Assembly: GCF_017811755.1 (NCBI RefSeq)
Contig: NZ_JADDJF010000001.1
Coordinates: forward strand, 124,001 to 188,000
Direction: 5' to 3'
DNA length: 64,000 bases
Source: Pararhodobacter sp. SW119
GTDB taxonomy: Bacteria > Pseudomonadota > Alphaproteobacteria > Rhodobacterales > Rhodobacteraceae
The notes under the pieces were generated by a model. It had not been told where the DNA came from, did not search any database, and saw nothing but the letters and a program-made list of their open reading frames with translations. Each line of letters begins with the position of its first letter. The stretch's first letter is position 1. This document shows, piece after piece, positions 1 through 64,000 of the stretch. The translations under genes were made by a program, and so were the position numbers.

Positions 1-2
1 TC

Positions 3-284
3 CTTTCGGACAACGGCGGCAAGGTCGTCGGCTCCGAATACTGGGGCGTCAAGACGATGGCCTACAAGATCAACAAGAACCGCAAGGGGCATTACGCCTT
101 CCTGCGCACCGATGCCCCCTCGGGCGCGGTGCAGGAGATGGAGCGTCTGGCGCGCCTGCACGACGACGTGATGCGCATGCTGACCGTCAAGGTCGAGGCG
201 CATGAAGACGGCCCCTCGGCGCAGATGCAGAAGCGTGACGACCGCGGTGACCGCGGGGACCGCGGCGATCGCCCGCGTCGCTGA
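3..284 (+). CDS. rpsF: 30S ribosomal protein S6, 3' part
   Basis: This is the C-terminal part of S6, a protein of the 30S platform that binds 16S rRNA together with S18. The reading frame is open from base 3, ahead of the first ATG at 57, so the gene begins outside the window. The motif [13 protein letters not shown] is typical of S6. The tail is a hydrophilic run of repeated DRGDR units ending in basic residues, as in many alphaproteobacterial S6 proteins. rpsR and rplI follow closely, giving the classical rpsF-rpsR-rplI order. Confidence 0.95.
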
Positions 285-307
285 TCGATCAGGAAAGGAC
301 TAGAACC

Positions 308-535
308 ATGGCCGCAAGACCGTTTTTCCGCCGCCGCAAGGTCTGCCCCTTCTCGGGCGACAATGCGCCGAAGATCGACTACAAGGACGTGCGTCTGCTG
401 CAGCGCTACATTTCCGAGCGCGGCAAGATCGTGCCGTCGCGCATCACCGCCGTGTCGTCGAAGAAGCAGCGTGAACTGGCCCGCGCCATCAAGCGCGCGC
501 GGTTCCTGGCGCTGCTTCCCTACGCCGTGAAATAA
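308..535 (+). CDS. rpsR: 30S ribosomal protein S18
   Basis: This 75-residue protein is S18, which forms a heterodimer with S6 on the small-subunit platform. It shows the family hallmarks: a basic N-terminus ([12 protein letters not shown]), the segment [19 protein letters not shown], and a C-terminal [14 protein letters not shown]. The ATG at 308 follows an AAGGA-type ribosome binding site. It lies 23 bases after rpsF and 10 bases before rplI, so the three genes are surely co-transcribed. Confidence 0.97.
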
Positions 536-545
536 GGAGCCCACC

Positions 546-1118
546 ATGCAGGTCATTCTACTGGAACGCGTGGCGAAGCTGGGCCATATGGGCGACGTGG
601 TGAAGGTGCGGGCGGGCTATGCGCGCAACTTCCTGCTGCCACAGGGCAAGGCGCTGCGTGCCTCGGACGCCAATCTGCAAGCCTTCGAGGCGCAGAAGGC
701 GCAGCTTGAGTCGCGCAACCTCGAAACCCGCAAGGATGCCGAGGGCCTGGCCGCGAAGATGGACGGCACGACGCATGTCATCATCCGCTCGGCATCGGAG
801 TCGGGCGCGCTCTATGGTTCGGTCACGCCGCGCGACATCGCGGACGTGCTGGGCGAGGGCGGCTTCACCGTCGAACGCCGGCAAATCGTGCTCAGCGCAC
901 CGATCAAGGCGCTGGGGCTTCACCCTGTGCAGGTGAGCCTTCATCCGGAAGTCGATGCAGACGTCACCATCAACGTCGCCCGCTCCACCGAAGAGGCGGA
1001 GTTGCAGGCGGCCGGCAAGTCGATCCAGGAACTCGCCGCGGAAGAGGAAGCCGCTGCCGATTTCGAGATCGCCGAGCTGTTCGAGGATATCGGCGCAGCC
1101 AACGAAGACGACGAGTAA
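546..1118 (+). CDS. rplI: 50S ribosomal protein L9
   Basis: L9 is a two-domain protein at the base of the L1 stalk. The N-terminal RNA-binding domain is clear ([19 protein letters not shown], then [16 protein letters not shown]), followed by the long connecting helix and the C-terminal domain. At 190 residues it is longer than the roughly 150 of E. coli because of an acidic C-terminal extension rich in Glu and Ala, which is common in Rhodobacterales. The start at 546 is preceded by AAGGAGCCCACC. A strong terminator follows 20 bases after the stop. Confidence 0.97.
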
Positions 1119-1137
1119 TCGCCCCGGAAATCACTGA

Positions 1138-1176
1138 CAGGACGCGTCGCAAATCCGCGGCGCGTCCTGCTTTTTT
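1138..1176 (+). terminator. Rho-independent terminator of rpsF-rpsR-rplI
   Basis: The arms CAGGACGCG (1138-1146) and CGCGTCCTG (1161-1169) are perfectly complementary, with further pairing inside, and are followed by a run of six T (1171-1176). It is placed 20 bases after the rplI stop and ends the ribosomal operon. Confidence 0.92.
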
Positions 1177-1226
1177 CCGCCGACCTTGTCGCAGCCCCCG
1201 ATCCGGCATATATTCCCGATCTAGCT

Positions 1227-1242
1227 ATTCTCATCTTTGAAT
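1227..1242. promoter_or_regulatory. SqrR/BigR-type operator ATTC-N8-GAAT
   Basis: The inverted repeat ATTC (1227-1230), eight bases, GAAT (1239-1242) lies immediately upstream of the ArsR-family gene. As I recall, ATTC-N8-GAAT is the motif described for the persulfide-responsive repressor SqrR of Rhodobacter capsulatus. Its position before the ribosome binding site suggests negative autoregulation. The motif match is seen; protein binding is inferred. Confidence 0.7.
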
Positions 1243-1261
1243 GTAGATGAAGGTCATGCCG

Positions 1262-1606
1262 ATGATTCCGCAAACCAAGGCCGGACTTCCCCTGGACGAA
1301 CCGAAGGCCGCCGAGGATATGGTGGCGCAGGCACAGTCGGCGTCCAACCTGCTCAAGGCGCTGGCGCACGAAGGTCGGTTGCTGATCCTGTGTCAGCTGG
1401 CGACGGGCGAAAAATCGGTTTCCGAGCTCGAGGCGTTTCTGGGCGCGCGGCAAGCGGCGGTCAGCCAGCAGCTTGCGCGGCTGCGCCTTGAAGGGCTGGT
1501 CACCAGCCGGCGCGAAGGCAAGTCGATCTATTACGCCCTGGGCGATCCGAGAGCCGCGCGCGTGATAGGCCTGCTTTACGAGCTCTTCTGCGACGAAAAA
1601 AGCTGA
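1262..1606 (+). CDS. ArsR-family regulator, SqrR/BigR-like persulfide sensor
   Basis: This small winged-helix repressor belongs to the ArsR family. The recognition region reads ARQAAVSQQLARLRLEGLV and the wing RREGKSIYYAL, both close to SqrR and BigR. Two cysteines, in LLILCQL and YELFCDE, lie 66 residues apart (C44 and C110 counting from the start used here). That equals the C41-C107 spacing of R. capsulatus SqrR, where the pair forms a tetrasulfide with reactive sulfur. I chose ATG 1262 because GAAGG (1249-1253) sits eight bases before it; ATG 1247 would have no binding site and crowd the operator. No sulfide:quinone reductase gene is adjacent, so its targets probably lie elsewhere, with autoregulation through the 1227-1242 operator. 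Confidence 0.85.
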   Translation: MIPQTKAGLPLDEPKAAEDMVAQAQSASNLLKALAHEGRLLILCQLATGEKSVSELEAFLGARQAAVSQQLARLRLEGLVTSRREGKSIYYALGDPRAARVIGLLYELFCDEKS

Positions 1607-1712
1607 CGCCAGCTCGCGGGCAGGCGGGGCGCCTTGTGGCTTTGCTCGCGTTTCCAGGCGTGGATGGGTTGCTCCCACGCTTTGGCGTCAAAACCCGCGC
1701 GTTCGCTTGACC

Positions 1713-2462
1713 TCAAGTTTTCCCGACCATCTCGGCCAGTCTTGCGGAGGCTTTCAGTTCGCGGTTGTCCGGCCGAAAGCGTAGCGCCGCGCGCAGGAGC
1801 GGGGCGGACAAGCCGATGCGGCGAATCCAGCGTTTCCCGTCGGTCACGGCGGCAGGCGGGGCGGAATCCGCATAGCCGCGCAGCGCGAGGTTGAGGAGCG
1901 CCGGGTCGTCGATCCCGACCTCGAGCATTGAATGCAGCAGGATCGCCAGGTCGAGGCCCATCGCCCGCTTGCTGGCGCGCGGGCTGAACCGCTCCATGTC
2001 GATCAGCCGCGCCTTGTCACCGTCCCAGCAGATGTCGCGGATCTTTGGCCGCCCGTGACGGGCGCCGGCCCGGTGCAGCGCGCCCAGGGCCCGACCGGCT
2101 GCGACGACCGCGCGTGCCTTCTCCGCCGCTGGAATGTCGCCGGTCAGCAGGCGGTCCAGCGGTTGCCCCGCGTCCTCGATCACGAAGTAGTCCGCGCCGG
2201 AAAGCACGATCGGGGGCGCCGCAAGTCCGCGGTCGAACATGAAGCGCAGCCCGGCCAGATCGCGTGCGAAGGCCTTGCGCGGATCGCCCTTCTGCAGCCG
2301 CCAGCGCAGGGAGCGTGGGCGTTCCGGGCGCTTGAGCCAGAAGCGTTGGGACCCGATCTCGAGCGGTTGAACGCGGGTGAAGGGGGTGTTTTCCGGTGCC
2401 AGGATCCCGGCGATCCGGTCGCGCAAGGCCGCTTTCGTGTCGGGATCGCCTGCGATTTCCAT
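1713..2462 (-). CDS. Small kinase-fold protein, Kdo/WaaP-InaA-like
   Basis: This 249-residue protein looks like a compact protein-kinase-fold enzyme of the lipopolysaccharide kinase (InaA/WaaP) type. The putative catalytic segment HGRPKIRDICWDGDK (about 136-150) is followed by ARLIDMERFSPR, where D155 would be the metal-binding aspartate. It lacks a signal peptide, so it should be cytoplasmic. The open frame continues far upstream across sucC, but only from 2462 does it have a proper binding site (AAGAAGG). The true substrate cannot be read from the sequence. It converges with the ArsR-family gene. Confidence 0.7.
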   Translation of the reverse strand: MEIAGDPDTKAALRDRIAGILAPENTPFTRVQPLEIGSQRFWLKRPERPRSLRWRLQKGDPRKAFARDLAGLRFMFDRGLAAPPIVLSGADYFVIEDAGQPLDRLLTGDIPAAEKARAVVAAGRALGALHRAGARHGRPKIRDICWDGDKARLIDMERFSPRASKRAMGLDLAILLHSMLEVGIDDPALLNLALRGYADSAPPAAVTDGKRWIRRIGLSAPLLRAALRFRPDNRELKASARLAEMVGKT

Positions 2463-2618
2463 GCCCGGCCCTTCTTTGCCGCGCATCCACCGCGGCCCCC
2501 CGTCCCCTAGCACGCCGCCGGCAGGACGCCAACGCGCGCCGGTCCGGCCATGGCGCGCGACTCTGTCGGGAAACGCGGAAATAGGCGCGGCACGACATCG
2601 CCTCAAGCTGCAGTGCAG

Positions 2619-2651
2619 CGTGTGATCACACGGTGTTTCACTGTGATCACA
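2619..2651. promoter_or_regulatory. Tandem TGTGATCACA palindromes upstream of sucC
   Basis: Two perfect copies of the 10-bp palindrome TGTGATCACA lie at 2621-2630 and 2642-2651. The first extends to a 14-bp perfect palindrome, CGTGTGATCACACG (2619-2632). Their centres are 21 bp apart, two helical turns, so two dimers would bind the same DNA face. They are 112 bp before the sucC start inside the roughly 300-bp gap 2463-2762, which holds nothing else I can name. A regulator of the TCA-cycle operon is likely; AkgR of Rhodobacter is a candidate, but I do not recall its motif with certainty. Confidence 0.75.
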
Positions 2652-2762
2652 AAGGGCGGGATTCTTCGGCCTTCCCCTCGATTCATGCGGATTCTTCGTT
2701 CCTGTAGCGCGCAAATCGTGCCAATACGCACTGCAAAGACGCAGCAGACGGGGACAGCCGAG

Positions 2763-3956
2763 GTGAATATTCACGAATATCAGGCGAAGGGCCTGCTTCG
2801 CAGCTACGGGGTGCCGGTTTCGGACGGGCGCGTCGTCTTCCGGGCCGAAGAGGCGAAATCGGCTGCCGGCGAACTCGATGGGCCGCTCTGGGTGGTCAAG
2901 GCGCAGATCCATGCGGGCGGCCGCGGCAAGGGCAAGTTCAAGGAGGCCTCCGCCGGCGAGAAGGGCGGGGTACGCCTGGCCCGCTCGGTCGAGGAAGCCG
3001 CCGAACACGCCAGCGCCATGCTGGGGCGGACGCTGGTCACGCATCAGACCGGTCCCGCCGGCAAGCAGGTCAACCGCATCTATGTCGAGGATGGCTCGGA
3101 CATCGAGCGCGAGCTTTACCTGGCCGTGCTGGTCGACCGCGGGTCGAGCCGCATATCCTTCGTCTGCTCGACCGAGGGCGGCATGGATATCGAAGAGGTC
3201 GCGGCCTCGACCCCCGAGAAGATCCTGAGCTTCACCATCGACCCGGCCGCCGGCATCTCGGGCTTTCACGGTCGCCGCGTCGCCTTCACGCTGGGGCTGG
3301 AGGGCAAGCAGGTCAAGCAATGCGTCGATCTGGTGAACAAGCTCTACAAGCTGTTCGTCGAACGCGACGCCGAGATGGTCGAGATCAATCCCCTGATCGT
3401 CACCACCGACGGCGACCTGAAATGCCTCGACGCCAAGATGGGCTTCGATTCGAACGCGCTCTACCGGCAGTCGGAAATCCTGGCGCTACGCGACGAGACC
3501 GAGGAGGACCCGAAGGAACTCGCCGCGTCGAAGTTCGATCTGAACTACATCGCGCTCGACGGCGAGATCGGCTGCATGGTCAACGGGGCGGGCCTGGCGA
3601 TGGCCACCATGGACATCATCAAGCTCTACGGCGCCGAGCCCGCGAACTTCCTCGATGTCGGCGGCGGCGCCAGCAAGGAGAAGGTGACCGAGGCGTTCAA
3701 GATCATCACCTCGGACCCGAACGTGAAGGGCATCCTGGTCAACATCTTCGGCGGCATCATGCGCTGCGACATCATCGCCGAGGGGGTGATCGCCGCGGTC
3801 AAGGAGGTCGGGCTGCAGGTGCCGCTGGTCGTCCGGCTGGAGGGCACGAATGTCGAGAAGGGCAAGGCGATCATCAACGACTCCGGGCTCAACGTCATCG
3901 CCGCCGACAACCTGTCGGACGCGGCGGAAAAGATCGTCAAGGCGGTGAAGGGGTAA
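2763..3956 (+). CDS. sucC: Succinyl-CoA synthetase beta subunit
   Basis: SucC is the ATP-grasp, nucleotide-binding subunit of succinate-CoA ligase, converting succinyl-CoA to succinate with NTP formation in the TCA cycle. The start [18 protein letters not shown] is diagnostic. [17 protein letters not shown] in the ATP-grasp part and [11 protein letters not shown] near the C-terminus are conserved. I chose GTG 2763, which gives the standard 397 residues; the open frame upstream is non-coding leader. It begins the sucC-sucD-sucA-sucB cluster and sits behind the tandem palindromes at 2619-2651. Confidence 0.96.
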
Positions 3957-3961
3957 TCGGC

Positions 3962-4846
3962 ATGGCCATTCTAGTCGACAAGAACACCAAGGTCATCTGC
4001 CAGGGCTTCACCGGCTCGCAGGGCACCTTTCATTCCGAACAGGCCATCGCCTACGGCACCAGAATGGTCGGCGGCGTCACGCCCGGCAAGGGCGGGTCCG
4101 AGCATCTGGGGCTCCCCGTCTTCAACTCGGTGCACGAGGCGAAGGCGAAGACCGGGGCCAATGCCAGCGCGATCTATGTCCCGCCGCCCTTCGCCGCCGA
4201 TTCGATCCTGGAGGCGATCGACGCCGGGATGGAACTGATCGTCTGCATCACCGAGGGGATCCCAGTGCTGGACATGATGAAGGTCAAGCGCGCGCTGGAG
4301 GGCACGAAAAGCCGCCTGATCGGCCCCAACTGTCCGGGCGTCATCACGCCCGATGCCTGCAAGATCGGCATCATGCCCGGCCATATCCACAAGCGCGGCT
4401 CGGTCGGGGTCGTCTCGCGCTCGGGCACGCTGACCTACGAGGCGGTGAAGCAGACCACCGACATGGGGCTTGGCCAGTCGACTGCGGTCGGCATCGGCGG
4501 CGACCCGATCAAGGGGACCGAGCATATCGACGTGCTCGACATGTTCCTCGACGATGACGAGACGACCTCGATCATCATGATCGGCGAGATCGGCGGCGCG
4601 GCCGAGGAAGAGGCCGCCGAGTTCATCGCCGAGCAGAAGAAGAAAGGCCGCTGGAAGCCCGTGGCCGGCTTCATCGCGGGCCGCACCGCCCCCCCGGGAC
4701 GCCGCATGGGCCACGCCGGCGCCATCGTCGCGGGCGGCAAGGGCGACGCGGATTCGAAGATTGAGGCGATGCGCCGCGCCGGCATCGTCGTCGCCGACAG
4801 CCCGGCCACATTGGGCGAAGCGGTGATGCAGGCGATCAAGGGATGA
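3962..4846 (+). CDS. sucD: Succinyl-CoA synthetase alpha subunit
   Basis: SucD binds CoA and carries the phosphorylated catalytic histidine. The N-terminal Rossmann part has [16 protein letters not shown]. The active-site loop [16 protein letters not shown] places the phospho-histidine at H251. The length of 294 residues is normal. It starts five bases after the sucC stop, consistent with coupled translation of the two subunits. Confidence 0.97.
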
Positions 4847-4913
4847 TCGATGTCGGGGCGTGGCCGTGCTGTGCCCCTTTGACCGCAAGGTCCAGTTACG
4901 CACAGGGGCAGCA

Positions 4914-7886
4914 ATGACCGAGCATTCTCCCAACGAACAGTTCCACGCGTCCAGCTTCCTGCAGGGGGCGAACGCCGACTATATCGACCAGATGCACGCG
5001 CGCTACGCGCAGAACCCCGATAGCGTCGATGCGCAATGGGCGGCATTTTTCCGGACGCTGGATGACGACCCGGCGGATGCCACTCGGCAGGCCTCGGGGC
5101 CAAGCTGGGCGCGGCCTGACTGGCCGCCGTCGCCGACGGATGACCTGACCGCGGCTTTGACCGGGGAATGGCCCGCGACGCCCGCAGGACGCGAGGGCAA
5201 GGCGGCGGGCGACAAGATCCGCGCGAAGGCGCAGGATTCGGGGGTCGAGTTGAGCGACCGCCAGGTGCAGCGCGCCGTCGTCGACAGCCTGCGGGCGCTG
5301 ATGATCATCCGCGCCTACCGCATCCGCGGCCATCTGGTGGCGGAGCTGGATCCGCTGGGCATGCGCGACGAGGACCCGCATCCCGAACTGGACCCCAGGT
5401 CCTACGGCTTTACCGAGGCGGATTACGACCGCCCGATCTTCATCGACAATGTCCTCGGGCTGGAGGTTGCGACGCTTCGGCAGATCATCGACATCCTGAA
5501 GCGGACCTACTGCGGCACTTTCGCGCTTCAGTTCATGCATATCTCGGACCCGGTCCAGGCGGCCTGGTTGAAGGAACGGATCGAAGGTTACGGCAAGGAG
5601 ATCCACTTTACCCGCCGCGGTCGCCGCGCGATCCTCAACAAGCTGGTCGAGGCCGAGGGTTTCGAGAAGTTCCTGCACGTGAAGTACATGGGCACCAAGC
5701 GCTTCGGCCTCGACGGTGGCGAGGCGCTGATCCCGGCGATGGAGCAGATCATCAAGCGCGGCGGCGCGCTGGGTGTGCGCGAGATCGCGATCGGCATGCC
5801 GCACCGCGGGCGGCTGAGCGTGCTGGCGAACGTGATGGGCAAGCCCTATCGCGCGATCTTCAACGAGTTTCAGGGCGGCAGCTTCAAGCCCGAGGATGTC
5901 GACGGTTCGGGCGATGTGAAATATCACCTCGGCGCCTCGTCCGACCGCGAGTTCGACGGCAACGTCGTGCACCTGTCGCTGACGGCGAACCCCAGCCACC
6001 TCGAGGCGGTCAACCCGGTCGTTCTGGGCAAGGTGCGCGCCAAGCAGGACCAGCTCAACGATCCGGAGCGTCGCGCGGTGCTGCCCATCCTGCTGCACGG
6101 CGACGCGGCCTTTGCCGGACAGGGCGTGGTCGCGGAATGTTTCGGGATGTCGGGGCTGCGCGGGCACCGGACCGGCGGCACGATCCATATCATCGTCAAC
6201 AACCAGATCGGGTTCACGACGGCGCCGCATTTCTCGCGCTCGTCGCCCTATCCCACCGACATCGCCCTGATGGTCGAGGCGCCGATCTTTCACGTCAACG
6301 GCGACGACCCCGAGGCCGTGGTGCATGCCGCCCGGGTCGCCATCGAGTTCCGCCAGCAGTTCAGCAAGGACGTGGTCCTCGATGTCTTCTGCTATCGCCG
6401 CTTCGGTCACAACGAAGGCGACGAGCCGATGTTCACCAACCCGCAGATGTACAATCGCATCAAGCGGCACAAGACGACGCTGCAGCTCTATACCGAACGT
6501 CTGATCGAGGACGGGTTGATCCCCGAGGGTGAGATCGACGACATGAAGGCCGCCTTTCAGGCGCATCTGAACGAAGAGTTCGAAGCCGGAAAGGAGTTCC
6601 GCCCCAACAAGGCCGACTGGCTCGATGGCCGCTGGAAGGCGATGAAACCGAAGGAAGGCGAGAATTACCAGCGCGGGCAGACCTGGATTTCCGCGCCGAC
6701 GCTGGCTGAGATCGGCGCCGCGATCACCCGTTCCCCCGGCGACTTCGACCTGCACAAGACGGTCGCGCGCCAGCTTGGCTCCAAGCAGAAGATGTTCGAC
6801 TCCGGCGAGGGTTTTGACTGGTCGACCGCCGAGGCGCTGGCCTTCGGCTCTCTCCTGGTCGAGGGGTTCCCGGTGCGGCTGGCCGGTCAGGACAGCGCCC
6901 GCGGCACCTTCAGCCAGCGCCATTCGGCGCTCGTCGACCAGACGACGGAGGAGCGGTACTATCCGCTCAACCATATCCGCGCCGGGCAGTCGCGCTACGA
7001 GGTCATCGATTCGATGCTGTCGGAATATGCCGTGCTCGGGTTCGAATACGGCTATTCGCTGGCCGAGCCCAACGCGCTGGTCATGTGGGAAGCGCAGTTC
7101 GGCGATTTCGCCAACGGCGCGCAGATCATGTTTGACCAGTTCATCAGCTCGGGCGAGGCGAAATGGCTGCGCATGTCGGGGCTTGTCTGCCTGCTGCCGC
7201 ATGGGTTCGAGGGGCAGGGGCCCGAGCATTCCTCGGCGCGGCTGGAACGCTTCCTGCAGAACTCGGCCGAGGAGAACTGGATCGTCGCCAACTGCACGAC
7301 GCCGGCCAACTACTTCCATGTCCTGCGCCGGCAGATGCACCGCGACTTCCGCAAGCCGCTGATCCTGATGACGCCGAAGTCGCTGCTGCGCCACCCGCTC
7401 TGCATCAGCCGGGCCGAGGATTTCACCGACGGCTCGACCTTTCACCGGGTGCTCTGGGACGATGCCGAGAAGGGCAACTCGGACACGAAACTGAAGCCGG
7501 ACAACAAGATCCGCCGCGTCGTGCTCTGTTCGGGCAAGGTCTATTTCGACCTGCTGGCCGAACGCGACGCGCGCGGCATCGACGACATCTACCTGCTGCG
7601 GGTCGAGCAGATCTATCCGCTGCCGGCGCAGTCGCTGCGGCAGGAACTGGGCCGCTTCAAGTCGGCCGAGGTGATCTGGTGCCAGGAAGAGCCGAAGAAC
7701 CAGGGCGCCTGGTTCTTCATGGAGCCGAACCTGGAGTGGGTCCTGAACCAGATCGACGCAAAGCAGACCCGCCCGCGCTATGTCGGGCGCAGCGCGGCGG
7801 CGTCCCCCGCGACGGGGCTGGCCTCCAGGCACAAGGCACAACAGGAGGCGCTGGTGAACGAGGCGCTGTCTTTCGAGGGGAAGTGA
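4914..7886 (+). CDS. sucA: 2-oxoglutarate dehydrogenase E1 component
   Basis: SucA is the thiamine-diphosphate enzyme that decarboxylates 2-oxoglutarate and passes the succinyl group to E2 lipoyl arms. The short N-terminal E2-binding helix (SSFLQGANADYIDQMHARY) is present. The ThDP region shows HGDAAFAGQGVVAE and GGTIHIIVNNQIGFTT, and the C-terminal half has WEAQFGDFANGAQ. I chose ATG 4914 because AGGGGCAGC precedes it and the protein then begins MTEHSPNEQF, giving 990 residues, usual for the family. It is three bases from sucB. Confidence 0.97.
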   Translation: MTEHSPNEQFHASSFLQGANADYIDQMHARYAQNPDSVDAQWAAFFRTLDDDPADATRQASGPSWARPDWPPSPTDDLTAALTGEWPATPAGREGKAAGDKIRAKAQDSGVELSDRQVQRAVVDSLRALMIIRAYRIRGHLVAELDPLGMRDEDPHPELDPRSYGFTEADYDRPIFIDNVLGLEVATLRQIIDILKRTYCGTFALQFMHISDPVQAAWLKERIEGYGKEIHFTRRGRRAILNKLVEAEGFEKFLHVKYMGTKRFGLDGGEALIPAMEQIIKRGGALGVREIAIGMPHRGRLSVLANVMGKPYRAIFNEFQGGSFKPEDVDGSGDVKYHLGASSDREFDGNVVHLSLTANPSHLEAVNPVVLGKVRAKQDQLNDPERRAVLPILLHGDAAFAGQGVVAECFGMSGLRGHRTGGTIHIIVNNQIGFTTAPHFSRSSPYPTDIALMVEAPIFHVNGDDPEAVVHAARVAIEFRQQFSKDVVLDVFCYRRFGHNEGDEPMFTNPQMYNRIKRHKTTLQLYTERLIEDGLIPEGEIDDMKAAFQAHLNEEFEAGKEFRPNKADWLDGRWKAMKPKEGENYQRGQTWISAPTLAEIGAAITRSPGDFDLHKTVARQLGSKQKMFDSGEGFDWSTAEALAFGSLLVEGFPVRLAGQDSARGTFSQRHSALVDQTTEERYYPLNHIRAGQSRYEVIDSMLSEYAVLGFEYGYSLAEPNALVMWEAQFGDFANGAQIMFDQFISSGEAKWLRMSGLVCLLPHGFEGQGPEHSSARLERFLQNSAEENWIVANCTTPANYFHVLRRQMHRDFRKPLILMTPKSLLRHPLCISRAEDFTDGSTFHRVLWDDAEKGNSDTKLKPDNKIRRVVLCSGKVYFDLLAERDARGIDDIYLLRVEQIYPLPAQSLRQELGRFKSAEVIWCQEEPKNQGAWFFMEPNLEWVLNQIDAKQTRPRYVGRSAAASPATGLASRHKAQQEALVNEALSFEGK

Positions 7887-7889
7887 AGA

Positions 7890-9511
<1,622 letters not shown>

Positions 9512-9512
<1 letters not shown>

Positions 9513-9910
9513 TGGACATTGGCATCGCCACTTACGTGCTGACGGGCTTCGCGCTGCTCTCGCTGCTCCATGTCGGGACCCAGTCGCTGCTTCTGAAAGC
9601 GTCGGTCGGCAACGCCTGGACCATGGGCGCGCGCGACACCGCGGTCCAGCCTGGGGCGTTGGCCGGGCGTGCGACGCGCGCCTTGCACAACTTTCTTGAA
9701 ACGACGCCGACCTTTCTCGTCCTGATGCTGGCAGCACATGTCGCGCAGCGTGGCGGCATCTGGATCGAGGTCGGCGCCGGGGCCTATCTGGCGGGACGTT
9801 TTGTCTACTTGCCTGCCTATGTTTCGGGCGTCCCGTATCTGCGCAGTGCCGCGTGGCTGGTGGCGACGATCGGACTTGTCCTCATGCTGGGAGGGGTGGT
9901 GTTTCCATGA
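9512..9910 (+). CDS. MAPEG-family membrane protein
   Basis: This 132-residue protein has about four hydrophobic segments and the MAPEG pattern: a basic, polar loop (GRATRALHNFLETTPTFL) and the signature-like AYLAGRFVYLPAYVSGVPYLRS. MAPEG members include microsomal glutathione transferases and many uncharacterised bacterial proteins, so no substrate can be given. Its ATG shares a base with the sucB stop (TGATG), and its own stop overlaps the next start, so all three are translationally coupled. Confidence 0.82.
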
Positions 9911-10296
9911 GCCCGGAAATCCTTGTGCTGATCCTCGCGGGCCTGCTGCAGGTTCTGCAATATGTGGTCTTTTCCATCACGGCCAACCTTCAGGTCGGTC
10001 TTGGCTATTCCACGTCCCCCCGCGACAAGGAGCGGCCGCTGACAGGTGTCGCCGGCCGGCTGCAGCGTGCGCTTGCCAATCACTTCGAGGGGCTGACGCT
10101 CTTTACCATCGCGGTGGTCGCGGTGACGCTTTCGGGCAGCGCGAGTGGCTTCACGGCCGGCTGTGCCTGGGCCTATCTGGCCGCGCGCGTGCTCTATCTG
10201 CCCGCCTATGCCCTGGGCTGGACGCCTTGGCGCTCGGTGATCTGGGCGGTCGGGTTTCTCGCCACCCTGGCCATGCTGCTCGCCGCGCTGTTCTGA
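9907..10296 (+). CDS. Second MAPEG-family membrane protein
   Basis: This is a 129-residue paralogue of the preceding gene with the same architecture: an N-terminal membrane segment, a polar loop (GRLQRALANHFEGLTLFT) and WAYLAARVLYLPAYALG. The pair overlaps by four bases (ATGA) and may form a hetero-oligomer. It ends the suc transcription unit on the plus strand. The following gap holds the first copy of the composite repeat. Confidence 0.82.
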   Translation: MSPEILVLILAGLLQVLQYVVFSITANLQVGLGYSTSPRDKERPLTGVAGRLQRALANHFEGLTLFTIAVVAVTLSGSASGFTAGCAWAYLAARVLYLPAYALGWTPWRSVIWAVGFLATLAMLLAALF

Positions 10297-10380
10297 GCTG
10301 CGGGATCGACATGGACGGCGCGTTCGGCTTTGCGTGCGCCGTGCTCGCTATGGGACCCCCCTCTTGGGTGTTTGAAACAG

Positions 10381-10453
10381 CTTTCGATTCGGTTAACAAA
10401 AAACAAGGAACTATTAGAAATCAATGGATTGTACGAATGCTCAAGCTTGAGCA
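10381..10453 (+). repeat. Composite box-IHF-palindrome element, copy 1
   Basis: This copy sits between the convergent MAPEG and aminotransferase genes. The box is CTTTCGATTCGGTTAA (10381-10396), the most divergent of the four. AATCAATGGATTG (10419-10431) fits the IHF consensus WATCAANNNNTTR exactly, behind an A-rich tract. The palindrome TGCTCAAGCTTGAGCA (10438-10453) is perfect. Box start to palindrome centre is 64.5 bp, one more than in the other copies; TCAA to centre is 24.5 bp as in all. The gap is visibly richer in A+T than the neighbouring genes. Confidence 0.75.
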
Positions 10454-10479
10454 GCCGTCGCGAATCCCCTGATCGCCGC

Positions 10480-11808
10480 TCAGGCGGCAAGCGCCCGGTC
10501 GACCGCGCGGCCCAGCTTGTCGGTCAGTTCACCCACCTGGTCGGACGTCACGATGAAGGGCGGCGCCAGAAGGACGTGGTCGCCGAGCGCGCCGTCGATC
10601 GTGCCGCCCATCGGGTAGCAGATCAGCCCCTCGTCCAGGGCCGCGGCCTTGATCCGGGCGTGCAGCTTGCGCGCGGGATCGAAGGGGGCCTTCGTCTCGC
10701 GGTCCTCGACGAACTCGAGCCCGCGGAACAGCCCGCGGCCGCGGATGTCGCCGACATGCGGGTGCTGGCCGAACCGGGCGCGCAGCGCCGCGTCCAACTC
10801 CTCGCCCCGGTCTCGCACCTGCTGCAGAAGGCCCCGCTCGCGGATCGCGCGCAGAACGGCGCCGGCGCCGGCAGCCGCCATCGCGTGGCCCATGTAGGTA
10901 TGCCCGTGCTGGAAGAAGCCCGAGCCCGCCGCGATCGCGTCATAGATCTTCGCGCTGGTCAGCAGCGCGCCGATCGGCTGGTAGCCCGCGCCCAGCCCCT
11001 TGGCGATGGTGATCATGTCGGGGGCGGCGTCGTCCTCCTCGCAGGCGAAGAGGTAGCCGGTCCGCCCCATGCCGCACATCACCTCGTCGAAAATCAACAG
11101 CACGCCATACTTGTCGCAGATCTGGCGGATCCGCTTCAGGTAGCCCGGCACCGCCGGCACCGCGCCCGCCGTCGCGCCGACCACCGGCTCGCAGATGAAG
11201 GCCATGACCGTGTCCTGACCAAGCGCGAGGATCTCGCTCTCCAGCTCGTCGGCGATGCGCCGGCCGTAGGCTTCCAGCCCCTCGTCATCGCGGCGGTCGC
11301 GGTATTCGTAGCAGGGCGCGATGTGGCTGACCTCGGCCAGAAGCGGGGCGAACTGCGCGCGGCGCCAGAGATTGCCACCGGCGGCCAGCGCGCCCAGGGT
11401 GTTGCCGTGATAGCTCTGGCGGCGGGCAATGACCCGGTGCCGCTGTGGCTCGCCGATCTCCAGGAAGTACTGGCGCGCCAGCTTGATCGACGCCTCGACC
11501 GCTTCGGAGCCGCCGGAGACCAGATAGACCCGGTCGATCCCCGCGGGAGCCTGCTCGATCAGCAGGTCCGCCAGCGTCTCGGCGGCCGCGGTGGTGAAGA
11601 AGCCGGTATGGGCAAAGGCGATCCGGTCGAGCTGCGCGTGCAGGGCCGCGCGGACATCGGGGTCGGAATGCCCCAGGCAGGAGACCGCCGCGCCGCCCGA
11701 TCCGTCGAGATATCGCTTGCCCGCCGCGTCGATGATATAGGCGCCGTCGCCCTTGTCGGCGACGGGCAGGTTGCCCCTGGTGGTGCGCCCGAAGATATGT
11801 CCCGGCAT
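10480..11808 (-). CDS. Class III PLP aminotransferase
   Basis: This 442-residue fold-type I aminotransferase belongs to the omega-amino acid and taurine-pyruvate aminotransferase group. Recognisable parts are YLVSGGSEAVEASIKLAR (cofactor phosphate binding), LLIFDEVMCGMGRTG (cofactor ring aspartate) and TIAKGLGAGYQPIGA (Schiff-base lysine). AAAAGGGG precedes the start. It lies 13 bases after the universal stress protein gene on the same strand, so it likely belongs to the TRAP operon and may deaminate the imported compound. The substrate is not readable. Confidence 0.88.
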   Translation of the reverse strand: MPGHIFGRTTRGNLPVADKGDGAYIIDAAGKRYLDGSGGAAVSCLGHSDPDVRAALHAQLDRIAFAHTGFFTTAAAETLADLLIEQAPAGIDRVYLVSGGSEAVEASIKLARQYFLEIGEPQRHRVIARRQSYHGNTLGALAAGGNLWRRAQFAPLLAEVSHIAPCYEYRDRRDDEGLEAYGRRIADELESEILALGQDTVMAFICEPVVGATAGAVPAVPGYLKRIRQICDKYGVLLIFDEVMCGMGRTGYLFACEEDDAAPDMITIAKGLGAGYQPIGALLTSAKIYDAIAAGSGFFQHGHTYMGHAMAAAGAGAVLRAIRERGLLQQVRDRGEELDAALRARFGQHPHVGDIRGRGLFRGLEFVEDRETKAPFDPARKLHARIKAAALDEGLICYPMGGTIDGALGDHVLLAPPFIVTSDQVGELTDKLGRAVDRALAA

Positions 11809-11821
11809 CGGCTGCCCCTTT

Positions 11822-12247
11822 TCAGTTCCTCACGATATAGACTGACTGCCGGGCATGGCGCATGACGCGCGCCGCGTTCGGACCCAGCAGGTAGTCCTTG
11901 AATTCAGGCCGGTGCGACCCCATCACGATCACGTCCGCGCCCAGCTTGTCGGCGGCGCGCAGGATCTCGTCGTAGATCTTGCCATGAAGCACATGGGGAT
12001 GCACCTCGACCTCGCGGGGCACATGGGCATTCACCCATTCGGTCAACTCTACACCCATCTGGTGCAGCGCCTCGCGCTCGAAGTCCTTGCTGAAGAAGCC
12101 CGAAACCTGCACCAGCCCGAAGTCGGGCAGGACGGTGGCGACATGCAGCACGCCGCCATCGTGCAGTAGCGTCAGCGCTTCGGCCAGTGACTTGCGCCAG
12201 CTCGCCTCGTCCGACATGTCGATCGGCAACAGGATCGTCTTGGGCAT
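11822..12247 (-). CDS. Universal stress protein, UspA/TeaD-like
   Basis: This 141-residue single-domain Usp begins MPKTILLPIDMSDEASW and ends GPNAARVMRHARQSVYIVRN. The segment MGSHRPEFKDYLLGPNAARV corresponds to the nucleotide-binding loop, though the first glycine pair is modified. Halomonas TeaD is a comparable Usp encoded next to a TRAP transporter and modulating its uptake. Here too the gene follows the TRAP permease gene by 11 bases, so a transporter-linked role is a reasonable inference. Confidence 0.87.
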   Translation of the reverse strand: MPKTILLPIDMSDEASWRKSLAEALTLLHDGGVLHVATVLPDFGLVQVSGFFSKDFEREALHQMGVELTEWVNAHVPREVEVHPHVLHGKIYDEILRAADKLGADVIVMGSHRPEFKDYLLGPNAARVMRHARQSVYIVRN

Positions 12248-12258
12248 CGGTCTCCTCC

Positions 12259-14973
12259 TCAGAAGGCGGGCTTGGTCTGGCGGCGGCGCTGCATGAAGAT
12301 GACGAATGCGAGCAAGAGCAGGGCAGGGATGTAGAAGACCTGTGCCGGCAAGCGGTCCGCCGGGCGCTGGACCTCGGCGATGGTCACGGGATCGGTGCCG
12401 TAGAAGTCGAAGCCCGACAACGCATCGGCATAGGGCGTGCCCAGCATCGGTTCGTCCATCACCACGATGTCGTCCTCGGGCATCAGCCAGAGACCGCTCT
12501 GATCAAGCCGCTGATCGGGCGGGGTTTCGTCGACGTCCACCGGCAGCGTGGTTCGCGTCGGCTGACCTGTGGTGAAACTCGGCCCCTCGACAATGACGCG
12601 CAACCGGTCGCCGGGTTCGGCTTCCTGCAAGGCCGCCTCGAACTGCGTCGCCGGCAAGGTCTCGAAAGCGGGCTGAACGCGATTGAGCCAGAAGTTCGGC
12701 ACAAAAAGCGTGAAGGCCACCAGCAGCAGCGCCACGGTTTCCCATATCCGCGACGGCGCCAGGAAATAGCCCTGCGTCGCGGCAGCGAACAGAAGCATGG
12801 CGAAGGTCGCGGTGACGAAGACGAACGCGGCCTGCATCATCCCCGCCGCCGTCCCCAGGTCGACCCCATAGAGGATCAGGACGGGATTGTAGATGAACAG
12901 GAACGGCAGCGCGACCGTGCGAAGGCTGTAGAAGAAGGCGGTGAAGCCTGTCTTGATCGGATCGCCGCCGGAAACCGCCGCCGCGGCGAAACTGGCAAGG
13001 CCCACGGGTGGTGTTACATCCGCCATGATCCCGAAATAGAACACGAAGAGGTGCGCCGCGATCAACGGCACGATCAGCCCCTCCTGCGCGCCGAGCGAGA
13101 CGACGACGGTCGCCATGAGGGACGACACGACGATGTAGTTCGCCGTCGTCGGCAACCCGAGCCCGAGGATCAGCGAGAAGACCCCGACCAGCAGCAGCAT
13201 GATGAAGAGGTTGCCGGCCGACAGCATCTCGACCAGCCCCGCAAGCTCCGTGCCGATCGGCGTGCGCGTCACGGTGGCGACGATCATGCCTGCCGCGCCG
13301 GTGGCGACGGCGATGCCGATCATGTTGCGCGCCCCGCCGATCATGCCTTCCAGAAGATCGCCGAAACCGGCTTTCAACTCTTCCATGAATCGCTCGCCCT
13401 CGCCCCGCATCAGCGCCTTGATCGGGCGCTGGGTGAGGATGATGAACAGCATCGTCATCACCGCGAAATAGGCCGACTTGGCTGGCGATTGCCGCTCGAC
13501 CATCAGGAACCAGACCAGCACCAGGATCGGCAGGATGAAGTGCAGGCCGGTGGGCACGACCTCCCTCATCACCGGCAGCCGGATTTCCTTTTCGTTGGGA
13601 TCGTCCATTTGAAGATCCGCGCGCGCCGAGGCCACCCAGAGCGCGCCCAGATACAGCCCCAGAACGACCAGAAGCACGATCGGATCCGACACGCCGGGTG
13701 CGACCGTGCGCAAGGTATTCACGCCCCAGATCGCCCCGTAGAAGGCCGTCCCCGCGACGACGAAACCGATCGCGACCTTGAGGAACATCCGCAGCAGGCT
13801 CGGCGTTGCGCCCAGTGCCGGCATGTCCTTCTTCAGCGCCTCGAGATGGACGATATAGACCAGCGCGATGTACGAGATCGCCGCCGGAATAAAGGCGTGC
13901 TTGATCACGTCCAGATAGGAGATGCCGACGAATTCGACCATCAGGAAGGCGGCGGCGCCCATCACCGGCGGCATGATCTGCCCGTTGACCGAACTCGCCA
14001 CCTCGACCGCGCCGGCCTTTTCGCTGCTGAAACCCACGCGCTTCATCAGGGGAATGGTGAAGGTCCCGGTGGTCACCACGTTGGCGATCGACGAGCCCGA
14101 GATCAGCCCGGTCGCCGCGGAACCGACGACCGCCGCCTTGGCAGGTCCGCCACGCAGACCCCCGAGGCCGGCAAAAGCCATCTTGATGAAGTAGTTGCCG
14201 GCCCCGGCCTTGTCCAGAAGCGCGCCGAAAAGCACGAAGAGGAAGACAAACGCCGTAGACACGCCCAGCGGAATGCCGAAGACGCCTTCGGTCGACAGCC
14301 ACTGCGTGTTGACCGTCGCGCTGAACGACCGGCCCGGGTGTTCGATCAGTTCAGGGATCAGCCAGCCCGTGCCGAAATAGGAATAGGCGAGGAAAAGGCC
14401 GGCGACGATCGTCAGGGCGGGCCCCAGCGCGCGGCGCGACGCCTCGAGCAGCAGCAGGATCCCGATGGTGCCGACGATGACCTGCGGATAGATCACGGTG
14501 CCGAACAGCCCTTCGAAGTTGTTCAGGATTGGCACATCGGCCGTCTGCCATTCGGTCAGGCGCCCCTGGCGCGCCGAGTCGGACAAGGCGCGCGAAAACC
14601 AGAAGACGTAGAAGGCGCAGCCCGCGCCGACGATGGCAAGGATCCAGTCGCCGATCGGCACGTGGCCGCGAGGCGAGGTCTTGAACGCCGGATAGACCAG
14701 GAAGGCGAGGAACATGGCCAGCGTCAGATGCATCGGGCGTGTCTGGTCCGAACCGATGATGCGCAGGCCGGGAATGTGCTGGGCAAGCCAGAACTGGGGA
14801 TCGGCGATCCAGATCTGGAAGACCGACCAGAAGAAGGCGACAGCCGCGATCAGGATCGCCACGGCGCGGCTGGTGGGCACCCGCCCGCCCGAGTCGCTGC
14901 TGGCAACCAGATCCTGAAGGTCCTCATCGGTGAACTTGCGATCCTGGTTCGTATCGCTCTTCCGGTCCGCCAT
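12259..14973 (-). CDS. TRAP transporter permease, fused DctQM-type, with C-terminal DUF3394
   Basis: This 904-residue inner-membrane protein fuses the small and large permease subunits of a TRAP transporter, as is usual with TAXI-type receptors. It has a cytoplasmic N-terminus, then many hydrophobic helices with conserved turns such as ATGLISGSSIANVVTTGTF and GLGLPTTANYIVVSS. A C-terminal extracytoplasmic DUF3394-like domain and a final helix follow. I chose ATG 14973 because GGGGGAG stands before it. The receptor gene lies upstream beyond a strong terminator hairpin, so permease transcripts are probably made at a fraction of the receptor level. Confidence 0.92.
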   Translation of the reverse strand: MADRKSDTNQDRKFTDEDLQDLVASSDSGGRVPTSRAVAILIAAVAFFWSVFQIWIADPQFWLAQHIPGLRIIGSDQTRPMHLTLAMFLAFLVYPAFKTSPRGHVPIGDWILAIVGAGCAFYVFWFSRALSDSARQGRLTEWQTADVPILNNFEGLFGTVIYPQVIVGTIGILLLLEASRRALGPALTIVAGLFLAYSYFGTGWLIPELIEHPGRSFSATVNTQWLSTEGVFGIPLGVSTAFVFLFVLFGALLDKAGAGNYFIKMAFAGLGGLRGGPAKAAVVGSAATGLISGSSIANVVTTGTFTIPLMKRVGFSSEKAGAVEVASSVNGQIMPPVMGAAAFLMVEFVGISYLDVIKHAFIPAAISYIALVYIVHLEALKKDMPALGATPSLLRMFLKVAIGFVVAGTAFYGAIWGVNTLRTVAPGVSDPIVLLVVLGLYLGALWVASARADLQMDDPNEKEIRLPVMREVVPTGLHFILPILVLVWFLMVERQSPAKSAYFAVMTMLFIILTQRPIKALMRGEGERFMEELKAGFGDLLEGMIGGARNMIGIAVATGAAGMIVATVTRTPIGTELAGLVEMLSAGNLFIMLLLVGVFSLILGLGLPTTANYIVVSSLMATVVVSLGAQEGLIVPLIAAHLFVFYFGIMADVTPPVGLASFAAAAVSGGDPIKTGFTAFFYSLRTVALPFLFIYNPVLILYGVDLGTAAGMMQAAFVFVTATFAMLLFAAATQGYFLAPSRIWETVALLLVAFTLFVPNFWLNRVQPAFETLPATQFEAALQEAEPGDRLRVIVEGPSFTTGQPTRTTLPVDVDETPPDQRLDQSGLWLMPEDDIVVMDEPMLGTPYADALSGFDFYGTDPVTIAEVQRPADRLPAQVFYIPALLLLAFVIFMQRRRQTKPAF

Positions 14974-15047
14974 CACGCTCCCCCGTTCCTGGCCCGTTAT
15001 GTCGGGCTTGTGATCCGTTGATCTTAACCGTCGCCCCTCGGCAGGCA

Positions 15048-15086
15048 AGAAAAGAAAACGGCGCGCGGATCGCTCCGCGCGCCGTT
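15048..15086 (-). terminator. Intercistronic terminator between receptor and permease genes
   Basis: A perfect 13-bp stem (15057-15069 with 15074-15086) closes on the tetraloop TCGC. Read on the minus strand it is followed by TTTTCTTTTC. It is 51 bases after the TAXI receptor stop and about 75 bases before the permease start. It should act as a partial terminator that favours the receptor transcript. Confidence 0.9.
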
Positions 15087-15137
15087 CAATCGGTCAGCAG
15101 CCGTGCCGCGTCGCGGCAAGCGCGGTCGGAAAGGCGC

Positions 15138-16103
15138 TCATTCGAGCAGCCCGGCCTCGCGGTAGTAGCGTTCGGCGCCAGCGTGCAGCGGCGCCGAATT
15201 GCCGTCGCTGACCATCGTTTCGGGCTCGAGGATCTCCAGCGCCGGGTGCAGGCCCTTGAACTGGTCGAAGTTCTCGAAGATCGCGCGGGTCAACTGATAG
15301 ACAATCTCCTCGTCCACAGCCGCCGAGGTGACGAAGGTCGCGCCGACACCGAAGGTGGTCACGTCGCTATCCGTTCCGCGATACATGCCGCCGGGGATCG
15401 TCGCCATCCGGTAATACGACCGATCTTCGAGCAGGGCGCGGATCTCGTCATTGTCGACGTTCACTAGAACCGTGTCGCAGGCGGTCGTCGCTTCCTGGAT
15501 CGCGCCGGACGGGTGGCCGACGGTGTAGACGATGGCGTCGACGTTGTTGTCGCAAAGCGCCAGTGCCTGCTCGCCGGGCGGCAATTCGGTGGCCTGGGCG
15601 AAGTCGCCGGTGGTCCAGCCCATTGCCTCAAGAACCACGTCCATCGTGGCGCGCTGGCCCGAGCCGGGGTTCCCGATGTTCACGCGCTTGCCCTGCAGAT
15701 CCTCGAAGGTCGAGATATCGGCGTCCGAGCGCGCGACGACAGTAAAGGGTTCAGGGTGCAGCGAGAAGATCGCGCGCAGATCCTCGTAGGCGCCGTCTGC
15801 CTCGAACATTTCCGAGCCGTTGTAGAGGTGAAACTGGATGTCCGACTGCGCCACGCCGAATTCCAGCTCGCCGGCGCGGATGGCGTTGACGTTGAACACC
15901 GACCCGCCGGTCGATTCCACGCCGCAGCGGATGCCATGCTCGGCCCGGTCGCGGTTGACCAGCCGGCAGATGGCGCCGCCGACCGGGTAGTAGACGCCCG
16001 TCACGCCGCCGGTGCCGATACCGATGAAGGTCTGTTGCGCGCTGGCTGCGCCGCCCACGAAAAGTGCCGCAGCCGCTACGCCCGTCAGAAGTGTCTTGTT
16101 CAT
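15138..16103 (-). CDS. TRAP transporter receptor, TAXI family
   Basis: This 321-residue periplasmic substrate-binding protein has an N-terminal signal peptide (MNKTLLTGVAAAALFVGGAA, cut after ASA). The mature protein begins with the TAXI hallmark IGIGTGGVTGVYYPVGGAIC and continues with ESTGGSVFNVNAI and GNPGSGQRATMDVV. The start at 16103 follows GGGAGGTCC. It delivers a substrate, probably an organic or amino acid, to the fused permease downstream. Confidence 0.93.
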   Translation of the reverse strand: MNKTLLTGVAAAALFVGGAASAQQTFIGIGTGGVTGVYYPVGGAICRLVNRDRAEHGIRCGVESTGGSVFNVNAIRAGELEFGVAQSDIQFHLYNGSEMFEADGAYEDLRAIFSLHPEPFTVVARSDADISTFEDLQGKRVNIGNPGSGQRATMDVVLEAMGWTTGDFAQATELPPGEQALALCDNNVDAIVYTVGHPSGAIQEATTACDTVLVNVDNDEIRALLEDRSYYRMATIPGGMYRGTDSDVTTFGVGATFVTSAAVDEEIVYQLTRAIFENFDQFKGLHPALEILEPETMVSDGNSAPLHAGAERYYREAGLLE

Positions 16104-16211
16104 TTGGACCTCCCTAGGTCTTTTGTTGCTTCCGTCGCTCCCACGGGTTGGCCGCGGGATCACTATCAAGTTGAAACAATCGCGCCGCGAGAGTCAACTG
16201 AAGCCCGAAGT

Positions 16212-16664
16212 TCACGCTCCGGCGGCGGGGCAGGTCTCGGGCTTGATGTCCAGAAGCGGCGTGCCGTCGACGCAATCCAGCCCGCGGACCACCAGCCGGT
16301 TTCCCGCGCGCCGGACAAGTCGCACCCGGCTGAGCCCGATCGGGTTGGGACGGATCGGCGAGCGCAGCGCGAAGGTGCCGCGCACCCGGTCGGCATGCGC
16401 GGGGTTCTGGATCAGCAGATCGCGTCGGGACTGGTGCAGCCAATAGAGGATGTCGAGCCCCTCAAAACCCTCGATCCCTTCCAGCGCCCGGTCCCAGGGC
16501 GGATCGACGATCAGCGTGCATTCCGGGCCGTCGAGGCGCCCTCGGCGGGGACAATCCTCGCGTCGGGGCCAGGGGGTTTCGATCCGGCCGATGAAGGTCA
16601 GCGTCGCGTCTTCCGATACCGGCGCGTCGGCGGCCACTTCGTCCTTGCGCGTCGGTTGGGTCAT
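16212..16664 (-). CDS. trmO: tRNA N6-threonylcarbamoyladenosine methyltransferase TrmO
   Basis: TrmO (TsaA/YaeB family) methylates t6A37 of certain tRNAs to m6t6A using S-adenosylmethionine. The N-terminal IGRIETPWPRREDCPRRG, central LYWLHQSRRD and RGTFALRSPIRPNPIGLSRV are the family signature. The 150 residues match the single-domain alphaproteobacterial form. It starts 27 bases after the lipoprotein gene and probably rides on the Mla operon transcript. The t6A-making tsaC lies at 52.7-53.7 kb. Confidence 0.9.
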   Translation of the reverse strand: MTQPTRKDEVAADAPVSEDATLTFIGRIETPWPRREDCPRRGRLDGPECTLIVDPPWDRALEGIEGFEGLDILYWLHQSRRDLLIQNPAHADRVRGTFALRSPIRPNPIGLSRVRLVRRAGNRLVVRGLDCVDGTPLLDIKPETCPAAGA

Positions 16665-16691
16665 CAGGCGTCTCCCCGGGGGCGGATGCGG

Positions 16692-17312
16692 TCAGCTGGT
16701 CGGCCGGACGCCGATCTGACCCAGAAGCCACAGGACCAGTTCCCCGATCACCGCATCCGACGCGGCGTTCAGGCCGCGGACGACATCCATCGTCTCGTTG
16801 CTGGCCACCGGCACCACCGCCTGGAAACTGCGGCTCGACAGCACCGTGGCATCGCTTTCCCGCACGAACCGCGCCGACATGCGCAGGCGCGTGGTCACTG
16901 CGCCATCGGGTCCGATCTCGGCCTGCAGGTCGGTCAGCTCGCTGACCAGCACCACATCGCCGAAGCCGCCCAGCGGCCGGCGGCCGACATAGCGCAGCGC
17001 GTTCGTGTCCTCGAAGGCGCGCAGCATCACCGTCTGCAGCATGACCGGCGCCTCCTCGGTCCAGCGCACGCCGGGCAGGTACTGCGCCTGCAGCGGGTTC
17101 GGGCGGATCATGATCCGGTCTGTCGCCAGCGCGCCACCGGCGCCCGGCGTCTCGATGACCAGCGACCGGCCGGTCGTGCGCGCGACCGAGGGAACCTGCG
17201 GCGCGCGCAGGTCGTAGGCTTCGAGTGGCGTGCTCGCCCCCCCGAGAAGCCCACCACAACCCGACAGCAGGCCGAAAGCAAGGGCGGCGAGTAAGGCGCG
17301 AGCAAGGATCAT
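16692..17312 (-). CDS. ABC-type transport auxiliary lipoprotein, PqiC-like
   Basis: This 206-residue lipoprotein has a signal peptide ending in the lipobox LLSGC, so it should be anchored in a membrane on the periplasmic side. The fold family is the ABC transport auxiliary component (PqiC/LpaM type) that accompanies MCE-domain systems. Typical motifs are RWTEEAPVMLQTVMLRAFED and FQAVVPVASN. Its ATG overlaps the stop of the MCE gene by four bases, supporting a role in the same lipid transport machine. Confidence 0.88.
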   Translation of the reverse strand: MILARALLAALAFGLLSGCGGLLGGASTPLEAYDLRAPQVPSVARTTGRSLVIETPGAGGALATDRIMIRPNPLQAQYLPGVRWTEEAPVMLQTVMLRAFEDTNALRYVGRRPLGGFGDVVLVSELTDLQAEIGPDGAVTTRLRMSARFVRESDATVLSSRSFQAVVPVASNETMDVVRGLNAASDAVIGELVLWLLGQIGVRPTS

Positions 17313-19441
17313 CGTCTGAACTCCGGGGCCTGGCTGCCAAGAAAGAAGCGCGCGGGATTGCGCTCGATCTGCCGCGTGAGCCGGTCAAGATTGGTGATCA
17401 GCGTGCGCGTTTCGCGCGCAAGCTGGGTGAACTGGGGCAGGGCGCGCGTGGTGAAGTCGCGCACCGGCCCGCCCGACGCGCTGACCATGCGTCCGAGTTC
17501 GGCGAATGCCTCCTCGGCGCTTGCGGCGGCGGCGCGCAGGCTGGCACTGACCTCGGGAATGTCTTCGGATACCCGTGCGACAGCCCCGTCCAGTCGGTCG
17601 AGCGTCGCGCGCAGATCGGCGGTCAGCGTCCCGATCTCCTCGTCGATCACGCGTTCGGCGCCGGCGAAGGCGCGCTCGGCCACCTCCAGCGTCCGCTCGC
17701 CGGTGACCAGCGCGCGGTCCACCGCTTCGAGCGTGGTGTTGGCGCGCGCAAAGGTGGCGGTGACCTGCGCAAGCGCCGCTTCCGTCGCCTCGGCCACGTC
17801 GTCGAAACGAACGCTGGCTTCGATCAGGTTGCTGCCGACATCGGCGATCACGCGGTTCGCCGTCTCGGTCGCGCCCCGGATGTCGGCGACGATCGACGGC
17901 AGATCCTCCTGCGCCGCCCGGCTGATGACCTCGACCGCCTCGTTCGCGTCGGAGATCATCGCGCGGGTCTCGGAAACCAGCGTCGTCGCCTCGCCGGTGA
18001 TCAGCGTGTCGAAGTTGCCGGCCGCGCGCTCCATCGTGTCGAGCGTCTGCGACAGGCCGGCCAGCGCGGTATCGGTGGCGGTCAGCGTGGCCTCGGCCTG
18101 GCGTAGGCGCGCGCTGGCCAGAACGCCGGTTTCCTGCAATTCGGCCATCAGGGTCTGCGCCTGCCCGCCCAGTTGGTCGACCTGGCTGCGCAGCGCTTCG
18201 CTGGTGGCGATCAGTTCGGCGATCAATTCGGGCGCGTCGCCCGCCGCCACGCCCTCCAGCGCGACCAAGGCGCGCCGCCCGGCCTCGATCACCGCATCGC
18301 TTTCGTTCAGCACTTCGGTCGCGCGCGTGCCCAGCGTGGTGTAGGTTTCCAGCGCCGTATCGAGCCGGGCCAGCGTCGCCTGCGTCGATTCACCCGCGAT
18401 CAGCGTGTCGACGCTCTCCGCCGCCTGGCTCACCGTCGCCATCGTACCGCTCAGTTCGGCCAGCGCGGCGTCGGCGGCGGCTATGGTGGCGGCAACTTCC
18501 GCCAGCCGTTCGTTGGCGAGTGTGCCGGTTTCCGTGAACCCCGCCATCAGCGCTTCCGCCTGCGCCCCGATCCGGTCGATCTGGATCTGTGCCGTCTCGC
18601 TTGTCGCCGTCAGTTCGCGCACCAGCACCGGCAGTTCGGTCTCGAGGAAGGTTCCCGCGGCCTCCAGTGCCCGCTGTCCGGCCAGAAGCACCTCGTCGCC
18701 TTCCTCCAGCACCTCGATCGCGCGGGCGCCGAGCGCGGTATAGGTTTCCAGCGCGGTATCTATGCGCAGAAGCGTCGCCTCGGCGCCCTCGACCACGGGT
18801 TCCAGGATCGTGGTGAAATAGGCGATGTCGGCGGTGGCCTGTCCGACGGTCTGGCTGACGCCGGCGAAGTCGATCAGCGCCTGGCTCAACTCCTCCGAAG
18901 AACGCTCCAGGTTGTCGAGGATGTTCTGCACCTTCTGCTGGTTGCTCGCGTCGAAAAGTTCGCTGACCTGACGAACGAGGGTCAGCGCCTCTGCCAGGAT
19001 TTCCGGCGCGTCTTCGGTCAGCGTCTGCAGGACCGAGCGGCCGGCGGGGATCTCGGGGATGCCTTCGTCCTGCGTCAGGATCGGCGCTTCGGGCGAGCCG
19101 GCACTGATGCCGACATACGACACGCCGGTTACACCCATCATCTCGATCGTTGCTTCGCTGTCTGTGCGCACGGGCACGTCGCCGCCGACCTCCAGTCGGA
19201 CAAGGACCGATCCGTCGCGTTCCGAAGCCAGGCGCACATCGACCACCTGGCCCACCGGCAGGCCGGCGAAACGCACCTCGGACGCGCGGCTCAGACCGGC
19301 GACCGAACTGAACCGCACCTCGTAATAGTCGAACTGGCGGTCAAGCTCGATCCGGGCAAAGACCAGAAGGAATGCCAGAAGCCCGATGAAACCGGCCAAT
19401 GCGAAGGCGCCGATAAGCACATAGTTGGCGCGGGTTTCCAT
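17309..19441 (-). CDS. mlaD: MCE-domain protein with long coiled coil, MlaD-like
   Basis: This protein has an N-terminal membrane anchor (residues 8-29), one MCE domain (about 38-118, with VRFAGLPVGQVVDVRL and MMGVTGVSYVGIS) and a very long Ala/Glu/Thr-rich helical region. MCE proteins form periplasmic hexamers that move phospholipids between membranes. At 710 residues it is far longer than the roughly 180 of E. coli MlaD. Residues about 226-350 and 359-485 are an internal duplication, recognisable from DTALETYTALGARAIEVL versus DTALETYTTLGTRATEVL. The extended helices could form a tube or needle across the periplasm, as in PqiB. Confidence 0.9.
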   Translation of the reverse strand: METRANYVLIGAFALAGFIGLLAFLLVFARIELDRQFDYYEVRFSSVAGLSRASEVRFAGLPVGQVVDVRLASERDGSVLVRLEVGGDVPVRTDSEATIEMMGVTGVSYVGISAGSPEAPILTQDEGIPEIPAGRSVLQTLTEDAPEILAEALTLVRQVSELFDASNQQKVQNILDNLERSSEELSQALIDFAGVSQTVGQATADIAYFTTILEPVVEGAEATLLRIDTALETYTALGARAIEVLEEGDEVLLAGQRALEAAGTFLETELPVLVRELTATSETAQIQIDRIGAQAEALMAGFTETGTLANERLAEVAATIAAADAALAELSGTMATVSQAAESVDTLIAGESTQATLARLDTALETYTTLGTRATEVLNESDAVIEAGRRALVALEGVAAGDAPELIAELIATSEALRSQVDQLGGQAQTLMAELQETGVLASARLRQAEATLTATDTALAGLSQTLDTMERAAGNFDTLITGEATTLVSETRAMISDANEAVEVISRAAQEDLPSIVADIRGATETANRVIADVGSNLIEASVRFDDVAEATEAALAQVTATFARANTTLEAVDRALVTGERTLEVAERAFAGAERVIDEEIGTLTADLRATLDRLDGAVARVSEDIPEVSASLRAAAASAEEAFAELGRMVSASGGPVRDFTTRALPQFTQLARETRTLITNLDRLTRQIERNPARFFLGSQAPEFRR

Positions 19442-19443
19442 CC

Positions 19444-20226
19444 TCAGGCTTTCCCTTCCATCGTGGCCAGCGCCGCGCGTGCGCGCGGGCCGTGGAAATA
19501 CTCATGCACCCAAGGGTGGTCGACTTCCAGCATCTCGGCCATTGTCCCGGTCACCAGCACTTTCTTTTCAGCCAACACCGCGATGCGGTCACAGGTTGCA
19601 TGTAACGTGTCTAGATCATGCGTCACGAGAAAGACAGTCAACCCCAGCGTGCGTGACAGCTTTCGGATCAGGGTGTCGAAGCCCGCCGCCCCGATCGGAT
19701 CGAGGCCCGCGGTCGGCTCGTCCAGAAAGACGATTTCGGGGTCCAGCGCCAGCGCGCGCGCCAGTCCCGCGCGCTTGCGCATCCCGCCCGACAGTTCGGA
19801 CGGATACTTGTCGCCGGCCGTGTAGGGCAGTCCCGAAAGCGAGATCTTCAGGTCGGCCAGTTCCGCGCGCATTCGCGCCGACAGGTCGTCCACATTGCGC
19901 AGGGGCACTTCGACGTTCTCCCGCACGGTCAACGCCGAAAAGAGTGCGCCATCCTGGAACATGACGCCCATGCGCCGGTCGATCGTGGCGCGCGTATCCT
20001 CGTCGGCGTTCAGGGCATCCTGCCCGAAGAGCTCGATCGTGCCTGCCTGCGGACGCCTTAGCCCCGTGATCGTGCGCAGCAGCACCGATTTGCCGGTGCC
20101 CGATCCGCCGACGATACCGACAATCTCGCCCGGAAAGATGTCGAGTTCCAGATCGTCATGCACGACATCTGCGCCAAAGGCGTTACGGATGCCGCGCAGG
20201 CGGATGTTGGGTTCGCGGTCCGCCAT
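19444..20226 (-). CDS. mlaF: ABC transporter ATP-binding protein, MlaF-like
   Basis: MlaF-type ATPases power MCE lipid transport. This 260-residue protein has Walker A GGSGTGKS, signature LSGGMRKRAGLARAL, and Walker B VFLDEPTAGLDPIGAAGFD followed by the switch histidine in VTHDLDTL. The GMRKR variant of the signature is typical of Mla ATPases. I set the start at 20226, where ATG overlaps the mlaE stop as TGATG; upstream in-frame sequence belongs to mlaE in another frame. Confidence 0.94.
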   Translation of the reverse strand: MADREPNIRLRGIRNAFGADVVHDDLELDIFPGEIVGIVGGSGTGKSVLLRTITGLRRPQAGTIELFGQDALNADEDTRATIDRRMGVMFQDGALFSALTVRENVEVPLRNVDDLSARMRAELADLKISLSGLPYTAGDKYPSELSGGMRKRAGLARALALDPEIVFLDEPTAGLDPIGAAGFDTLIRKLSRTLGLTVFLVTHDLDTLHATCDRIAVLAEKKVLVTGTMAEMLEVDHPWVHEYFHGPRARAALATMEGKA

Positions 20227-21353
20227 CACATGCCCAGCCGGGCAAAGAAGATCGAGAACATCGCGTCGGCGACGATCACCGCGAAGATCGCCGTCACCAC
20301 CGAGGCCGAGGTCATCCGGCCCAGCGACTCGGCGTTCGATTCCACCTTCATGCCGCCATGCACCCCGACCACGCCGATGATGATGGCGAAGACCGGCGCC
20401 TTGACCATGCCGACGATCACGTGGTCGATACTGGTGCCCTCGACCAGACGGGTGATGAACATCGCCGGCGAAATGCCCAGTTCGATCCACGACATGACCA
20501 GCCCGCCGAAAAGCCCCATCAGGTTGGCGATCAGCCCCAGGATCGGCAGCATCAGCAAAAGCGCCAGGATCCGCGGCAGGAACAGCGCCTCGGCCGGGTC
20601 GATGCCCAGCGTCTGCATTGCGTCGATCTCCTCGCGCATCTTCATCGAACCGATGGCGGCGGTGAACGCCGATGCCGTCCGCCCCGCGACGATGATCGCG
20701 GTCAGCAGGATCCCCAACTCGCGCAGGATCGAGATGGCAATCAGGTCGACGACGAAGACCTCGACCCCGAACTGGCGCAACTGGACCGACCCCTGAAAGG
20801 CCAGCACGACACCAATCAGGAAGGCCATCAGCGACACGATCGGGATCGCCCGCCAGCCGACATCCTGGCAATGCGCGACCAGCGCGGTCCACCGCAGGCG
20901 CCGCGGCTGCAGCAGGCTGCGGGCCAGTCGCCCCAGGAACAGGCCCAGGACATGCGACAGCTCGGCCAGGAAAAGCCCCGCGGACACGGTCGCGCGCCCC
21001 AATGCATCCAGCATCTCCAGAAGGCCACGCCGGCGCGGGGTTTCTTCGGGGGGCTGCGGAAGCGCGGCCGTAACGGTTTCAAGAAGCTGGCGCTGGCGGC
21101 TGTCCGCGCCGCTCAGTTCCAGCGCGCTGCCGGCCGCCTCCATCCGGACCTGAAGCTGCGCGATCGCCCAGGCGCCCGCCGTGTCGAAGCGGTCCACATC
21201 CGACAGGTCGAGTTTCAGGGGAACCCCGGCATCGTGCCGGGCGAGCACGGGTTCGACCTTGCCCAGCGTCTGCACCGACAGATCGCCGGAAAGACGCAGC
21301 ACGCGCGTGCCGTCCTCGTCCCCCTCCTCGATCTGCACCTGGTGCTCGGTCAT
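20226..21353 (-). CDS. mlaE: ABC transporter permease with N-terminal STAS domain, MlaE-like
   Basis: The first 100 or so residues form a STAS-like domain (VLRLSGDLSVQTLGKVEPVL), taking the place of the separate MlaB protein. The remainder is an MlaE permease with ELGILLTAIIVAGRTASAF, the coupling segment MKMREEIDAMQTLGIDP and several transmembrane helices, 375 residues in all. It is first in the minus-strand order mlaE-mlaF-mlaD-lipoprotein-trmO. ATG 21353 is preferred over the in-frame ATG 14 codons upstream because the STAS domain begins there. Confidence 0.92.
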   Translation of the reverse strand: MTEHQVQIEEGDEDGTRVLRLSGDLSVQTLGKVEPVLARHDAGVPLKLDLSDVDRFDTAGAWAIAQLQVRMEAAGSALELSGADSRQRQLLETVTAALPQPPEETPRRRGLLEMLDALGRATVSAGLFLAELSHVLGLFLGRLARSLLQPRRLRWTALVAHCQDVGWRAIPIVSLMAFLIGVVLAFQGSVQLRQFGVEVFVVDLIAISILRELGILLTAIIVAGRTASAFTAAIGSMKMREEIDAMQTLGIDPAEALFLPRILALLLMLPILGLIANLMGLFGGLVMSWIELGISPAMFITRLVEGTSIDHVIVGMVKAPVFAIIIGVVGVHGGMKVESNAESLGRMTSASVVTAIFAVIVADAMFSIFFARLGM

Positions 21354-21530
21354 CCACCGTCCACGACGCGACTGCATCCCGTGTCTTGTGGGCAAAACCG
21401 CGTGCGGTCAACTCAATAGCCCGCCATCTTCCCCCGCGACACCGGAATGTGGCAGGCCTGCCGGAAAGTGGTTTTCGCGCCCGCATCCACGCCGTACCCT
21501 GTCCCCGCCACGCAGCGCAGGAGGCTGGAC

Positions 21531-22961
21531 TTGCCCGACACACCCCCCGCATCCACCGACACCCGGCCCGCTCCGGATTGGGACGTGCTGGCCGACTGGG
21601 GCCGCCGCATCGCCGACTGGGGCGCCGCGTATCATCGCGACCTGCGCGACCGTCCCGTGCGCGCCCCGCTGCAGCCCGGCCGCCTGCGCGCGGCGCTGCC
21701 CCCCGCCCCGCCCGAGACGGCCGAGCCGATGGCGGCGATCTGGGCCGATCTGGAAACGCATGTGATGCCCGGCCTCACGCATTGGCAGCACCCGCGTTTT
21801 TTCGCCTATTTCCCGGCCAATGCCGCGCCCCCCTCGATCCTCGCCGAGTTCGTCACCGCCATCCTCGCCCCACAATGCATGCTCTGGCAGACCTCTCCGT
21901 CGGCGACGGAGCTGGAAACGCATGTGCTGGACTGGCTGCGCCAGGCCCTGGGACTGCCCGAAAGCTTCCAGGGCGTGATCCAGGACAGCGCGTCCTCGGC
22001 GACGCTGGCGGCGGTTCTTGTCATGCGCGAGCGCGCGCTGGACTGGCAGGGCAACGCGCAGGGCCTTTCGGGGCAGAAGCGGCTGCGCCTCTATGTCTCG
22101 GTCGAGGCGCATTCCTCCGTCGAACGCGCGGCGTGGGTCGCCGGCATCGGCAGCGAAAACCTCGTGCGGCTTCCCGCCAGCGGGCCGGGCCGGTCCATCG
22201 ATCCCGCCGACCTGCGCGCCGCCATCGCCCGGGACCACGCGGACGGGCATCTGCCCGCGGGCCTGATCGCCTGTATCGGCGCGACGGGGGCGGGGGCTTG
22301 CGACAACCTGCGCGATCTGCTGCCGGTGGCGCGGGCGGCGGGGCTATATACCCATGTCGACGCCGCCTGGGCCGGCTCGGCGATGATCTGCCCCGAGTTC
22401 CGCACGCTCTGGGAAGGGGTCGAGGGGGCGGATTCGGTCGTCATGAACCCCCACAAGTGGCTGGGCGCGCATTTCGATTGCGCCGCCCATTTCGTCCGCG
22501 CCCCCGACGATCTGGTGCGCACCCTCGCCATCCGGCCGGAGTATCTGAAGACCCACGGCGCCGATGGCGTCATCGACTATTCCGAATGGTCGATCCCGCT
22601 GGGCCGCCGGTTTCGGGCGCTGAAACTCTGGTTCGTGCTGCGATACTACGGCCTCGACGGGTTGCGCGCGATGATCCGCGATCATGTCCGCTGGTCCGTC
22701 GCCCTGGCCGCGCGCCTGCGCGCCGATCCGCGGTTCGAGATCGTGACCGAACCGGTGCTCTCGCTCTTCACCTTCCGCCTGAAGGGGCAGGGGGACGACG
22801 CGCAGATCGCCTATCTCGGCCGGATCAATGACGATGGACGCATCTACCTGACGCAGACCCGCGTCGACGGGCAGATCGTCCTGCGCTTTCAGGTCGGCGC
22901 CTTCGCCGCGACCCAGGCCGACATCCAGCTAGCCGGCGACGTGCTGGCCGAACTTTCATGA
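21531..22961 (+). CDS. PLP-dependent amino acid decarboxylase, group II
   Basis: This 476-residue protein belongs to the aromatic-L-amino-acid/glutamate decarboxylase family. It has [14 protein letters not shown] at the N-terminus, [16 protein letters not shown] (cofactor aspartate) and [14 protein letters not shown] with the Schiff-base lysine. The aromatic-decarboxylase-like substrate-site segments favour an aromatic amino acid, but this is inference. I chose TTG 21531 because a perfect AGGAGG lies six bases before it (21519-21524); the ATG 84 bases upstream has no binding site. An HpaI-type aldolase gene follows seven bases later. Confidence 0.88.
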
Positions 22962-22968
22962 GGACTCC

Positions 22969-23733
22969 ATGCAGACGCCCGTAAACCCCTTCAAGGCCGC
23001 CTTGCGCACGAACCGGACGCTGATCGGCTGCTGGCTCGGTTTCGCGGACCCCTACGCCGCCGAGGTCGCCGGAACCGCCGGCTTCGACTGGCTGGTGATC
23101 GATGGCGAACACGCGCCGAACGATCTGCGCTCGATCCTGGCGCAGCTTCAGGCGCTGGCTGCCGCGCCGTCCGCCCCGGTGGTGCGGCTGCCGGTGGGCG
23201 AGGTCTGGATGATCAAGCAGGCGCTCGACATCGGCGCGCAAACCCTGCTGATCCCGATGGTCGAAAGCGCGGATCAGGCGCAGGCGCTGGTGCGCGCGAC
23301 CCGCTATCCGCCGGCGGGCGTGCGCGGGGTCGGGGCGGCGCTGGCCCGCGCCTCGCGGTTCTCGGCGGCGGAGGACTATCTTGCCCGCGCCGATGACCAG
23401 GTCTGCCTGTTGCTGCAGGTCGAAAGCCGCGCCGGCCTCGAGGCGCTCGATACGATTCTGGCGGTCGAGGGCGTCGACGGCGTCTTCATCGGTCCCGCGG
23501 ACCTGGCGGCGGACATGGGGTTTCTGGGCCAGTCGTATGCGCCGGAGGTCATGGAGGCGATCGCCGACGCGATCGCAAGGATACGCAAGGCGGGCGTGGC
23601 GGCCGGCATCCTCTCGCTCGACCCGGCGGAGGCGCGCCACTGGATCGGTCACGGCGCGAATTTCGTGGCGGTGGGGATCGATGTGGTGGTGCTGGCCCGG
23701 TCGCTGCGCGCGCTCTCGGCCACGTTTCGCTAG
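22969..23733 (+). CDS. HpcH/HpaI aldolase family protein
   Basis: This 254-residue class II pyruvate aldolase resembles HpaI (4-hydroxy-2-oxoheptanedioate aldolase). Typical parts are [14 protein letters not shown] with the metal-site region, [32 protein letters not shown], and [16 protein letters not shown], where E and D bind the divalent metal. The position between a decarboxylase and an EEP enzyme, with gaps of seven and four bases, suggests one catabolic operon. The natural substrate cannot be read. Confidence 0.88.
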
Positions 23734-23737
23734 GGCA

Positions 23738-24667
23738 ATGCGCATCGCCACCTTCAACGTCCAGAACCTGCGACTACGCCAGTCGCGCGGGCAGCCGCGC
23801 TTCGATGGCGCGCGCGACGGTGACATGCCCCAGGATGCCACCCCCGAAGGCATGGCGCTCGATCTCGCCGACCGGCGGTTGACCGCGGCGGTGCTGGCTC
23901 AGGCCGATGCCGATATCGTCTGCCTGCAAGAGGTCTTCGACGCCGCGACGCTCGACTATTTCCACGACCATCTGCTTCGCCAGACCGGCGCGCGGCCCTG
24001 GCCGCATCGCGTCTGCCTGCCGGGCAACGACGGCGGGCGCAATCTGGCCGTCATGTCGCGTCTGCCGCTGGAAGATGTCGTCAGCCATGCAACCCTGAGA
24101 CCCCGCGATCTGGGCCTCGACGAACATCCCGGCGCACGCAAGGATCGGCCCGCCTTCTGCCGCGACTGCCTGAGTTTCAGCGCGGGTCACGTCTCGTTTT
24201 TCGCGATACATTTCAAGGCGCCATGGCCAGATGCTGATGTCGCATGGCAGCAGCGCCGGCTGGAGGCTCTGGCCCTGCGGCAACTGGTGGAGGCGCGCTT
24301 CGGCGGCGACCGGGAGGCGTTGTGGCTCATCCTCGGCGATCTGAACGAACCGTCGTCCGAGCCGAGGGCAGAGCGCGCGATCGCCCCGCTTGTCACCGAT
24401 TTCGCGGTAGACCTCGTCGCGCGGATGTCCCTGCCGGACCGCTGGACCTGGCTTGCGCCCGATGGCCGGACCTACGCGCGCCCCGATGCCATGCTGGCCG
24501 CTCCGGCGCTGGCCGCGCGCTGGCCGCTTGCCCGCCCGCAAGCGCTGCGCGAAGGGCTCGGCACCGAGGCGCGGCGCCACGCCGGCCCCCGGCTCGACGC
24601 GGTCGGGCACCACCGGCCCCACGCCAGCGACCACGCGCTGCTGATGCTCGAACTGCCGGGCGCCTGA
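23738..24667 (+). CDS. Endonuclease/exonuclease/phosphatase-family protein
   Basis: This 309-residue EEP-fold hydrolase begins MRIATFNVQNLRLRQ and has the metal ligand motif CLQEVF, the active-site LILGDLNEPSSEP and the C-terminal HASDHALLMLEL. Such enzymes cleave phosphodiesters or phosphomonoesters; the target is unknown. It has no signal peptide. It lies four bases after the aldolase gene and ends the plus-strand operon at the gap holding copy 2 of the composite element. Confidence 0.85.
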   Translation: MRIATFNVQNLRLRQSRGQPRFDGARDGDMPQDATPEGMALDLADRRLTAAVLAQADADIVCLQEVFDAATLDYFHDHLLRQTGARPWPHRVCLPGNDGGRNLAVMSRLPLEDVVSHATLRPRDLGLDEHPGARKDRPAFCRDCLSFSAGHVSFFAIHFKAPWPDADVAWQQRRLEALALRQLVEARFGGDREALWLILGDLNEPSSEPRAERAIAPLVTDFAVDLVARMSLPDRWTWLAPDGRTYARPDAMLAAPALAARWPLARPQALREGLGTEARRHAGPRLDAVGHHRPHASDHALLMLELPGA

Positions 24668-24746
24668 TCGGTCTGGTGCCCGTGGTCGGATGCACGACCA
24701 GCCCGCACGATCGCCGTTTTTCGCGACTCCGCGCCGGGGGCGGGAG

Positions 24747-24820
24747 AAAGTTTCATTGCGGTTAATGGAGCTTGACTATGTATATTAATCAATGTCTTGC
24801 GAAAGCGTGCACGCGTGCAC
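24747..24820 (+). repeat. Composite box-IHF-palindrome element, copy 2
   Basis: The box GTTTCATTGCGGTTAA (24750-24765, preceded by AAA) is identical to that of copy 4. AATCAATGTCTTG (24787-24799) fits the IHF consensus exactly within AT-rich DNA. The palindrome GTGCACGCGTGCAC (24807-24820) is perfect. Box start to palindrome centre is 63.5 bp. The element lies in the 213-bp gap between the convergent EEP and hybrid kinase genes. The palindrome has no loop or T run, so it is not an ordinary terminator. Confidence 0.8.
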
Positions 24821-24880
24821 ACCCTGCCGCGTCGGCGTCGTATTGGGTCCGTAAGAAAGGTCGATGGGGCGCTGGCGGCG

Positions 24881-26704
24881 TCAGTCGCCTTTCGGCCAGA
24901 AGGCCGCGATCGCGGCCTCCAGCTCGGCGCGGCGTACCGGCTTGGCGACACAGAGGTCGAACCCGCCCGTCAGGTAGTCGTCCAGATGCGGGCGCAGCGC
25001 GTTCGCCGTAACCGCCACCGCCGCGGGCCGCGGATGCCCGTCCCGGTCCGCGCAGTCGTTGATGGCCGTCAGCGCCGACAGGCCATCCATGCCGGGCATC
25101 GCGATGTCCATCAGGACCAGCTCATGCCGGCGCGTTCGCCACAGCGCCACCGCCTCGTGCCCGTCGTTCGCGATATCCGCCTGGATCCCGATGGCTTCCA
25201 GCATCGACTTCAGGATCAGCCGGTTGATCGAATTGTCATCCGCCACCAGCACCGACAACGCCGCCCAGGGTCTCCTCCCGCGCAAGAGGTCCTTGCGCGG
25301 TGAAACCGGCTGCGCCGCGATCAGGGCGGCGTCGGCCGCATGGCAGCGCGGCAGCGGCAGGTCCAGGACAACACGCGTGCCCGCGTCCGGTTGGCTCTGG
25401 ATCGTGATCCTGCCGCCCATGACCGACACCAGGCTGCGCACGATGGTCAGGCCCAGGCCACGTCCAGGTTGCAGGCGATCGCGCGCGCACCCCGCGCGCT
25501 CAAACGGCAACCAGACACGATCCAGCTCATCGGCATCCATGCCGATGCCGGTATCGCCCACGGTGATCCGCATCCAGTCGGGCTCCGGCACCTCCAGTTG
25601 CAGGCTGACGGTTCCCCTGGGCGTGAACTTCAGCGCGTTGCCCAGCAGATGGTGCAGGATCTGCATCAGCCGCGCCGCATCGCCGCGGCGCGGCCCGATC
25701 GCGGCAGGCTTGACGCGCACCGCGAATTCGAGCCCGCGATCCTGCGCGCGCAGCGCATAGATCGGCTCCAGCCGCCCCGCCAGCTCGACCGGGTTCAGCG
25801 TTCCATCCTGCAGCACCAGCGCCCCGGCTTCGAGGTCGGAAATGTCGAGCAGATCGTCGAGCATGCGCATCAGCGCCTCACCGGAATCGCGGATCGCCCC
25901 CAGCCATTCCATCGCGCGCGGCGATTCGACCAGGTCCTGCATGAGTTCGGTGGCACCAAGGATGCCGTTGAGCGGCGTGCGGATCTCGCGGTTCATCGCG
26001 GTCAGGAACACGCTCTTGGCGCGGCTGCCGGCTTCCGCCCGCTCAAGCGCATGGCGCAACTCGGACACGTCCATGCCGGCGACGTCGTGAAAGCGCTTCT
26101 CGGCGCGATCCTTCTCCAGCAAGGCCGCACGGAGCTTCGCAGTTGCCTGATCGCGTTCCGCGGCCGCGCGCCGACGTGCGAAAAGCGCCGCGATTCCGTT
26201 CGATGCGCAGCGCAGCAGAAAGACCTCGTCCCGGTTCAGACGGCGCGGCGCGCGCACGGCGTCGTATCCCAGCAAGCCCAACAGTTGCCCATCGCCCAGC
26301 AGCGGAACCAGAAGCAGCGACTTGATCCCCTGTTCGATCAGCATCTGCCGCGCCGGATGCTCGGGTGTCAGATGGGCGACCTGCTCGATCTCGACGCTGC
26401 GGTCGCGCCTGAAGTCGTCCAGCCAGGACCCCAGCGCCCCGATCGGCACGCCCTGCAGGCTTTCCATGACCCGCGCAACGCCGGGGGCGGCCCATTCATG
26501 GGTGTTGTCAAGCAGCGTGTCATCGCGGATCTCGAACAGATAGGTCCGGTCGAACCCGCCGGCGACGCCCAGCACCCTGATGGCCCGATCCGCCGCCGCA
26601 TCGGCCTGATCGAATGGCGCGGCGACCAGATCGTTGAGCAGAGAAACCGTAATCCGCGCCAGGTCGCGTTGCGGCCCGGCGTCGAATTTCTGATTGATGT
26701 TCAT
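24881..26704 (-). CDS. Hybrid sensor kinase homologue lacking the phospho-acceptor histidine
   Basis: The 607 residues hold a GAF domain (about 17-180), a coiled linker, a HisKA-like helix pair (about 225-290), a HATPase domain (GDTGIGMDADELD and QPGRGLGLTIVRSLV) and a receiver domain (about 485-605). The receiver is intact: ADDN, LMDIAMPGMDG, AVTANAL and AKP. The H-box reads AMNREIRTPLNGILG, so the usual histidine is R239. The codon CGC (25990-25988) differs from a His codon by one base. It cannot autophosphorylate there; it may sense, act as a phosphatase or receive phosphate on the receiver. The start overlaps the stop of the small upstream gene. Confidence 0.88.
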   Translation of the reverse strand: MNINQKFDAGPQRDLARITVSLLNDLVAAPFDQADAAADRAIRVLGVAGGFDRTYLFEIRDDTLLDNTHEWAAPGVARVMESLQGVPIGALGSWLDDFRRDRSVEIEQVAHLTPEHPARQMLIEQGIKSLLLVPLLGDGQLLGLLGYDAVRAPRRLNRDEVFLLRCASNGIAALFARRRAAAERDQATAKLRAALLEKDRAEKRFHDVAGMDVSELRHALERAEAGSRAKSVFLTAMNREIRTPLNGILGATELMQDLVESPRAMEWLGAIRDSGEALMRMLDDLLDISDLEAGALVLQDGTLNPVELAGRLEPIYALRAQDRGLEFAVRVKPAAIGPRRGDAARLMQILHHLLGNALKFTPRGTVSLQLEVPEPDWMRITVGDTGIGMDADELDRVWLPFERAGCARDRLQPGRGLGLTIVRSLVSVMGGRITIQSQPDAGTRVVLDLPLPRCHAADAALIAAQPVSPRKDLLRGRRPWAALSVLVADDNSINRLILKSMLEAIGIQADIANDGHEAVALWRTRRHELVLMDIAMPGMDGLSALTAINDCADRDGHPRPAAVAVTANALRPHLDDYLTGGFDLCVAKPVRRAELEAAIAAFWPKGD

Positions 26705-26892
26705 TCGGCGGCCAGCGATGCCCTGTGCGAGGCCATGTGCAACAGAGTCGCGCCACCTGTCGCGGCGCGCAAGGACGGGGCGATCTTTTCCATCGCCTCG
26801 GCCAGCGGACCCGATACATCGTCAAGCCCTTCGCGTTCGCAATAGGCTATCAGGGCAATCATGTGCCCGACCATCCAGCGGTGTCTTTCCAT
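26701..26892 (-). CDS. Small hypothetical protein coupled to the hybrid kinase
   Basis: This 63-residue soluble protein starts MERHRWMVGHMIALIAYCE and ends SHRASLAAE; I do not recognise a family. GGAGTGAACG before ATG 26892 is a good binding site, and the last four bases overlap the kinase start (ATGA), so translation is coupled. The predicted helical content and tight coupling suggest a partner of the kinase, but that is inference. Confidence 0.7.
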   Translation of the reverse strand: MERHRWMVGHMIALIAYCEREGLDDVSGPLAEAMEKIAPSLRAATGGATLLHMASHRASLAAE

Positions 26893-27038
26893 TCGTTCAC
26901 TCCGTTCGCCGGAACACGGGTAGGCGCGGTCGGGGACGCTCGCCGCCCCTCCGCATGGAAAAACCGTTAGACCAACACCTTGCACGAAATTTGCAGATCC
27001 TGTGGAAAAGTTCCCCGTCAACGCATCCGATGCGTTTT

Positions 27039-27752
27039 CTAGCCGCTCTCGACCGGGCGAAAGCAGTATCCGACGCCATAGATCGTGGCGATATGGGGCC
27101 GCTGGCCCTCCGCGGCGGGCAGCTTGGCGCGCAGCCGACTCACCAGCCCGTCGATCGAGCGGTCATAGCTGAACCAATCGCGCCCGCGGATGGCCGTCAT
27201 CAACTGATCACGGCTCAGCACCGCGTTCGGGTTGTGCAGGAACGCCACCAGCGCGTCGAATTCCATCGGGGTCAGCGCCACCTCGTTCCCGTTCGCATCG
27301 AGGACCTGACGCGCCCCGAGGAAGACCCGGTAGCTTCCGAAGCGATGGTCGGGGGCCGGCACCGAATTATCGGTTTGTATCCGCGTCGGCTGGGTCCGGC
27401 GCAGAACGGCATTCACCCGCGCGCGCAATTCCCGCAAGCGAAAAGGCTTGGCGATATAATCGTCTGCGCCCAGTTCAAACCCTTGCACCTGATCCATCTC
27501 GTCGGTGCGTCCTGTCAGGATGATGATGCCTGTTCCCGCCCGCTGGCGAAGGTCCTCGACAAGCGTCAGGCCGCTGCCGTCGGGAAGATCTAGGTCCACG
27601 ATACAAAGATCGACATGCCGGCTCTGAAGTGCCGCGCGCGCCCATCCGATCGTCGATCCGCAGACGACGGTGCAACCCTCCTCCGCAAGGGCGGTCTCGA
27701 CCAGGCGCAGCACTGCCTCATCGTCGTCTAGGACCATCACGGTCGGTTGCAC
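27039..27752 (-). CDS. OmpR/PhoB-family response regulator
   Basis: The 237 residues comprise a receiver domain with the acidic pair in VLDDDEA, phospho-acceptor D53 (IVDLDLPDG), T80 and K102 (IAKPFRLREL), then a winged-helix domain (about 140-235) with LTPMEFDALVAFL and the recognition region SIDGLVSRLRAKL. It should bind DNA as a phosphorylation-dependent dimer. It lies upstream of the small protein and degenerate kinase on the same strand and divergent from the large PAS kinase, either of which could be a partner. The 200-bp AT-rich divergent gap (27753-27952) probably holds both promoters. Confidence 0.92.
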   Translation of the reverse strand: MQPTVMVLDDDEAVLRLVETALAEEGCTVVCGSTIGWARAALQSRHVDLCIVDLDLPDGSGLTLVEDLRQRAGTGIIILTGRTDEMDQVQGFELGADDYIAKPFRLRELRARVNAVLRRTQPTRIQTDNSVPAPDHRFGSYRVFLGARQVLDANGNEVALTPMEFDALVAFLHNPNAVLSRDQLMTAIRGRDWFSYDRSIDGLVSRLRAKLPAAEGQRPHIATIYGVGYCFRPVESG

Positions 27753-27952
27753 GCCGGACCCCGCAGGTTGAACGCAGGCGTCACCATAATCGCATGAGAT
27801 GTGATCGCAAGACTTCCCTTGCGGCGAAAAAACGTAGGTCTGAATGTGTGTTTTCCGGTCGATCCTGAATAATGGATTGTTTCAATGCACAACGCAGGGT
27901 AGCATAACTTCAGGATATCGTTGCTGCTTGTACGGTTCGGGGCGGGATCGCG

Positions 27953-30900
27953 ATGACGTTTCAGGCCTTTGTGGACCGACATGTCGATCCGGTCTGGATC
28001 CTGGATCCGGGATTTCAGCAGGTCCTTCACGCCAACCCCGCTGCCTGCAACCTGATGAGCGCGTCCTGCGAGGATCTCAGGCTACGGCCGCCGTCCGCGC
28101 TTGGCCTGAGCCGGGGTGCGACGCGACTGCGGGTGGACCAGGCGGATGCCCGGTCGATCGAGCTGGACGTCACCTCGACATCGATCGAGTGGCAGGGAAG
28201 TGCGGCCGTGCTGCTGGGCGCGACGGCTGCAGTCGCGACGACCGATCGAATGTTGACCGCAAAGGTCGCCGCGATCAACGAGGATGTCGCGTTCGATTGG
28301 GACATCACCGCGGATCAGCTGGTCTGGTCGCCGGAAGCCTGCGCGCGCTTCGGGCTCGACCTGGCGTCCTTGCCCAAGACGATCGCGGACTGGCTTGCGC
28401 TTGTGCATCCGGAAGATCGCCCGCGCATGCGCGACGCCCTGAACCGGATACTCGCACGACCGGAAGGCCGGCGCTGGACCGGCGCCTACCGCCTCATGCG
28501 GGCCGACGGTCGCGCGACCCATGTTCTAGAGCGCGGCGAGATACAGCTCAATGCGCAGGGGCGTCCGGTGCGGATGCTCGGGACCATGATCGACCTTGCC
28601 CGGATTGAAGGGCTGGTGCCGCAGATCGCCCTTGCGGCGCGGAATCTGGAAGAGGAGCACCGCCTGCGCCACGCGCTGGCCGAGGCCCTGCCGGTCATCG
28701 TTTTCACCGTCGATCGCACAGGCGAACTGGACTTCGTCAGCCAGTCCTTCCACGATCTGACCGGGCTGCCGGTCGAGCGCACCAGCACCGCCGCCGCGAT
28801 CGACACGCTGCATCCGGAGGATCGCGCGCGGGTCAAGGAGTTGCATCTTTCATCGCTCGACGCGCCGCGCCCCCTCGATATCGAAGTGCGGCTGCGCGAT
28901 ATCGTCAATTCCGGGTACCGGTGGCATCAGGTTGCCGTCCGGCCGCAATACGATGACGGGCACCTGGTGAAATGGAACGGCGTCGGCATCGACATCGACG
29001 ACCGCAAGCAGGCGGAAGCCGCCCTCCGCACAAGCGAGGAACGGCATCGTTCACTGCTCGAAATGCTGCCCGTCGCCGTCTGGGAGGAAGACTGGAGCGC
29101 GGTGCGCGCCCTGGCCGACAGGTTGACCGCGGAAGGCATCACCGATTTGCGCGCGCATCTGGAGGCCCATCCGGAGCTTCTGCACGATCTGCAGCAGAAA
29201 CCCGCCGTCGCCTCCGCCAATTCCACCGCGTTCGATATCTTCGCGGCAAGCAGCGCCGAGGATATCGAACGCATTCACCAGCAGTGGTTCGAGGAGCCGG
29301 CCGCGCGCGAAAGCTTCCTGAACGAGGTGGTGGCCTTCGTGAACGGCACCGCGCCGCCGCCCACCGAACTCCTGGTCCGGCGCGCCGACGGCCGGCCGAT
29401 CCATGTGGTCCAGCGCCTGGGCTTCAGCATGGGGGAGGGGCCGCCCAACCGCGTCGTGCATTGCCTGAACGAGATCACCGACAAGGTTCATGGCGAAGAG
29501 CGGATGCGCGTCGTCGCCGATCTGTGCAGTGACGTGATCTGGGACCACGACGCGCTCACGGGCCAGACCTGGTGCAGCGAGGGCTTTCGCCTGCGCTACG
29601 GCCACGATCCCGAGGTGCTGTCGCGGATGGGCGCGCGCTGGAGCGACCTGATCCATCCCGACGATCGCGAACGCGTCGTGACCGCCATCGCGCCGGTCGA
29701 GGCGGGCGCCATCGACGACATGAAGAACGAGTATCGCTTCCGGCGCGCCGACGGCACCTATGCCGTTGTCGAGGACAGGTTTCGTGTCCTGCGTGACCGG
29801 GACGGCAAGGTGCGACGGATGATCGGGGTCATGGTCGATGTCACCACGGAACGCGCCCAAGACGAACGTCAGCGCGCCCTGGTCCAGATCGCCTCGGACG
29901 CGGTGTTCGAGTATGATCCGGATTGCAACCTGATCATCTTCGGCGAAGGGTTCCGCACGGTCTTCGGGATCGACCTCGTCGGCGCGCACGAGATCCCGAC
30001 GCCGCTGATCGAGAACATGCATCCGCAGGATCGCAAGCGCGCGGTCGACGGGTTCTTCGCGCTTCTGAAAAGCCGCGACGACAGCGCGATTCTGGAGTAC
30101 CGCTTGCGGCGCGGCGATGGCCGCTGGGCCTTCGTGCAGGAGCGCATCATCGTCCTGCGCGCGCGCGACGGGACCGTGCGGCGCGCCTTCGCCGCGCTGG
30201 TCGACCTGACCGCCCAACGTCAGAGCGAGGAACGTCTGCGCCTTGCCACGCTGGCCTCGCGCGAGGTGGTCTTCGACTGGGACATCGCCAGCGACCGGTT
30301 GCAGTTGAGCGGCGCGGTGATGGACCGCTACGGCTACGACCCTTCGGAATTTCCCGGCAACTCGGGCAATTTCATCGCGCAGGTCCACCCCGAGGACCGC
30401 GATATCCTCATCGACGGCGCGCGAACCCTCCGTCGCGGTGAAGATTTTCCCGAACTGCACGAAGTCTCCTTTCGGCTCTATCGCGCCGACGGCAGCCTGT
30501 CCAACGTGATCAGCCGTTCGGTGGCGGTCGACGGTCCGACCGGGCGGCCGGCGCGGCTGGTCGGCATGATTCTCGACGTCACCGAATTGCATCGGGAAGA
30601 GGCACGGATGCGCGCCATCGTCGAGGTGTCGGCGGATGCGGTCTGGGAATACCATCCCGACAGCAACACGATGGTATTCAGCGACGGAATCGAAAAGTAT
30701 TTCGGCCAGGGCTGGGTGGGCGAACACCCGGTTCCTTCGCCCTGGCGCGAGGCGGTACATCCTGAAGATCTGCAGCGCACCGTGCAGGGGTTCGAGGAGT
30801 TCCTGCGCGGTCGCGCCGTGCGCTGGCGGGATTCCCATCGCCTGAAGCGCGGTGACGGGACTTGGGCGCATGTGGAAGAACGCGTCGTCGCGTTGCGGGA

Positions 30901-32140
30901 CGAGAACGGCCGGGCCTTGCGCGTCATCGGCAGCTTCGACGACGTGACCGAGCGGCGCAGGCTTGAAGACCAGCTTCGCTCGGCCCAGAAGATGGAGTCC
31001 ATCGGCCGAATCGCAGGCGGTATCGCCCATGATTTCAACAATCTGCTCGCCGTGATCATGGGCAATGCCGAACTGGCGATGGAAGACCCCGACACCGCCC
31101 GCACCGAGGAATTCGGCACCGAGATCGTGCAGGCTTGCCAGCGCGGCGCGGAACTGACACGCCGGCTTCTCAGCTTTGCCCGGCGGTCGCATCTGGCGCC
31201 GAAGGTAGTCAATCTGAACGAGGTCGTTACCGGCATGAGCCGGCTGATCAGCCGCGCGATCCCGGAAAGCATCGAGATGCGCACCGCCCTGACGGCTGGC
31301 CTCTGGAACACCCGCGCGGATCCCACCTTCGTGGAAAGCTCGCTTCTAAATTTGGTGGTCAACGCGCGCGACGCGATGCCCCAGGGCGGCCGACTGACCG
31401 TCGAGACCGGCAACATGCGCGTGAGCGATAGCTACGTCACCGAACGTGCCGAGGAACTCGCCCCCGGGCGCTACGTGATGTTGGCGGTCAGCGATACCGG
31501 CACCGGCATCGCCCGCGAGATCATCGAGAAGGTGATCGAACCCTTCTTCACGACCAAGGGGCCGCATCTGGGCACCGGACTGGGTCTGGCGATGGTCCAC
31601 GGCTTCGCGCGCCAGTCCGGTGGCGCGCTGCGCATCTACAGTGAACCGGGGGTCGGCACGACCGTGAAGATCCTGCTGCCGGCCGAGGATGACGCCGCCG
31701 GGCATGCTGCCGCGTCGCAGTGGCATGAAAAGGATTCCTTTACTGGCAATGGCGCGCGCATTCTGCTGGTCGAGGACGAGGATGCGGTTCGCCGCACGGT
31801 CGCCCGCATCCTGACCGAACGCGGGCATTCCGTCACCGAGGCTGCCACCGGCGATGCCGCGCTTCTGACTTTCGAAAGGTCGATGAGCGCGTTCGATATC
31901 CTGCTCACCGATGTCGTCATGCCCGGCAAGCTGCAGGGGCCGGCACTGGCGCGGGAACTCAAGCAGCGCGCCCCGGGACTTGGGGTGGTCTTTATGTCGG
32001 GCTACGCGAACGAGGCTGCGGTCCATGGAAACGGCCTGCGCATCGATGATCTCTACCTCATGAAGCCCATCCAGCGGCGCGAACTCCTGAAGGTGATCTA
32101 TACGGTGGCGGAAAGACTGCGCGAAGCGCGGAAGGGTTGA
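27953..32140 (+). CDS. Multi-PAS hybrid histidine kinase
   Basis: This 1395-residue cytoplasmic hybrid kinase has no transmembrane segment. Roughly seven or eight PAS/PAC repeats fill residues 1-1005, recognisable by recurring HPEDR and RRADGxxxxVxxR blocks. The HisKA H-box follows ([18 protein letters not shown]1026), then a HATPase ([35 protein letters not shown]). The C-terminal receiver has VEDEDA, phospho-acceptor D1320 (LLTDVVMPG) and K1371 (LMKP). It likely integrates several redox, light or ligand signals. The binding site before ATG 27953 is weak. With no output domain it needs a partner; the divergent OmpR-type regulator is the nearest candidate. Confidence 0.92.
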
Positions 32141-32271
32141 TCGCCGGAGCGCCTGTTGCACGAGGCGGCGGGTTGCCGCCTTGGGGGACTTTCCCACTCA
32201 AGGCCGGTCTATCGCTGCCGGCGAGCGCGGCAGGAACCGGTCGGCCGCAGGCGCAACCGAGGGGCTACGAG

Positions 32272-32349
32272 AAAGTTTCAATGAGGTAAATTTTTCGAAT
32301 TTATCGTTTTTGGTCAATAGGTAGCAGAAGTGTTCGCATGCGAACACTT
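32272..32349 (+). repeat. Composite box-IHF-palindrome element, copy 3
   Basis: The box is GTTTCAATGAGGTAAA (32275-32290, preceded by AAA). The palindrome is the longest of the family, 22 bp perfect (32328-32349, centred on GCATGC). Box start to palindrome centre is 63.5 bp. TCAA (32314-32317) is at the fixed place, 24.5 bp from the centre, but the flanks depart from the IHF consensus at three positions; T-rich tracts precede it. It lies in the 248-bp gap between the convergent PAS kinase and PIN genes. Confidence 0.8.
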
Positions 32350-32388
32350 GCCCGCGCAGGGGCCAATCGGCCGCAATTTCCGGCGGAA

Positions 32389-32910
32389 TCAGTGTTCCAG
32401 CGCCTTGCCCAGGCGCGGCAGTCCCGCCTTGCGCAGCGCCTTGCGCAACTCCGCCCCCGCCATTCCGGGCCAGAGCGCCGCAACCTCGGACGCGACCGCA
32501 TCGGGCGCGTCCAGCCAGAGCTGCATCACGAAGTTGTCCGGCGTGACCGCCTTCATGCCGTGCGGATCCAGCGCCCAGACCGGAAAGTCCCGCCAGTTGT
32601 CGGTCAGGATCAACGCCGCATCCCCGGCGATCGCCGCCGCCAGGACATGCCGATCGGCGGCATCCGGCAGGTCCAGCGCTTCCGGTGCGCCGGCGCTCAC
32701 GCGACCCTCGGGCCAGCGCGCCGACATCTTCGTCAGAAGCCCCGCAACCAAAGGGTGTTCCGCCGGGTTGCGACGCGCCACCAGATGCAGCCACTCCGCC
32801 GCGATGCCATGCGACCAGAGCGGGGTGAAAAGCCCTCGTGCGGCCAGTCCCAGCAGCAGGTCGCGCAATTTCGCAGGGTAAAGGACGCAGGTGTCCAGCA
32901 GAACCCGCAT
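32389..32910 (-). CDS. PIN-domain protein
   Basis: This 173-residue protein has the PIN ribonuclease core: D6 in MRVLLDTCVLYPA, E39 in GIAAEW, D83/D86 in LPDAADRHVLAAA and D104 in ILTDNWRDFP, a full set of acidic metal ligands. The C-terminal TPDNFVMQLW is shared with stand-alone PIN proteins of Rhodobacterales. No antitoxin-like gene is adjacent. Instead it follows the rRNA methyltransferase gene by one base, so a role in RNA metabolism is as plausible as a toxin role. Confidence 0.82.
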   Translation of the reverse strand: MRVLLDTCVLYPAKLRDLLLGLAARGLFTPLWSHGIAAEWLHLVARRNPAEHPLVAGLLTKMSARWPEGRVSAGAPEALDLPDAADRHVLAAAIAGDAALILTDNWRDFPVWALDPHGMKAVTPDNFVMQLWLDAPDAVASEVAALWPGMAGAELRKALRKAGLPRLGKALEH

Positions 32911-32911
32911 C

Positions 32912-34114
32912 TCAGTCCAGGCGGTAGAACAGGGCCTTGAGATACCCGCTCTCGGCCAGTTGCGGCAGTTGCGGGTGGTCGGGCCCGGCAAATCCTGTGT
33001 GCAGAAGCTGCCCAGCCCGTCCGCCCCGCCCGATCCCGCGCGTGCAGGCGGTGCGAAAGGCGGCCAGGTCGACGGCGTGCGAGCATGAACAGAGGACAAG
33101 AAACCCGCCCCGGCCGACCAGGGGCGCGGCCAGTCGCGCGATCCGCTCGTAGGCGCGCAGCCCGGCCTCCAGTGCCTGGCGATTGGGCGCAAAGGCGGGT
33201 GGGTCGCAGACGACCAGATCGAAGCGTGCTTGCTCCGCCCCCAGCGCCTCGAGCGTGGTGAACGCATCCCCGCGGCGCGTCTCAAACCGCGCCGCCACGC
33301 CCGACGCGCGCGCGCCCTCCACCGCAAGCTCCAGCGCCGGCGCCGAGGAATCGACCGCCAGCGCGCTTTCGGCGCCTCCCGCCAGCGCCGCCAAGGCAAA
33401 CCCGCCGACATGGCTGAACACATCGAGGACCCGCGCACCGCTGGCCAGACTGGCCGCAAAGGCGTGATTTGGACGCTGATCGTAGAAAAGCCCGGTTTTC
33501 TGCCCGCCGGTCAGGTCCGCCAGATAGGTCGCGCCGTTCATGGGAACCTGCACAGGCGCGTCGATCCTGCCGCGCAGCACCACGGTTTCCTCGGCCAAGC
33601 CCTCCAGCGTTCGCGCACGGCCGGTGCCGTTCTTGACCAGGACCTTCACCCCGGTCAGCGAAATCAGCGTATCCGCCAGCATCTCGATCCGTGCTTCGGC
33701 CCAGGCGGCGTTCGGCTGGATGACCGCAGCGTCGCCGAAACGGTCGATGACGATACCGGGCAGGCCATCGGCCTCGGCATGGACCATCCGGTAGTAGGGT
33801 TGCGGATAGAGCCGGGCGCGCAGTTCCAGCGCGCGCTCCAGCCGTACGCGCAGCCAGTCGGCGTCGATGCTGGCCTGCGGATCGCGGTCGAGCATCCTTG
33901 CGACGATCTTCGACGCCGGATTGACCGTGACCAGTCCCAGGGGCTCGCGTTCGGCATCTTCCAGCACGGCCAACGAACCGCCGGCAAGCGCTCGGCTCCG
34001 GCGGTCGAGCACCAGTTCATCCGCGTAGACCCAGGGGAAACCATGGCGGATGGCGCGCGCCTGGGCCTTGGGGCGCAGCCGGATCCGGGGCAGGGGGGCA
34101 GTGGGGTCGGTCAT
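32912..34114 (-). CDS. Class I SAM-dependent rRNA methyltransferase, RlmI-like
   Basis: This 400-residue protein has an N-terminal PUA-like domain (about 8-75) and a Rossmann methyltransferase domain (about 210-395). VLDVFSHVGGFALAAL is the SAM-binding motif, FDLVVCDPPAFAPN the catalytic motif IV, and LVLCSCSH carries a conserved cysteine. RlmI methylates C5 of cytosine 1962 of 23S rRNA; that exact target is inferred. ATG 34114 was chosen because the PUA domain starts there; the upstream 47 in-frame codons overlap a terminator. Confidence 0.88.
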   Translation of the reverse strand: MTDPTAPLPRIRLRPKAQARAIRHGFPWVYADELVLDRRSRALAGGSLAVLEDAEREPLGLVTVNPASKIVARMLDRDPQASIDADWLRVRLERALELRARLYPQPYYRMVHAEADGLPGIVIDRFGDAAVIQPNAAWAEARIEMLADTLISLTGVKVLVKNGTGRARTLEGLAEETVVLRGRIDAPVQVPMNGATYLADLTGGQKTGLFYDQRPNHAFAASLASGARVLDVFSHVGGFALAALAGGAESALAVDSSAPALELAVEGARASGVAARFETRRGDAFTTLEALGAEQARFDLVVCDPPAFAPNRQALEAGLRAYERIARLAAPLVGRGGFLVLCSCSHAVDLAAFRTACTRGIGRGGRAGQLLHTGFAGPDHPQLPQLAESGYLKALFYRLD

Positions 34115-34174
34115 GGCAAATCGTCCGGAATGTCTGGCCCTGCCATACCCGCCGAAGCCAGCAGGCGAAAGCGC

Positions 34175-34199
34175 AAAACCCCGCGCCAATGGCGCGGGG
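34175..34199 (-). terminator. Terminator of the small basic protein gene
   Basis: The arms CCCCGCGCC (34179-34187) and GGCGCGGGG (34191-34199) are perfectly complementary around three bases. On the minus strand the hairpin is followed by TTTTGCG. It lies 31 bases after the stop of the 58-residue gene and insulates the methyltransferase gene from it. Confidence 0.85.
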
Positions 34200-34229
34200 C
34201 TGCGTTCGAGGGCCTGCTTTGGTCGTGGG

Positions 34230-34406
34230 TCAGGCGGCGTGCCCGGCGGGCGCACGGCGCAGCCGGTTGGCCAGCCAGTTCCAGCCCGAGCGGATCAGCC
34301 CGGCCATCACTTCGGCCTGCATCGCGCGTGCCTGACGCTCGATTGCAACAACGTCGACAACGTCGTAATGGTGGATTTCGCCGTGAAAGGCGTCCTTGCG
34401 GTTCAT
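34230..34406 (-). CDS. Small basic protein of 58 residues
   Basis: The frame reads MNRKDAFHGEIHHYDVVDVV and ends LANRLRRAPAGHAA. CACAGGAGAG stands just before the ATG and a terminator follows the stop, so this short gene is convincing despite its size. The helical, Arg-rich C-terminal half (SGWNWLANRLRR) recalls DUF1127-like or RSP_7527-like small proteins of Rhodobacter, several of which influence RNA turnover or stress responses. The family assignment is uncertain. Confidence 0.75.
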   Translation of the reverse strand: MNRKDAFHGEIHHYDVVDVVAIERQARAMQAEVMAGLIRSGWNWLANRLRRAPAGHAA

Positions 34407-34577
34407 GGTTTCTCTCCTGTGCTATCCTTGATGCGCGCCTGCCTGCCCGTCTGGCAGACCTCTCGGCGGCACCGTGAAACCTGCAACGAAGATAATGCCG
34501 CGGCGCAGAAACAACACCAGCCAAAGCGGCATTCCCGCCTTGCGCCGGGTGCAATGCTGACGTAGCGGCACTTGCGG

Positions 34578-34591
34578 CGTTAGCGCTATCC
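34578..34591. promoter_or_regulatory. Possible CceR-type operator upstream of edd
   Basis: GTTAGCGCTATC, with the perfect core TAGCGCTA at 34581-34588, lies 57 bp before edd. It matches 11 of 14 positions of TGTTAGCGCTAACA, close to the motif I recall for CceR, the LacI-family regulator that controls Entner-Doudoroff genes in Rhodobacter. Location and match support repression of edd relieved by 6-phosphogluconate; this is inference. Confidence 0.5.
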
Positions 34592-34648
34592 GCTATGTAG
34601 AAGGGATGGACCGGCCCGCTGCCGGGCAGAGCTGACAGAAAGGACGCC

Positions 34649-36454
34649 ATGCCCACCGATCCCCGTATCCTCGCCATTACCGACCGCATCCGCACCCGTT
34701 CGCGTGACCGCCGCGAGGCCTATCTCGACCGCATTTCCCGCGCGGCCGAGGCGGGGCCGGCGCGGGCCCATCTTTCGTGCTCGAACCAGGCGCATGCCTA
34801 TGCGGCCACGGGCGACGACAAGGCTGCCATGGCCGGAAGCCGCGCGCCCCACCTGGGTATCGTGACGGCGTACAACGACATGCTCTCGGCGCATCAGCCG
34901 TTCGAGAATTTTCCGCAGCGGATCCGTGCGGCGGCCCGTGCGGCGGGGGCCACAGCGCAGGTCGCGGGCGGCGTGCCGGCGATGTGCGACGGGGTCACCC
35001 AGGGTCAGCCGGGAATGGAACTGAGCCTATTCTCGCGCGACGTGATCGCTTTGTCGGCAGGCGTGGCGATGAGCCACAACTGCTTCGACGCCGCGCTCTG
35101 GCTGGGGGTCTGCGACAAGATCGTGCCGGGGCTGATCATCGCCGCGGCGACCTTCGGACATGTGCCCGCGGTCTTCGTGCCCGCCGGTCCGATGACCTCG
35201 GGCCTGCCGAACGACGAGAAGGCGAAGGTCCGCCAGGCCTTCGCCGCCGGTCAGGCCACGCGCGCCGATCTGATGTCGGCCGAGATGGCCAGCTACCACG
35301 GCCCCGGCACCTGCACCTTCTACGGCACTGCGAACACCAACCAGATGTTGATGGAATTCATGGGCCTGCACCTGCCGGGTACCAGCTTCGTCAATCCCGG
35401 CACCCTCCTGCGCGCCGCGCTGACCGAAGCCGCCGTCGCCCGCGCCGCTGCGATCACCGCGCTGGGAAACGACTACCGCCCCGCCGGCCGCATCATTGAC
35501 GAACGCGCTTTCGTCAACGGGATCGTCGGGCTGATGGCGACCGGCGGGTCGACCAACCTGGTCCTGCATTTGCCAGCGATGGCCCGCGCCGCCGGGATCG
35601 AACTGGAGCTGGCGGATTTTGCCCAGATTTCCGAGGTGGTTCCCCTGATGGCCAAGGTCTATCCGAACGGACTTGCCGACGTGAACCATTTTCACGCCGC
35701 CGGCGGGCTGGGCTACATGATCGGCGAATTGCTCTCGGCCGGTCTGCTGCATGACGATGTCGAAACCATCGCCGGTCCGGGCCTCGCACGCTATACCGAG
35801 GAGCCGAAACTGACCGAAGCTGGCCTGACCTGGACGCCCGGGTCGGGCGAAAGCCTGAACGACCGGATTCTGCGCCCCGTCGCGGATCCCTTTCAGCCGT
35901 CAGGCGGGTTGCGGCACCTGACCGGCAACCTGGGCGATGCCGTCATCAAGACCTCGGCCGTCGCCACGGAGCGGCATGTGATCGAGGCACCCGTACGCAT
36001 CTTCCACGATCAGAACGACGTGAAGAAAGCCTTCCAAGCGCATGAATTCACGAAAGATACGATCGTCGTTGTTCGCTTTCAGGGGCCGCGCGCCAACGGG
36101 ATGCCGGAGTTGCACAGCCTGACCCCGATCCTGGCTGTCCTGCAGGATCGCGGACTGAAGGTGGCGCTGGTCACCGATGGCCGGATGTCAGGCGCCAGCG
36201 GCAAGGTTCCCGCCGCGATCCACGTCGCGCCCGAGGCCGCCACCGGCGGTCCGCTTGCCCGTTTGCGCGACGGAGACGTGATCCGCCTCGATGCCGTGAC
36301 TGGTCGACTGGAGGCGCTTGTCGACGGCCTGGAAGACCGTGCGCCGCTGGTGCCGGATCTTTCCGCCAACCAGCACGGGATCGGGCGCGAGCTTTTCGGG
36401 CTTTTCCGCCAGCACGCCGGCCCGGCAACCAAAGGTGCTTCCCCGCTTTTCTGA
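34649..36454 (+). CDS. edd: 6-phosphogluconate dehydratase
   Basis: Edd converts 6-phosphogluconate to 2-keto-3-deoxy-6-phosphogluconate, the first committed step of the Entner-Doudoroff pathway. The 601 residues match the family. Iron-sulfur ligands lie in [19 protein letters not shown] and [35 protein letters not shown] and [18 protein letters not shown] are also conserved. The start at 34649 follows GAAAGGACGCC. No eda gene follows; a TetR-family gene and an aminotransferase come next. Confidence 0.96.
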
Positions 36455-36478
36455 CCCCTTGCCTCCGGTAGCCCCAAC

Positions 36479-36498
36479 AATTATACGTTTGTATAATT
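36479..36498. promoter_or_regulatory. Perfect inverted repeat upstream of tetR, probable operator
   Basis: AATTATAC (36479-36486) and GTATAATT (36491-36498) are perfect inverted arms around GTTT. This AT-rich 20-bp site stands out in GC-rich DNA and is 65 bp before the TetR-family gene, as expected for an autoregulated TetR-type repressor. It may overlap the promoter. Confidence 0.75.
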
Positions 36499-36563
36499 AA
36501 GGAGGGGCGCATGCCGTATCGTAGGGCAGGATCGGGACGGCATGAAAGCGGGGCCGGGAGCAG

Positions 36564-37193
36564 ATGAGCCCACGCCGTTCCTTCCAGCGCGCCGGCGAAG
36601 AGGCGCGCCGCGCCGCGCTGATTTCCGCCACGCTGGACCTGATCGCCGAAGGCGGCCCTGCAGCCGCGACCGTTCGCGCAATCGCCGCGCGGGCCGATGT
36701 CACGCCGGGCCTGATCCGGCATTATTTCGCCACCAAGGAAGATCTGGTCGCCGCGGCGCACGAGTCTCTGATGACCGGGCTGACCGAAGCGGCCACCGCG
36801 CGGCTCGATGAACTGACCGACAACCCGCGCGCGCGCTTGCGCGACTTCATCGTCGCCAGCGTCTCGCCTCCGGTCACCGAGCCACGCGCCATGGCGCTTT
36901 GGGCGGCGTCGATGCAACTGGTACCGCGCGATGCAGCCATGCGCCGGGTGCACGAGGCGACCTACCTGGCCTTTCGCGACCGCCTCGCCGGGCTTATTGC
37001 CGACGCCCTGCACGCCGCCGGGCGGTCTACCGACACCGCGACCCTGCGCGCGCATGCGATTGCCGGCAATGCGCTGCTCGACGGGCTGTGGATCGAAGCC
37101 GCAGCGATACCCGACCATTTTTCCGAAATCGATCTGCCGGAACTGGCGCTGTCCGCGTTTTCCCGGCTGCTGAACCTGCCGCTGGAGGACTGA
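36564..37193 (+). CDS. TetR-family regulator, BetI-like
   Basis: This 209-residue repressor has the TetR helix-turn-helix at about 15-61 (TVRAIAARADVTPGLIRHYF followed by TKEDLVAA). The C-terminal ligand domain resembles BetI-type members (LWAASMQL, AGNALLDGLWIEAA). GGGAG precedes ATG 36564. It presumably binds the palindrome at 36479-36498 and controls itself and the aminotransferase gene that starts one base after its stop. The inducer is unknown. Confidence 0.88.
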   Translation: MSPRRSFQRAGEEARRAALISATLDLIAEGGPAAATVRAIAARADVTPGLIRHYFATKEDLVAAAHESLMTGLTEAATARLDELTDNPRARLRDFIVASVSPPVTEPRAMALWAASMQLVPRDAAMRRVHEATYLAFRDRLAGLIADALHAAGRSTDTATLRAHAIAGNALLDGLWIEAAAIPDHFSEIDLPELALSAFSRLLNLPLED

Positions 37194-37194
37194 C

Positions 37195-38373
37195 ATGCGC
37201 TACGCCCCGATCACCGACCGCCTCGCCGGTCTCGGCTCGGACAAATGGGCCCTGAACGCGGCGGCCCACGCCCGGCGCGCGCGCGGGCAGGAGGTGATCA
37301 ACCTGACCATCGGGGAGCCCGATGTGCCCACCCCCCAGGACCTGATCGAGGCTGCAACCCGCGCAATGCAGGCAGGCCGCACCGGCTATTCGAACGGCCA
37401 AGGGGAAGATGCGCTTTTGAAAGCGTTATCAGAGCGTTACACCGATATTCTCAAGCGCTCTATCAACCCGTCGCGCTTTCTGTGCCTCCCGGGCACCCAG
37501 ACCTCGCTCTATCTCGCGTTCATGGCGATTTGCGCGCCGGGGGACGAGGTCATTCTGGGCGATCCGATGTACGCCAGTTACGAAGGGCTGGTCCGCGCCG
37601 CGGGGGCAAACCCGGTTCCCGTCGCCCTGCGGCCGGAGGCCGGGTTTCGCCTTGGCGTCGCGGACGTCGCCCGCCAAATTACGCCCGCCACGCGCGCGAT
37701 CTTCCTCAACACCCCGCACAATCCGACCGGTGCGCTGCTGACACCCGACGATCTTTCGGCGCTCTGCGATCTGGCGGCGCAAAATCACCTCTGGGTCATT
37801 TCCGACGAGGTCTATCAGGACCTCACGCATGACGACGAGGCCTTCACCTCCGCCCTTGCCGACCCGCGGTTCGAGGATCGCGTGGTCATCGCGTCGTCGA
37901 TTTCCAAGTCCCACGCCGCACCGGGGTTCCGGTCAGGCTGGCTTTGCGCGTCCGAGGAGTTCTGCCGCCGCGCGCTGCCGGTATCGGAAACCATGCTCTT
38001 CGGTTCGCAACCCTTCATCGCCGACATGACCGCCGACGCGCTGCGCGCCCCGCCGGTCGTGGCCCGCGCGATGGCGGCCCGCATGGCCCGCCGCGCCCGC
38101 TTGATCCACGACAGGCTCGACGGTGTCGCCGGCCTGCGCGTGCATCTTCCGCAGGCGGGGATGTTCGCGCTCCTCGATATCCGCGCGCATTCCAGGGATT
38201 CCAAGGTCTTCGCGCTGGAGTTGCTGGAGGCGACCGGTGTCGCCGTGATGCCCGGCGCGTCCTTCGGTTGCGCGCTTGAAGGATGGCTGCGCGTCGCGCT
38301 CAACGCCTCGGATGCGCTGACCGACGAAGCCTGCAACCGGATCGGCGGTTTCGTCCAGCGGCAGGCGGCCTGA
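37195..38373 (+). CDS. Class I/II PLP aminotransferase
   Basis: This 392-residue fold-type I aminotransferase of the aspartate/arginine-pyruvate group has INLTIGEPDVPTP, the cofactor-binding TPHNPTGALL, VISDEVYQDL and the Schiff-base lysine in SSISKSHAAPGFRSGW. The subgroup resembles the AruH-type arginine:pyruvate transaminase, but the substrate is not determined by these motifs. It is co-transcribed with the TetR-family gene, which probably senses its substrate. Confidence 0.88.
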   Translation: MRYAPITDRLAGLGSDKWALNAAAHARRARGQEVINLTIGEPDVPTPQDLIEAATRAMQAGRTGYSNGQGEDALLKALSERYTDILKRSINPSRFLCLPGTQTSLYLAFMAICAPGDEVILGDPMYASYEGLVRAAGANPVPVALRPEAGFRLGVADVARQITPATRAIFLNTPHNPTGALLTPDDLSALCDLAAQNHLWVISDEVYQDLTHDDEAFTSALADPRFEDRVVIASSISKSHAAPGFRSGWLCASEEFCRRALPVSETMLFGSQPFIADMTADALRAPPVVARAMAARMARRARLIHDRLDGVAGLRVHLPQAGMFALLDIRAHSRDSKVFALELLEATGVAVMPGASFGCALEGWLRVALNASDALTDEACNRIGGFVQRQAA

Positions 38374-38487
38374 AGACCGCGACAGTCTGGCGATTTGCCG
38401 AAATCCTTGGCGGACAAAGCCGCGTGATCTGCGCCCCCCAGCGCGAGGAAAGTTCGCCCGGCCGAAAGGACTCCCGAAATGCAACGA

Positions 38488-38506
38488 CCCCGGCAATTTG
38501 CCGGGG
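38488..38506. terminator. Hairpin between convergent aminotransferase and clpX genes
   Basis: CCCCGGC (38488-38494) and GCCGGGG (38500-38506) pair around AATTT. It lies in the 163-bp convergent gap and could serve transcripts from either side, though neither strand shows a clear run of T. Confidence 0.4.
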
Positions 38507-38536
38507 CCTGCTTGCCTTGCGTAGGCTAAGGCTGGT

Positions 38537-39805
38537 TCAGCGCGCCGAGGCGGGCTGTTCGCGCTTGGCCTCGGAATAGATCATCAGCGGGCGCCCGTCG
38601 GCATTCACCGCTTCCTCGTTGACCAGCACTTTCTCGACATTGCTCATGCCCGGCAGTTCGAACATGGTGTCGAGCAGGATATCCTCCATGATCGACCGCA
38701 ACCCGCGCGCGCCGGTCTTGCGTGCGATCGCGCGTTTGGCAATGGCGCGCAGCGCGTCGTCGGTAAAGGACAGTTCCACGCCTTCGATCTCGAACAAGCG
38801 CTGGTATTGCTTGACGAGCGCATTCTTCGGTTCGGTCAGGATGGTGACCAGCGCGTCCTCGTCGAGGTCCGCAAGCGTCGCCACCACCGGCAGGCGGCCA
38901 ACGAATTCGGGGATCAGGCCGAACTTCAGCAGGTCCTCGGGCTCCAGCGATTTCAGCGTCTCGCCGATCTGCCGGGCGCTTTCGTCCTTCACATCAGCGC
39001 CGAAGCCGATCGCCGTGCCCTTCTGGCGCTGCGCGATGATCCGGTCCAGCCCGGCGAATGCCCCGCCGCAGATGAACAGGATGTTCGTCGTGTCCACCTG
39101 CAGGAACTCCTGCTGCGGGTGCTTGCGTCCGCCCTGCGGCGGCACGCTGGCGACCGTGCCCTCCATCAGCTTTAGGAGCGCCTGCTGCACCCCTTCGCCC
39201 GAGACGTCACGGGTGATCGAGGGGTTGTCCGACTTGCGGGTGATCTTGTCGACCTCGTCGATGTAGACGATGCCGCGCTGCGCCCGCTCGACGTTGTATT
39301 CGCTCGATTGCAGCAGCTTCAGGATGATGTTCTCGACATCCTCGCCCACGTAGCCGGCTTCGGTCAGCGTGGTCGCGTCCGCCATCGTGAAGGGCACATC
39401 CAGGATGCGCGCCAGCGTCTGCGCCAGCAGCGTCTTGCCGCAGCCGGTGGGGCCGATCAGCAGGATGTTCGACTTCGACAGCTCCACCTCGCCGGCCTTG
39501 CCGGAATTGTTGAGCCGCTTGTAATGGTTGTGCACCGCGACCGAGAGCACCCGCTTGGCGTGTTCCTGTCCGATGACATAGTCGTCCAGCACCTTGCAGA
39601 TCTCGCGCGGGGTGGGCACGCCGTCGGTGGTCTTCAGGCCCGAGCTCTTGGTCTCTTCGCGGATGATGTCCATGCACAGTTCGACGCATTCGTCGCAGAT
39701 GAACACCGTCGGGCCCGCAATCAGCTTGCGCACCTCGTGCTGGCTCTTGCCACAGAAAGAACAGTAGAGGGTGTTCTTGCTGTCGCTGCCGGAAGAACTA
39801 GCCAT
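38537..39805 (-). CDS. clpX: ATP-dependent Clp protease ATP-binding subunit ClpX
   Basis: ClpX is the AAA+ unfoldase that recognises substrates and feeds ClpP. The N-terminal zinc domain has C15, C18, C37 and C40. Walker A GPTGCGKT, Walker [11 protein letters not shown] and the IGF-loop region [13 protein letters not shown] for ClpP docking are present. The 422 residues are standard. It lies 108 bases after clpP on the same strand. In alphaproteobacteria ClpXP degrades cell-cycle regulators such as CtrA. Confidence 0.98.
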
Positions 39806-39913
39806 TCAGATACCTCGTGGTCTTCGGGAGGGCGGACCTTCTTGCGGGCATTTCGTCAAGGTTAGGCGAGGTTGCCCGCGCCGACAACGCAAAACTGCAT
39901 GAACCGGTTAGCG

Positions 39914-40543
39914 TCATGCCTTGGGGCTTTCCACCTTGGTCCGGTTCTCCACGATCTCGTCGATATGGCCCCATTTCTTGGCGTCTTCGGGGGTCATCCA
40001 GGTGTCGCGGTCCAGCGCGCGCTGGATCGTGTCGTAGTCGTGGCCCGTATGTTTCATGTAAAGCTGATAGATTCGTTCACGCGTCGCCTCGATCGACTTC
40101 GCGCTGATCAGGATGTCGGAGGCCGTGCCCCGCGCCCCGCCCGAGGGCTGGTGGACCAGAAACTCCGAATGCGGCAGCGAAAAGCGCATGCCTTTCTCCC
40201 CGCCGATCGCGATCACCGACCCCATCGATGCGGCCATCCCGCAGACCAGCGTCGACACCGCCGGCTTGATGTACTGCATCGTGTCGTAGATCGACATCCC
40301 CGCCGTCACCACGCCACCGGGCGAGTTGATGTACATGCTGATCTCTTTCGTGGGGTTCTCCGCTTCCAGGTGCAGAAGCTGCGCCACCACCAGGCTGGAC
40401 ATCCCGTCATGCACCGGGCCGTTCACGAAGATGATCCGCTCCTTCAGCAGGCGCGAGAAGATGTCGTAGGCCCGCTCGCCGCGACTGGTCTGCTCGACCA
40501 CCATGGGGACGAGGTTCATGTAGGTCTCGATGGGATCGTGCAT
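39914..40543 (-). CDS. clpP: ATP-dependent Clp protease proteolytic subunit ClpP
   Basis: ClpP forms the tetradecameric serine-protease chamber. The catalytic triad is visible: S106 in [11 protein letters not shown]131 in VHQPSGG and D180 in [28 protein letters not shown] is also conserved. I chose ATG 40543 ([18 protein letters not shown]), which gives the usual 209 residues; 15 in-frame upstream codons are probably leader. It precedes clpX and is divergent from soeA across a 243-bp gap. Confidence 0.97.
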
Positions 40544-40786
40544 TGCTCGGGCCTCGTGTCGTGGGATGGTTTGCGGTCTAGGGGACAAACCTTGCGACAG
40601 ACTTAGCCCGCCGCGCCAACCCCTGCAAGGGCGCCCCCGTTCGCTTCGCCGGGCTGTGGCGCAACGTGGCGTTGTGCGCTGGCGCTGCCCTCAGTGCCGG
40701 TCTGGCCCTAGACGCGCGTGGACAATCCTGCAATGACTTGGTCGCAAACGGGGACGCCGCGAACCGGCGCACGTTTCGGAGGAAGG

Positions 40787-43609
40787 ATGCCGCAGCAGCC
40801 CGTGCTTGACCTGTCGCCGCCCGTGTCGGACGCGGTGCACCGGACGACCTGCTACATGTGCGCCTGCCGGTGCGGGATCAACGTGCACATGAAGGCCGGC
40901 AAGGTCGCCTATATCGAAGGCAACCGCGACCATCCGGTCAACCGCGGCGTGCTGTGCGCCAAGGGCAGCGCGGGGATCATGCAGCACCTCTCGCCCGCCC
41001 GCCTGCGCGCACCGCTCAAACGCGTCGGCCCGCGCGGATCGGGCGAATTTCGCGAAATCTCGTGGGACGAGGCGCTGCAAACCGCCGTCGACTGGCTGAA
41101 ACCCCTGCGCGAGACCGCGCCCGAGAAGCTGGCCTTCTTCACCGGGCGCGACCAGTCGCAAAGCTTCACCGGCTGGTGGGCGCAGGCCTATGGGACGCCG
41201 AACTGGGCCGCGCATGGCGGCTTCTGCTCGGTCAACATGGCGGCGGCCGGCATCTACACGATGGGCGGGTCGTTCTGGGAATTCGGCCAGCCCGACTGGG
41301 ACCGCACGAAGCTTTTCATGATCTTCGGCGTGGCCGAGGATCACGACTCGAACCCGATCAAGATGGGGCTGGGCAAGCTGAAGGCGCGCGTCGCACGGGT
41401 CATCGCCGTGAACCCCGTGCGCACCGGCTACAACGCCATCGCCGACGACTGGCTGGCGATCACGCCGGGTACCGACGGGCTGCTGATCCTCGCGCTCATC
41501 CATGAATTGATGCGCGCGGGCAAGATCGACCTCGACTACCTCATCCGCTACACCAACGCCCCCTTCCTGGTGAACACCGAGGATGGCCCGGAGAAGGGCC
41601 TCTTCCTGCGCGACGGCACCGGCACGCCGCTGGTCCTCGACCGTCGCACGGGCGAACCCGCCCCCTGGAACGCCCCCGGCGTGCGCCCCGACCCCGGCGC
41701 CGAATGGCAGGGCCACCAGACCGTCCTGCGCCACATGGCCACGCGCTACCTTGCGCCCGACCACGCCCCCGACGCCGTCGCCGCGCGTTGCGGCATCCCG
41801 GCCGAGCGCATCCGCGCCATCGCCGCGGAACTCGCGCGCGTGGCCTTCGAGGAGGAGATCACCCTCGACCGCCCCTGGACCGACTTCCGGGGCGAGCGGC
41901 ACACGCAGATGATCGGCCGCCCCGTCGCCTTCCACGCCATGCGCGGCATCTCGGCGCATTCCAACGGCTTCCAGACCTGCCGGGCCCTCCACGTCCTTCA
42001 GATCCTGCTCGGCAGCGTCGACACCCCCGGCGGCTTCCGCTTCAAGCCGCCCTACCCGAAACCGCCCGAAGGCCATCCCCGCCCGCACGGGCGCAGCCAG
42101 CCCGGCCAACCCCTCGACGGCCCGCATCTTGGCTACCCGCTCGGCCCTGACGACCTGCTGCTGACCGACACCGGTGCGCCGATCCGCATCGACAAGGCCT
42201 TCACCTGGGAAAACCCGCTCTCGGCGCACGGCATGATGCACATGGTCATCTCGAACGCGCATGCGGGCGATCCGTACCCGATCGACACGCTCTTTCTCTA
42301 CATGGCCAACATGGCCTGGAACTCGTCGATGAACACGGGCGCAGTGATGCGCATGCTCACCGACACCGACGCCGCCGGCGACTACGTCATCCCCCGGATC
42401 ATCGTCTCCGACGCCTATTCGTCCGAAATGGTGGCCTTCGCCGATCTCGTCCTGCCCGACACTACCTACCTCGAACGCCACGACTGCATCAGCCTCCTCG
42501 ACCGCCCGATCTGCGAGGCCGACGCCATGGCCGACGCCATCCGCTGGCCGGTGGTCGCGCCCGACCGGCCGGGACATGAGGGCGTGCGCCCCTTCCAGTC
42601 GGTGCTCCTGGACCTCGGCGCGCGGCTGGGCCTGCCGGGCATGGTGGACGACGCGGGCCAGCCGAAATTCCGCGACTACGCCGACTACATCGTCAACCAT
42701 GAACGCCGCCCCGGCGTCGGCCCGCTCGCCGGCTGGCGCGGCGATGGCACGGCCTCGGGCCGCGCCGCCCCCAACCCCGCCCAACTCGACCGATACATCG
42801 AAAACGGCGGCTTCTTCGCCGACCACATCCCCGAGGAGGCGCAGTTCTTCAAACCCTGGAACGCCGCCTACCAGGACTGGGCCGTCGAACGCGGGCTGAT
42901 GGACAAACCCGCCCCCTACCTCTTCAACCTCTACCTCGAACCCCTGCGCCGCTTCCAGCTTGCCGCCGAGGGGCATGGCACCCGCCAGCCGCCCGAGCAT
43001 CTGCGCGCCCGCATCCGGCAAACCCTCGACCCGCTGCCCCTCTGGTATCCGCCGTTCGAGGAGGCTGCGACCGATCCCGCCGACTACCCGCTGCACGCGC
43101 TCACCCAGCGGCCGGCGGCGATGTATCATTCCTGGGGGTCGCAGAACGCCTGGCTGCGCCAGATCCACGGCATGAACCCGCTCTACGTGCCGAAATCCGT
43201 CTGGCTCGACCACGGCTTTGCCGAGGGCGACTGGGCCTGGCTCATCTCGCCGCATGGCCGCATCCGGCTGCCGGTCGCGCGCATGGACGCGCTCAACGAC
43301 CATACCGTCTGGACCTGGAACGCCATCGGCAAGCGCGCCGGCGCCTGGGCGCTGGACCCCGCCGCGCCCGAGGTCGAAAAGGGCTTTCTGCTCAACCACC
43401 TGATCCATGAACTTCTGCCGCCCAAAGGCGACGGCCTGCGCTGGTCCAACTCCGATCCCGTCACTGGCCAGGCCGCCTGGTACGACCTGCGCGTGCGCAT
43501 CGCCAAGGCGCCCGAGGGCGGCCCGGTCGCGCCCCGCGCCGCCACCCAGGCCTCGCCCGTCGGCCGCGGCCCGGCGCGCGTCGCGCTCAAGACGGAGGGG
43601 ACGCCGTGA
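40787..43609 (+). CDS. soeA: Sulfite dehydrogenase (quinone) SoeA, molybdopterin subunit
   Basis: This 940-residue molybdopterin oxidoreductase has an N-terminal iron-sulfur motif, C22-x2-C25-x3-C29-x27-C57 (TTCYMCACRCG and GVLCAKGS), and a DMSO-reductase-type molybdenum core. SoeA oxidises sulfite to sulfate in the cytoplasm, passing electrons through SoeB and SoeC to quinone. No twin-arginine signal is present, in line with SoeA and unlike periplasmic PhsA/PsrA-type enzymes. Start 40787 follows GGAGGAAGG; GTG 40718 is possible. Assignment rests on the soeABC order and sizes; another substrate of this family cannot be excluded. Confidence 0.85.
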   Translation: MPQQPVLDLSPPVSDAVHRTTCYMCACRCGINVHMKAGKVAYIEGNRDHPVNRGVLCAKGSAGIMQHLSPARLRAPLKRVGPRGSGEFREISWDEALQTAVDWLKPLRETAPEKLAFFTGRDQSQSFTGWWAQAYGTPNWAAHGGFCSVNMAAAGIYTMGGSFWEFGQPDWDRTKLFMIFGVAEDHDSNPIKMGLGKLKARVARVIAVNPVRTGYNAIADDWLAITPGTDGLLILALIHELMRAGKIDLDYLIRYTNAPFLVNTEDGPEKGLFLRDGTGTPLVLDRRTGEPAPWNAPGVRPDPGAEWQGHQTVLRHMATRYLAPDHAPDAVAARCGIPAERIRAIAAELARVAFEEEITLDRPWTDFRGERHTQMIGRPVAFHAMRGISAHSNGFQTCRALHVLQILLGSVDTPGGFRFKPPYPKPPEGHPRPHGRSQPGQPLDGPHLGYPLGPDDLLLTDTGAPIRIDKAFTWENPLSAHGMMHMVISNAHAGDPYPIDTLFLYMANMAWNSSMNTGAVMRMLTDTDAAGDYVIPRIIVSDAYSSEMVAFADLVLPDTTYLERHDCISLLDRPICEADAMADAIRWPVVAPDRPGHEGVRPFQSVLLDLGARLGLPGMVDDAGQPKFRDYADYIVNHERRPGVGPLAGWRGDGTASGRAAPNPAQLDRYIENGGFFADHIPEEAQFFKPWNAAYQDWAVERGLMDKPAPYLFNLYLEPLRRFQLAAEGHGTRQPPEHLRARIRQTLDPLPLWYPPFEEAATDPADYPLHALTQRPAAMYHSWGSQNAWLRQIHGMNPLYVPKSVWLDHGFAEGDWAWLISPHGRIRLPVARMDALNDHTVWTWNAIGKRAGAWALDPAAPEVEKGFLLNHLIHELLPPKGDGLRWSNSDPVTGQAAWYDLRVRIAKAPEGGPVAPRAATQASPVGRGPARVALKTEGTP

Positions 43610-44355
43610 CTGACCTTCCCGCCAAGACGGATCGGAAACTCGGCCTGGTGATCGACCTCGACACCTGCGTCGGCTGTCACGCCTGCGTCGTCGCCTGCAA
43701 GGGCTGGAACACCGAGAATTACGGCACGGCCCTGTCGGACACCGACGCCTACGGCGCCGCCCCCGAAGGCACCTTCCTCAACCGCGTCCATACCTACGAG
43801 GTCACGCCACCACAGGGCGCCCCGGTCGTCGTCCATTTCCCCAAGTCCTGCCTGCATTGCGAGGATGCGCCCTGCGTCACCGTCTGCCCCACCGGCGCCA
43901 GCTACAAGCGCGCCGAGGACGGGATCGTCCTGGTCAACGAGGAGGACTGCATCGGCTGCGGCCTCTGCGCCTGGGCCTGCCCCTATGGCGCGCGCGAGAT
44001 GGACGCGGTCGCCGGCGTGATGAAGAAATGCACCCTCTGCGTCGACCGGATCTACAACGAGAACCTGGCCCCGGAAGACCGCGAACCCGCCTGCGTGCGC
44101 ACCTGCCCCGCCGGCGCGCGGCACTTCGGCGACCTGGGCGACCCCGACAGCGCCGTCAGCCGGCTGGTCGCGGATCGCGGCGGCATCGACCTGATGCCCG
44201 AACAGGGCACGAAGCCGGTCAACAAGTACCTGCCCCCGCGGCGCCGCGACCACCTGACCGCCCCGCCCGAAAACCTCGCCGCGCTCTGCGAGCCGTCCAC
44301 CCAGGGTCTGGGCGGCTTTCTCGGCTGGCTCGACCGCACGCTCGAGAAACTCTGA
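43606..44355 (+). CDS. soeB: Sulfite dehydrogenase SoeB, iron-sulfur subunit
   Basis: This 249-residue ferredoxin-like electron carrier has four iron-sulfur motifs: C21-C24-C27-C31 (DTCVGCHACVVACKG), the group in KSCLHCEDAPCVTVCPTGA, EDCIGCGLCAWACPYGA, and CTLC with later cysteines in ACVRTCPAGA. It connects the molybdenum subunit to the membrane subunit. The GTG start overlaps the soeA stop (GTGA), and its own stop shares a base with the soeC start, so the three subunits are tightly coupled. Confidence 0.9.
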   Translation: MTDLPAKTDRKLGLVIDLDTCVGCHACVVACKGWNTENYGTALSDTDAYGAAPEGTFLNRVHTYEVTPPQGAPVVVHFPKSCLHCEDAPCVTVCPTGASYKRAEDGIVLVNEEDCIGCGLCAWACPYGAREMDAVAGVMKKCTLCVDRIYNENLAPEDREPACVRTCPAGARHFGDLGDPDSAVSRLVADRGGIDLMPEQGTKPVNKYLPPRRRDHLTAPPENLAALCEPSTQGLGGFLGWLDRTLEKL

Positions 44356-45242
44356 TGCATCCCGCCCCCTCGCTCATCGCCTTCAGCGTCCTCTCGGGCC
44401 TCGGCCTCGGCCTGCTGGCCATGCTTGGGCTTGGGCTGATCGTGCCGACGGGGTGGGCCGCGTTCCTGTGGTTCGGCCTCGGCTACGCTCTGACACTGTG
44501 CGGGCTCGGCGCCTCGGCCCTGCACTTGCGTCACCCCGAACGCGCGCTCAAGGCCTTCACCCAATGGCGCACAAGCTGGCTCTCGCGCGAGGCGGTGCTG
44601 GCGCTGGCCGCACTGCTGCTGATCGCGCCGCATGCCGCGGGGTCGGTCTTTCTGGCCCGGCCGATGCCCGCCCTCGGCCTGGTGGCGGCGCTGATGGCGC
44701 TGCTGACCGTGCTCGCCACAGCGATGATCTACGCGCAACTGCGCACCGTGCCGCGCTGGCACCACTGGTCCGTGCCCGTCCTCTTCCTGCTCGCCGCCTT
44801 TGCCGGCGGGCTGCTCTTGATCGGCAGCACGACGCTGGCGCCGCTGGCGCTGGCGCTGCTGGCGGTCGCACTTCTGGCGCACTGGATGATCGGCGACCAG
44901 CGCTTCGCCGGGGCGGGCCACACCGGCGAAACCGCCACCGGCCTCGGCCCGCTGGGACAGGTCCGCCAGCTGGAGCCGCCGCACACCGGCACCAACTACC
45001 TGCTGCGCGAGATGGCGCATGTCGTGGCCCGCCGGCACGCGATCAAGCTGCGGGTGCTGGCGCTGGTCTGCGCGGCGGTGCTGCCGATGCTGCTGCTGGT
45101 CCTGACGCCGGTCGGACAGCCGGTCAGCCCCCCGGTCTGGGCGTTGGCCGTCGCGCTGCATGTCCTCGGCATGCTCGCCGCCCGCTGGCTCTTCTTTGCC
45201 GAGGCCGAGCATGTCATGGGGCTCTATTACGGGCGCCACTGA
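44355..45242 (+). CDS. soeC: Sulfite dehydrogenase SoeC, membrane anchor
   Basis: This 295-residue DmsC/NrfD-type protein has about eight hydrophobic helices and should bind quinone in the inner membrane. LHLRHPERALKAFTQWRTSWLSRE between helices is typical of the DmsC anchor family, as is REMAHVVARRHA before helix six. With SoeA and SoeB it makes a complex that passes electrons from sulfite to the quinone pool. A 495-bp non-coding region with hairpins and an 11-bp repeat array follows. Confidence 0.88.
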   Translation: MHPAPSLIAFSVLSGLGLGLLAMLGLGLIVPTGWAAFLWFGLGYALTLCGLGASALHLRHPERALKAFTQWRTSWLSREAVLALAALLLIAPHAAGSVFLARPMPALGLVAALMALLTVLATAMIYAQLRTVPRWHHWSVPVLFLLAAFAGGLLLIGSTTLAPLALALLAVALLAHWMIGDQRFAGAGHTGETATGLGPLGQVRQLEPPHTGTNYLLREMAHVVARRHAIKLRVLALVCAAVLPMLLLVLTPVGQPVSPPVWALAVALHVLGMLAARWLFFAEAEHVMGLYYGRH

Positions 45243-45636
45243 CCCGCACCTGCCGCGGCCGGTGGACCGGTTCGCGGGGCCGGCGCTCGGCCCCCATCGA
45301 GGGGGCCTCGCGCCGCGGGGGCTGACGCCCCCGGTCGAGCCGCCCCGGCCCCGCGCCGCACCCGAGAGCCCGAGGATGCTCCCGCCCCTCGTCAAGCTGC
45401 ACGCTGCGCGTGCAACTTTCCTCGCGTTGGGCCGGGCGCCGCGCGCTTCGCGCGCGGCGAAAAGAGTCTCCGCCGCAAAACGCCGGACATTCCACCCAAC
45501 GCCCGCAACTTCATCTGTCCAAAAAATATCCCGGGGGGTGAATTGGCGCAGCCAAGAGGGGGGCAGCGCCCCCCTGATCCACCTCGTCACCAGTCCGAGC
45601 CTCGGTCGGGCAGCGGTTACCGAACCCCTGCCGCAC
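45243..45636. other. Non-coding convergent region with GC hairpins
   Basis: I see no gene here. It holds four strong hairpins: 45289-45307 (GGCCCCC/GGGGGCC), 45316-45333 (loop TGAC), 45438-45458 (GCCGCGCG/CGCGCGGC) and 45558-45574 (GGGGGGC/GCCCCCC). Between the last two is AAAAAATATCCCGGGGGG (45521-45538). Read on the minus strand this gives a GC stretch followed by ATATTTTTT, a pattern I recall at many gene ends in Rhodobacterales. It probably ends transcripts from both sides. The 11-bp repeat array follows directly. Confidence 0.6.
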
Positions 45637-45730
45637 CGTTCGGAACTGCCATACGTTTGCCATACGCTTGCCAGCCGCTTGCCAGCCGCTTGCCATACAC
45701 TTTCCGGCACCCTGCCGACGCCCGTTTCGG
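45637..45730. repeat. Helically phased 11-bp repeat array, copy 1
   Basis: TGCC recurs at 45647, 45658, 45669, 45680, 45691 and 45713 (TTCC at 45702), exactly every 11 bp. Typical units are TTGCCATACGC and TTGCCAGCCGC. The first 40 bases (45637-45676) are identical to 52617-52656. The array ends eight bases before the stop codon of the minus-strand phosphotransferase gene. As 11 is not a multiple of three, and no spacers separate the units, it is neither coding nor CRISPR. Confidence 0.85.
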
Positions 45731-45737
45731 GCGGATT

Positions 45738-46745
45738 TCAGCCCCGCGCGCGCACCATGTCCCAGGCGATCTCCGCCAGCGGCCCAGCCGTGCGCCCCAT
45801 CTCCGCCGCCTTCGGGTCCGACGCCGTCCCGTCCTCGGCCCGCTTGGCGATGCCCTGCAGGATCGCGGCAATCCGGAACAGTGCGAGAATGACGTAAAAG
45901 TCAAAGTTGTCAGGTCGTTGCCGCCCGGTCCTGCTGCACCAGGCATCGACATAGTCGGCCTCCTGCGGGATGCCCGTGCCCGCCAGATCGACCCCGCCCA
46001 GCCCCCGGAACAGCCCCGGCGCGATCCGCCAGACCATCACGTTATAGGCGAAATCGGCATAGGGACAGCCCAGCGTCGACAGCTCCCAGTCTACCACGGC
46101 TAGTACCCGCGGCTCGGTCAGATGCAAGATCAGGTTGTCCAGCCGGTAATCCCCATGCACCAGCCGCACCTCCTCCTCGCGCTGCGGCAGGTTCTCGGGC
46201 AACCACGCGATCAGCCCCTCCATCGCCTCGATCTTCCGCGTCTCGCTCGCGCGGTACTGCTTCGTCCACCGATGCACCTGCCGCGCCACATACCCCCCCG
46301 GCCGCCCGTAGTCGCCCAGGCCCACCGCGTCCGGATCGACCAGGCTGATCGCCGCATGCGTCGCGTTCATCGCGTCGAAAATCCCCGCCCGTTCAACGGG
46401 TTCGACCCCCGGCAGGCGTGGGTCGAACAGCACCCGCCCGGGCAGGAAATCCATGACAAAGAACATCGCCCCCATGACCGACGCGTCCTCGCACAGCGCA
46501 TGCACCTTCGGCACCGGCACATCCGTATCCGCCAGCGCCCGCATCACCCGAAACTCCCGGTCGACCGCATGCGCCGAGGGAAGAACATCCCCCAAGGGCT
46601 TTTGTCGCAACACATAATCGCCACTGGCCGCGCAGATCTTCCAGGTCGGGTTCGACTGCCCGCCCGACAGCCGTTCCAGCCGCAGCGGCCCCGCATAGCC
46701 CGGCACATGCGCCGTCATCCACCGTTCCAGTTCCGCCTCGGCCAT
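45738..46745 (-). CDS. APH-type phosphotransferase, LvaA/ACAD11-kinase-like
   Basis: This 335-residue aminoglycoside-phosphotransferase-fold kinase has [12 protein letters not shown], the catalytic [11 protein letters not shown] and the metal-binding [18 protein letters not shown]. Close relatives are fused to or encoded beside acyl-CoA dehydrogenases; LvaA of Pseudomonas putida and the kinase domains of mammalian ACAD10/11 phosphorylate 4-hydroxyacyl-CoA. The divergent acyl-CoA dehydrogenase here supports that role. ATG 46745 follows GGGGGAAAGG eight bases upstream; the longer frame crosses the divergent promoter. Confidence 0.85.
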
Positions 46746-46866
46746 CCTGCGCGCCTTTCCCCCGACCATGCGACCGTCCCGCCTGTCGTGCGCCAAGTCA
46801 AGCCGCGCCTGCTTGCCAGCCCGCAGCCCCCCCGCTACCGTGCCGCCAACCGCAGGAGGACCCCGA

Positions 46867-48122
<1,256 letters not shown>

Positions 48123-48126
<4 letters not shown>

Positions 48127-48905
48127 CGCTTGCGGGCCGCGTGGCGCTGGTCACCGGCGCCGCGGGCGGCATCGGCCGCGCCTCGGCGCGGGCGCTGTCG
48201 GCGCGCGGCGCGGCGGTGCTGGCGGTCGATCTGAAGGACCCGTCCGAGACGGTGGCGCTGATCCGCGGGGACGGTGGCGCGGCCGAGGGGCTGGCCACCG
48301 ACTGCGCGACCGAGGCCGGCGCGGCCGCGATGGTGGCGCAGGCCGTCGCGTCGTTCGGCCGGCTCGACATCCTGCACGCCAACGCCGGGATCTCGGGTCC
48401 GCTCAATCCCGACCTGACCACCGGCGCGGCGGAGTTCGCCGAGATCCTGCGCGTCAACCTGATCGGTCCGTGGCTGGCGATCCGCGCGGCGCGGCCGCAT
48501 CTGGGCGCCGGCGCGGCCATCGTCTGCACCGCGTCGGTCGCGGGGCTCGCGGCGGGGGCAGGGGGGCTGCCCTACTCGGCCTCGAAAGCCGGGGTCATCA
48601 ACCTGGTGCAGACCACCGCCGCGGCGCTTTCGGGGACCGGTATCCGCGTCAACGCCGTCGCGCCGGGGCTGATCGAGACGCCGATGACTGCGCCGCTTTA
48701 CACCGATGCCCGCGCCCGGGGGCGGGAGGGCCGCATCGGCCAACTGAACCCGCTGCGCCGCGGTGGCGAGGCCGAGGAGGTGGCCGAAGCGGTCGCCTTC
48801 CTCGCCTCGGACGCGGCAAGCTATGTCAACGGGCAGGTGATCGTCGTCGATGGTGGGCTTTCGGCCAGCCTTCCGTTCGCACCGCGTCCCGCCGGCGGCG
48901 GGTGA
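48123..48905 (+). CDS. Short-chain dehydrogenase/reductase
   Basis: This 260-residue classical SDR has the NAD(P) motif [17 protein letters not shown]-like HANAGISG, catalytic YSASK and the C-terminal [11 protein letters not shown]40 after the second strand (VLAVDLKD) suggests NAD rather than NADP. Its start overlaps the acyl-CoA dehydrogenase stop (ATGA), so it probably oxidises a hydroxyacyl intermediate of the same pathway. Confidence 0.9.
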
Positions 48906-48911
48906 GGGTAG

Positions 48912-48986
48912 TGCGCGCATGCGCGCATTACGGCAACAAGTTGATAAAAAACGGGAAAAATCCTCCGTTAACCGCAATGAAACGTT
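48912..48986 (-). repeat. Composite box-IHF-palindrome element, copy 4
   Basis: This copy is in the opposite orientation. On the minus strand the box GTTTCATTGCGGTTAA (48983-48968) is identical to copy 2. TATCAACTTGTTG (48946-48934) fits the IHF consensus exactly behind a T-rich tract. The palindrome TGCGCGCATGCGCGCA (48912-48927) is perfect, and GTA/TAC extend it across one mismatch. Box start to palindrome centre is again 63.5 bp. It fills the 119-bp gap between the convergent SDR gene and the small membrane protein gene. Confidence 0.8.
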
Positions 48987-49024
48987 TGGCAGGGGCGGCG
49001 CCATCCCTTGCCCAGGCGTGCGGA

Positions 49025-49327
49025 TCAGAACCAGCCCCGCCGCCGCTTGCCGCGCAGCCATTGCCGCAGCCGGATCATCGCCGCCGACACGCGCGGCCGC
49101 AGCGCCGGCAGGTCGACCGCCAGCAGCAGCAGCCCGATCGGCAGCATCCACAGCCCGACCAGCGGCAGGAACCAGAAAAGGCCGCCCAGCGTGAACAGCA
49201 CTGCCAACGGCAGGCGCACGAGCACCAGATGCGGGGCCGTCAGCCGCTCGATCAGGCGCTGCAGCCGCGGATACCCCCGCGCCGAGGAGGCGAGTTGCCG
49301 CTGGAATCGTCGATCCTGCCGGTTCAT
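49025..49327 (-). CDS. Small membrane protein, PGPGW-like
   Basis: This 100-residue protein has a basic N-terminus (MNRQDRRFQRQLASSARGY), one or two hydrophobic segments (PLAVLFTLGGLFWFLPLVG and LPIGLLLLAVDLP) and a basic tail. It resembles small inner-membrane proteins sometimes called PGPGW proteins, whose function is unknown. ATG 49327 was chosen because the conserved part starts there; the 64 upstream in-frame codons lie in the rpsD promoter region. Confidence 0.7.
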   Translation of the reverse strand: MNRQDRRFQRQLASSARGYPRLQRLIERLTAPHLVLVRLPLAVLFTLGGLFWFLPLVGLWMLPIGLLLLAVDLPALRPRVSAAMIRLRQWLRGKRRRGWF

Positions 49328-49456
49328 GGTCGGTGTTGTCGTCCTTGGTGCGCGCGTTACGCCCCAGCATGGACAGGGACCCGGCGTCGGACAAGACGTC
49401 GCAGCGCCCCATCGCGGCGCCCTCGCGCAGACGTGACGCGGCGCCGGGCGGGGGCC

Positions 49457-49484
49457 TTGACGCCGGGCCGGGGGCCTGTATAAG
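49457..49484 (+). promoter_or_regulatory. Promoter of rpsD
   Basis: TTGACG (49457-49462) and TATAAG (49479-49484) are separated by 16 bp, a good housekeeping promoter. The transcript would have a leader of about 140 bases before rpsD, including the perfect palindrome CCCCCCGCGGGGGG (49559-49572), which could fold over the region upstream of the binding site. S4 autoregulates its own mRNA in several bacteria; whether this leader does so is open. The gap 49328-49633 holds nothing else I can identify. Confidence 0.7.
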
Positions 49485-49633
49485 CCGCGCCATCCCGGGG
49501 GCTCAGGCGCCCGGGTCATTCATTGGTGTTGGTGGACCCCGCAAGGGGAAACCTGTCGCCCCCCGCGGGGGGAGGAGGACAACGCCCTTCGAAACGGCCC
49601 CCGGGGCCAGTCCACGAACGAAGGAGATCAGCG

Positions 49634-50254
49634 ATGACCAAACGCACCGCTGCCAAGCACAAGCTCGACCGCCGCATGGGCCAGAACATCTGGGGCCGCG
49701 CCAAAAGCCCGGTCAACCGCCGCGAATACGGCCCCGGCCAGCACGGCCAGCGCCGCAAGACCAAGCTTTCCGACTTCGGCATCCAGCTGCGCGCCAAGCA
49801 GAAGCTGAAGGGCTATTACGGCGACCTGACCGAAAAGCAGTTCAAGCGCATCTACAGCGACGCCGCCCGCGTCAAGGGCGACACCGGCGAGAACCTGATC
49901 GGCCTGCTGGAGCGTCGCCTCGACGCCGTCATCTACCGCGCCAAGTTCGTGCCCACGATCTTCGCCGCGCGCCAGTTCGTGAACCACGGCCATATCACCG
50001 TGAACGGCAAGCGCGTGAACATCGCCTCCTACCGCGTGAAGGAAGGCGACGTGATCGCCGTTCGCGACCGCTCCAAGCAGCTCGCCATCGTGCTCGAATC
50101 GGTGGGCCTGGTGGAACGCGACGTGCCCGACTACCTCGAGGTCGACCATTCCAAGATGACCGCGACCTACGTGCGCACGCCGGCGCTGGCCGATGTGCCC
50201 TACGCGGTGCAGATGGAGCCCAACCTCGTCGTCGAATATTACGCCAAGAACTGA
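49634..50254 (+). CDS. rpsD: 30S ribosomal protein S4
   Basis: S4 is a primary 16S rRNA binding protein that nucleates 30S assembly. The 206 residues include [21 protein letters not shown] and the S4 RNA-binding domain ([17 protein letters not shown] and [20 protein letters not shown]). ATG 49634 follows AAGGAGATCAGCG. It is a single-gene unit with its own promoter and terminator. Confidence 0.98.
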
Positions 50255-50287
50255 TCCGGCCCTGGCCTGACGGTTCCGTGGATCTTG

Positions 50288-50319
50288 GGGCCGCGCCGGG
50301 GAACCGGCGCGGCCCTTTT
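50288..50319 (+). terminator. Terminator of rpsD
   Basis: A 12-bp perfect stem, GGGCCGCGCCGG (50288-50299) with CCGGCGCGGCCC (50304-50315), closes on GGAA and is followed by TTTT. It lies 33 bases after the rpsD stop. Confidence 0.95.
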
Positions 50320-50393
50320 CTGTGCGCGCCCCCGCGGGGTGCCTCGTCGTAGGGCCCCCCGGGGCATCGGCCCGCGCGGCCAAGGAGGATTTG

Positions 50394-51494
50394 ATGAGCG
50401 ACGCCATCCGCCCGCAACCCGGCATCCTGGACATCGCGCTCTATGAAGGCGGCAAGGCCAAGCTCGCCGGCCGGGACGAGGTTCTGAAGCTCTCGTCGAA
50501 CGAGAACCCGCTGGGCCCCGGCCCCGCCGCGCAGGCCGCGCTCAAGCGGCTGGTGCTGGGCAATGCGGGGGCGGATCTGCACCGCTACCCCTCGACCGAC
50601 CACGCCGAGCTGCGCGAGACCATCGCCCGCGTCCACGGCCTCGATGCGGCGCGGGTGATCTGTGGCGTCGGCTCGGACGAGGTCATCGCCTTTCTCTGCC
50701 AGGCCTATGCCGGCCCGGGCGACGAGGTGCTGTTCAGCCAGTACGGCTTCCTGATGTACCGCATCTCGGCCCAGGCCGCCGGCGCCACGCCCGTCGCCGC
50801 GCCCGAACGCGACCGCCACACCGATGTCGATGCGCTGCTGGCCGCGGCGACCGAACGCACGCGGCTGGTGTTCGTCGCCAATCCCAACAATCCGACCGGC
50901 ACGATGATCGACCCGTCCGAGATCGAGCGGCTGGCCGACGGCCTGCCCGATCACGCGCTTCTGGTGCTCGACGGGGCCTATGCCGAATATGTGGAAGGCT
51001 TCGACGGCGGCCTCGCGCTGGTCGAGGGGCGCAGCAATGTCGTCATGACCCGCACGCTGTCCAAGATCCACGGGCTGGGCGGGCTGCGCGTCGGCTGGGG
51101 CTACGGGCCGAAGGCGGTGATCGACGTGCTCAACCGCGTGCGCGGGCCCTTCAACCTGTCGAGCCTGCAGCAGGCCATCGCCACCGCCGCGCTGGAGGAT
51201 CACGACCATGTCGCCCGCTCGCGCCGCGAAAACGCCGCCGCCCGTGACTGGCTGACCGGCGCGCTGCGCGCCGCCGGGGTCGGGGTCGATGACAGCCTGG
51301 GCAACTTCATCCTCGCCCGCTTCGACACGCCGGCGCGCGCCGCTCAGGTCGATGCGGCGCTTCAGGCGGGCGGCATCCTCGTGCGCCGGATGGACGGCTA
51401 CGCCCTGCCCGAGGCGCTGCGCATCACCATCGGCACGATGGAGGATTGCCGCCGCCTTGCCGGTCTGGTTGTCCAGACGTTGGAAGCCGACTGA
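50394..51494 (+). CDS. hisC: Histidinol-phosphate aminotransferase
   Basis: HisC is a PLP enzyme that transaminates imidazole-acetol phosphate in histidine synthesis and often also acts on aromatic keto acids. Motifs are [44 protein letters not shown] and the Schiff-base lysine in [17 protein letters not shown]. The 366 residues are typical. ATG 50394 follows AAGGAGGATTTG. It shares a base with the tyrC start, suggesting the protein also serves tyrosine and phenylalanine synthesis. Confidence 0.95.
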
Positions 51495-52423
51495 TGGCCC
51501 CGCAAACCCAGGTTCATTTCCGCAAGGTCGCGCTGATCGGACTGGGGCTGATCGCCTCGTCGATGGCGCATGCGATGCGCCGCCACGGGCTGGCGGGCGC
51601 CATTTCCGGCCATGCCCGCACCCCTGAAACCCGCGCCGCCGCGCTTGAGATCGGCCTCGTCGATACCGTCCACGACAGTGCCGCCGACGCCGTGCAGGGC
51701 GCAGATCTGGTGGTCCTCGCCGTGCCCATCGGCGCGATGGAGGCGGTCGCGCGCGAAATCGCCCCGCATCTGGCGCCGGGCTGCACGCTGACCGATGTCG
51801 GCTCGGTCAAGCAGGCGGTGATCGATGCGGTCGCGCCACACCTGCCGAAGGGCGTGCATTTCATCCCCGGCCACCCGATGGCCGGGACCGAACATTCCGG
51901 CCCCTATTCGGGTTTCGCGACGCTCTTTGAAAACCGCTGGTGGCTGCTGACGCCGCTGCCGGACAGCGACCCCGCCGCCGTCGCGCGGCTGCGCGATTTC
52001 TGCCAGGCTCTGGGTGCCAATGTCGAGGAGATGGACGCCCCGCATCACGATCTGGTCGTGGCCGTGGTCAGCCACACGCCGCACCTGATCGCCTACACGA
52101 TGGTGGGTGTCGCCGATCACCTGCGCCGCGTCTCGCAGTCCGAGGTGATCAAGTATTCCGCCGCCGGCTTTCGGGACTTCACGCGCATCGCCGCCTCGGA
52201 CCCGGTGATGTGGCGCGACGTGTTTCTGACCAACAAGGAGGCGACGCTCGACATCCTCGGCCGCTTCACCGAGGAGCTGTTCGTGCTGCAACGCGCGATC
52301 CGCATGGGCGACGGCGCCTATCTGCACGACTATTTCACCCGCACCCGCGCCATCCGCCGCGGCATCATCGAAGCCGGTCAGGACACCGACGCGCCGGACT
52401 TCGGGCGCGCCAAGCGCGGCTGA
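51494..52423 (+). CDS. tyrC: Prephenate/arogenate dehydrogenase
   Basis: This 309-residue cyclohexadienyl dehydrogenase begins with a Rossmann motif (VALIGLGLIASSMAHAM). LTDVGSVKQAV, the substrate-binding GHPMAGTEHSGP and VAVVSHTPHLIAY are all family-specific. It oxidatively decarboxylates prephenate or arogenate on the way to tyrosine. The start shares a base with the hisC stop (TGATG). The 11-bp repeat array lies in the convergent gap downstream. Confidence 0.94.
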   Translation: MAPQTQVHFRKVALIGLGLIASSMAHAMRRHGLAGAISGHARTPETRAAALEIGLVDTVHDSAADAVQGADLVVLAVPIGAMEAVAREIAPHLAPGCTLTDVGSVKQAVIDAVAPHLPKGVHFIPGHPMAGTEHSGPYSGFATLFENRWWLLTPLPDSDPAAVARLRDFCQALGANVEEMDAPHHDLVVAVVSHTPHLIAYTMVGVADHLRRVSQSEVIKYSAAGFRDFTRIAASDPVMWRDVFLTNKEATLDILGRFTEELFVLQRAIRMGDGAYLHDYFTRTRAIRRGIIEAGQDTDAPDFGRAKRG

Positions 52424-52616
52424 CCGGACCGGGGGCAGGGCGCGCCACGGCTCACGGATCTACGGCATCCGGGCAGGCAGCGCGCGCGCCTCCGTCATGC
52501 CGTCCGGGCGCGCTCTGCCCGCCGAAGTTAGCTGCCTCGGGCCGGGGCCGGGGGGTTTCCCGGCGCTTTCCGCACCAGATTCGACCGGATCGTCCCTTAC
52601 CATCCGCTTTCGCCAG

Positions 52617-52690
52617 CGTTCGGAACTGCCATACGTTTGCCATACGCTTGCCAGCCATTTGCCATACGCTTGCCAGCACCCTGCCAGCGC
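52617..52690. repeat. Helically phased 11-bp repeat array, copy 2
   Basis: TGCC recurs at 52627, 52638, 52649, 52660, 52671 and 52682, exactly every 11 bp with no exception. The first 40 bases are identical to copy 1 at 45637-45676. The array runs directly into the stop codon (52691-52693) of the minus-strand tsaC gene. It lies in the 267-bp gap between convergent tyrC and tsaC. Confidence 0.85.
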
Positions 52691-53665
52691 CTATTTCGGC
52701 CCCTCCCGCGGCGCCGCCGCGCGCCCCAATCGGTCATTGATCGCCCGTCCCAGACCCACCTCCGGGACCGGCGCCACCGCGATCCGCCCCCCCGCGCCAG
52801 CCCGTGCATCGGCCTCGTGCAACAGGTGGAAGAGCCGCGCCGCCGCCTCCGTCAGATCGCCCGAGGGCGACAGGTTCAGTCCTTCACTTCCAGAAAGGAT
52901 CTTGCCAAACCCAAGCCATACCTCATCTTTTTCTGGTCGAGCGACCTCCAGCCGAACCGCGCCGCGCGGCGCGTAATGCGACGCCAACTGCCCCGGCGCC
53001 GACAGAAGCGCGCCATCCTGCCGCGCCGCAACCTTGAGGCCGAGCACCTCCTCGATCCGCTCGACCGGCAACCCGCCCTCGCGCAGCAGGATCGGCACCG
53101 CGCCCGTGGCATCAAGGATCGTCGATTCCACTCCCACCGCGCAGTCGCCACCATCAACCACCCCCGCGATCCGCCCCTCCAACCCGGCCAGCACATGCGC
53201 CGCGCTGACCGGGCTGATCCGGCCGGACGGGTTGGCCGAGGGGGCCGCCAGGCCGCCGCCGACGGCCGCCAGCACTGCCCGCGCGACGGGATGCGCCGGC
53301 AGGCGCAACGCCACCGTATCCAGGCCCGCGGTCACCAGCGGTGCCACCCGCGCCCCCGGCTTCAGGCGCAGGACCAGCGTCAGCGGGCCGGGCCAGAAGG
53401 CTGCCGCCAGCGCCCGAGCCAGAGGGGAAAGCCGTGCGATCTCGGTGACTTGCGCCATGTCCGCCAGATGCACGATCAGCGGGTTGAAGCGCGGCCGGTC
53501 CTTGGCCGCGAAGATCGCCGCCACCGCGTGGTCGTTCGCCGCATCGCCGGCCAGCCCGTAGACCGTCTCGGTCGGGATGGCGACCAGCGCGCCCGCGCGC
53601 AGCAGCGCCGCGGCACGGGCGATGCCTTCTGCATCGGGTTGCAGGATCTGGGTCGAAGCGGGCAT
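52691..53665 (-). CDS. tsaC: L-threonylcarbamoyladenylate synthase, Sua5/TsaC type
   Basis: This 324-residue enzyme makes threonylcarbamoyl-AMP from threonine, bicarbonate and ATP, the first step of t6A37 tRNA modification. The YrdC domain has VAIPTETVYGLAGDA, KDRPRFNPLIVHLADMAQV and SANPSGRISPVSAAHV. A C-terminal Sua5 domain follows (PGQLASHYAPRGAVRLEVA), which explains the length. trmO in this window acts later on the same modified base. The gene is divergent from an acyl-CoA dehydrogenase gene. Confidence 0.95.
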   Translation of the reverse strand: MPASTQILQPDAEGIARAAALLRAGALVAIPTETVYGLAGDAANDHAVAAIFAAKDRPRFNPLIVHLADMAQVTEIARLSPLARALAAAFWPGPLTLVLRLKPGARVAPLVTAGLDTVALRLPAHPVARAVLAAVGGGLAAPSANPSGRISPVSAAHVLAGLEGRIAGVVDGGDCAVGVESTILDATGAVPILLREGGLPVERIEEVLGLKVAARQDGALLSAPGQLASHYAPRGAVRLEVARPEKDEVWLGFGKILSGSEGLNLSPSGDLTEAAARLFHLLHEADARAGAGGRIAVAPVPEVGLGRAINDRLGRAAAPREGPK

Positions 53666-53792
53666 GTCGTGACGCGGCGTTCGGGTTTGTCGGAGCGGGC
53701 GGGAACTCTATGCTGCTCTTAGTCGCCGTCGCCCGGCTTCACAAGCGGGCCGGTCCGGTGCATACCGTGCAAACCCGTGAGGAGGAAAGCGC

Positions 53793-55502
53793 ATGTCCTA
53801 CAAGGCCCCTGTCGGCGATTTTCGCTTCCTGTTCGATCACGTCGTCGGCTACGATCAGCTTGCCGCGACGGAGTTGTTCGCCGAGGCCGGCGCCGACGTC
53901 ACCGAGGCGATCCTGACCGAGGTCGGTCGCCTGTGCAGCGACGTGCTGGCGCCCCTCAACCGCGCTGGCGATCTGCATCCCGCAAGGCTGGAAAATGGCG
54001 TCGTGCGCACCTCTCCGGGCTTCGCGGAGGGGTATCGCGCGATTGCCGAGGGCGGCTGGATCGGCCTTTCGGCCAATCCCGACCACGGTGGCATGGGCTT
54101 GCCCCAGGCGCTGAATACGGCGGTCGCCGACATGATGTCGGGCGCCTGCCTGTCGCTGCAGCTTTGCCCGCTTCTGACCCAGGGCCAGATCGAGGCGCTG
54201 GAGCATCACGCCAGCGATGAGTTGAAGGCGCTCTACCTGCCGAAGCTGATCTCGGGCGAATGGACGGGGACGATGAACCTGACCGAACCGCAGGCGGGAT
54301 CGGATGTCGGCGCCCTGCGCAGCAAGGCCGAGCCGAAGGGCGACGGCACCTATGCGATCAGCGGTCAGAAGATCTTCATCACCTGGGGCGATCACGATGT
54401 CGCCGAGAATGTCTGCCATCTGGTTCTTGCCCGGCTGCCCGACGGTGTGCCCGGCACCAAGGGGATCAGCCTTTTCCTGGTGCCGAAAATCATTCCCGAC
54501 GAAGCGGGGCGACCGGGTGCGCGCAATTCCCTGCGCGTCGTTTCGCTGGAGCACAAACTGGGCATTCACGGATCTCCCACCGCGGTGATGGAATTCGACG
54601 GCGCAACCGGTTGGCTGGTGGGCGAGCCCCACGGCGGCATGGCCGCGATGTTCACGATGATGAACAACGCGCGTCTGGGTGTCGGCGTGCAAGGGGTGGG
54701 CGTGGCCGAAGCGGCCTACCAGCACGCGCTGGCCTATGCGCAAGATCGCAAGCAGGGGCGCACGCCAAGGGGTGAGGGGGCGATCCTCGATCATGCCGAT
54801 GTCCGCCGGATGCTGACCGAAATGCGCGCCGAGGTGTTCGCCGCCCGCGCCATCGCGCTGGCCTGCGGCGTGGCGATCGACATGGGCCGGGCCACGGGCC
54901 AGGATCACTGGCACACCCGCGCCGCGCTGCTGACCCCCATCGCCAAGGCGCACGGCACGGATATCGGTTGCGAGGTTTCCAGCCTGGGCGTGCAGATTCA
55001 CGGCGGCATGGGCTTTGTCGAGGAGACGGGCGCGGCGCAGTTCTACCGCGATGCGCGGATCACCCCGATCTACGAGGGCACCAACGGCATTCAGGCAATG
55101 GACCTGGTGGCGCGCAAGATGATGGACGGGGGCGAGGCTGCCTTCCGTCTGCTGCAGGAGGTCGAGGACCGGGCCGAAGCCGCGCGCGCGGTTCTGCCGG
55201 AACTGGCGGGCGATGTCTGGTCGGCGGCGGAAACATTGCGCGAGGCGACCGAGTGGCTGATCGCGCAGGACATGACCGACCGCTTCGCCGGCGCGGTGCC
55301 CTATCTGCGGGCCTTTGCCCGCGTCCTGGGCGCGCATTATCACCTCTGCGCGGCGCAGGTCGATCCCGACGGGCCGCGGGCGCGTCTCGCGCGCGTCTTC
55401 ATCCGCCGGCTTCTGCCCGAGCACGCCGCGCTGCTGGTGCGCGCGAAAGAGGGGGCAGCGGCGCTCTACGCCCTTTCGGCGGAGGAGTTGGAAGCCGCAT
55501 GA
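53793..55502 (+). CDS. Acyl-CoA dehydrogenase with extra C-terminal domain, DmdC-like
   Basis: This 569-residue dehydrogenase has an N-terminal helix pair, the core motifs NLTEPQAGSDVGALRSKA and SGQKIFITWGDHD, and VQIHGGMGFVEETGAAQFYRDARITPIYEGTNGIQ, where the glutamate of YEGTNGIQ is the catalytic base. A C-terminal helical domain follows. The form is shared by long-chain enzymes and by DmdC, which acts on 3-methylthiopropionyl-CoA in DMSP degradation; the sequence alone does not choose between them. ATG 53793 follows GAGGAGGAAAGC. The MBL gene overlaps its stop. Confidence 0.9.
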   Translation: MSYKAPVGDFRFLFDHVVGYDQLAATELFAEAGADVTEAILTEVGRLCSDVLAPLNRAGDLHPARLENGVVRTSPGFAEGYRAIAEGGWIGLSANPDHGGMGLPQALNTAVADMMSGACLSLQLCPLLTQGQIEALEHHASDELKALYLPKLISGEWTGTMNLTEPQAGSDVGALRSKAEPKGDGTYAISGQKIFITWGDHDVAENVCHLVLARLPDGVPGTKGISLFLVPKIIPDEAGRPGARNSLRVVSLEHKLGIHGSPTAVMEFDGATGWLVGEPHGGMAAMFTMMNNARLGVGVQGVGVAEAAYQHALAYAQDRKQGRTPRGEGAILDHADVRRMLTEMRAEVFAARAIALACGVAIDMGRATGQDHWHTRAALLTPIAKAHGTDIGCEVSSLGVQIHGGMGFVEETGAAQFYRDARITPIYEGTNGIQAMDLVARKMMDGGEAAFRLLQEVEDRAEAARAVLPELAGDVWSAAETLREATEWLIAQDMTDRFAGAVPYLRAFARVLGAHYHLCAAQVDPDGPRARLARVFIRRLLPEHAALLVRAKEGAAALYALSAEELEAA

Positions 55503-56554
55503 ATCCGTCCCACAGGACAGCCGTGGCCGAGGGCATCCGGCACCCGTTCGAGGCACCGCCGGAACGCGGCGGGGCGATCGAGGTCGCGCCCGGCATCCTG
55601 TGGCTGCGGCTGCCGCTTCCGATGGCGCTGGATCACGTCAATGTCTACGCGCTGGAGGAGGGCGACGGCTGGACGCTGATCGATACCGGCTTCGATACGC
55701 AGACGACCCGCGCGATCTGGACGGACCTGATGGCCGGGCCGCTTGGCGGGCGGCCGATCCGGCGCGTGGTCGTCACCCATCACCATCCCGATCACATCGG
55801 GCTGGCCGGCTGGTTTCAGGCCGAACACGGCGCGGAACTCTGGACCACGCGCACCGCCTGGCTGTTCGCCCGGATGCTGGTTCTTGACGAGCAGGAGCGC
55901 CCCTCGGCCGAGTCGATCGCGTTCTGGCGGGCGGCCGGCATGGACCCTGACTTGCTGGCGCAGCGGGCCGAGGAACGGCCCTTCAACTTCTGCGATGTCG
56001 TCGCGCCGATGCCGCTGGGATTCCATCGCCTGCGCGAAGGCGACACCGTGCGGATGGGCGGGCGCCGCTGGGCTGTGCGGATGGGCAATGGTCACGCGCC
56101 CGAACACGCCACGTTCTGGAGCCTTGACGACGATCTGGTCATTGGCGGCGATCAGCTGCTGCCGGGGATATCGCCCAATCTGGGCGTCTACGCGACCGAG
56201 CCCGAGGCCGACCCCATCGCCGAATGGCTGGAAAGCTGCGATCGGTTTGCCGGCTTCGCCACGGCCGGCCAGTTCGTGCTGCCGGGACATAAGCTGCCCT
56301 TCGTTGGCCTGCCGCTGCGCCTGCGACAGATGGCGGACAACCATCACGGCGCGCTGGAGCGACTGGTGGCGCATCTCGACCGGCCGCGCAGCGCGGCGGA
56401 GTGCTTTGCGCCCCTCTTCAAACGGCCGATCGGTCCCGGGGTCTATGGTCTTGCCTTGGTCGAGGCGGTGGCGCATCTGAACCACCTGCATCGGGCCGGG
56501 CGCGTGCGGCGGCGCAGCACCGCCGAAGGGGTCTGGCTGTTCGAAGCGGCGTGA
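55499..56554 (+). CDS. MBL-fold metallo-hydrolase
   Basis: This 351-residue zinc hydrolase has the metallo-beta-lactamase motifs LIDTGFDTQT, THHHPDHIGLAGW (metal ligands), GNGHAPEHATFW, LVIGGDQLLPGIS and the C-terminal VLPGHKLPF. The start overlaps the acyl-CoA dehydrogenase stop (ATGA), so it may hydrolyse a thioester or lactone made in the same pathway. The exact substrate is unknown. Confidence 0.88.
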   Translation: MNPSHRTAVAEGIRHPFEAPPERGGAIEVAPGILWLRLPLPMALDHVNVYALEEGDGWTLIDTGFDTQTTRAIWTDLMAGPLGGRPIRRVVVTHHHPDHIGLAGWFQAEHGAELWTTRTAWLFARMLVLDEQERPSAESIAFWRAAGMDPDLLAQRAEERPFNFCDVVAPMPLGFHRLREGDTVRMGGRRWAVRMGNGHAPEHATFWSLDDDLVIGGDQLLPGISPNLGVYATEPEADPIAEWLESCDRFAGFATAGQFVLPGHKLPFVGLPLRLRQMADNHHGALERLVAHLDRPRSAAECFAPLFKRPIGPGVYGLALVEAVAHLNHLHRAGRVRRRSTAEGVWLFEAA

Positions 56555-56630
56555 CCGATGCTTTGACGGGATGACAGCGCGGGGCGCATCGGCTAGAGAG
56601 TCGGCAAATCAGTACAAACGGGAGCATCGC

Positions 56631-56765
56631 ATGGCCGAGCACGAACACGGATCGATGGACACCACCGAGCAGGAAAAGACCTTTGCCGGCTTCCTGCGTG
56701 CGTCGGCCTGGGTGGCGGGCGTCAGCATCGGTATCCTGCTCTTTCTGGCGCTGGCCAATTCCTAA
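56631..56765 (+). CDS. aa3-type cytochrome c oxidase subunit IV
   Basis: This 44-residue single-span peptide (MAEHEHGSMDTTEQEKTFAG, then one hydrophobic helix ending LFLALANS) is the small fourth subunit found in alphaproteobacterial aa3 oxidases. Its N-terminus is soluble and acidic and the helix lies in the inner membrane. GGGAG precedes ATG 56631. It is encoded alone, away from the main cox genes. Confidence 0.88.
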   Translation: MAEHEHGSMDTTEQEKTFAGFLRASAWVAGVSIGILLFLALANS

Positions 56766-56816
56766 ACTGGCCGCGGTCGCTGCGCGATCGCGCCACTGAT
56801 CCCATGAGTGTGCGCG

Positions 56817-57425
56817 ATGCGAATTGCCGCGGCGATTGCCCTGCTGGTTGCGATCATCTCGTTCGCCGGCTGCACCAAGCCGGTCGTATGGGCGCCCGAT
56901 GACGCCGTGGCCGCGGCGCGCTACCGGCACGCCGGACCCGCCGAGATCACGCTTTTCAACGTCGTCAACAATGAAACCGGAGGGGGCGCGCACGCCGCCC
57001 TGATGATCAACGCCAGCGAGCGTGTCATTTTCGACCCGGCAGGAAGCTGGTCGCATTCGGCGGCGCCCGAGCGGCACGACGTCCATCATGGTTTCAACGA
57101 ACGTGCCCTGCAGAACTACATTCATTACCACGCGCGCAACACCCACCATGTCCGAATGTACCGGATGCAGGTCTCGCCGGAGTTGGCCGAACGGATCCTG
57201 ACCCGGGCGCGTGCAGCGGGCCCGGTCTCCGATTCGTACTGCACGCGGGCGATCGCCGAGATCCTGCGCGAGCTTGACGGTTTCGGGTCGTTGCCGATGA
57301 CCTGGTTTCCGACGGTTCTTTCGGATGCCTTTGCGCTGCTACCCGGCGTGACCGAGGAGCGCGTCTATTCCGACCGCGAACCCAATCTGCCCCCAGCGCC
57401 CGTGGCGACGCCGACACCGGGCTGA
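56817..57425 (+). CDS. Lipoprotein with a permuted papain-like (YiiX/YebB-like) pattern
   Basis: This 202-residue protein has a lipoprotein signal (MRIAAAIALLVAIISFAGC; the Cys would be lipidated). The mature part has GGGAHAALMINASERVIFDP with a conserved histidine, then DVHHGF, and later SDSYCTRAIAEILREL with a cysteine. His before Cys, in that order, is the arrangement of circularly permuted NlpC/P60 (papain-like) proteins. Function is not known; peptide or lipid amide cleavage is possible. ATG 56817 has a weak binding site; GTG 56808 is an alternative. Confidence 0.7.
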   Translation: MRIAAAIALLVAIISFAGCTKPVVWAPDDAVAAARYRHAGPAEITLFNVVNNETGGGAHAALMINASERVIFDPAGSWSHSAAPERHDVHHGFNERALQNYIHYHARNTHHVRMYRMQVSPELAERILTRARAAGPVSDSYCTRAIAEILRELDGFGSLPMTWFPTVLSDAFALLPGVTEERVYSDREPNLPPAPVATPTPG

Positions 57426-57431
57426 CAGGCC

Positions 57432-57761
57432 TCAGCCGACGACGTGAAGCACCGCAAAAAGCGTCACGGCTCCGCCGAGGATCGCCCAGAGCACGCTCTT
57501 GGTCCACAGCCCCAGCGCCAGTGTGACGACCGCGGCAAGCGCGCGCGCAAGGTCGGGCTGTCCATCTGTCGCAGCCGGAAAAAGAACGAGCGGTGCGATC
57601 AGTCCCGGCAGCACCGCGACCGGCGTGTATCGCAGGATGCGCAGCGTCCATTCCGGCAACTCGCGACGCCCGATCAGACCCAGGAACGAGTAGCGCAACG
57701 CGAAGGTCCCGACGGCCAGGACCGCGATGATCGCCCAGATCTGCGTGAGGGTGTAGTCCAT
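57432..57761 (-). CDS. azlD: AzlD-type branched-chain amino acid transport protein
   Basis: This 109-residue protein has four hydrophobic helices and the AzlD pattern TFALRYSFLGLIGRRELPEW followed by LRYTPVAVLPGLIAP. AzlC and AzlD together form an exporter for branched-chain amino acids and their analogues. It starts within the azlC stop (TGATG), so both are translated together. The gene ends six bases from the convergent lipoprotein gene. Confidence 0.92.
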   Translation of the reverse strand: MDYTLTQIWAIIAVLAVGTFALRYSFLGLIGRRELPEWTLRILRYTPVAVLPGLIAPLVLFPAATDGQPDLARALAAVVTLALGLWTKSVLWAILGGAVTLFAVLHVVG

Positions 57762-58519
57762 CACCGCCCTCCGCCCTGTTGGCGTGCGAGCCAGACCTCG
57801 ACCCGAGCGCCGACCACCATCGCGATCAGTGCGGCGACCAGAAGGCCCAGGTTGAAGGGCAGCGCGGCGAAGGCGAGGACGCCAACCACCGAGGTCAGCG
57901 CAGCGGCGACATGCGCAAGCGTCCGCAACATCGGCGCGATCACCGCCAGAAAGGTGATCGGCACGGCGAAATCGACCGGCAGGCCAGCGGGAATGCGATT
58001 GCCCAGAACCGCGCCCAGGTAGCTTGCCACGCACCAGAAAGGCACGATCAGCGTAACCGACCCCAGGTAATAGGCAAAGCGCGCGGGGATCGGCATGCGC
58101 GGGCTGGATTCGTAGCGCGCATGCGCCAGCGCGTAGGACTGGTCGACCAGCAGCCAGGCGACGATCGCGCGCTGCCAGACGGGTGCTGCGCCAAGATAGG
58201 GGGCGAGGGAGGCCGAGTACATCGCCAGGCGCAGATTGACCGCAAGCGCGGTCGCCATGACGATCAACACGGGGGCATTCGCGCTCATCAGTTGCAATGC
58301 CGCCAGTTGCGAGGCGCCGGCGAAGACACCGACGGAAAATCCCATGGTCTGCGCGAGGCTCAGGCCGGCCTCGGTCGCCACGACGCCGAACACCATGCCG
58401 AAGGGAACCACGACGAGAAGAAAAGGCAGGCTGTCGCGCAATCCCTGCAGGAAAACGCGCCCCGGCCAAGGTGCCTGCGGGCCAGCGTCATCGGAGCGTG
58501 GCGGAAGGTTCTGTGACAT
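57761..58519 (-). CDS. azlC: AzlC-type branched-chain amino acid exporter
   Basis: This 252-residue membrane protein has the AzlC signature: FLQGLRDSLPFLLVVVPFGM, then FAGASQLAALQLM and VNLRLAMYSASLAPYLG. It is the large subunit of the AzlCD exporter. I chose ATG 58519 because the upstream in-frame TTG is a poor start and the conserved part begins soon after. It lies 17 bases after the hypothetical gene and is probably co-transcribed with it. Confidence 0.92.
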   Translation of the reverse strand: MSQNLPPRSDDAGPQAPWPGRVFLQGLRDSLPFLLVVVPFGMVFGVVATEAGLSLAQTMGFSVGVFAGASQLAALQLMSANAPVLIVMATALAVNLRLAMYSASLAPYLGAAPVWQRAIVAWLLVDQSYALAHARYESSPRMPIPARFAYYLGSVTLIVPFWCVASYLGAVLGNRIPAGLPVDFAVPITFLAVIAPMLRTLAHVAAALTSVVGVLAFAALPFNLGLLVAALIAMVVGARVEVWLARQQGGGR

Positions 58520-58536
58520 GCGTCTGGGTCTTGCCG

Positions 58537-59487
58537 TCAACCAAAGCTGCCGGTCGCGCGGCCCAGCAGACGAAAGGCGCGCGCCGTCCGGCTGCTGCCG
58601 ACGCGTTGGAGTGTGACGTCATCGGCGTTGCGCGCGAAGCCGGCAAGCCAGGTGTCAAAGGCGGCGACGAAGCGATGTGCGGCGCTGCGAAAGGCCGGGT
58701 CGCGCCGCAGCCGGCCCACGGTCAGGGCCAGGCTCTCCCGGTCCTCGGGTTCGCCAAGCGGGGCGAGGGCGGGTCCGCGCGTTCCGTCGACGTAGTGCCG
58801 CCAGACTTCAGGCGGCGGCGGACTTCGATCCGTCGACTGCAGATGCACGCCTTCCTGGGCCAGTAGCGACAGCACATGCTGTGCAGTGCGGATGACGTCG
58901 GCCAGCGACGGCTCGTCCGCCATCGCGCGGCGCAGCGCCGCGAAAGCGGCCTCGTCGGATTCCGAACGCGGGAAGTCGAGCGCGGCCCACAGGGCATCGG
59001 GCGGTGTCGTGCGTGTCGGGGTCGGCTCGCCGGCTGCCAAGGGCGCGCGTGGTACCCGTTGAATGATGTCCGCCGTCGGGTCGGGTGTCGGCGTTTCCGT
59101 CTGCGGGGCCGGAGCGGGTGCGGCGGGTTTCGGCTCCGCCTCGGGCCATGCGGCGGGGGCAGCGGCAGACTGACTCCCGCTGGTCCGGCGCGCTTCGGCC
59201 ATGTGACGCGCCAGGGCGTCGGTTTCGGCGTGAAGCGCGCGCGCGGCGGCAAGGGCTTCACGCGCGCGTCGCAGCGTTGCCCAGGACAGGATCGTCAGCA
59301 GAAGCGGAATCCCCCAGGCCACGGCGAGAGCCGCGAACCGCGCCTCGGGACCATAGGGATCTGTCAGGTCGGGACGGTTGAGCGCGACCCAGATCGCGCC
59401 GCCCCAAAGCACGGTCGCCGCAATCAGTCCCAGCGCAGTCTTCAATTCGCCGCCGAGGCCAGCCTCGCGGTCATCCGCTTCGGCCAT
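58537..59487 (-). CDS. Hypothetical membrane protein with Ala/Pro-rich linker
   Basis: This 316-residue protein has two N-terminal hydrophobic helices (about 16-35 and 49-70), a helical basic stretch, a long Pro/Ala/Glu-rich linker (about 105-165) and a soluble helical C-terminal domain with LDFPRSESDEAAFAALRRAM and RDPAFRSAAHRFVAAFDTWL. GGGAGG precedes ATG 59487. I do not recognise a functional family. The helical C-terminal domain resembles a conserved domain of unknown function in Rhodobacterales. It lies 16 bases after greA. Confidence 0.75.
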   Translation of the reverse strand: MAEADDREAGLGGELKTALGLIAATVLWGGAIWVALNRPDLTDPYGPEARFAALAVAWGIPLLLTILSWATLRRAREALAAARALHAETDALARHMAEARRTSGSQSAAAPAAWPEAEPKPAAPAPAPQTETPTPDPTADIIQRVPRAPLAAGEPTPTRTTPPDALWAALDFPRSESDEAAFAALRRAMADEPSLADVIRTAQHVLSLLAQEGVHLQSTDRSPPPPEVWRHYVDGTRGPALAPLGEPEDRESLALTVGRLRRDPAFRSAAHRFVAAFDTWLAGFARNADDVTLQRVGSSRTARAFRLLGRATGSFG

Positions 59488-59503
59488 GATGGCGCCTCCC
59501 GCT

Positions 59504-59974
59504 TCAGCGATACTCGACCGCGACGATCTCGTAGTTGCGCTCGCCACCAGGTGTGCGCACTTCGACGGAATCCCCCGGTTCCCGGCCGATCAGAGCGCGC
59601 GCCAGAGGGGAGCGGATATTCAGCAGACCGTTCTCGATATCGGCTTCGGCCTCGCCGACGATCTGGTAGGTCCGCTCTTCCTCGGTGTCCTCGTCGATGA
59701 GCTTGACCGTCGCTCCGAACTTGATCGAGCCATGCAGGCGCGTCGGATCGATGACCTCGGCCCGGCCAATGATCGACTCGAGTTCCTTGATGCGGCCCTC
59801 GATGAAACTCTGCTTCTCGCGCGCGGCGTGATACTCGGCGTTCTCCGACAGGTCGCCATGCGCGCGCGCTTCGGCGATGGCGCGGATGACCGCGGGCCGC
59901 TCACTGCTCTTGAGCTGCTTGAGTTCAGCATCCAGCGCGTTGAAGCCCCGGCGCGTGATCGGTATCTTTTCCAT
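59504..59974 (-). CDS. greA: Transcription elongation factor GreA
   Basis: GreA rescues backtracked RNA polymerase by stimulating transcript cleavage. The 156 residues include [19 protein letters not shown], the coiled-coil tip acidic pair in [16 protein letters not shown] and the C-terminal [19 protein letters not shown] chose ATG 59974 to match the usual MEKIP start; ATG 59986 is in frame four codons upstream and neither has a clear binding site. A terminator-like hairpin stands just upstream in the leader. Confidence 0.95.
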
Positions 59975-59990
59975 CGGCTGCACCATGAAT

Positions 59991-60018
59991 GAAAACGCCC
60001 GCGGCCAAGGCCGGGGGC
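59991..60018 (-). terminator. Terminator-like hairpin in the greA leader
   Basis: On the minus strand GCCCCCGGCC and GGCCGCGGGC pair across a very short loop with one mismatch and are followed by GTTTTC, only about 16 bases before the greA start. It could attenuate greA, like the leader terminators that give GraL RNA in E. coli. Confidence 0.5.
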
Positions 60019-60186
60019 ATTGCTGTCCTTCGATCCAACAGATACCACGGCTCGGGAAATTGCAAGCCTCGCGTCGCCCGCGCCGAACCCGCGGGCTTTT
60101 GATGTGGGGTCATGATTGACCCCTGCGGCCAGCCTGCGGTATCGATGCAACGCCTGCGATCAGCCAGCAATCAACCGGGAGCCCCC

Positions 60187-61836
60187 ATGAGCGAGATCGA
60201 ACGCGAGTCCATGGAATACGACGTCGTCATCGTCGGTGCGGGGCCTGCGGGTCTGTCCGCGGCGATCCGGCTGAAGCAACTCGATGCCGACCTGAGCGTC
60301 GTCGTGCTGGAGAAGGGGTCTGAAGTCGGCGCACATATCCTGTCCGGCGCGGTGCTCGATCCCGTTGGCCTGGATCGCCTCCTTCCCGACTGGGAGGAGT
60401 TGGGCGCGCCGATCACCGTCCCGGTGAAGGAAGACCGGTTCTACGTGCTGGGACAGGCGGGGCAGTTGCGCGTGCCGAACTGGCCGATGCCGCCGCTGAT
60501 GTCGAACCATGGCTGCTTCATCGTCTCCATGGGCAACGTTTGCCGCTGGATGGCCGAACAGGCCGAGGCGCTGGGGGTCGAGGTGTTCGCCGGGATGGCG
60601 GCTTCCGAGGTCGTTTATGGCGAGGACGGCCGCGTCCGGGGTGTCGTCGCCGGGGAGTTCGGCAAGAACCCCGATGGCACGCTGGGTCCGAACTACGAGC
60701 CGGGAATGGAGTTGCTGGGAAAGTACGTCTTCCTGGGAGAAGGCGTCCGCGGATCGCTGTCGAAACAGGTCATGGAGCGGTTCGATCTGTCCAAGGACTA
60801 TGAGCCGCAGAAGTTCGGCCTCGGAATGAAGGAGATCTGGGAGATCGACCCCGACAAACACCGGGAGGGCTCGGTCACGCACACGATGGGATGGCCGCTG
60901 GGGGGGAACGCTGGCGGCGGGTCCTTCATCTACCACCTCGACAATAATCAGGTCTATGTGGGCTTCGTGGTGCATCTCAACTACGAGAACCCGTATCTGT
61001 CCCCCTATCACGAGTTCCAGCGCTTCAAGCACCATCCGATGGTCGCCGAGCTGCTGGAAGGCGGCAAGCGCGTGGCCTACGGCGCGCGCGCGATCAGCGA
61101 GGGCGGCTATCAGTCGATCCCCAAGGTGGTCTTCCCCGGTGGGGCGCTTCTGGGCTGTTCCGCGGGCCTGGTGAACGTGCCGCGGATCAAGGGCAATCAC
61201 AACGCCATGCTGTCCGGTATCGCCGCCGCCGAGGCCGCGCATGACGCGATCAAGGCCGGCCGCGAAGGCGACGAACTGAGCGCCTACGAGAAGGAACTGC
61301 GCGACGGGCCGGTCGGCAGGGACCTGAAGAAGGTGCGTAACGTCAAGCCGATGTGGTCGAAATGGGGTCTTGTGCCCTCGCTCGCACTCGGCGGGTTCGA
61401 CATGTGGACCAACACGCTGGGATTTTCGGCGTTCGGCACGATCAAGCACGGCAAGTCCGATGCCGCGGCGACCGGTCTGGCCGAAAAGTTCGAACCGATC
61501 GCCTATCCGAAGCCCGATGGCGTGCTGTCCTTCGACCGGCTGACCAATGTCGCCTTTTCCTTCACCAACCATGAGGAAAATCAGCCGACGCATCTGACGC
61601 TCAAGGACCCGTCGATCCCGATCGCGGTGAACTTGCCCAAATACGCCGAGCCCGCACAGCGCTACTGTCCGGCCGCGGTCTATGAAGTGGTCGAGGAAGC
61701 GGGAGAGGAGCCCCGTTTCGTCATCAACTTCCAGAATTGCGTCCACTGCAAGACCTGCGACATCAAGGACCCCAGCCAGAACATCGTCTGGGTAACCCCC
61801 CAAGGCGGCGACGGGCCGAACTATCCGAACATGTGA
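60187..61836 (+). CDS. Electron transfer flavoprotein-ubiquinone oxidoreductase
   Basis: ETF-QO carries electrons from fatty-acid and amino-acid dehydrogenases through ETF to ubiquinone at the inner membrane. The 549 residues include an N-terminal FAD motif (DVVIVGAGPAGLSAAIRLKQ), GCFIVSMGNVCRWMAEQA, the second FAD segment PGGALLGCSAGLVNVPRIKG and a C-terminal iron-sulfur motif (YCPAAVYE, then CVHCKTCDIKDP). GGGAG precedes ATG 60187. The two acyl-CoA dehydrogenases in this window would feed electrons into it. Confidence 0.96.
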   Translation: MSEIERESMEYDVVIVGAGPAGLSAAIRLKQLDADLSVVVLEKGSEVGAHILSGAVLDPVGLDRLLPDWEELGAPITVPVKEDRFYVLGQAGQLRVPNWPMPPLMSNHGCFIVSMGNVCRWMAEQAEALGVEVFAGMAASEVVYGEDGRVRGVVAGEFGKNPDGTLGPNYEPGMELLGKYVFLGEGVRGSLSKQVMERFDLSKDYEPQKFGLGMKEIWEIDPDKHREGSVTHTMGWPLGGNAGGGSFIYHLDNNQVYVGFVVHLNYENPYLSPYHEFQRFKHHPMVAELLEGGKRVAYGARAISEGGYQSIPKVVFPGGALLGCSAGLVNVPRIKGNHNAMLSGIAAAEAAHDAIKAGREGDELSAYEKELRDGPVGRDLKKVRNVKPMWSKWGLVPSLALGGFDMWTNTLGFSAFGTIKHGKSDAAATGLAEKFEPIAYPKPDGVLSFDRLTNVAFSFTNHEENQPTHLTLKDPSIPIAVNLPKYAEPAQRYCPAAVYEVVEEAGEEPRFVINFQNCVHCKTCDIKDPSQNIVWVTPQGGDGPNYPNM

Positions 61837-61959
61837 TCCCGAAAGCCGCGCACTGTCATCACACGGCGGTGCATTGCCCTTGTCCCGTGGCGGGGCTACA
61901 TCTGCGCCGAGCCCCGGGCGCGGCCTGGGACCCAGCCGCAACCAGACCGGGAGCCGTCC

Positions 61960-63666
61960 TTGCCGCGCCGCATCACTCTGACTTCCCTGACGCTTGCCGC
62001 CGCTCTGGCGCTCGCGCCGTCCGTCTCGGTCGCTCAGGACGGGACGGCAGGCGCATTCCTCGCTGCCCGCGCTGCCGGCACCGCCAATGACTTCGTGCGC
62101 GCGGTGCCCTTCCTTGAGCGGCTCATGGACAGCGAGATCGCCAATCCGCAGTTGCGCGACAGCCTGACGGGGTCCTATCTTGCGCTCGGTCGGCAGGAGG
62201 AAGCCGCGCGTGCGGCAGGGATCTTGCTGGACGAGTTGCCGCAAAGCAGTACCGCGGCGCTGGTTCTGATGGCCGAGGCGTTCTCGACCCGCGACTATGC
62301 CGCGGTGCTGGCCCATCTCGACGCCGGCGCGCTGACCCATCCGGCGGTCGATGGACTGGCGCGGGCCTGGGCGAATCTGGGCCAGGGCAGCATGGCCGAG
62401 GTTTTCGAGGCTTTCGACGAGGTCGCCGCGCAAGACGGCATGGAGGCTTTCACGTTCTACTGCCGCGCGCTGGCATTGGCGATCGTCGGCGATTTCGAAG
62501 GCGCGGTCGAGATCATCGAGGGCCCTGAGACGGGCGTTTCCGCCGCGCTGAACCGCCGTGGCGTGATCGCGCACGCACAGATCCTTGGACAGTTGGAGCG
62601 GTTCGACGACGCGCTGGAGTTGCTGAACCGCGCCTTCAACGGCATGCAGGACGAGCGGGTTGAGCAGATGAAATCCGCATATGCCGAAGGCCGCGCCGTA
62701 CCCTTCGACCTGATCGCCGATCCGGCCGAGGGGATGGCCGAGGTGCTGGCCGTCATGGCCTCGGCCGTGCGCGGCGGGCAGGGCGGTTTCGATGCGCTGC
62801 TCTATGCGCGCGCGGCCGAATGGATCAACCCGCAGATGCCGGATGTGCAGCTCATGCTGGGCCAGTTGTTCGTGGAACTGGAGCAGCCGGAACTGGCGGA
62901 GACGGCCTTTGGCGTTCTGCCGCCCGACAGCGGTTTCGACATGGCCGCGACACTGGGCCGCGCGCAGGTCCTCGACAACCTCGGCCAACTGGATGAAGCG
63001 ATCGAGGTGCTTGAAGATCTGGTGGCGCGTTACCCGGATGCGGCCGGCGCCCACCAGGCCCTCGCCGATTTCCTGCGCCGCGCAGAACGTCACGAGGAGT
63101 CGTTGGGGGCCTATACCCGCGCCATCGAGTTGCTGGAGGCGCAGGGGATCGAAGCGGAATGGCCGCTCTGGTTCTCGCGCGCCGTCGCTCATGAGCGGAG
63201 CGGGCAATGGGCTGAGGCCGAGGCCGATTTCCGTCGCGCGCTGGTCGATGCGCCGGATCAACCGCTGGTGCTCAACTACCTGGGCTACTCGTTGGTCGAG
63301 CGGCGCGAGAATCTCGACGAGGCGTTGGAGATGATCGAGCGCGCGGTCGCGGGCGATCCCGACAGCGGATATATCGTCGATAGCCTCGCCTGGGCGCTGT
63401 TCCGGCTCGGACGATACGAGGAGGCGCTGCCGCACATGGAGCGCGCGGTGGAACTGATGCCGTCCGATCCGATCCTCAACGATCATCTGGGCGATGTCTA
63501 TTGGACGCTTGGCCGCTACCGAGAGGCGCGTTTTCAGTGGCGGCGGGCGCTTTCCTTCGGTCCGCACGATGATCTTGACATGGATCGCGTACGCAGAAAG
63601 ATCGAGGTCGGTCTCTACGAGGTGCTGGAGGAAGAAGGCGAACCCTTGCCGCACCAGGTGGACTGA
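61960..63666 (+). CDS. Exported tetratricopeptide-repeat protein
   Basis: This 568-residue protein begins with a signal peptide ([20 protein letters not shown], cleaved after SVA) and continues with many helical repeats. The last third has typical TPR units such as [20 protein letters not shown] and [20 protein letters not shown]. It should act in the periplasm as a scaffold. TTG 61960 is used as start because GGGAG lies six bases before it and the signal peptide begins there. Its stop overlaps the ispE start. Confidence 0.85.
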
Positions 63667-64000
63667 TGCCGTCGCGGCTGGCCCCCGCCAAGGTGAACCT
63701 GACCCTTCATGTCACTGGCAGACAACCCGATGGCTATCATCTTCTCGACTCCCTTGTCGTTTTTGCAGCCGTTGGCGATATCGTTACATTCGTACCCGGC
63801 GCGCATGCGGGTTTGCGCATCACCGGTCCGCTGGCCACCGGCGTGCCGCAGGGGCCGGAAAATCTGATCGCCCGCGCCGCGCGCCTGATCGAAGCGCCAG
63901 CTGCCGCATTTATTCTGGACAAGCGGTTGCCCGCGTCGGCCGGCATGGGGGGCGGATCCTCGGACGCGGCGGCGGCGCTGCATCTACTGGCGGAATGCAG
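63666..64000 (+). CDS. ispE: 4-diphosphocytidyl-2-C-methyl-D-erythritol kinase, 5' part
   Basis: IspE phosphorylates 4-diphosphocytidyl-methylerythritol in the MEP pathway of isoprenoid synthesis. The visible 111 residues begin with [20 protein letters not shown], the family start with catalytic lysine. They reach the GHMP-kinase ATP loop [20 protein letters not shown]. The gene runs off the window end. The ATG shares bases with the TPR gene stop (TGATG), an arrangement I recall from related genomes. Confidence 0.95.

Follow-up and report, generated by a model that had tools for sequence, protein, structure and literature searches.

In the window analysed here, a 64,000-nucleotide stretch of a contig of Pararhodobacter sp. 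SW119, a tandem array of TGCC-bearing units lies between a plus-strand gene on its left and the minus-strand gene tsaC on its right. Direct reading placed TGCC at 52627, 52638, 52649, 52660, 52671 and 52682, so that an earlier note on this DNA, which had reported six TGCC at exact 11-bp steps, was correct, and its observation that the last unit touches the tsaC stop codon holds as well, since the sixth unit (52682-52692) overlaps that codon (CTA on the plus strand, 52691-52693). The second array described there, with 40 identical bases and near another minus-strand gene, was recovered at 45647-45716: the 40 bases CGTTCGGAACTGCCATACGTTTGCCATACGCTTGCCAGCC are identical between the two arrays, and the sister array, whose units start at 45647, 45658, 45669, 45680, 45691, 45702 (TTCC) and 45713, ends shortly ahead of the stop codon of the gene at 45738-46925 on the minus strand. 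The features are as follows.

45382-45575, plus strand: separate dispersed module CTCCCGCCCCTCGTC ... GTGAATTGGCGCAGCCAAGAGGGGGGCAGCGCCCCCC, with upstream hairpins, about 70-265 bp left of the sister array
45638-45646, plus strand: GTTCGGAAC border of the sister array
45647-45716, plus strand: sister array, with TGCC in its first five units and its last and a degenerate TTCC in between, in 11-bp register throughout
51494-52423, plus strand: gene left of the array and converging on it (open reading frame), by sequence recognition presumably a prephenate dehydrogenase gene
52618-52626, plus strand: near-palindromic left border GTTCGGAAC of an apparently recently copied subfamily (direct reading; copies keep positions -10 to -1)
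52627-52692, plus strand: six-unit 11-bp array TGCCATACGTT TGCCATACGCT TGCCAGCCATT TGCCATACGCT TGCCAGCACCC TGCCAGCGCCT
52691-53665, minus strand: tsaC (Sua5/YciO/YrdC type; open reading frame with relatives in the genus), whose stop codon is touched by the array

The three-unit pattern TGCC-N7 matched seven times in the window, against 0.04 matches expected from shuffles. The earlier note had placed every unit on the same face of the helix; this is only approximately true over six units, with a drift of about 17 degrees per unit if the helical repeat is modelled as 10.48 bp. Its suggestion of intrinsic curvature did not hold as a property of the family and was rejected, as the median wedge-model value of the arrays reached the 76th percentile of the background values and only 5% of arrays lay above the 95th; the window array itself lies above the 95th percentile.

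Copies, placement and unit structure

The dispersed family proposed in the earlier note extends well past the window. Three-unit matches numbered 208 (121 + 87) in the 4.5-Mb source genome and none in the reversed control, 55 genome copies have the GTTCGNNAC start with up to two mismatches allowed, and further copies, whose absence from both genome and relatives had been named as part of the outcome that would speak against it, were found in both. Most source-genome copies have in common an element of about 72 bp (GTTCGGAAC plus 4-6 units), with a common core from -14 to +57 relative to the first TGCC and a weaker TTRCC near -31, and therefore most of them, the window copy included, look as if they had been copied recently. 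The module CTCCCGCCCCTCGTC ... GTGAATTGGCGCAGCCAAGAGGGGGGCAGCGCCCCCC has 31 intergenic copies in the genome, most of them to the left of a TGCC array and always equally far from it, and about 22 array copies bear this module of about 200 bp on their left. A reconstruction of the empty site at tsaC was attempted and abandoned, the genus neighbours being too diverged to reveal breakpoints; at this locus G635 has no array, and G636 has one that is spelled differently and runs the other way.

For the placement study, 60 regions of the source genome holding 61 arrays were taken, and genes were called with our own codon-model predictions from a caller trained on the window. By these calls all 61 arrays are intergenic (27 between convergent genes, 13 in +|+ gaps, 11 in -|- gaps, 6 in divergent gaps, 4 at contig ends), and a coding role was therefore rejected. 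Divergent (promoter) gaps are avoided. The 139 arrays that could be assigned across the sampled genomes comprise 45 in +|+ gaps, 43 in convergent, 36 in -|- and only 15 in divergent ones; a further 13 arrays lie inside called open reading frames, probably through errors of the gene caller. Both array orientations are about equally frequent in tandem gene pairs (45 vs 36), and for this reason a function tied to the RNA of one strand does not hold in general, and neither does a minus-strand 3' end, to which the earlier note had drawn attention, as the functional feature. Neither strand gave a consistent fold in 12 copies and there was no Rfam match above the gathering score, so that a structured RNA was rejected, as was a replichore polarity of the KOPS or Chi kind, the complete match list for G035 being mixed.

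The refined unit is TGCC[A/C][G/T]AC followed by 3 bp. The variable letters of 570 units from the sampled Rhodobacteraceae arrays read AT in 353, CG in 76 and AG in 69 cases, and never CT, so that CTAC is absent (0/570) although the pattern permits four spellings. On the GGCA strand, T or C precedes the G run in 569 of the 570 units, where CTAC would place A; its absence leaves this position to a pyrimidine and agrees with the period-11 consensus of RNA polymerase pausing. Of 118 arrays, 83 have the degenerate unit that follows the last perfect one at +11, two have it at +10 and none at +12. Where the sequence of the array decays, the 11-bp step thus persists, but this is not proof of selection, because tandem repeats born by slippage keep their unit length despite substitutions. 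In several genera, TTAA boxes left of the arrays are concentrated at -36 and -25/-24, and Marinosulfonomonas has boxes at +24/+25. Their phase concentration is strong (Rayleigh p about 3e-8) without a class at -30, which sits half a turn off the main register and was left out post hoc, after inspection of the data; with this class included it is weaker (p 6e-4).

Relatives and shared sites

Four-unit TGCC arrays are rare across the 248 family genomes and patchy within Rhodobacteraceae, and of the 380 further genomes sampled from the class none has the TGCC[AC][GT]AC pattern. Among the matches listed for the named genome collection, most relatives are Rhodobacteraceae, including a Marinosulfonomonas MAG, Tabrizicola, Rhodobacter calidifons, Puniceibacterium and others; most of the sampled relatives are draft genomes. 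Within the same genus, 3 of 18 genomes have arrays, one unrelated short match being set aside. The unrelated Anaerolineae and Bacteroidales bear repeats of similar spelling, which may be a matter of convergence. The Anaerolineae MAG Zod_Metabat.387 (Chloroflexota; L118, L131, L151, L155 and others) has about 20 dispersed TGCCATACTGC matches with similar flanks within long intergenic stretches, and in Bacteroidales MAGs (L091, L094, L108, L116, L168) 11-bp TGCCATAC repeats are followed by inverted copies (GTATGGCA), together forming large imperfect palindromes. A phage origin was rejected, as blastn gave no match in phage records and the 25 viral-contig matches of the loose pattern were heterogeneous. 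No description of the motif was found in the literature searched, which comprised open-licence papers.

Comparison of array neighbours revealed that the same gaps are occupied in different genera. In a sample of 30 genomes chosen to include known array carriers, the gap downstream of gltD holds an array in 13 of 13 array-bearing genomes and in none of 17 array-less ones. The units read GT[AC][GT]GGCA in the sense of gltD, the TGCC strand being antisense to the gene; the score is high at period 11 only and on one strand only, and none of 200 shuffles reached the scores of the 13. This is not a mere outcome of the choice of genomes, since the search pattern itself is missing at several of the gltD sites, those of G145, G074, G135, G635 and G636. 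On the GltD tree, array presence changes seven times, at least four changes being forced by supported branches, and these represent array loss, regain or both. Further shared sites lie at genes that we take, from sequence recognition, to be glyS-ppdK, lpdA, deoD, pyrB and a taurine-type ABC gene.

The orientation is conserved at each shared site, and the spelling there is genome-specific: at glyS-ppdK the source genome has ATAC/AGCC units and G035 has CGAC, and the taurine-type ABC gene has AGAC in Tabrizicola and ATAC in two others. The gltD array of G636, GCGTAGGACAN, has changed its spelling as a whole and retained the 11-bp step. Downstream of gltD in this genome (L265), units GCGTAGGACNN stand in place of GCGTATGGCAN.

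Possible roles and known systems

The presence of phased repeats at conserved gaps, with changing spelling, suggests that a putative protein lines up at gene boundaries. Tentatively, we prefer to read the array as a boundary element between genes to which such a protein would bind head-to-tail. Four to six head-to-tail 11-bp sites (TGCC-[A/C][G/T]AC-N3) on roughly one helix face would be bound side by side by a sequence-specific protein, which would cover some 45-65 bp where transcription units end; once bound, the array would mark or insulate the gap between genes, either by organising local chromosome structure or by blocking invading transcription. A DNA-binding protein fits because of the helical phasing, the in-register flanking boxes and the genome-wide spelling, and the unbiased orientation in tandem gene pairs is as expected of a function at the DNA level. 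The cooperative binding put forward in the earlier note is favoured indirectly, by a step that outlives the sequence, by the genome-specific spelling and by the in-register TTAA boxes, but a comparison of array neighbours across genomes yielded neither a co-occurring binding protein nor a recurrent neighbouring regulator. The largest neighbour cluster consists of weakly similar proteins that are apparently ABC ATPases, an abundant family. Against a boundary function speak the congeners that mostly live without arrays, the at least four gains or losses demanded by the tree and the -30 TTAA class outside the main register. A more specific version, in which the protein's specificity would shift between lineages so that all arrays of one genome would be respelled together while positions and 11-bp phasing are kept, is distinctly unlikely on present evidence; here the arrays would possibly be a chromosomal counterpart of plasmid iterons, because nearly identical arrays lie beside mobP2 genes in Firmicute plasmids.

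The features that fit a binding protein also partly fit a self-copying repeat family, because the unit length of tandem repeats stays constant in any case, and the flanks common to most source-genome copies are as good an argument for copying as they are for function. The main rival, an interspersed repeat of the MITE or REP type that is selfish or neutral, appears somewhat unlikely. In this reading each genome would have its own master copy, which spreads into gaps free of genes, while replication slippage makes and renews the 11-bp units and gene conversion gives every genome a spelling of its own. It would account for the preference for 3' ends, since promoters would be purged, and it draws on the near-identical core in most source-genome copies, often together with the second module at a fixed distance, on the patchiness inside one genus, on the wholesale respelling at gltD in G636 and on the differences between G635 and G636 at tsaC. 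Arrays that keep their orientation at orthologous sites of many genera, however, are not what random insertion predicts, neither terminal inverted repeats nor target duplications were recognised, and the Y1 (RAYT) transposase domain PF01797 was absent from 9 of 10 array-bearing genomes searched. The source genome has the only Y1 matches among these ten, a short IS200-like frame (L381:7282-7713; contig C35:63281-63713), seemingly internally deleted, plus a fragment, and mobilisation by RAYT was not supported.

Two readings at the RNA level agree surprisingly well with the grammar of the sequence, but not with the orientation data. The TGCC strand could act as a Rho-utilisation site, an RNA rich in C and poor in G, with YC steps 11 nt apart, that ends left-hand transcripts and antisense transcription entering the right-hand gene. 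RhoTermPredict seeks 78 nt with C/G >1 and cytosines every 11-13 nt (PMC6407284), a definition to which the arrays conform (C/G 1.65 over 78 nt in the window array; family median 1.9 and minimum 1.3 over 66 nt). Such sites are expected in sense at transcript ends, but the tandem orientation has no sense bias and the conserved gltD arrays carry the TGCC strand antisense to gltD; moreover, Rho requires neither an exact 11-nt step nor the TGCC spelling, and we consider this role improbable. On the GGCA strand, the units could slow or protect the transcripts of adjacent genes, either as tandem pause sites (G-11 G-10 ... Y-1 G+1, period 11) or as a 3' UTR motif GU[AC][UG]GGCA. The near-invariant pyrimidine and the missing CTAC match the pause element, quoted as G-11 G-10 (C/T)-1 G+1 (PMC6407284), and right-hand minus-strand genes end a median of 39 bp from the array. 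However, 45 of 139 arrays stand between two genes for which the GGCA strand is antisense, 12 copies gave no consistent RNA fold, there was no Rfam match, and the G636 gltD array (GTAGGAC) violates the pause rule, which makes an elongation signal very improbable.

Should the arrays be bound by a protein, as in the boundary reading that we prefer, they would reveal an undescribed system, present at dozens of sites in each genome, that organises the chromosome or insulates transcription, and they would offer a natural example of co-evolution between a binding protein and its site. Even if they are neutral, simple random-insertion models do not predict that a repeat family stays in the same gaps from one genus to the next. 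The gltD site offers a test bed at a single locus in multiple genera, with matched array-less relatives.

Several known systems resemble the arrays in part. Operators of the OmpR/PhoB family, such as the pho box of PhoB, the 11-nt direct repeat units of Streptomyces PhoP and the TTAA-N7-TTAA of CtrA, are 11-bp head-to-tail sites read cooperatively by winged-helix proteins. The arrays share the 11-bp direct-repeat step and have TTAA boxes beside them too, but their core differs, and they lie at gene ends rather than in the promoters of an evident regulon, with only 15 of 139 in divergent gaps. The rut sites share a C-rich strand with YC every 11 nt; the arrays differ from them by the exact step, the fixed spelling and the lack of a sense-strand bias.

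Tandem 11-bp repeats are also found in parC of plasmid R1, where ParR binds. The pMV158-type bind locus comprises four tandem 11-bp repeats in pGL2 (PMC3387028). In plasmid iterons of this kind, a multimeric protein of the plasmid binds the direct repeats, whereas our arrays are chromosomal, dispersed at gene ends and surrounded by ordinary genes, with no replication, partition or transfer genes adjoining. A blastn search with the array gave a match on Listeria ivanovii pLIS48 (38 bp, 94.7%, E 2e-7) by the mobP2 relaxase gene, and on Bacillus plasmids it gave matches in unannotated regions beside mobP2; the units include ATAC and, in Listeria, AGCC. These TGCCATAC/TGCCAGCC arrays adjoining mobP2 (L378:3840-4045 in pLIS48; L379:4001-4046 and L380 in Bacillus plasmids) are unannotated. 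They are likely to be an oriT or relaxosome binding region, and small open reading frames beside them are ribbon-helix-helix-like by eye, with sub-threshold matches only in Pfam/NCBIfam. The look-alikes are suggestive of an iteron-like role and are not evidence of homology.

The REP/BIME elements of enterobacteria are, like the arrays, short, present in many copies and strictly intergenic, and they occur at the 3' ends of genes and in convergent gaps. Their units are palindromes that form hairpins, whereas the array unit is a direct phased 11-bp repeat with no consistent fold in 12 copies, GTTCGGAAC being a short near-palindromic border in one genome only. The Y1 (RAYT) transposase that co-occurs with REP is lacking in most array-bearing genomes. 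In contrast to REP/BIME, the arrays are kept at orthologous sites across genera while their spelling changes.
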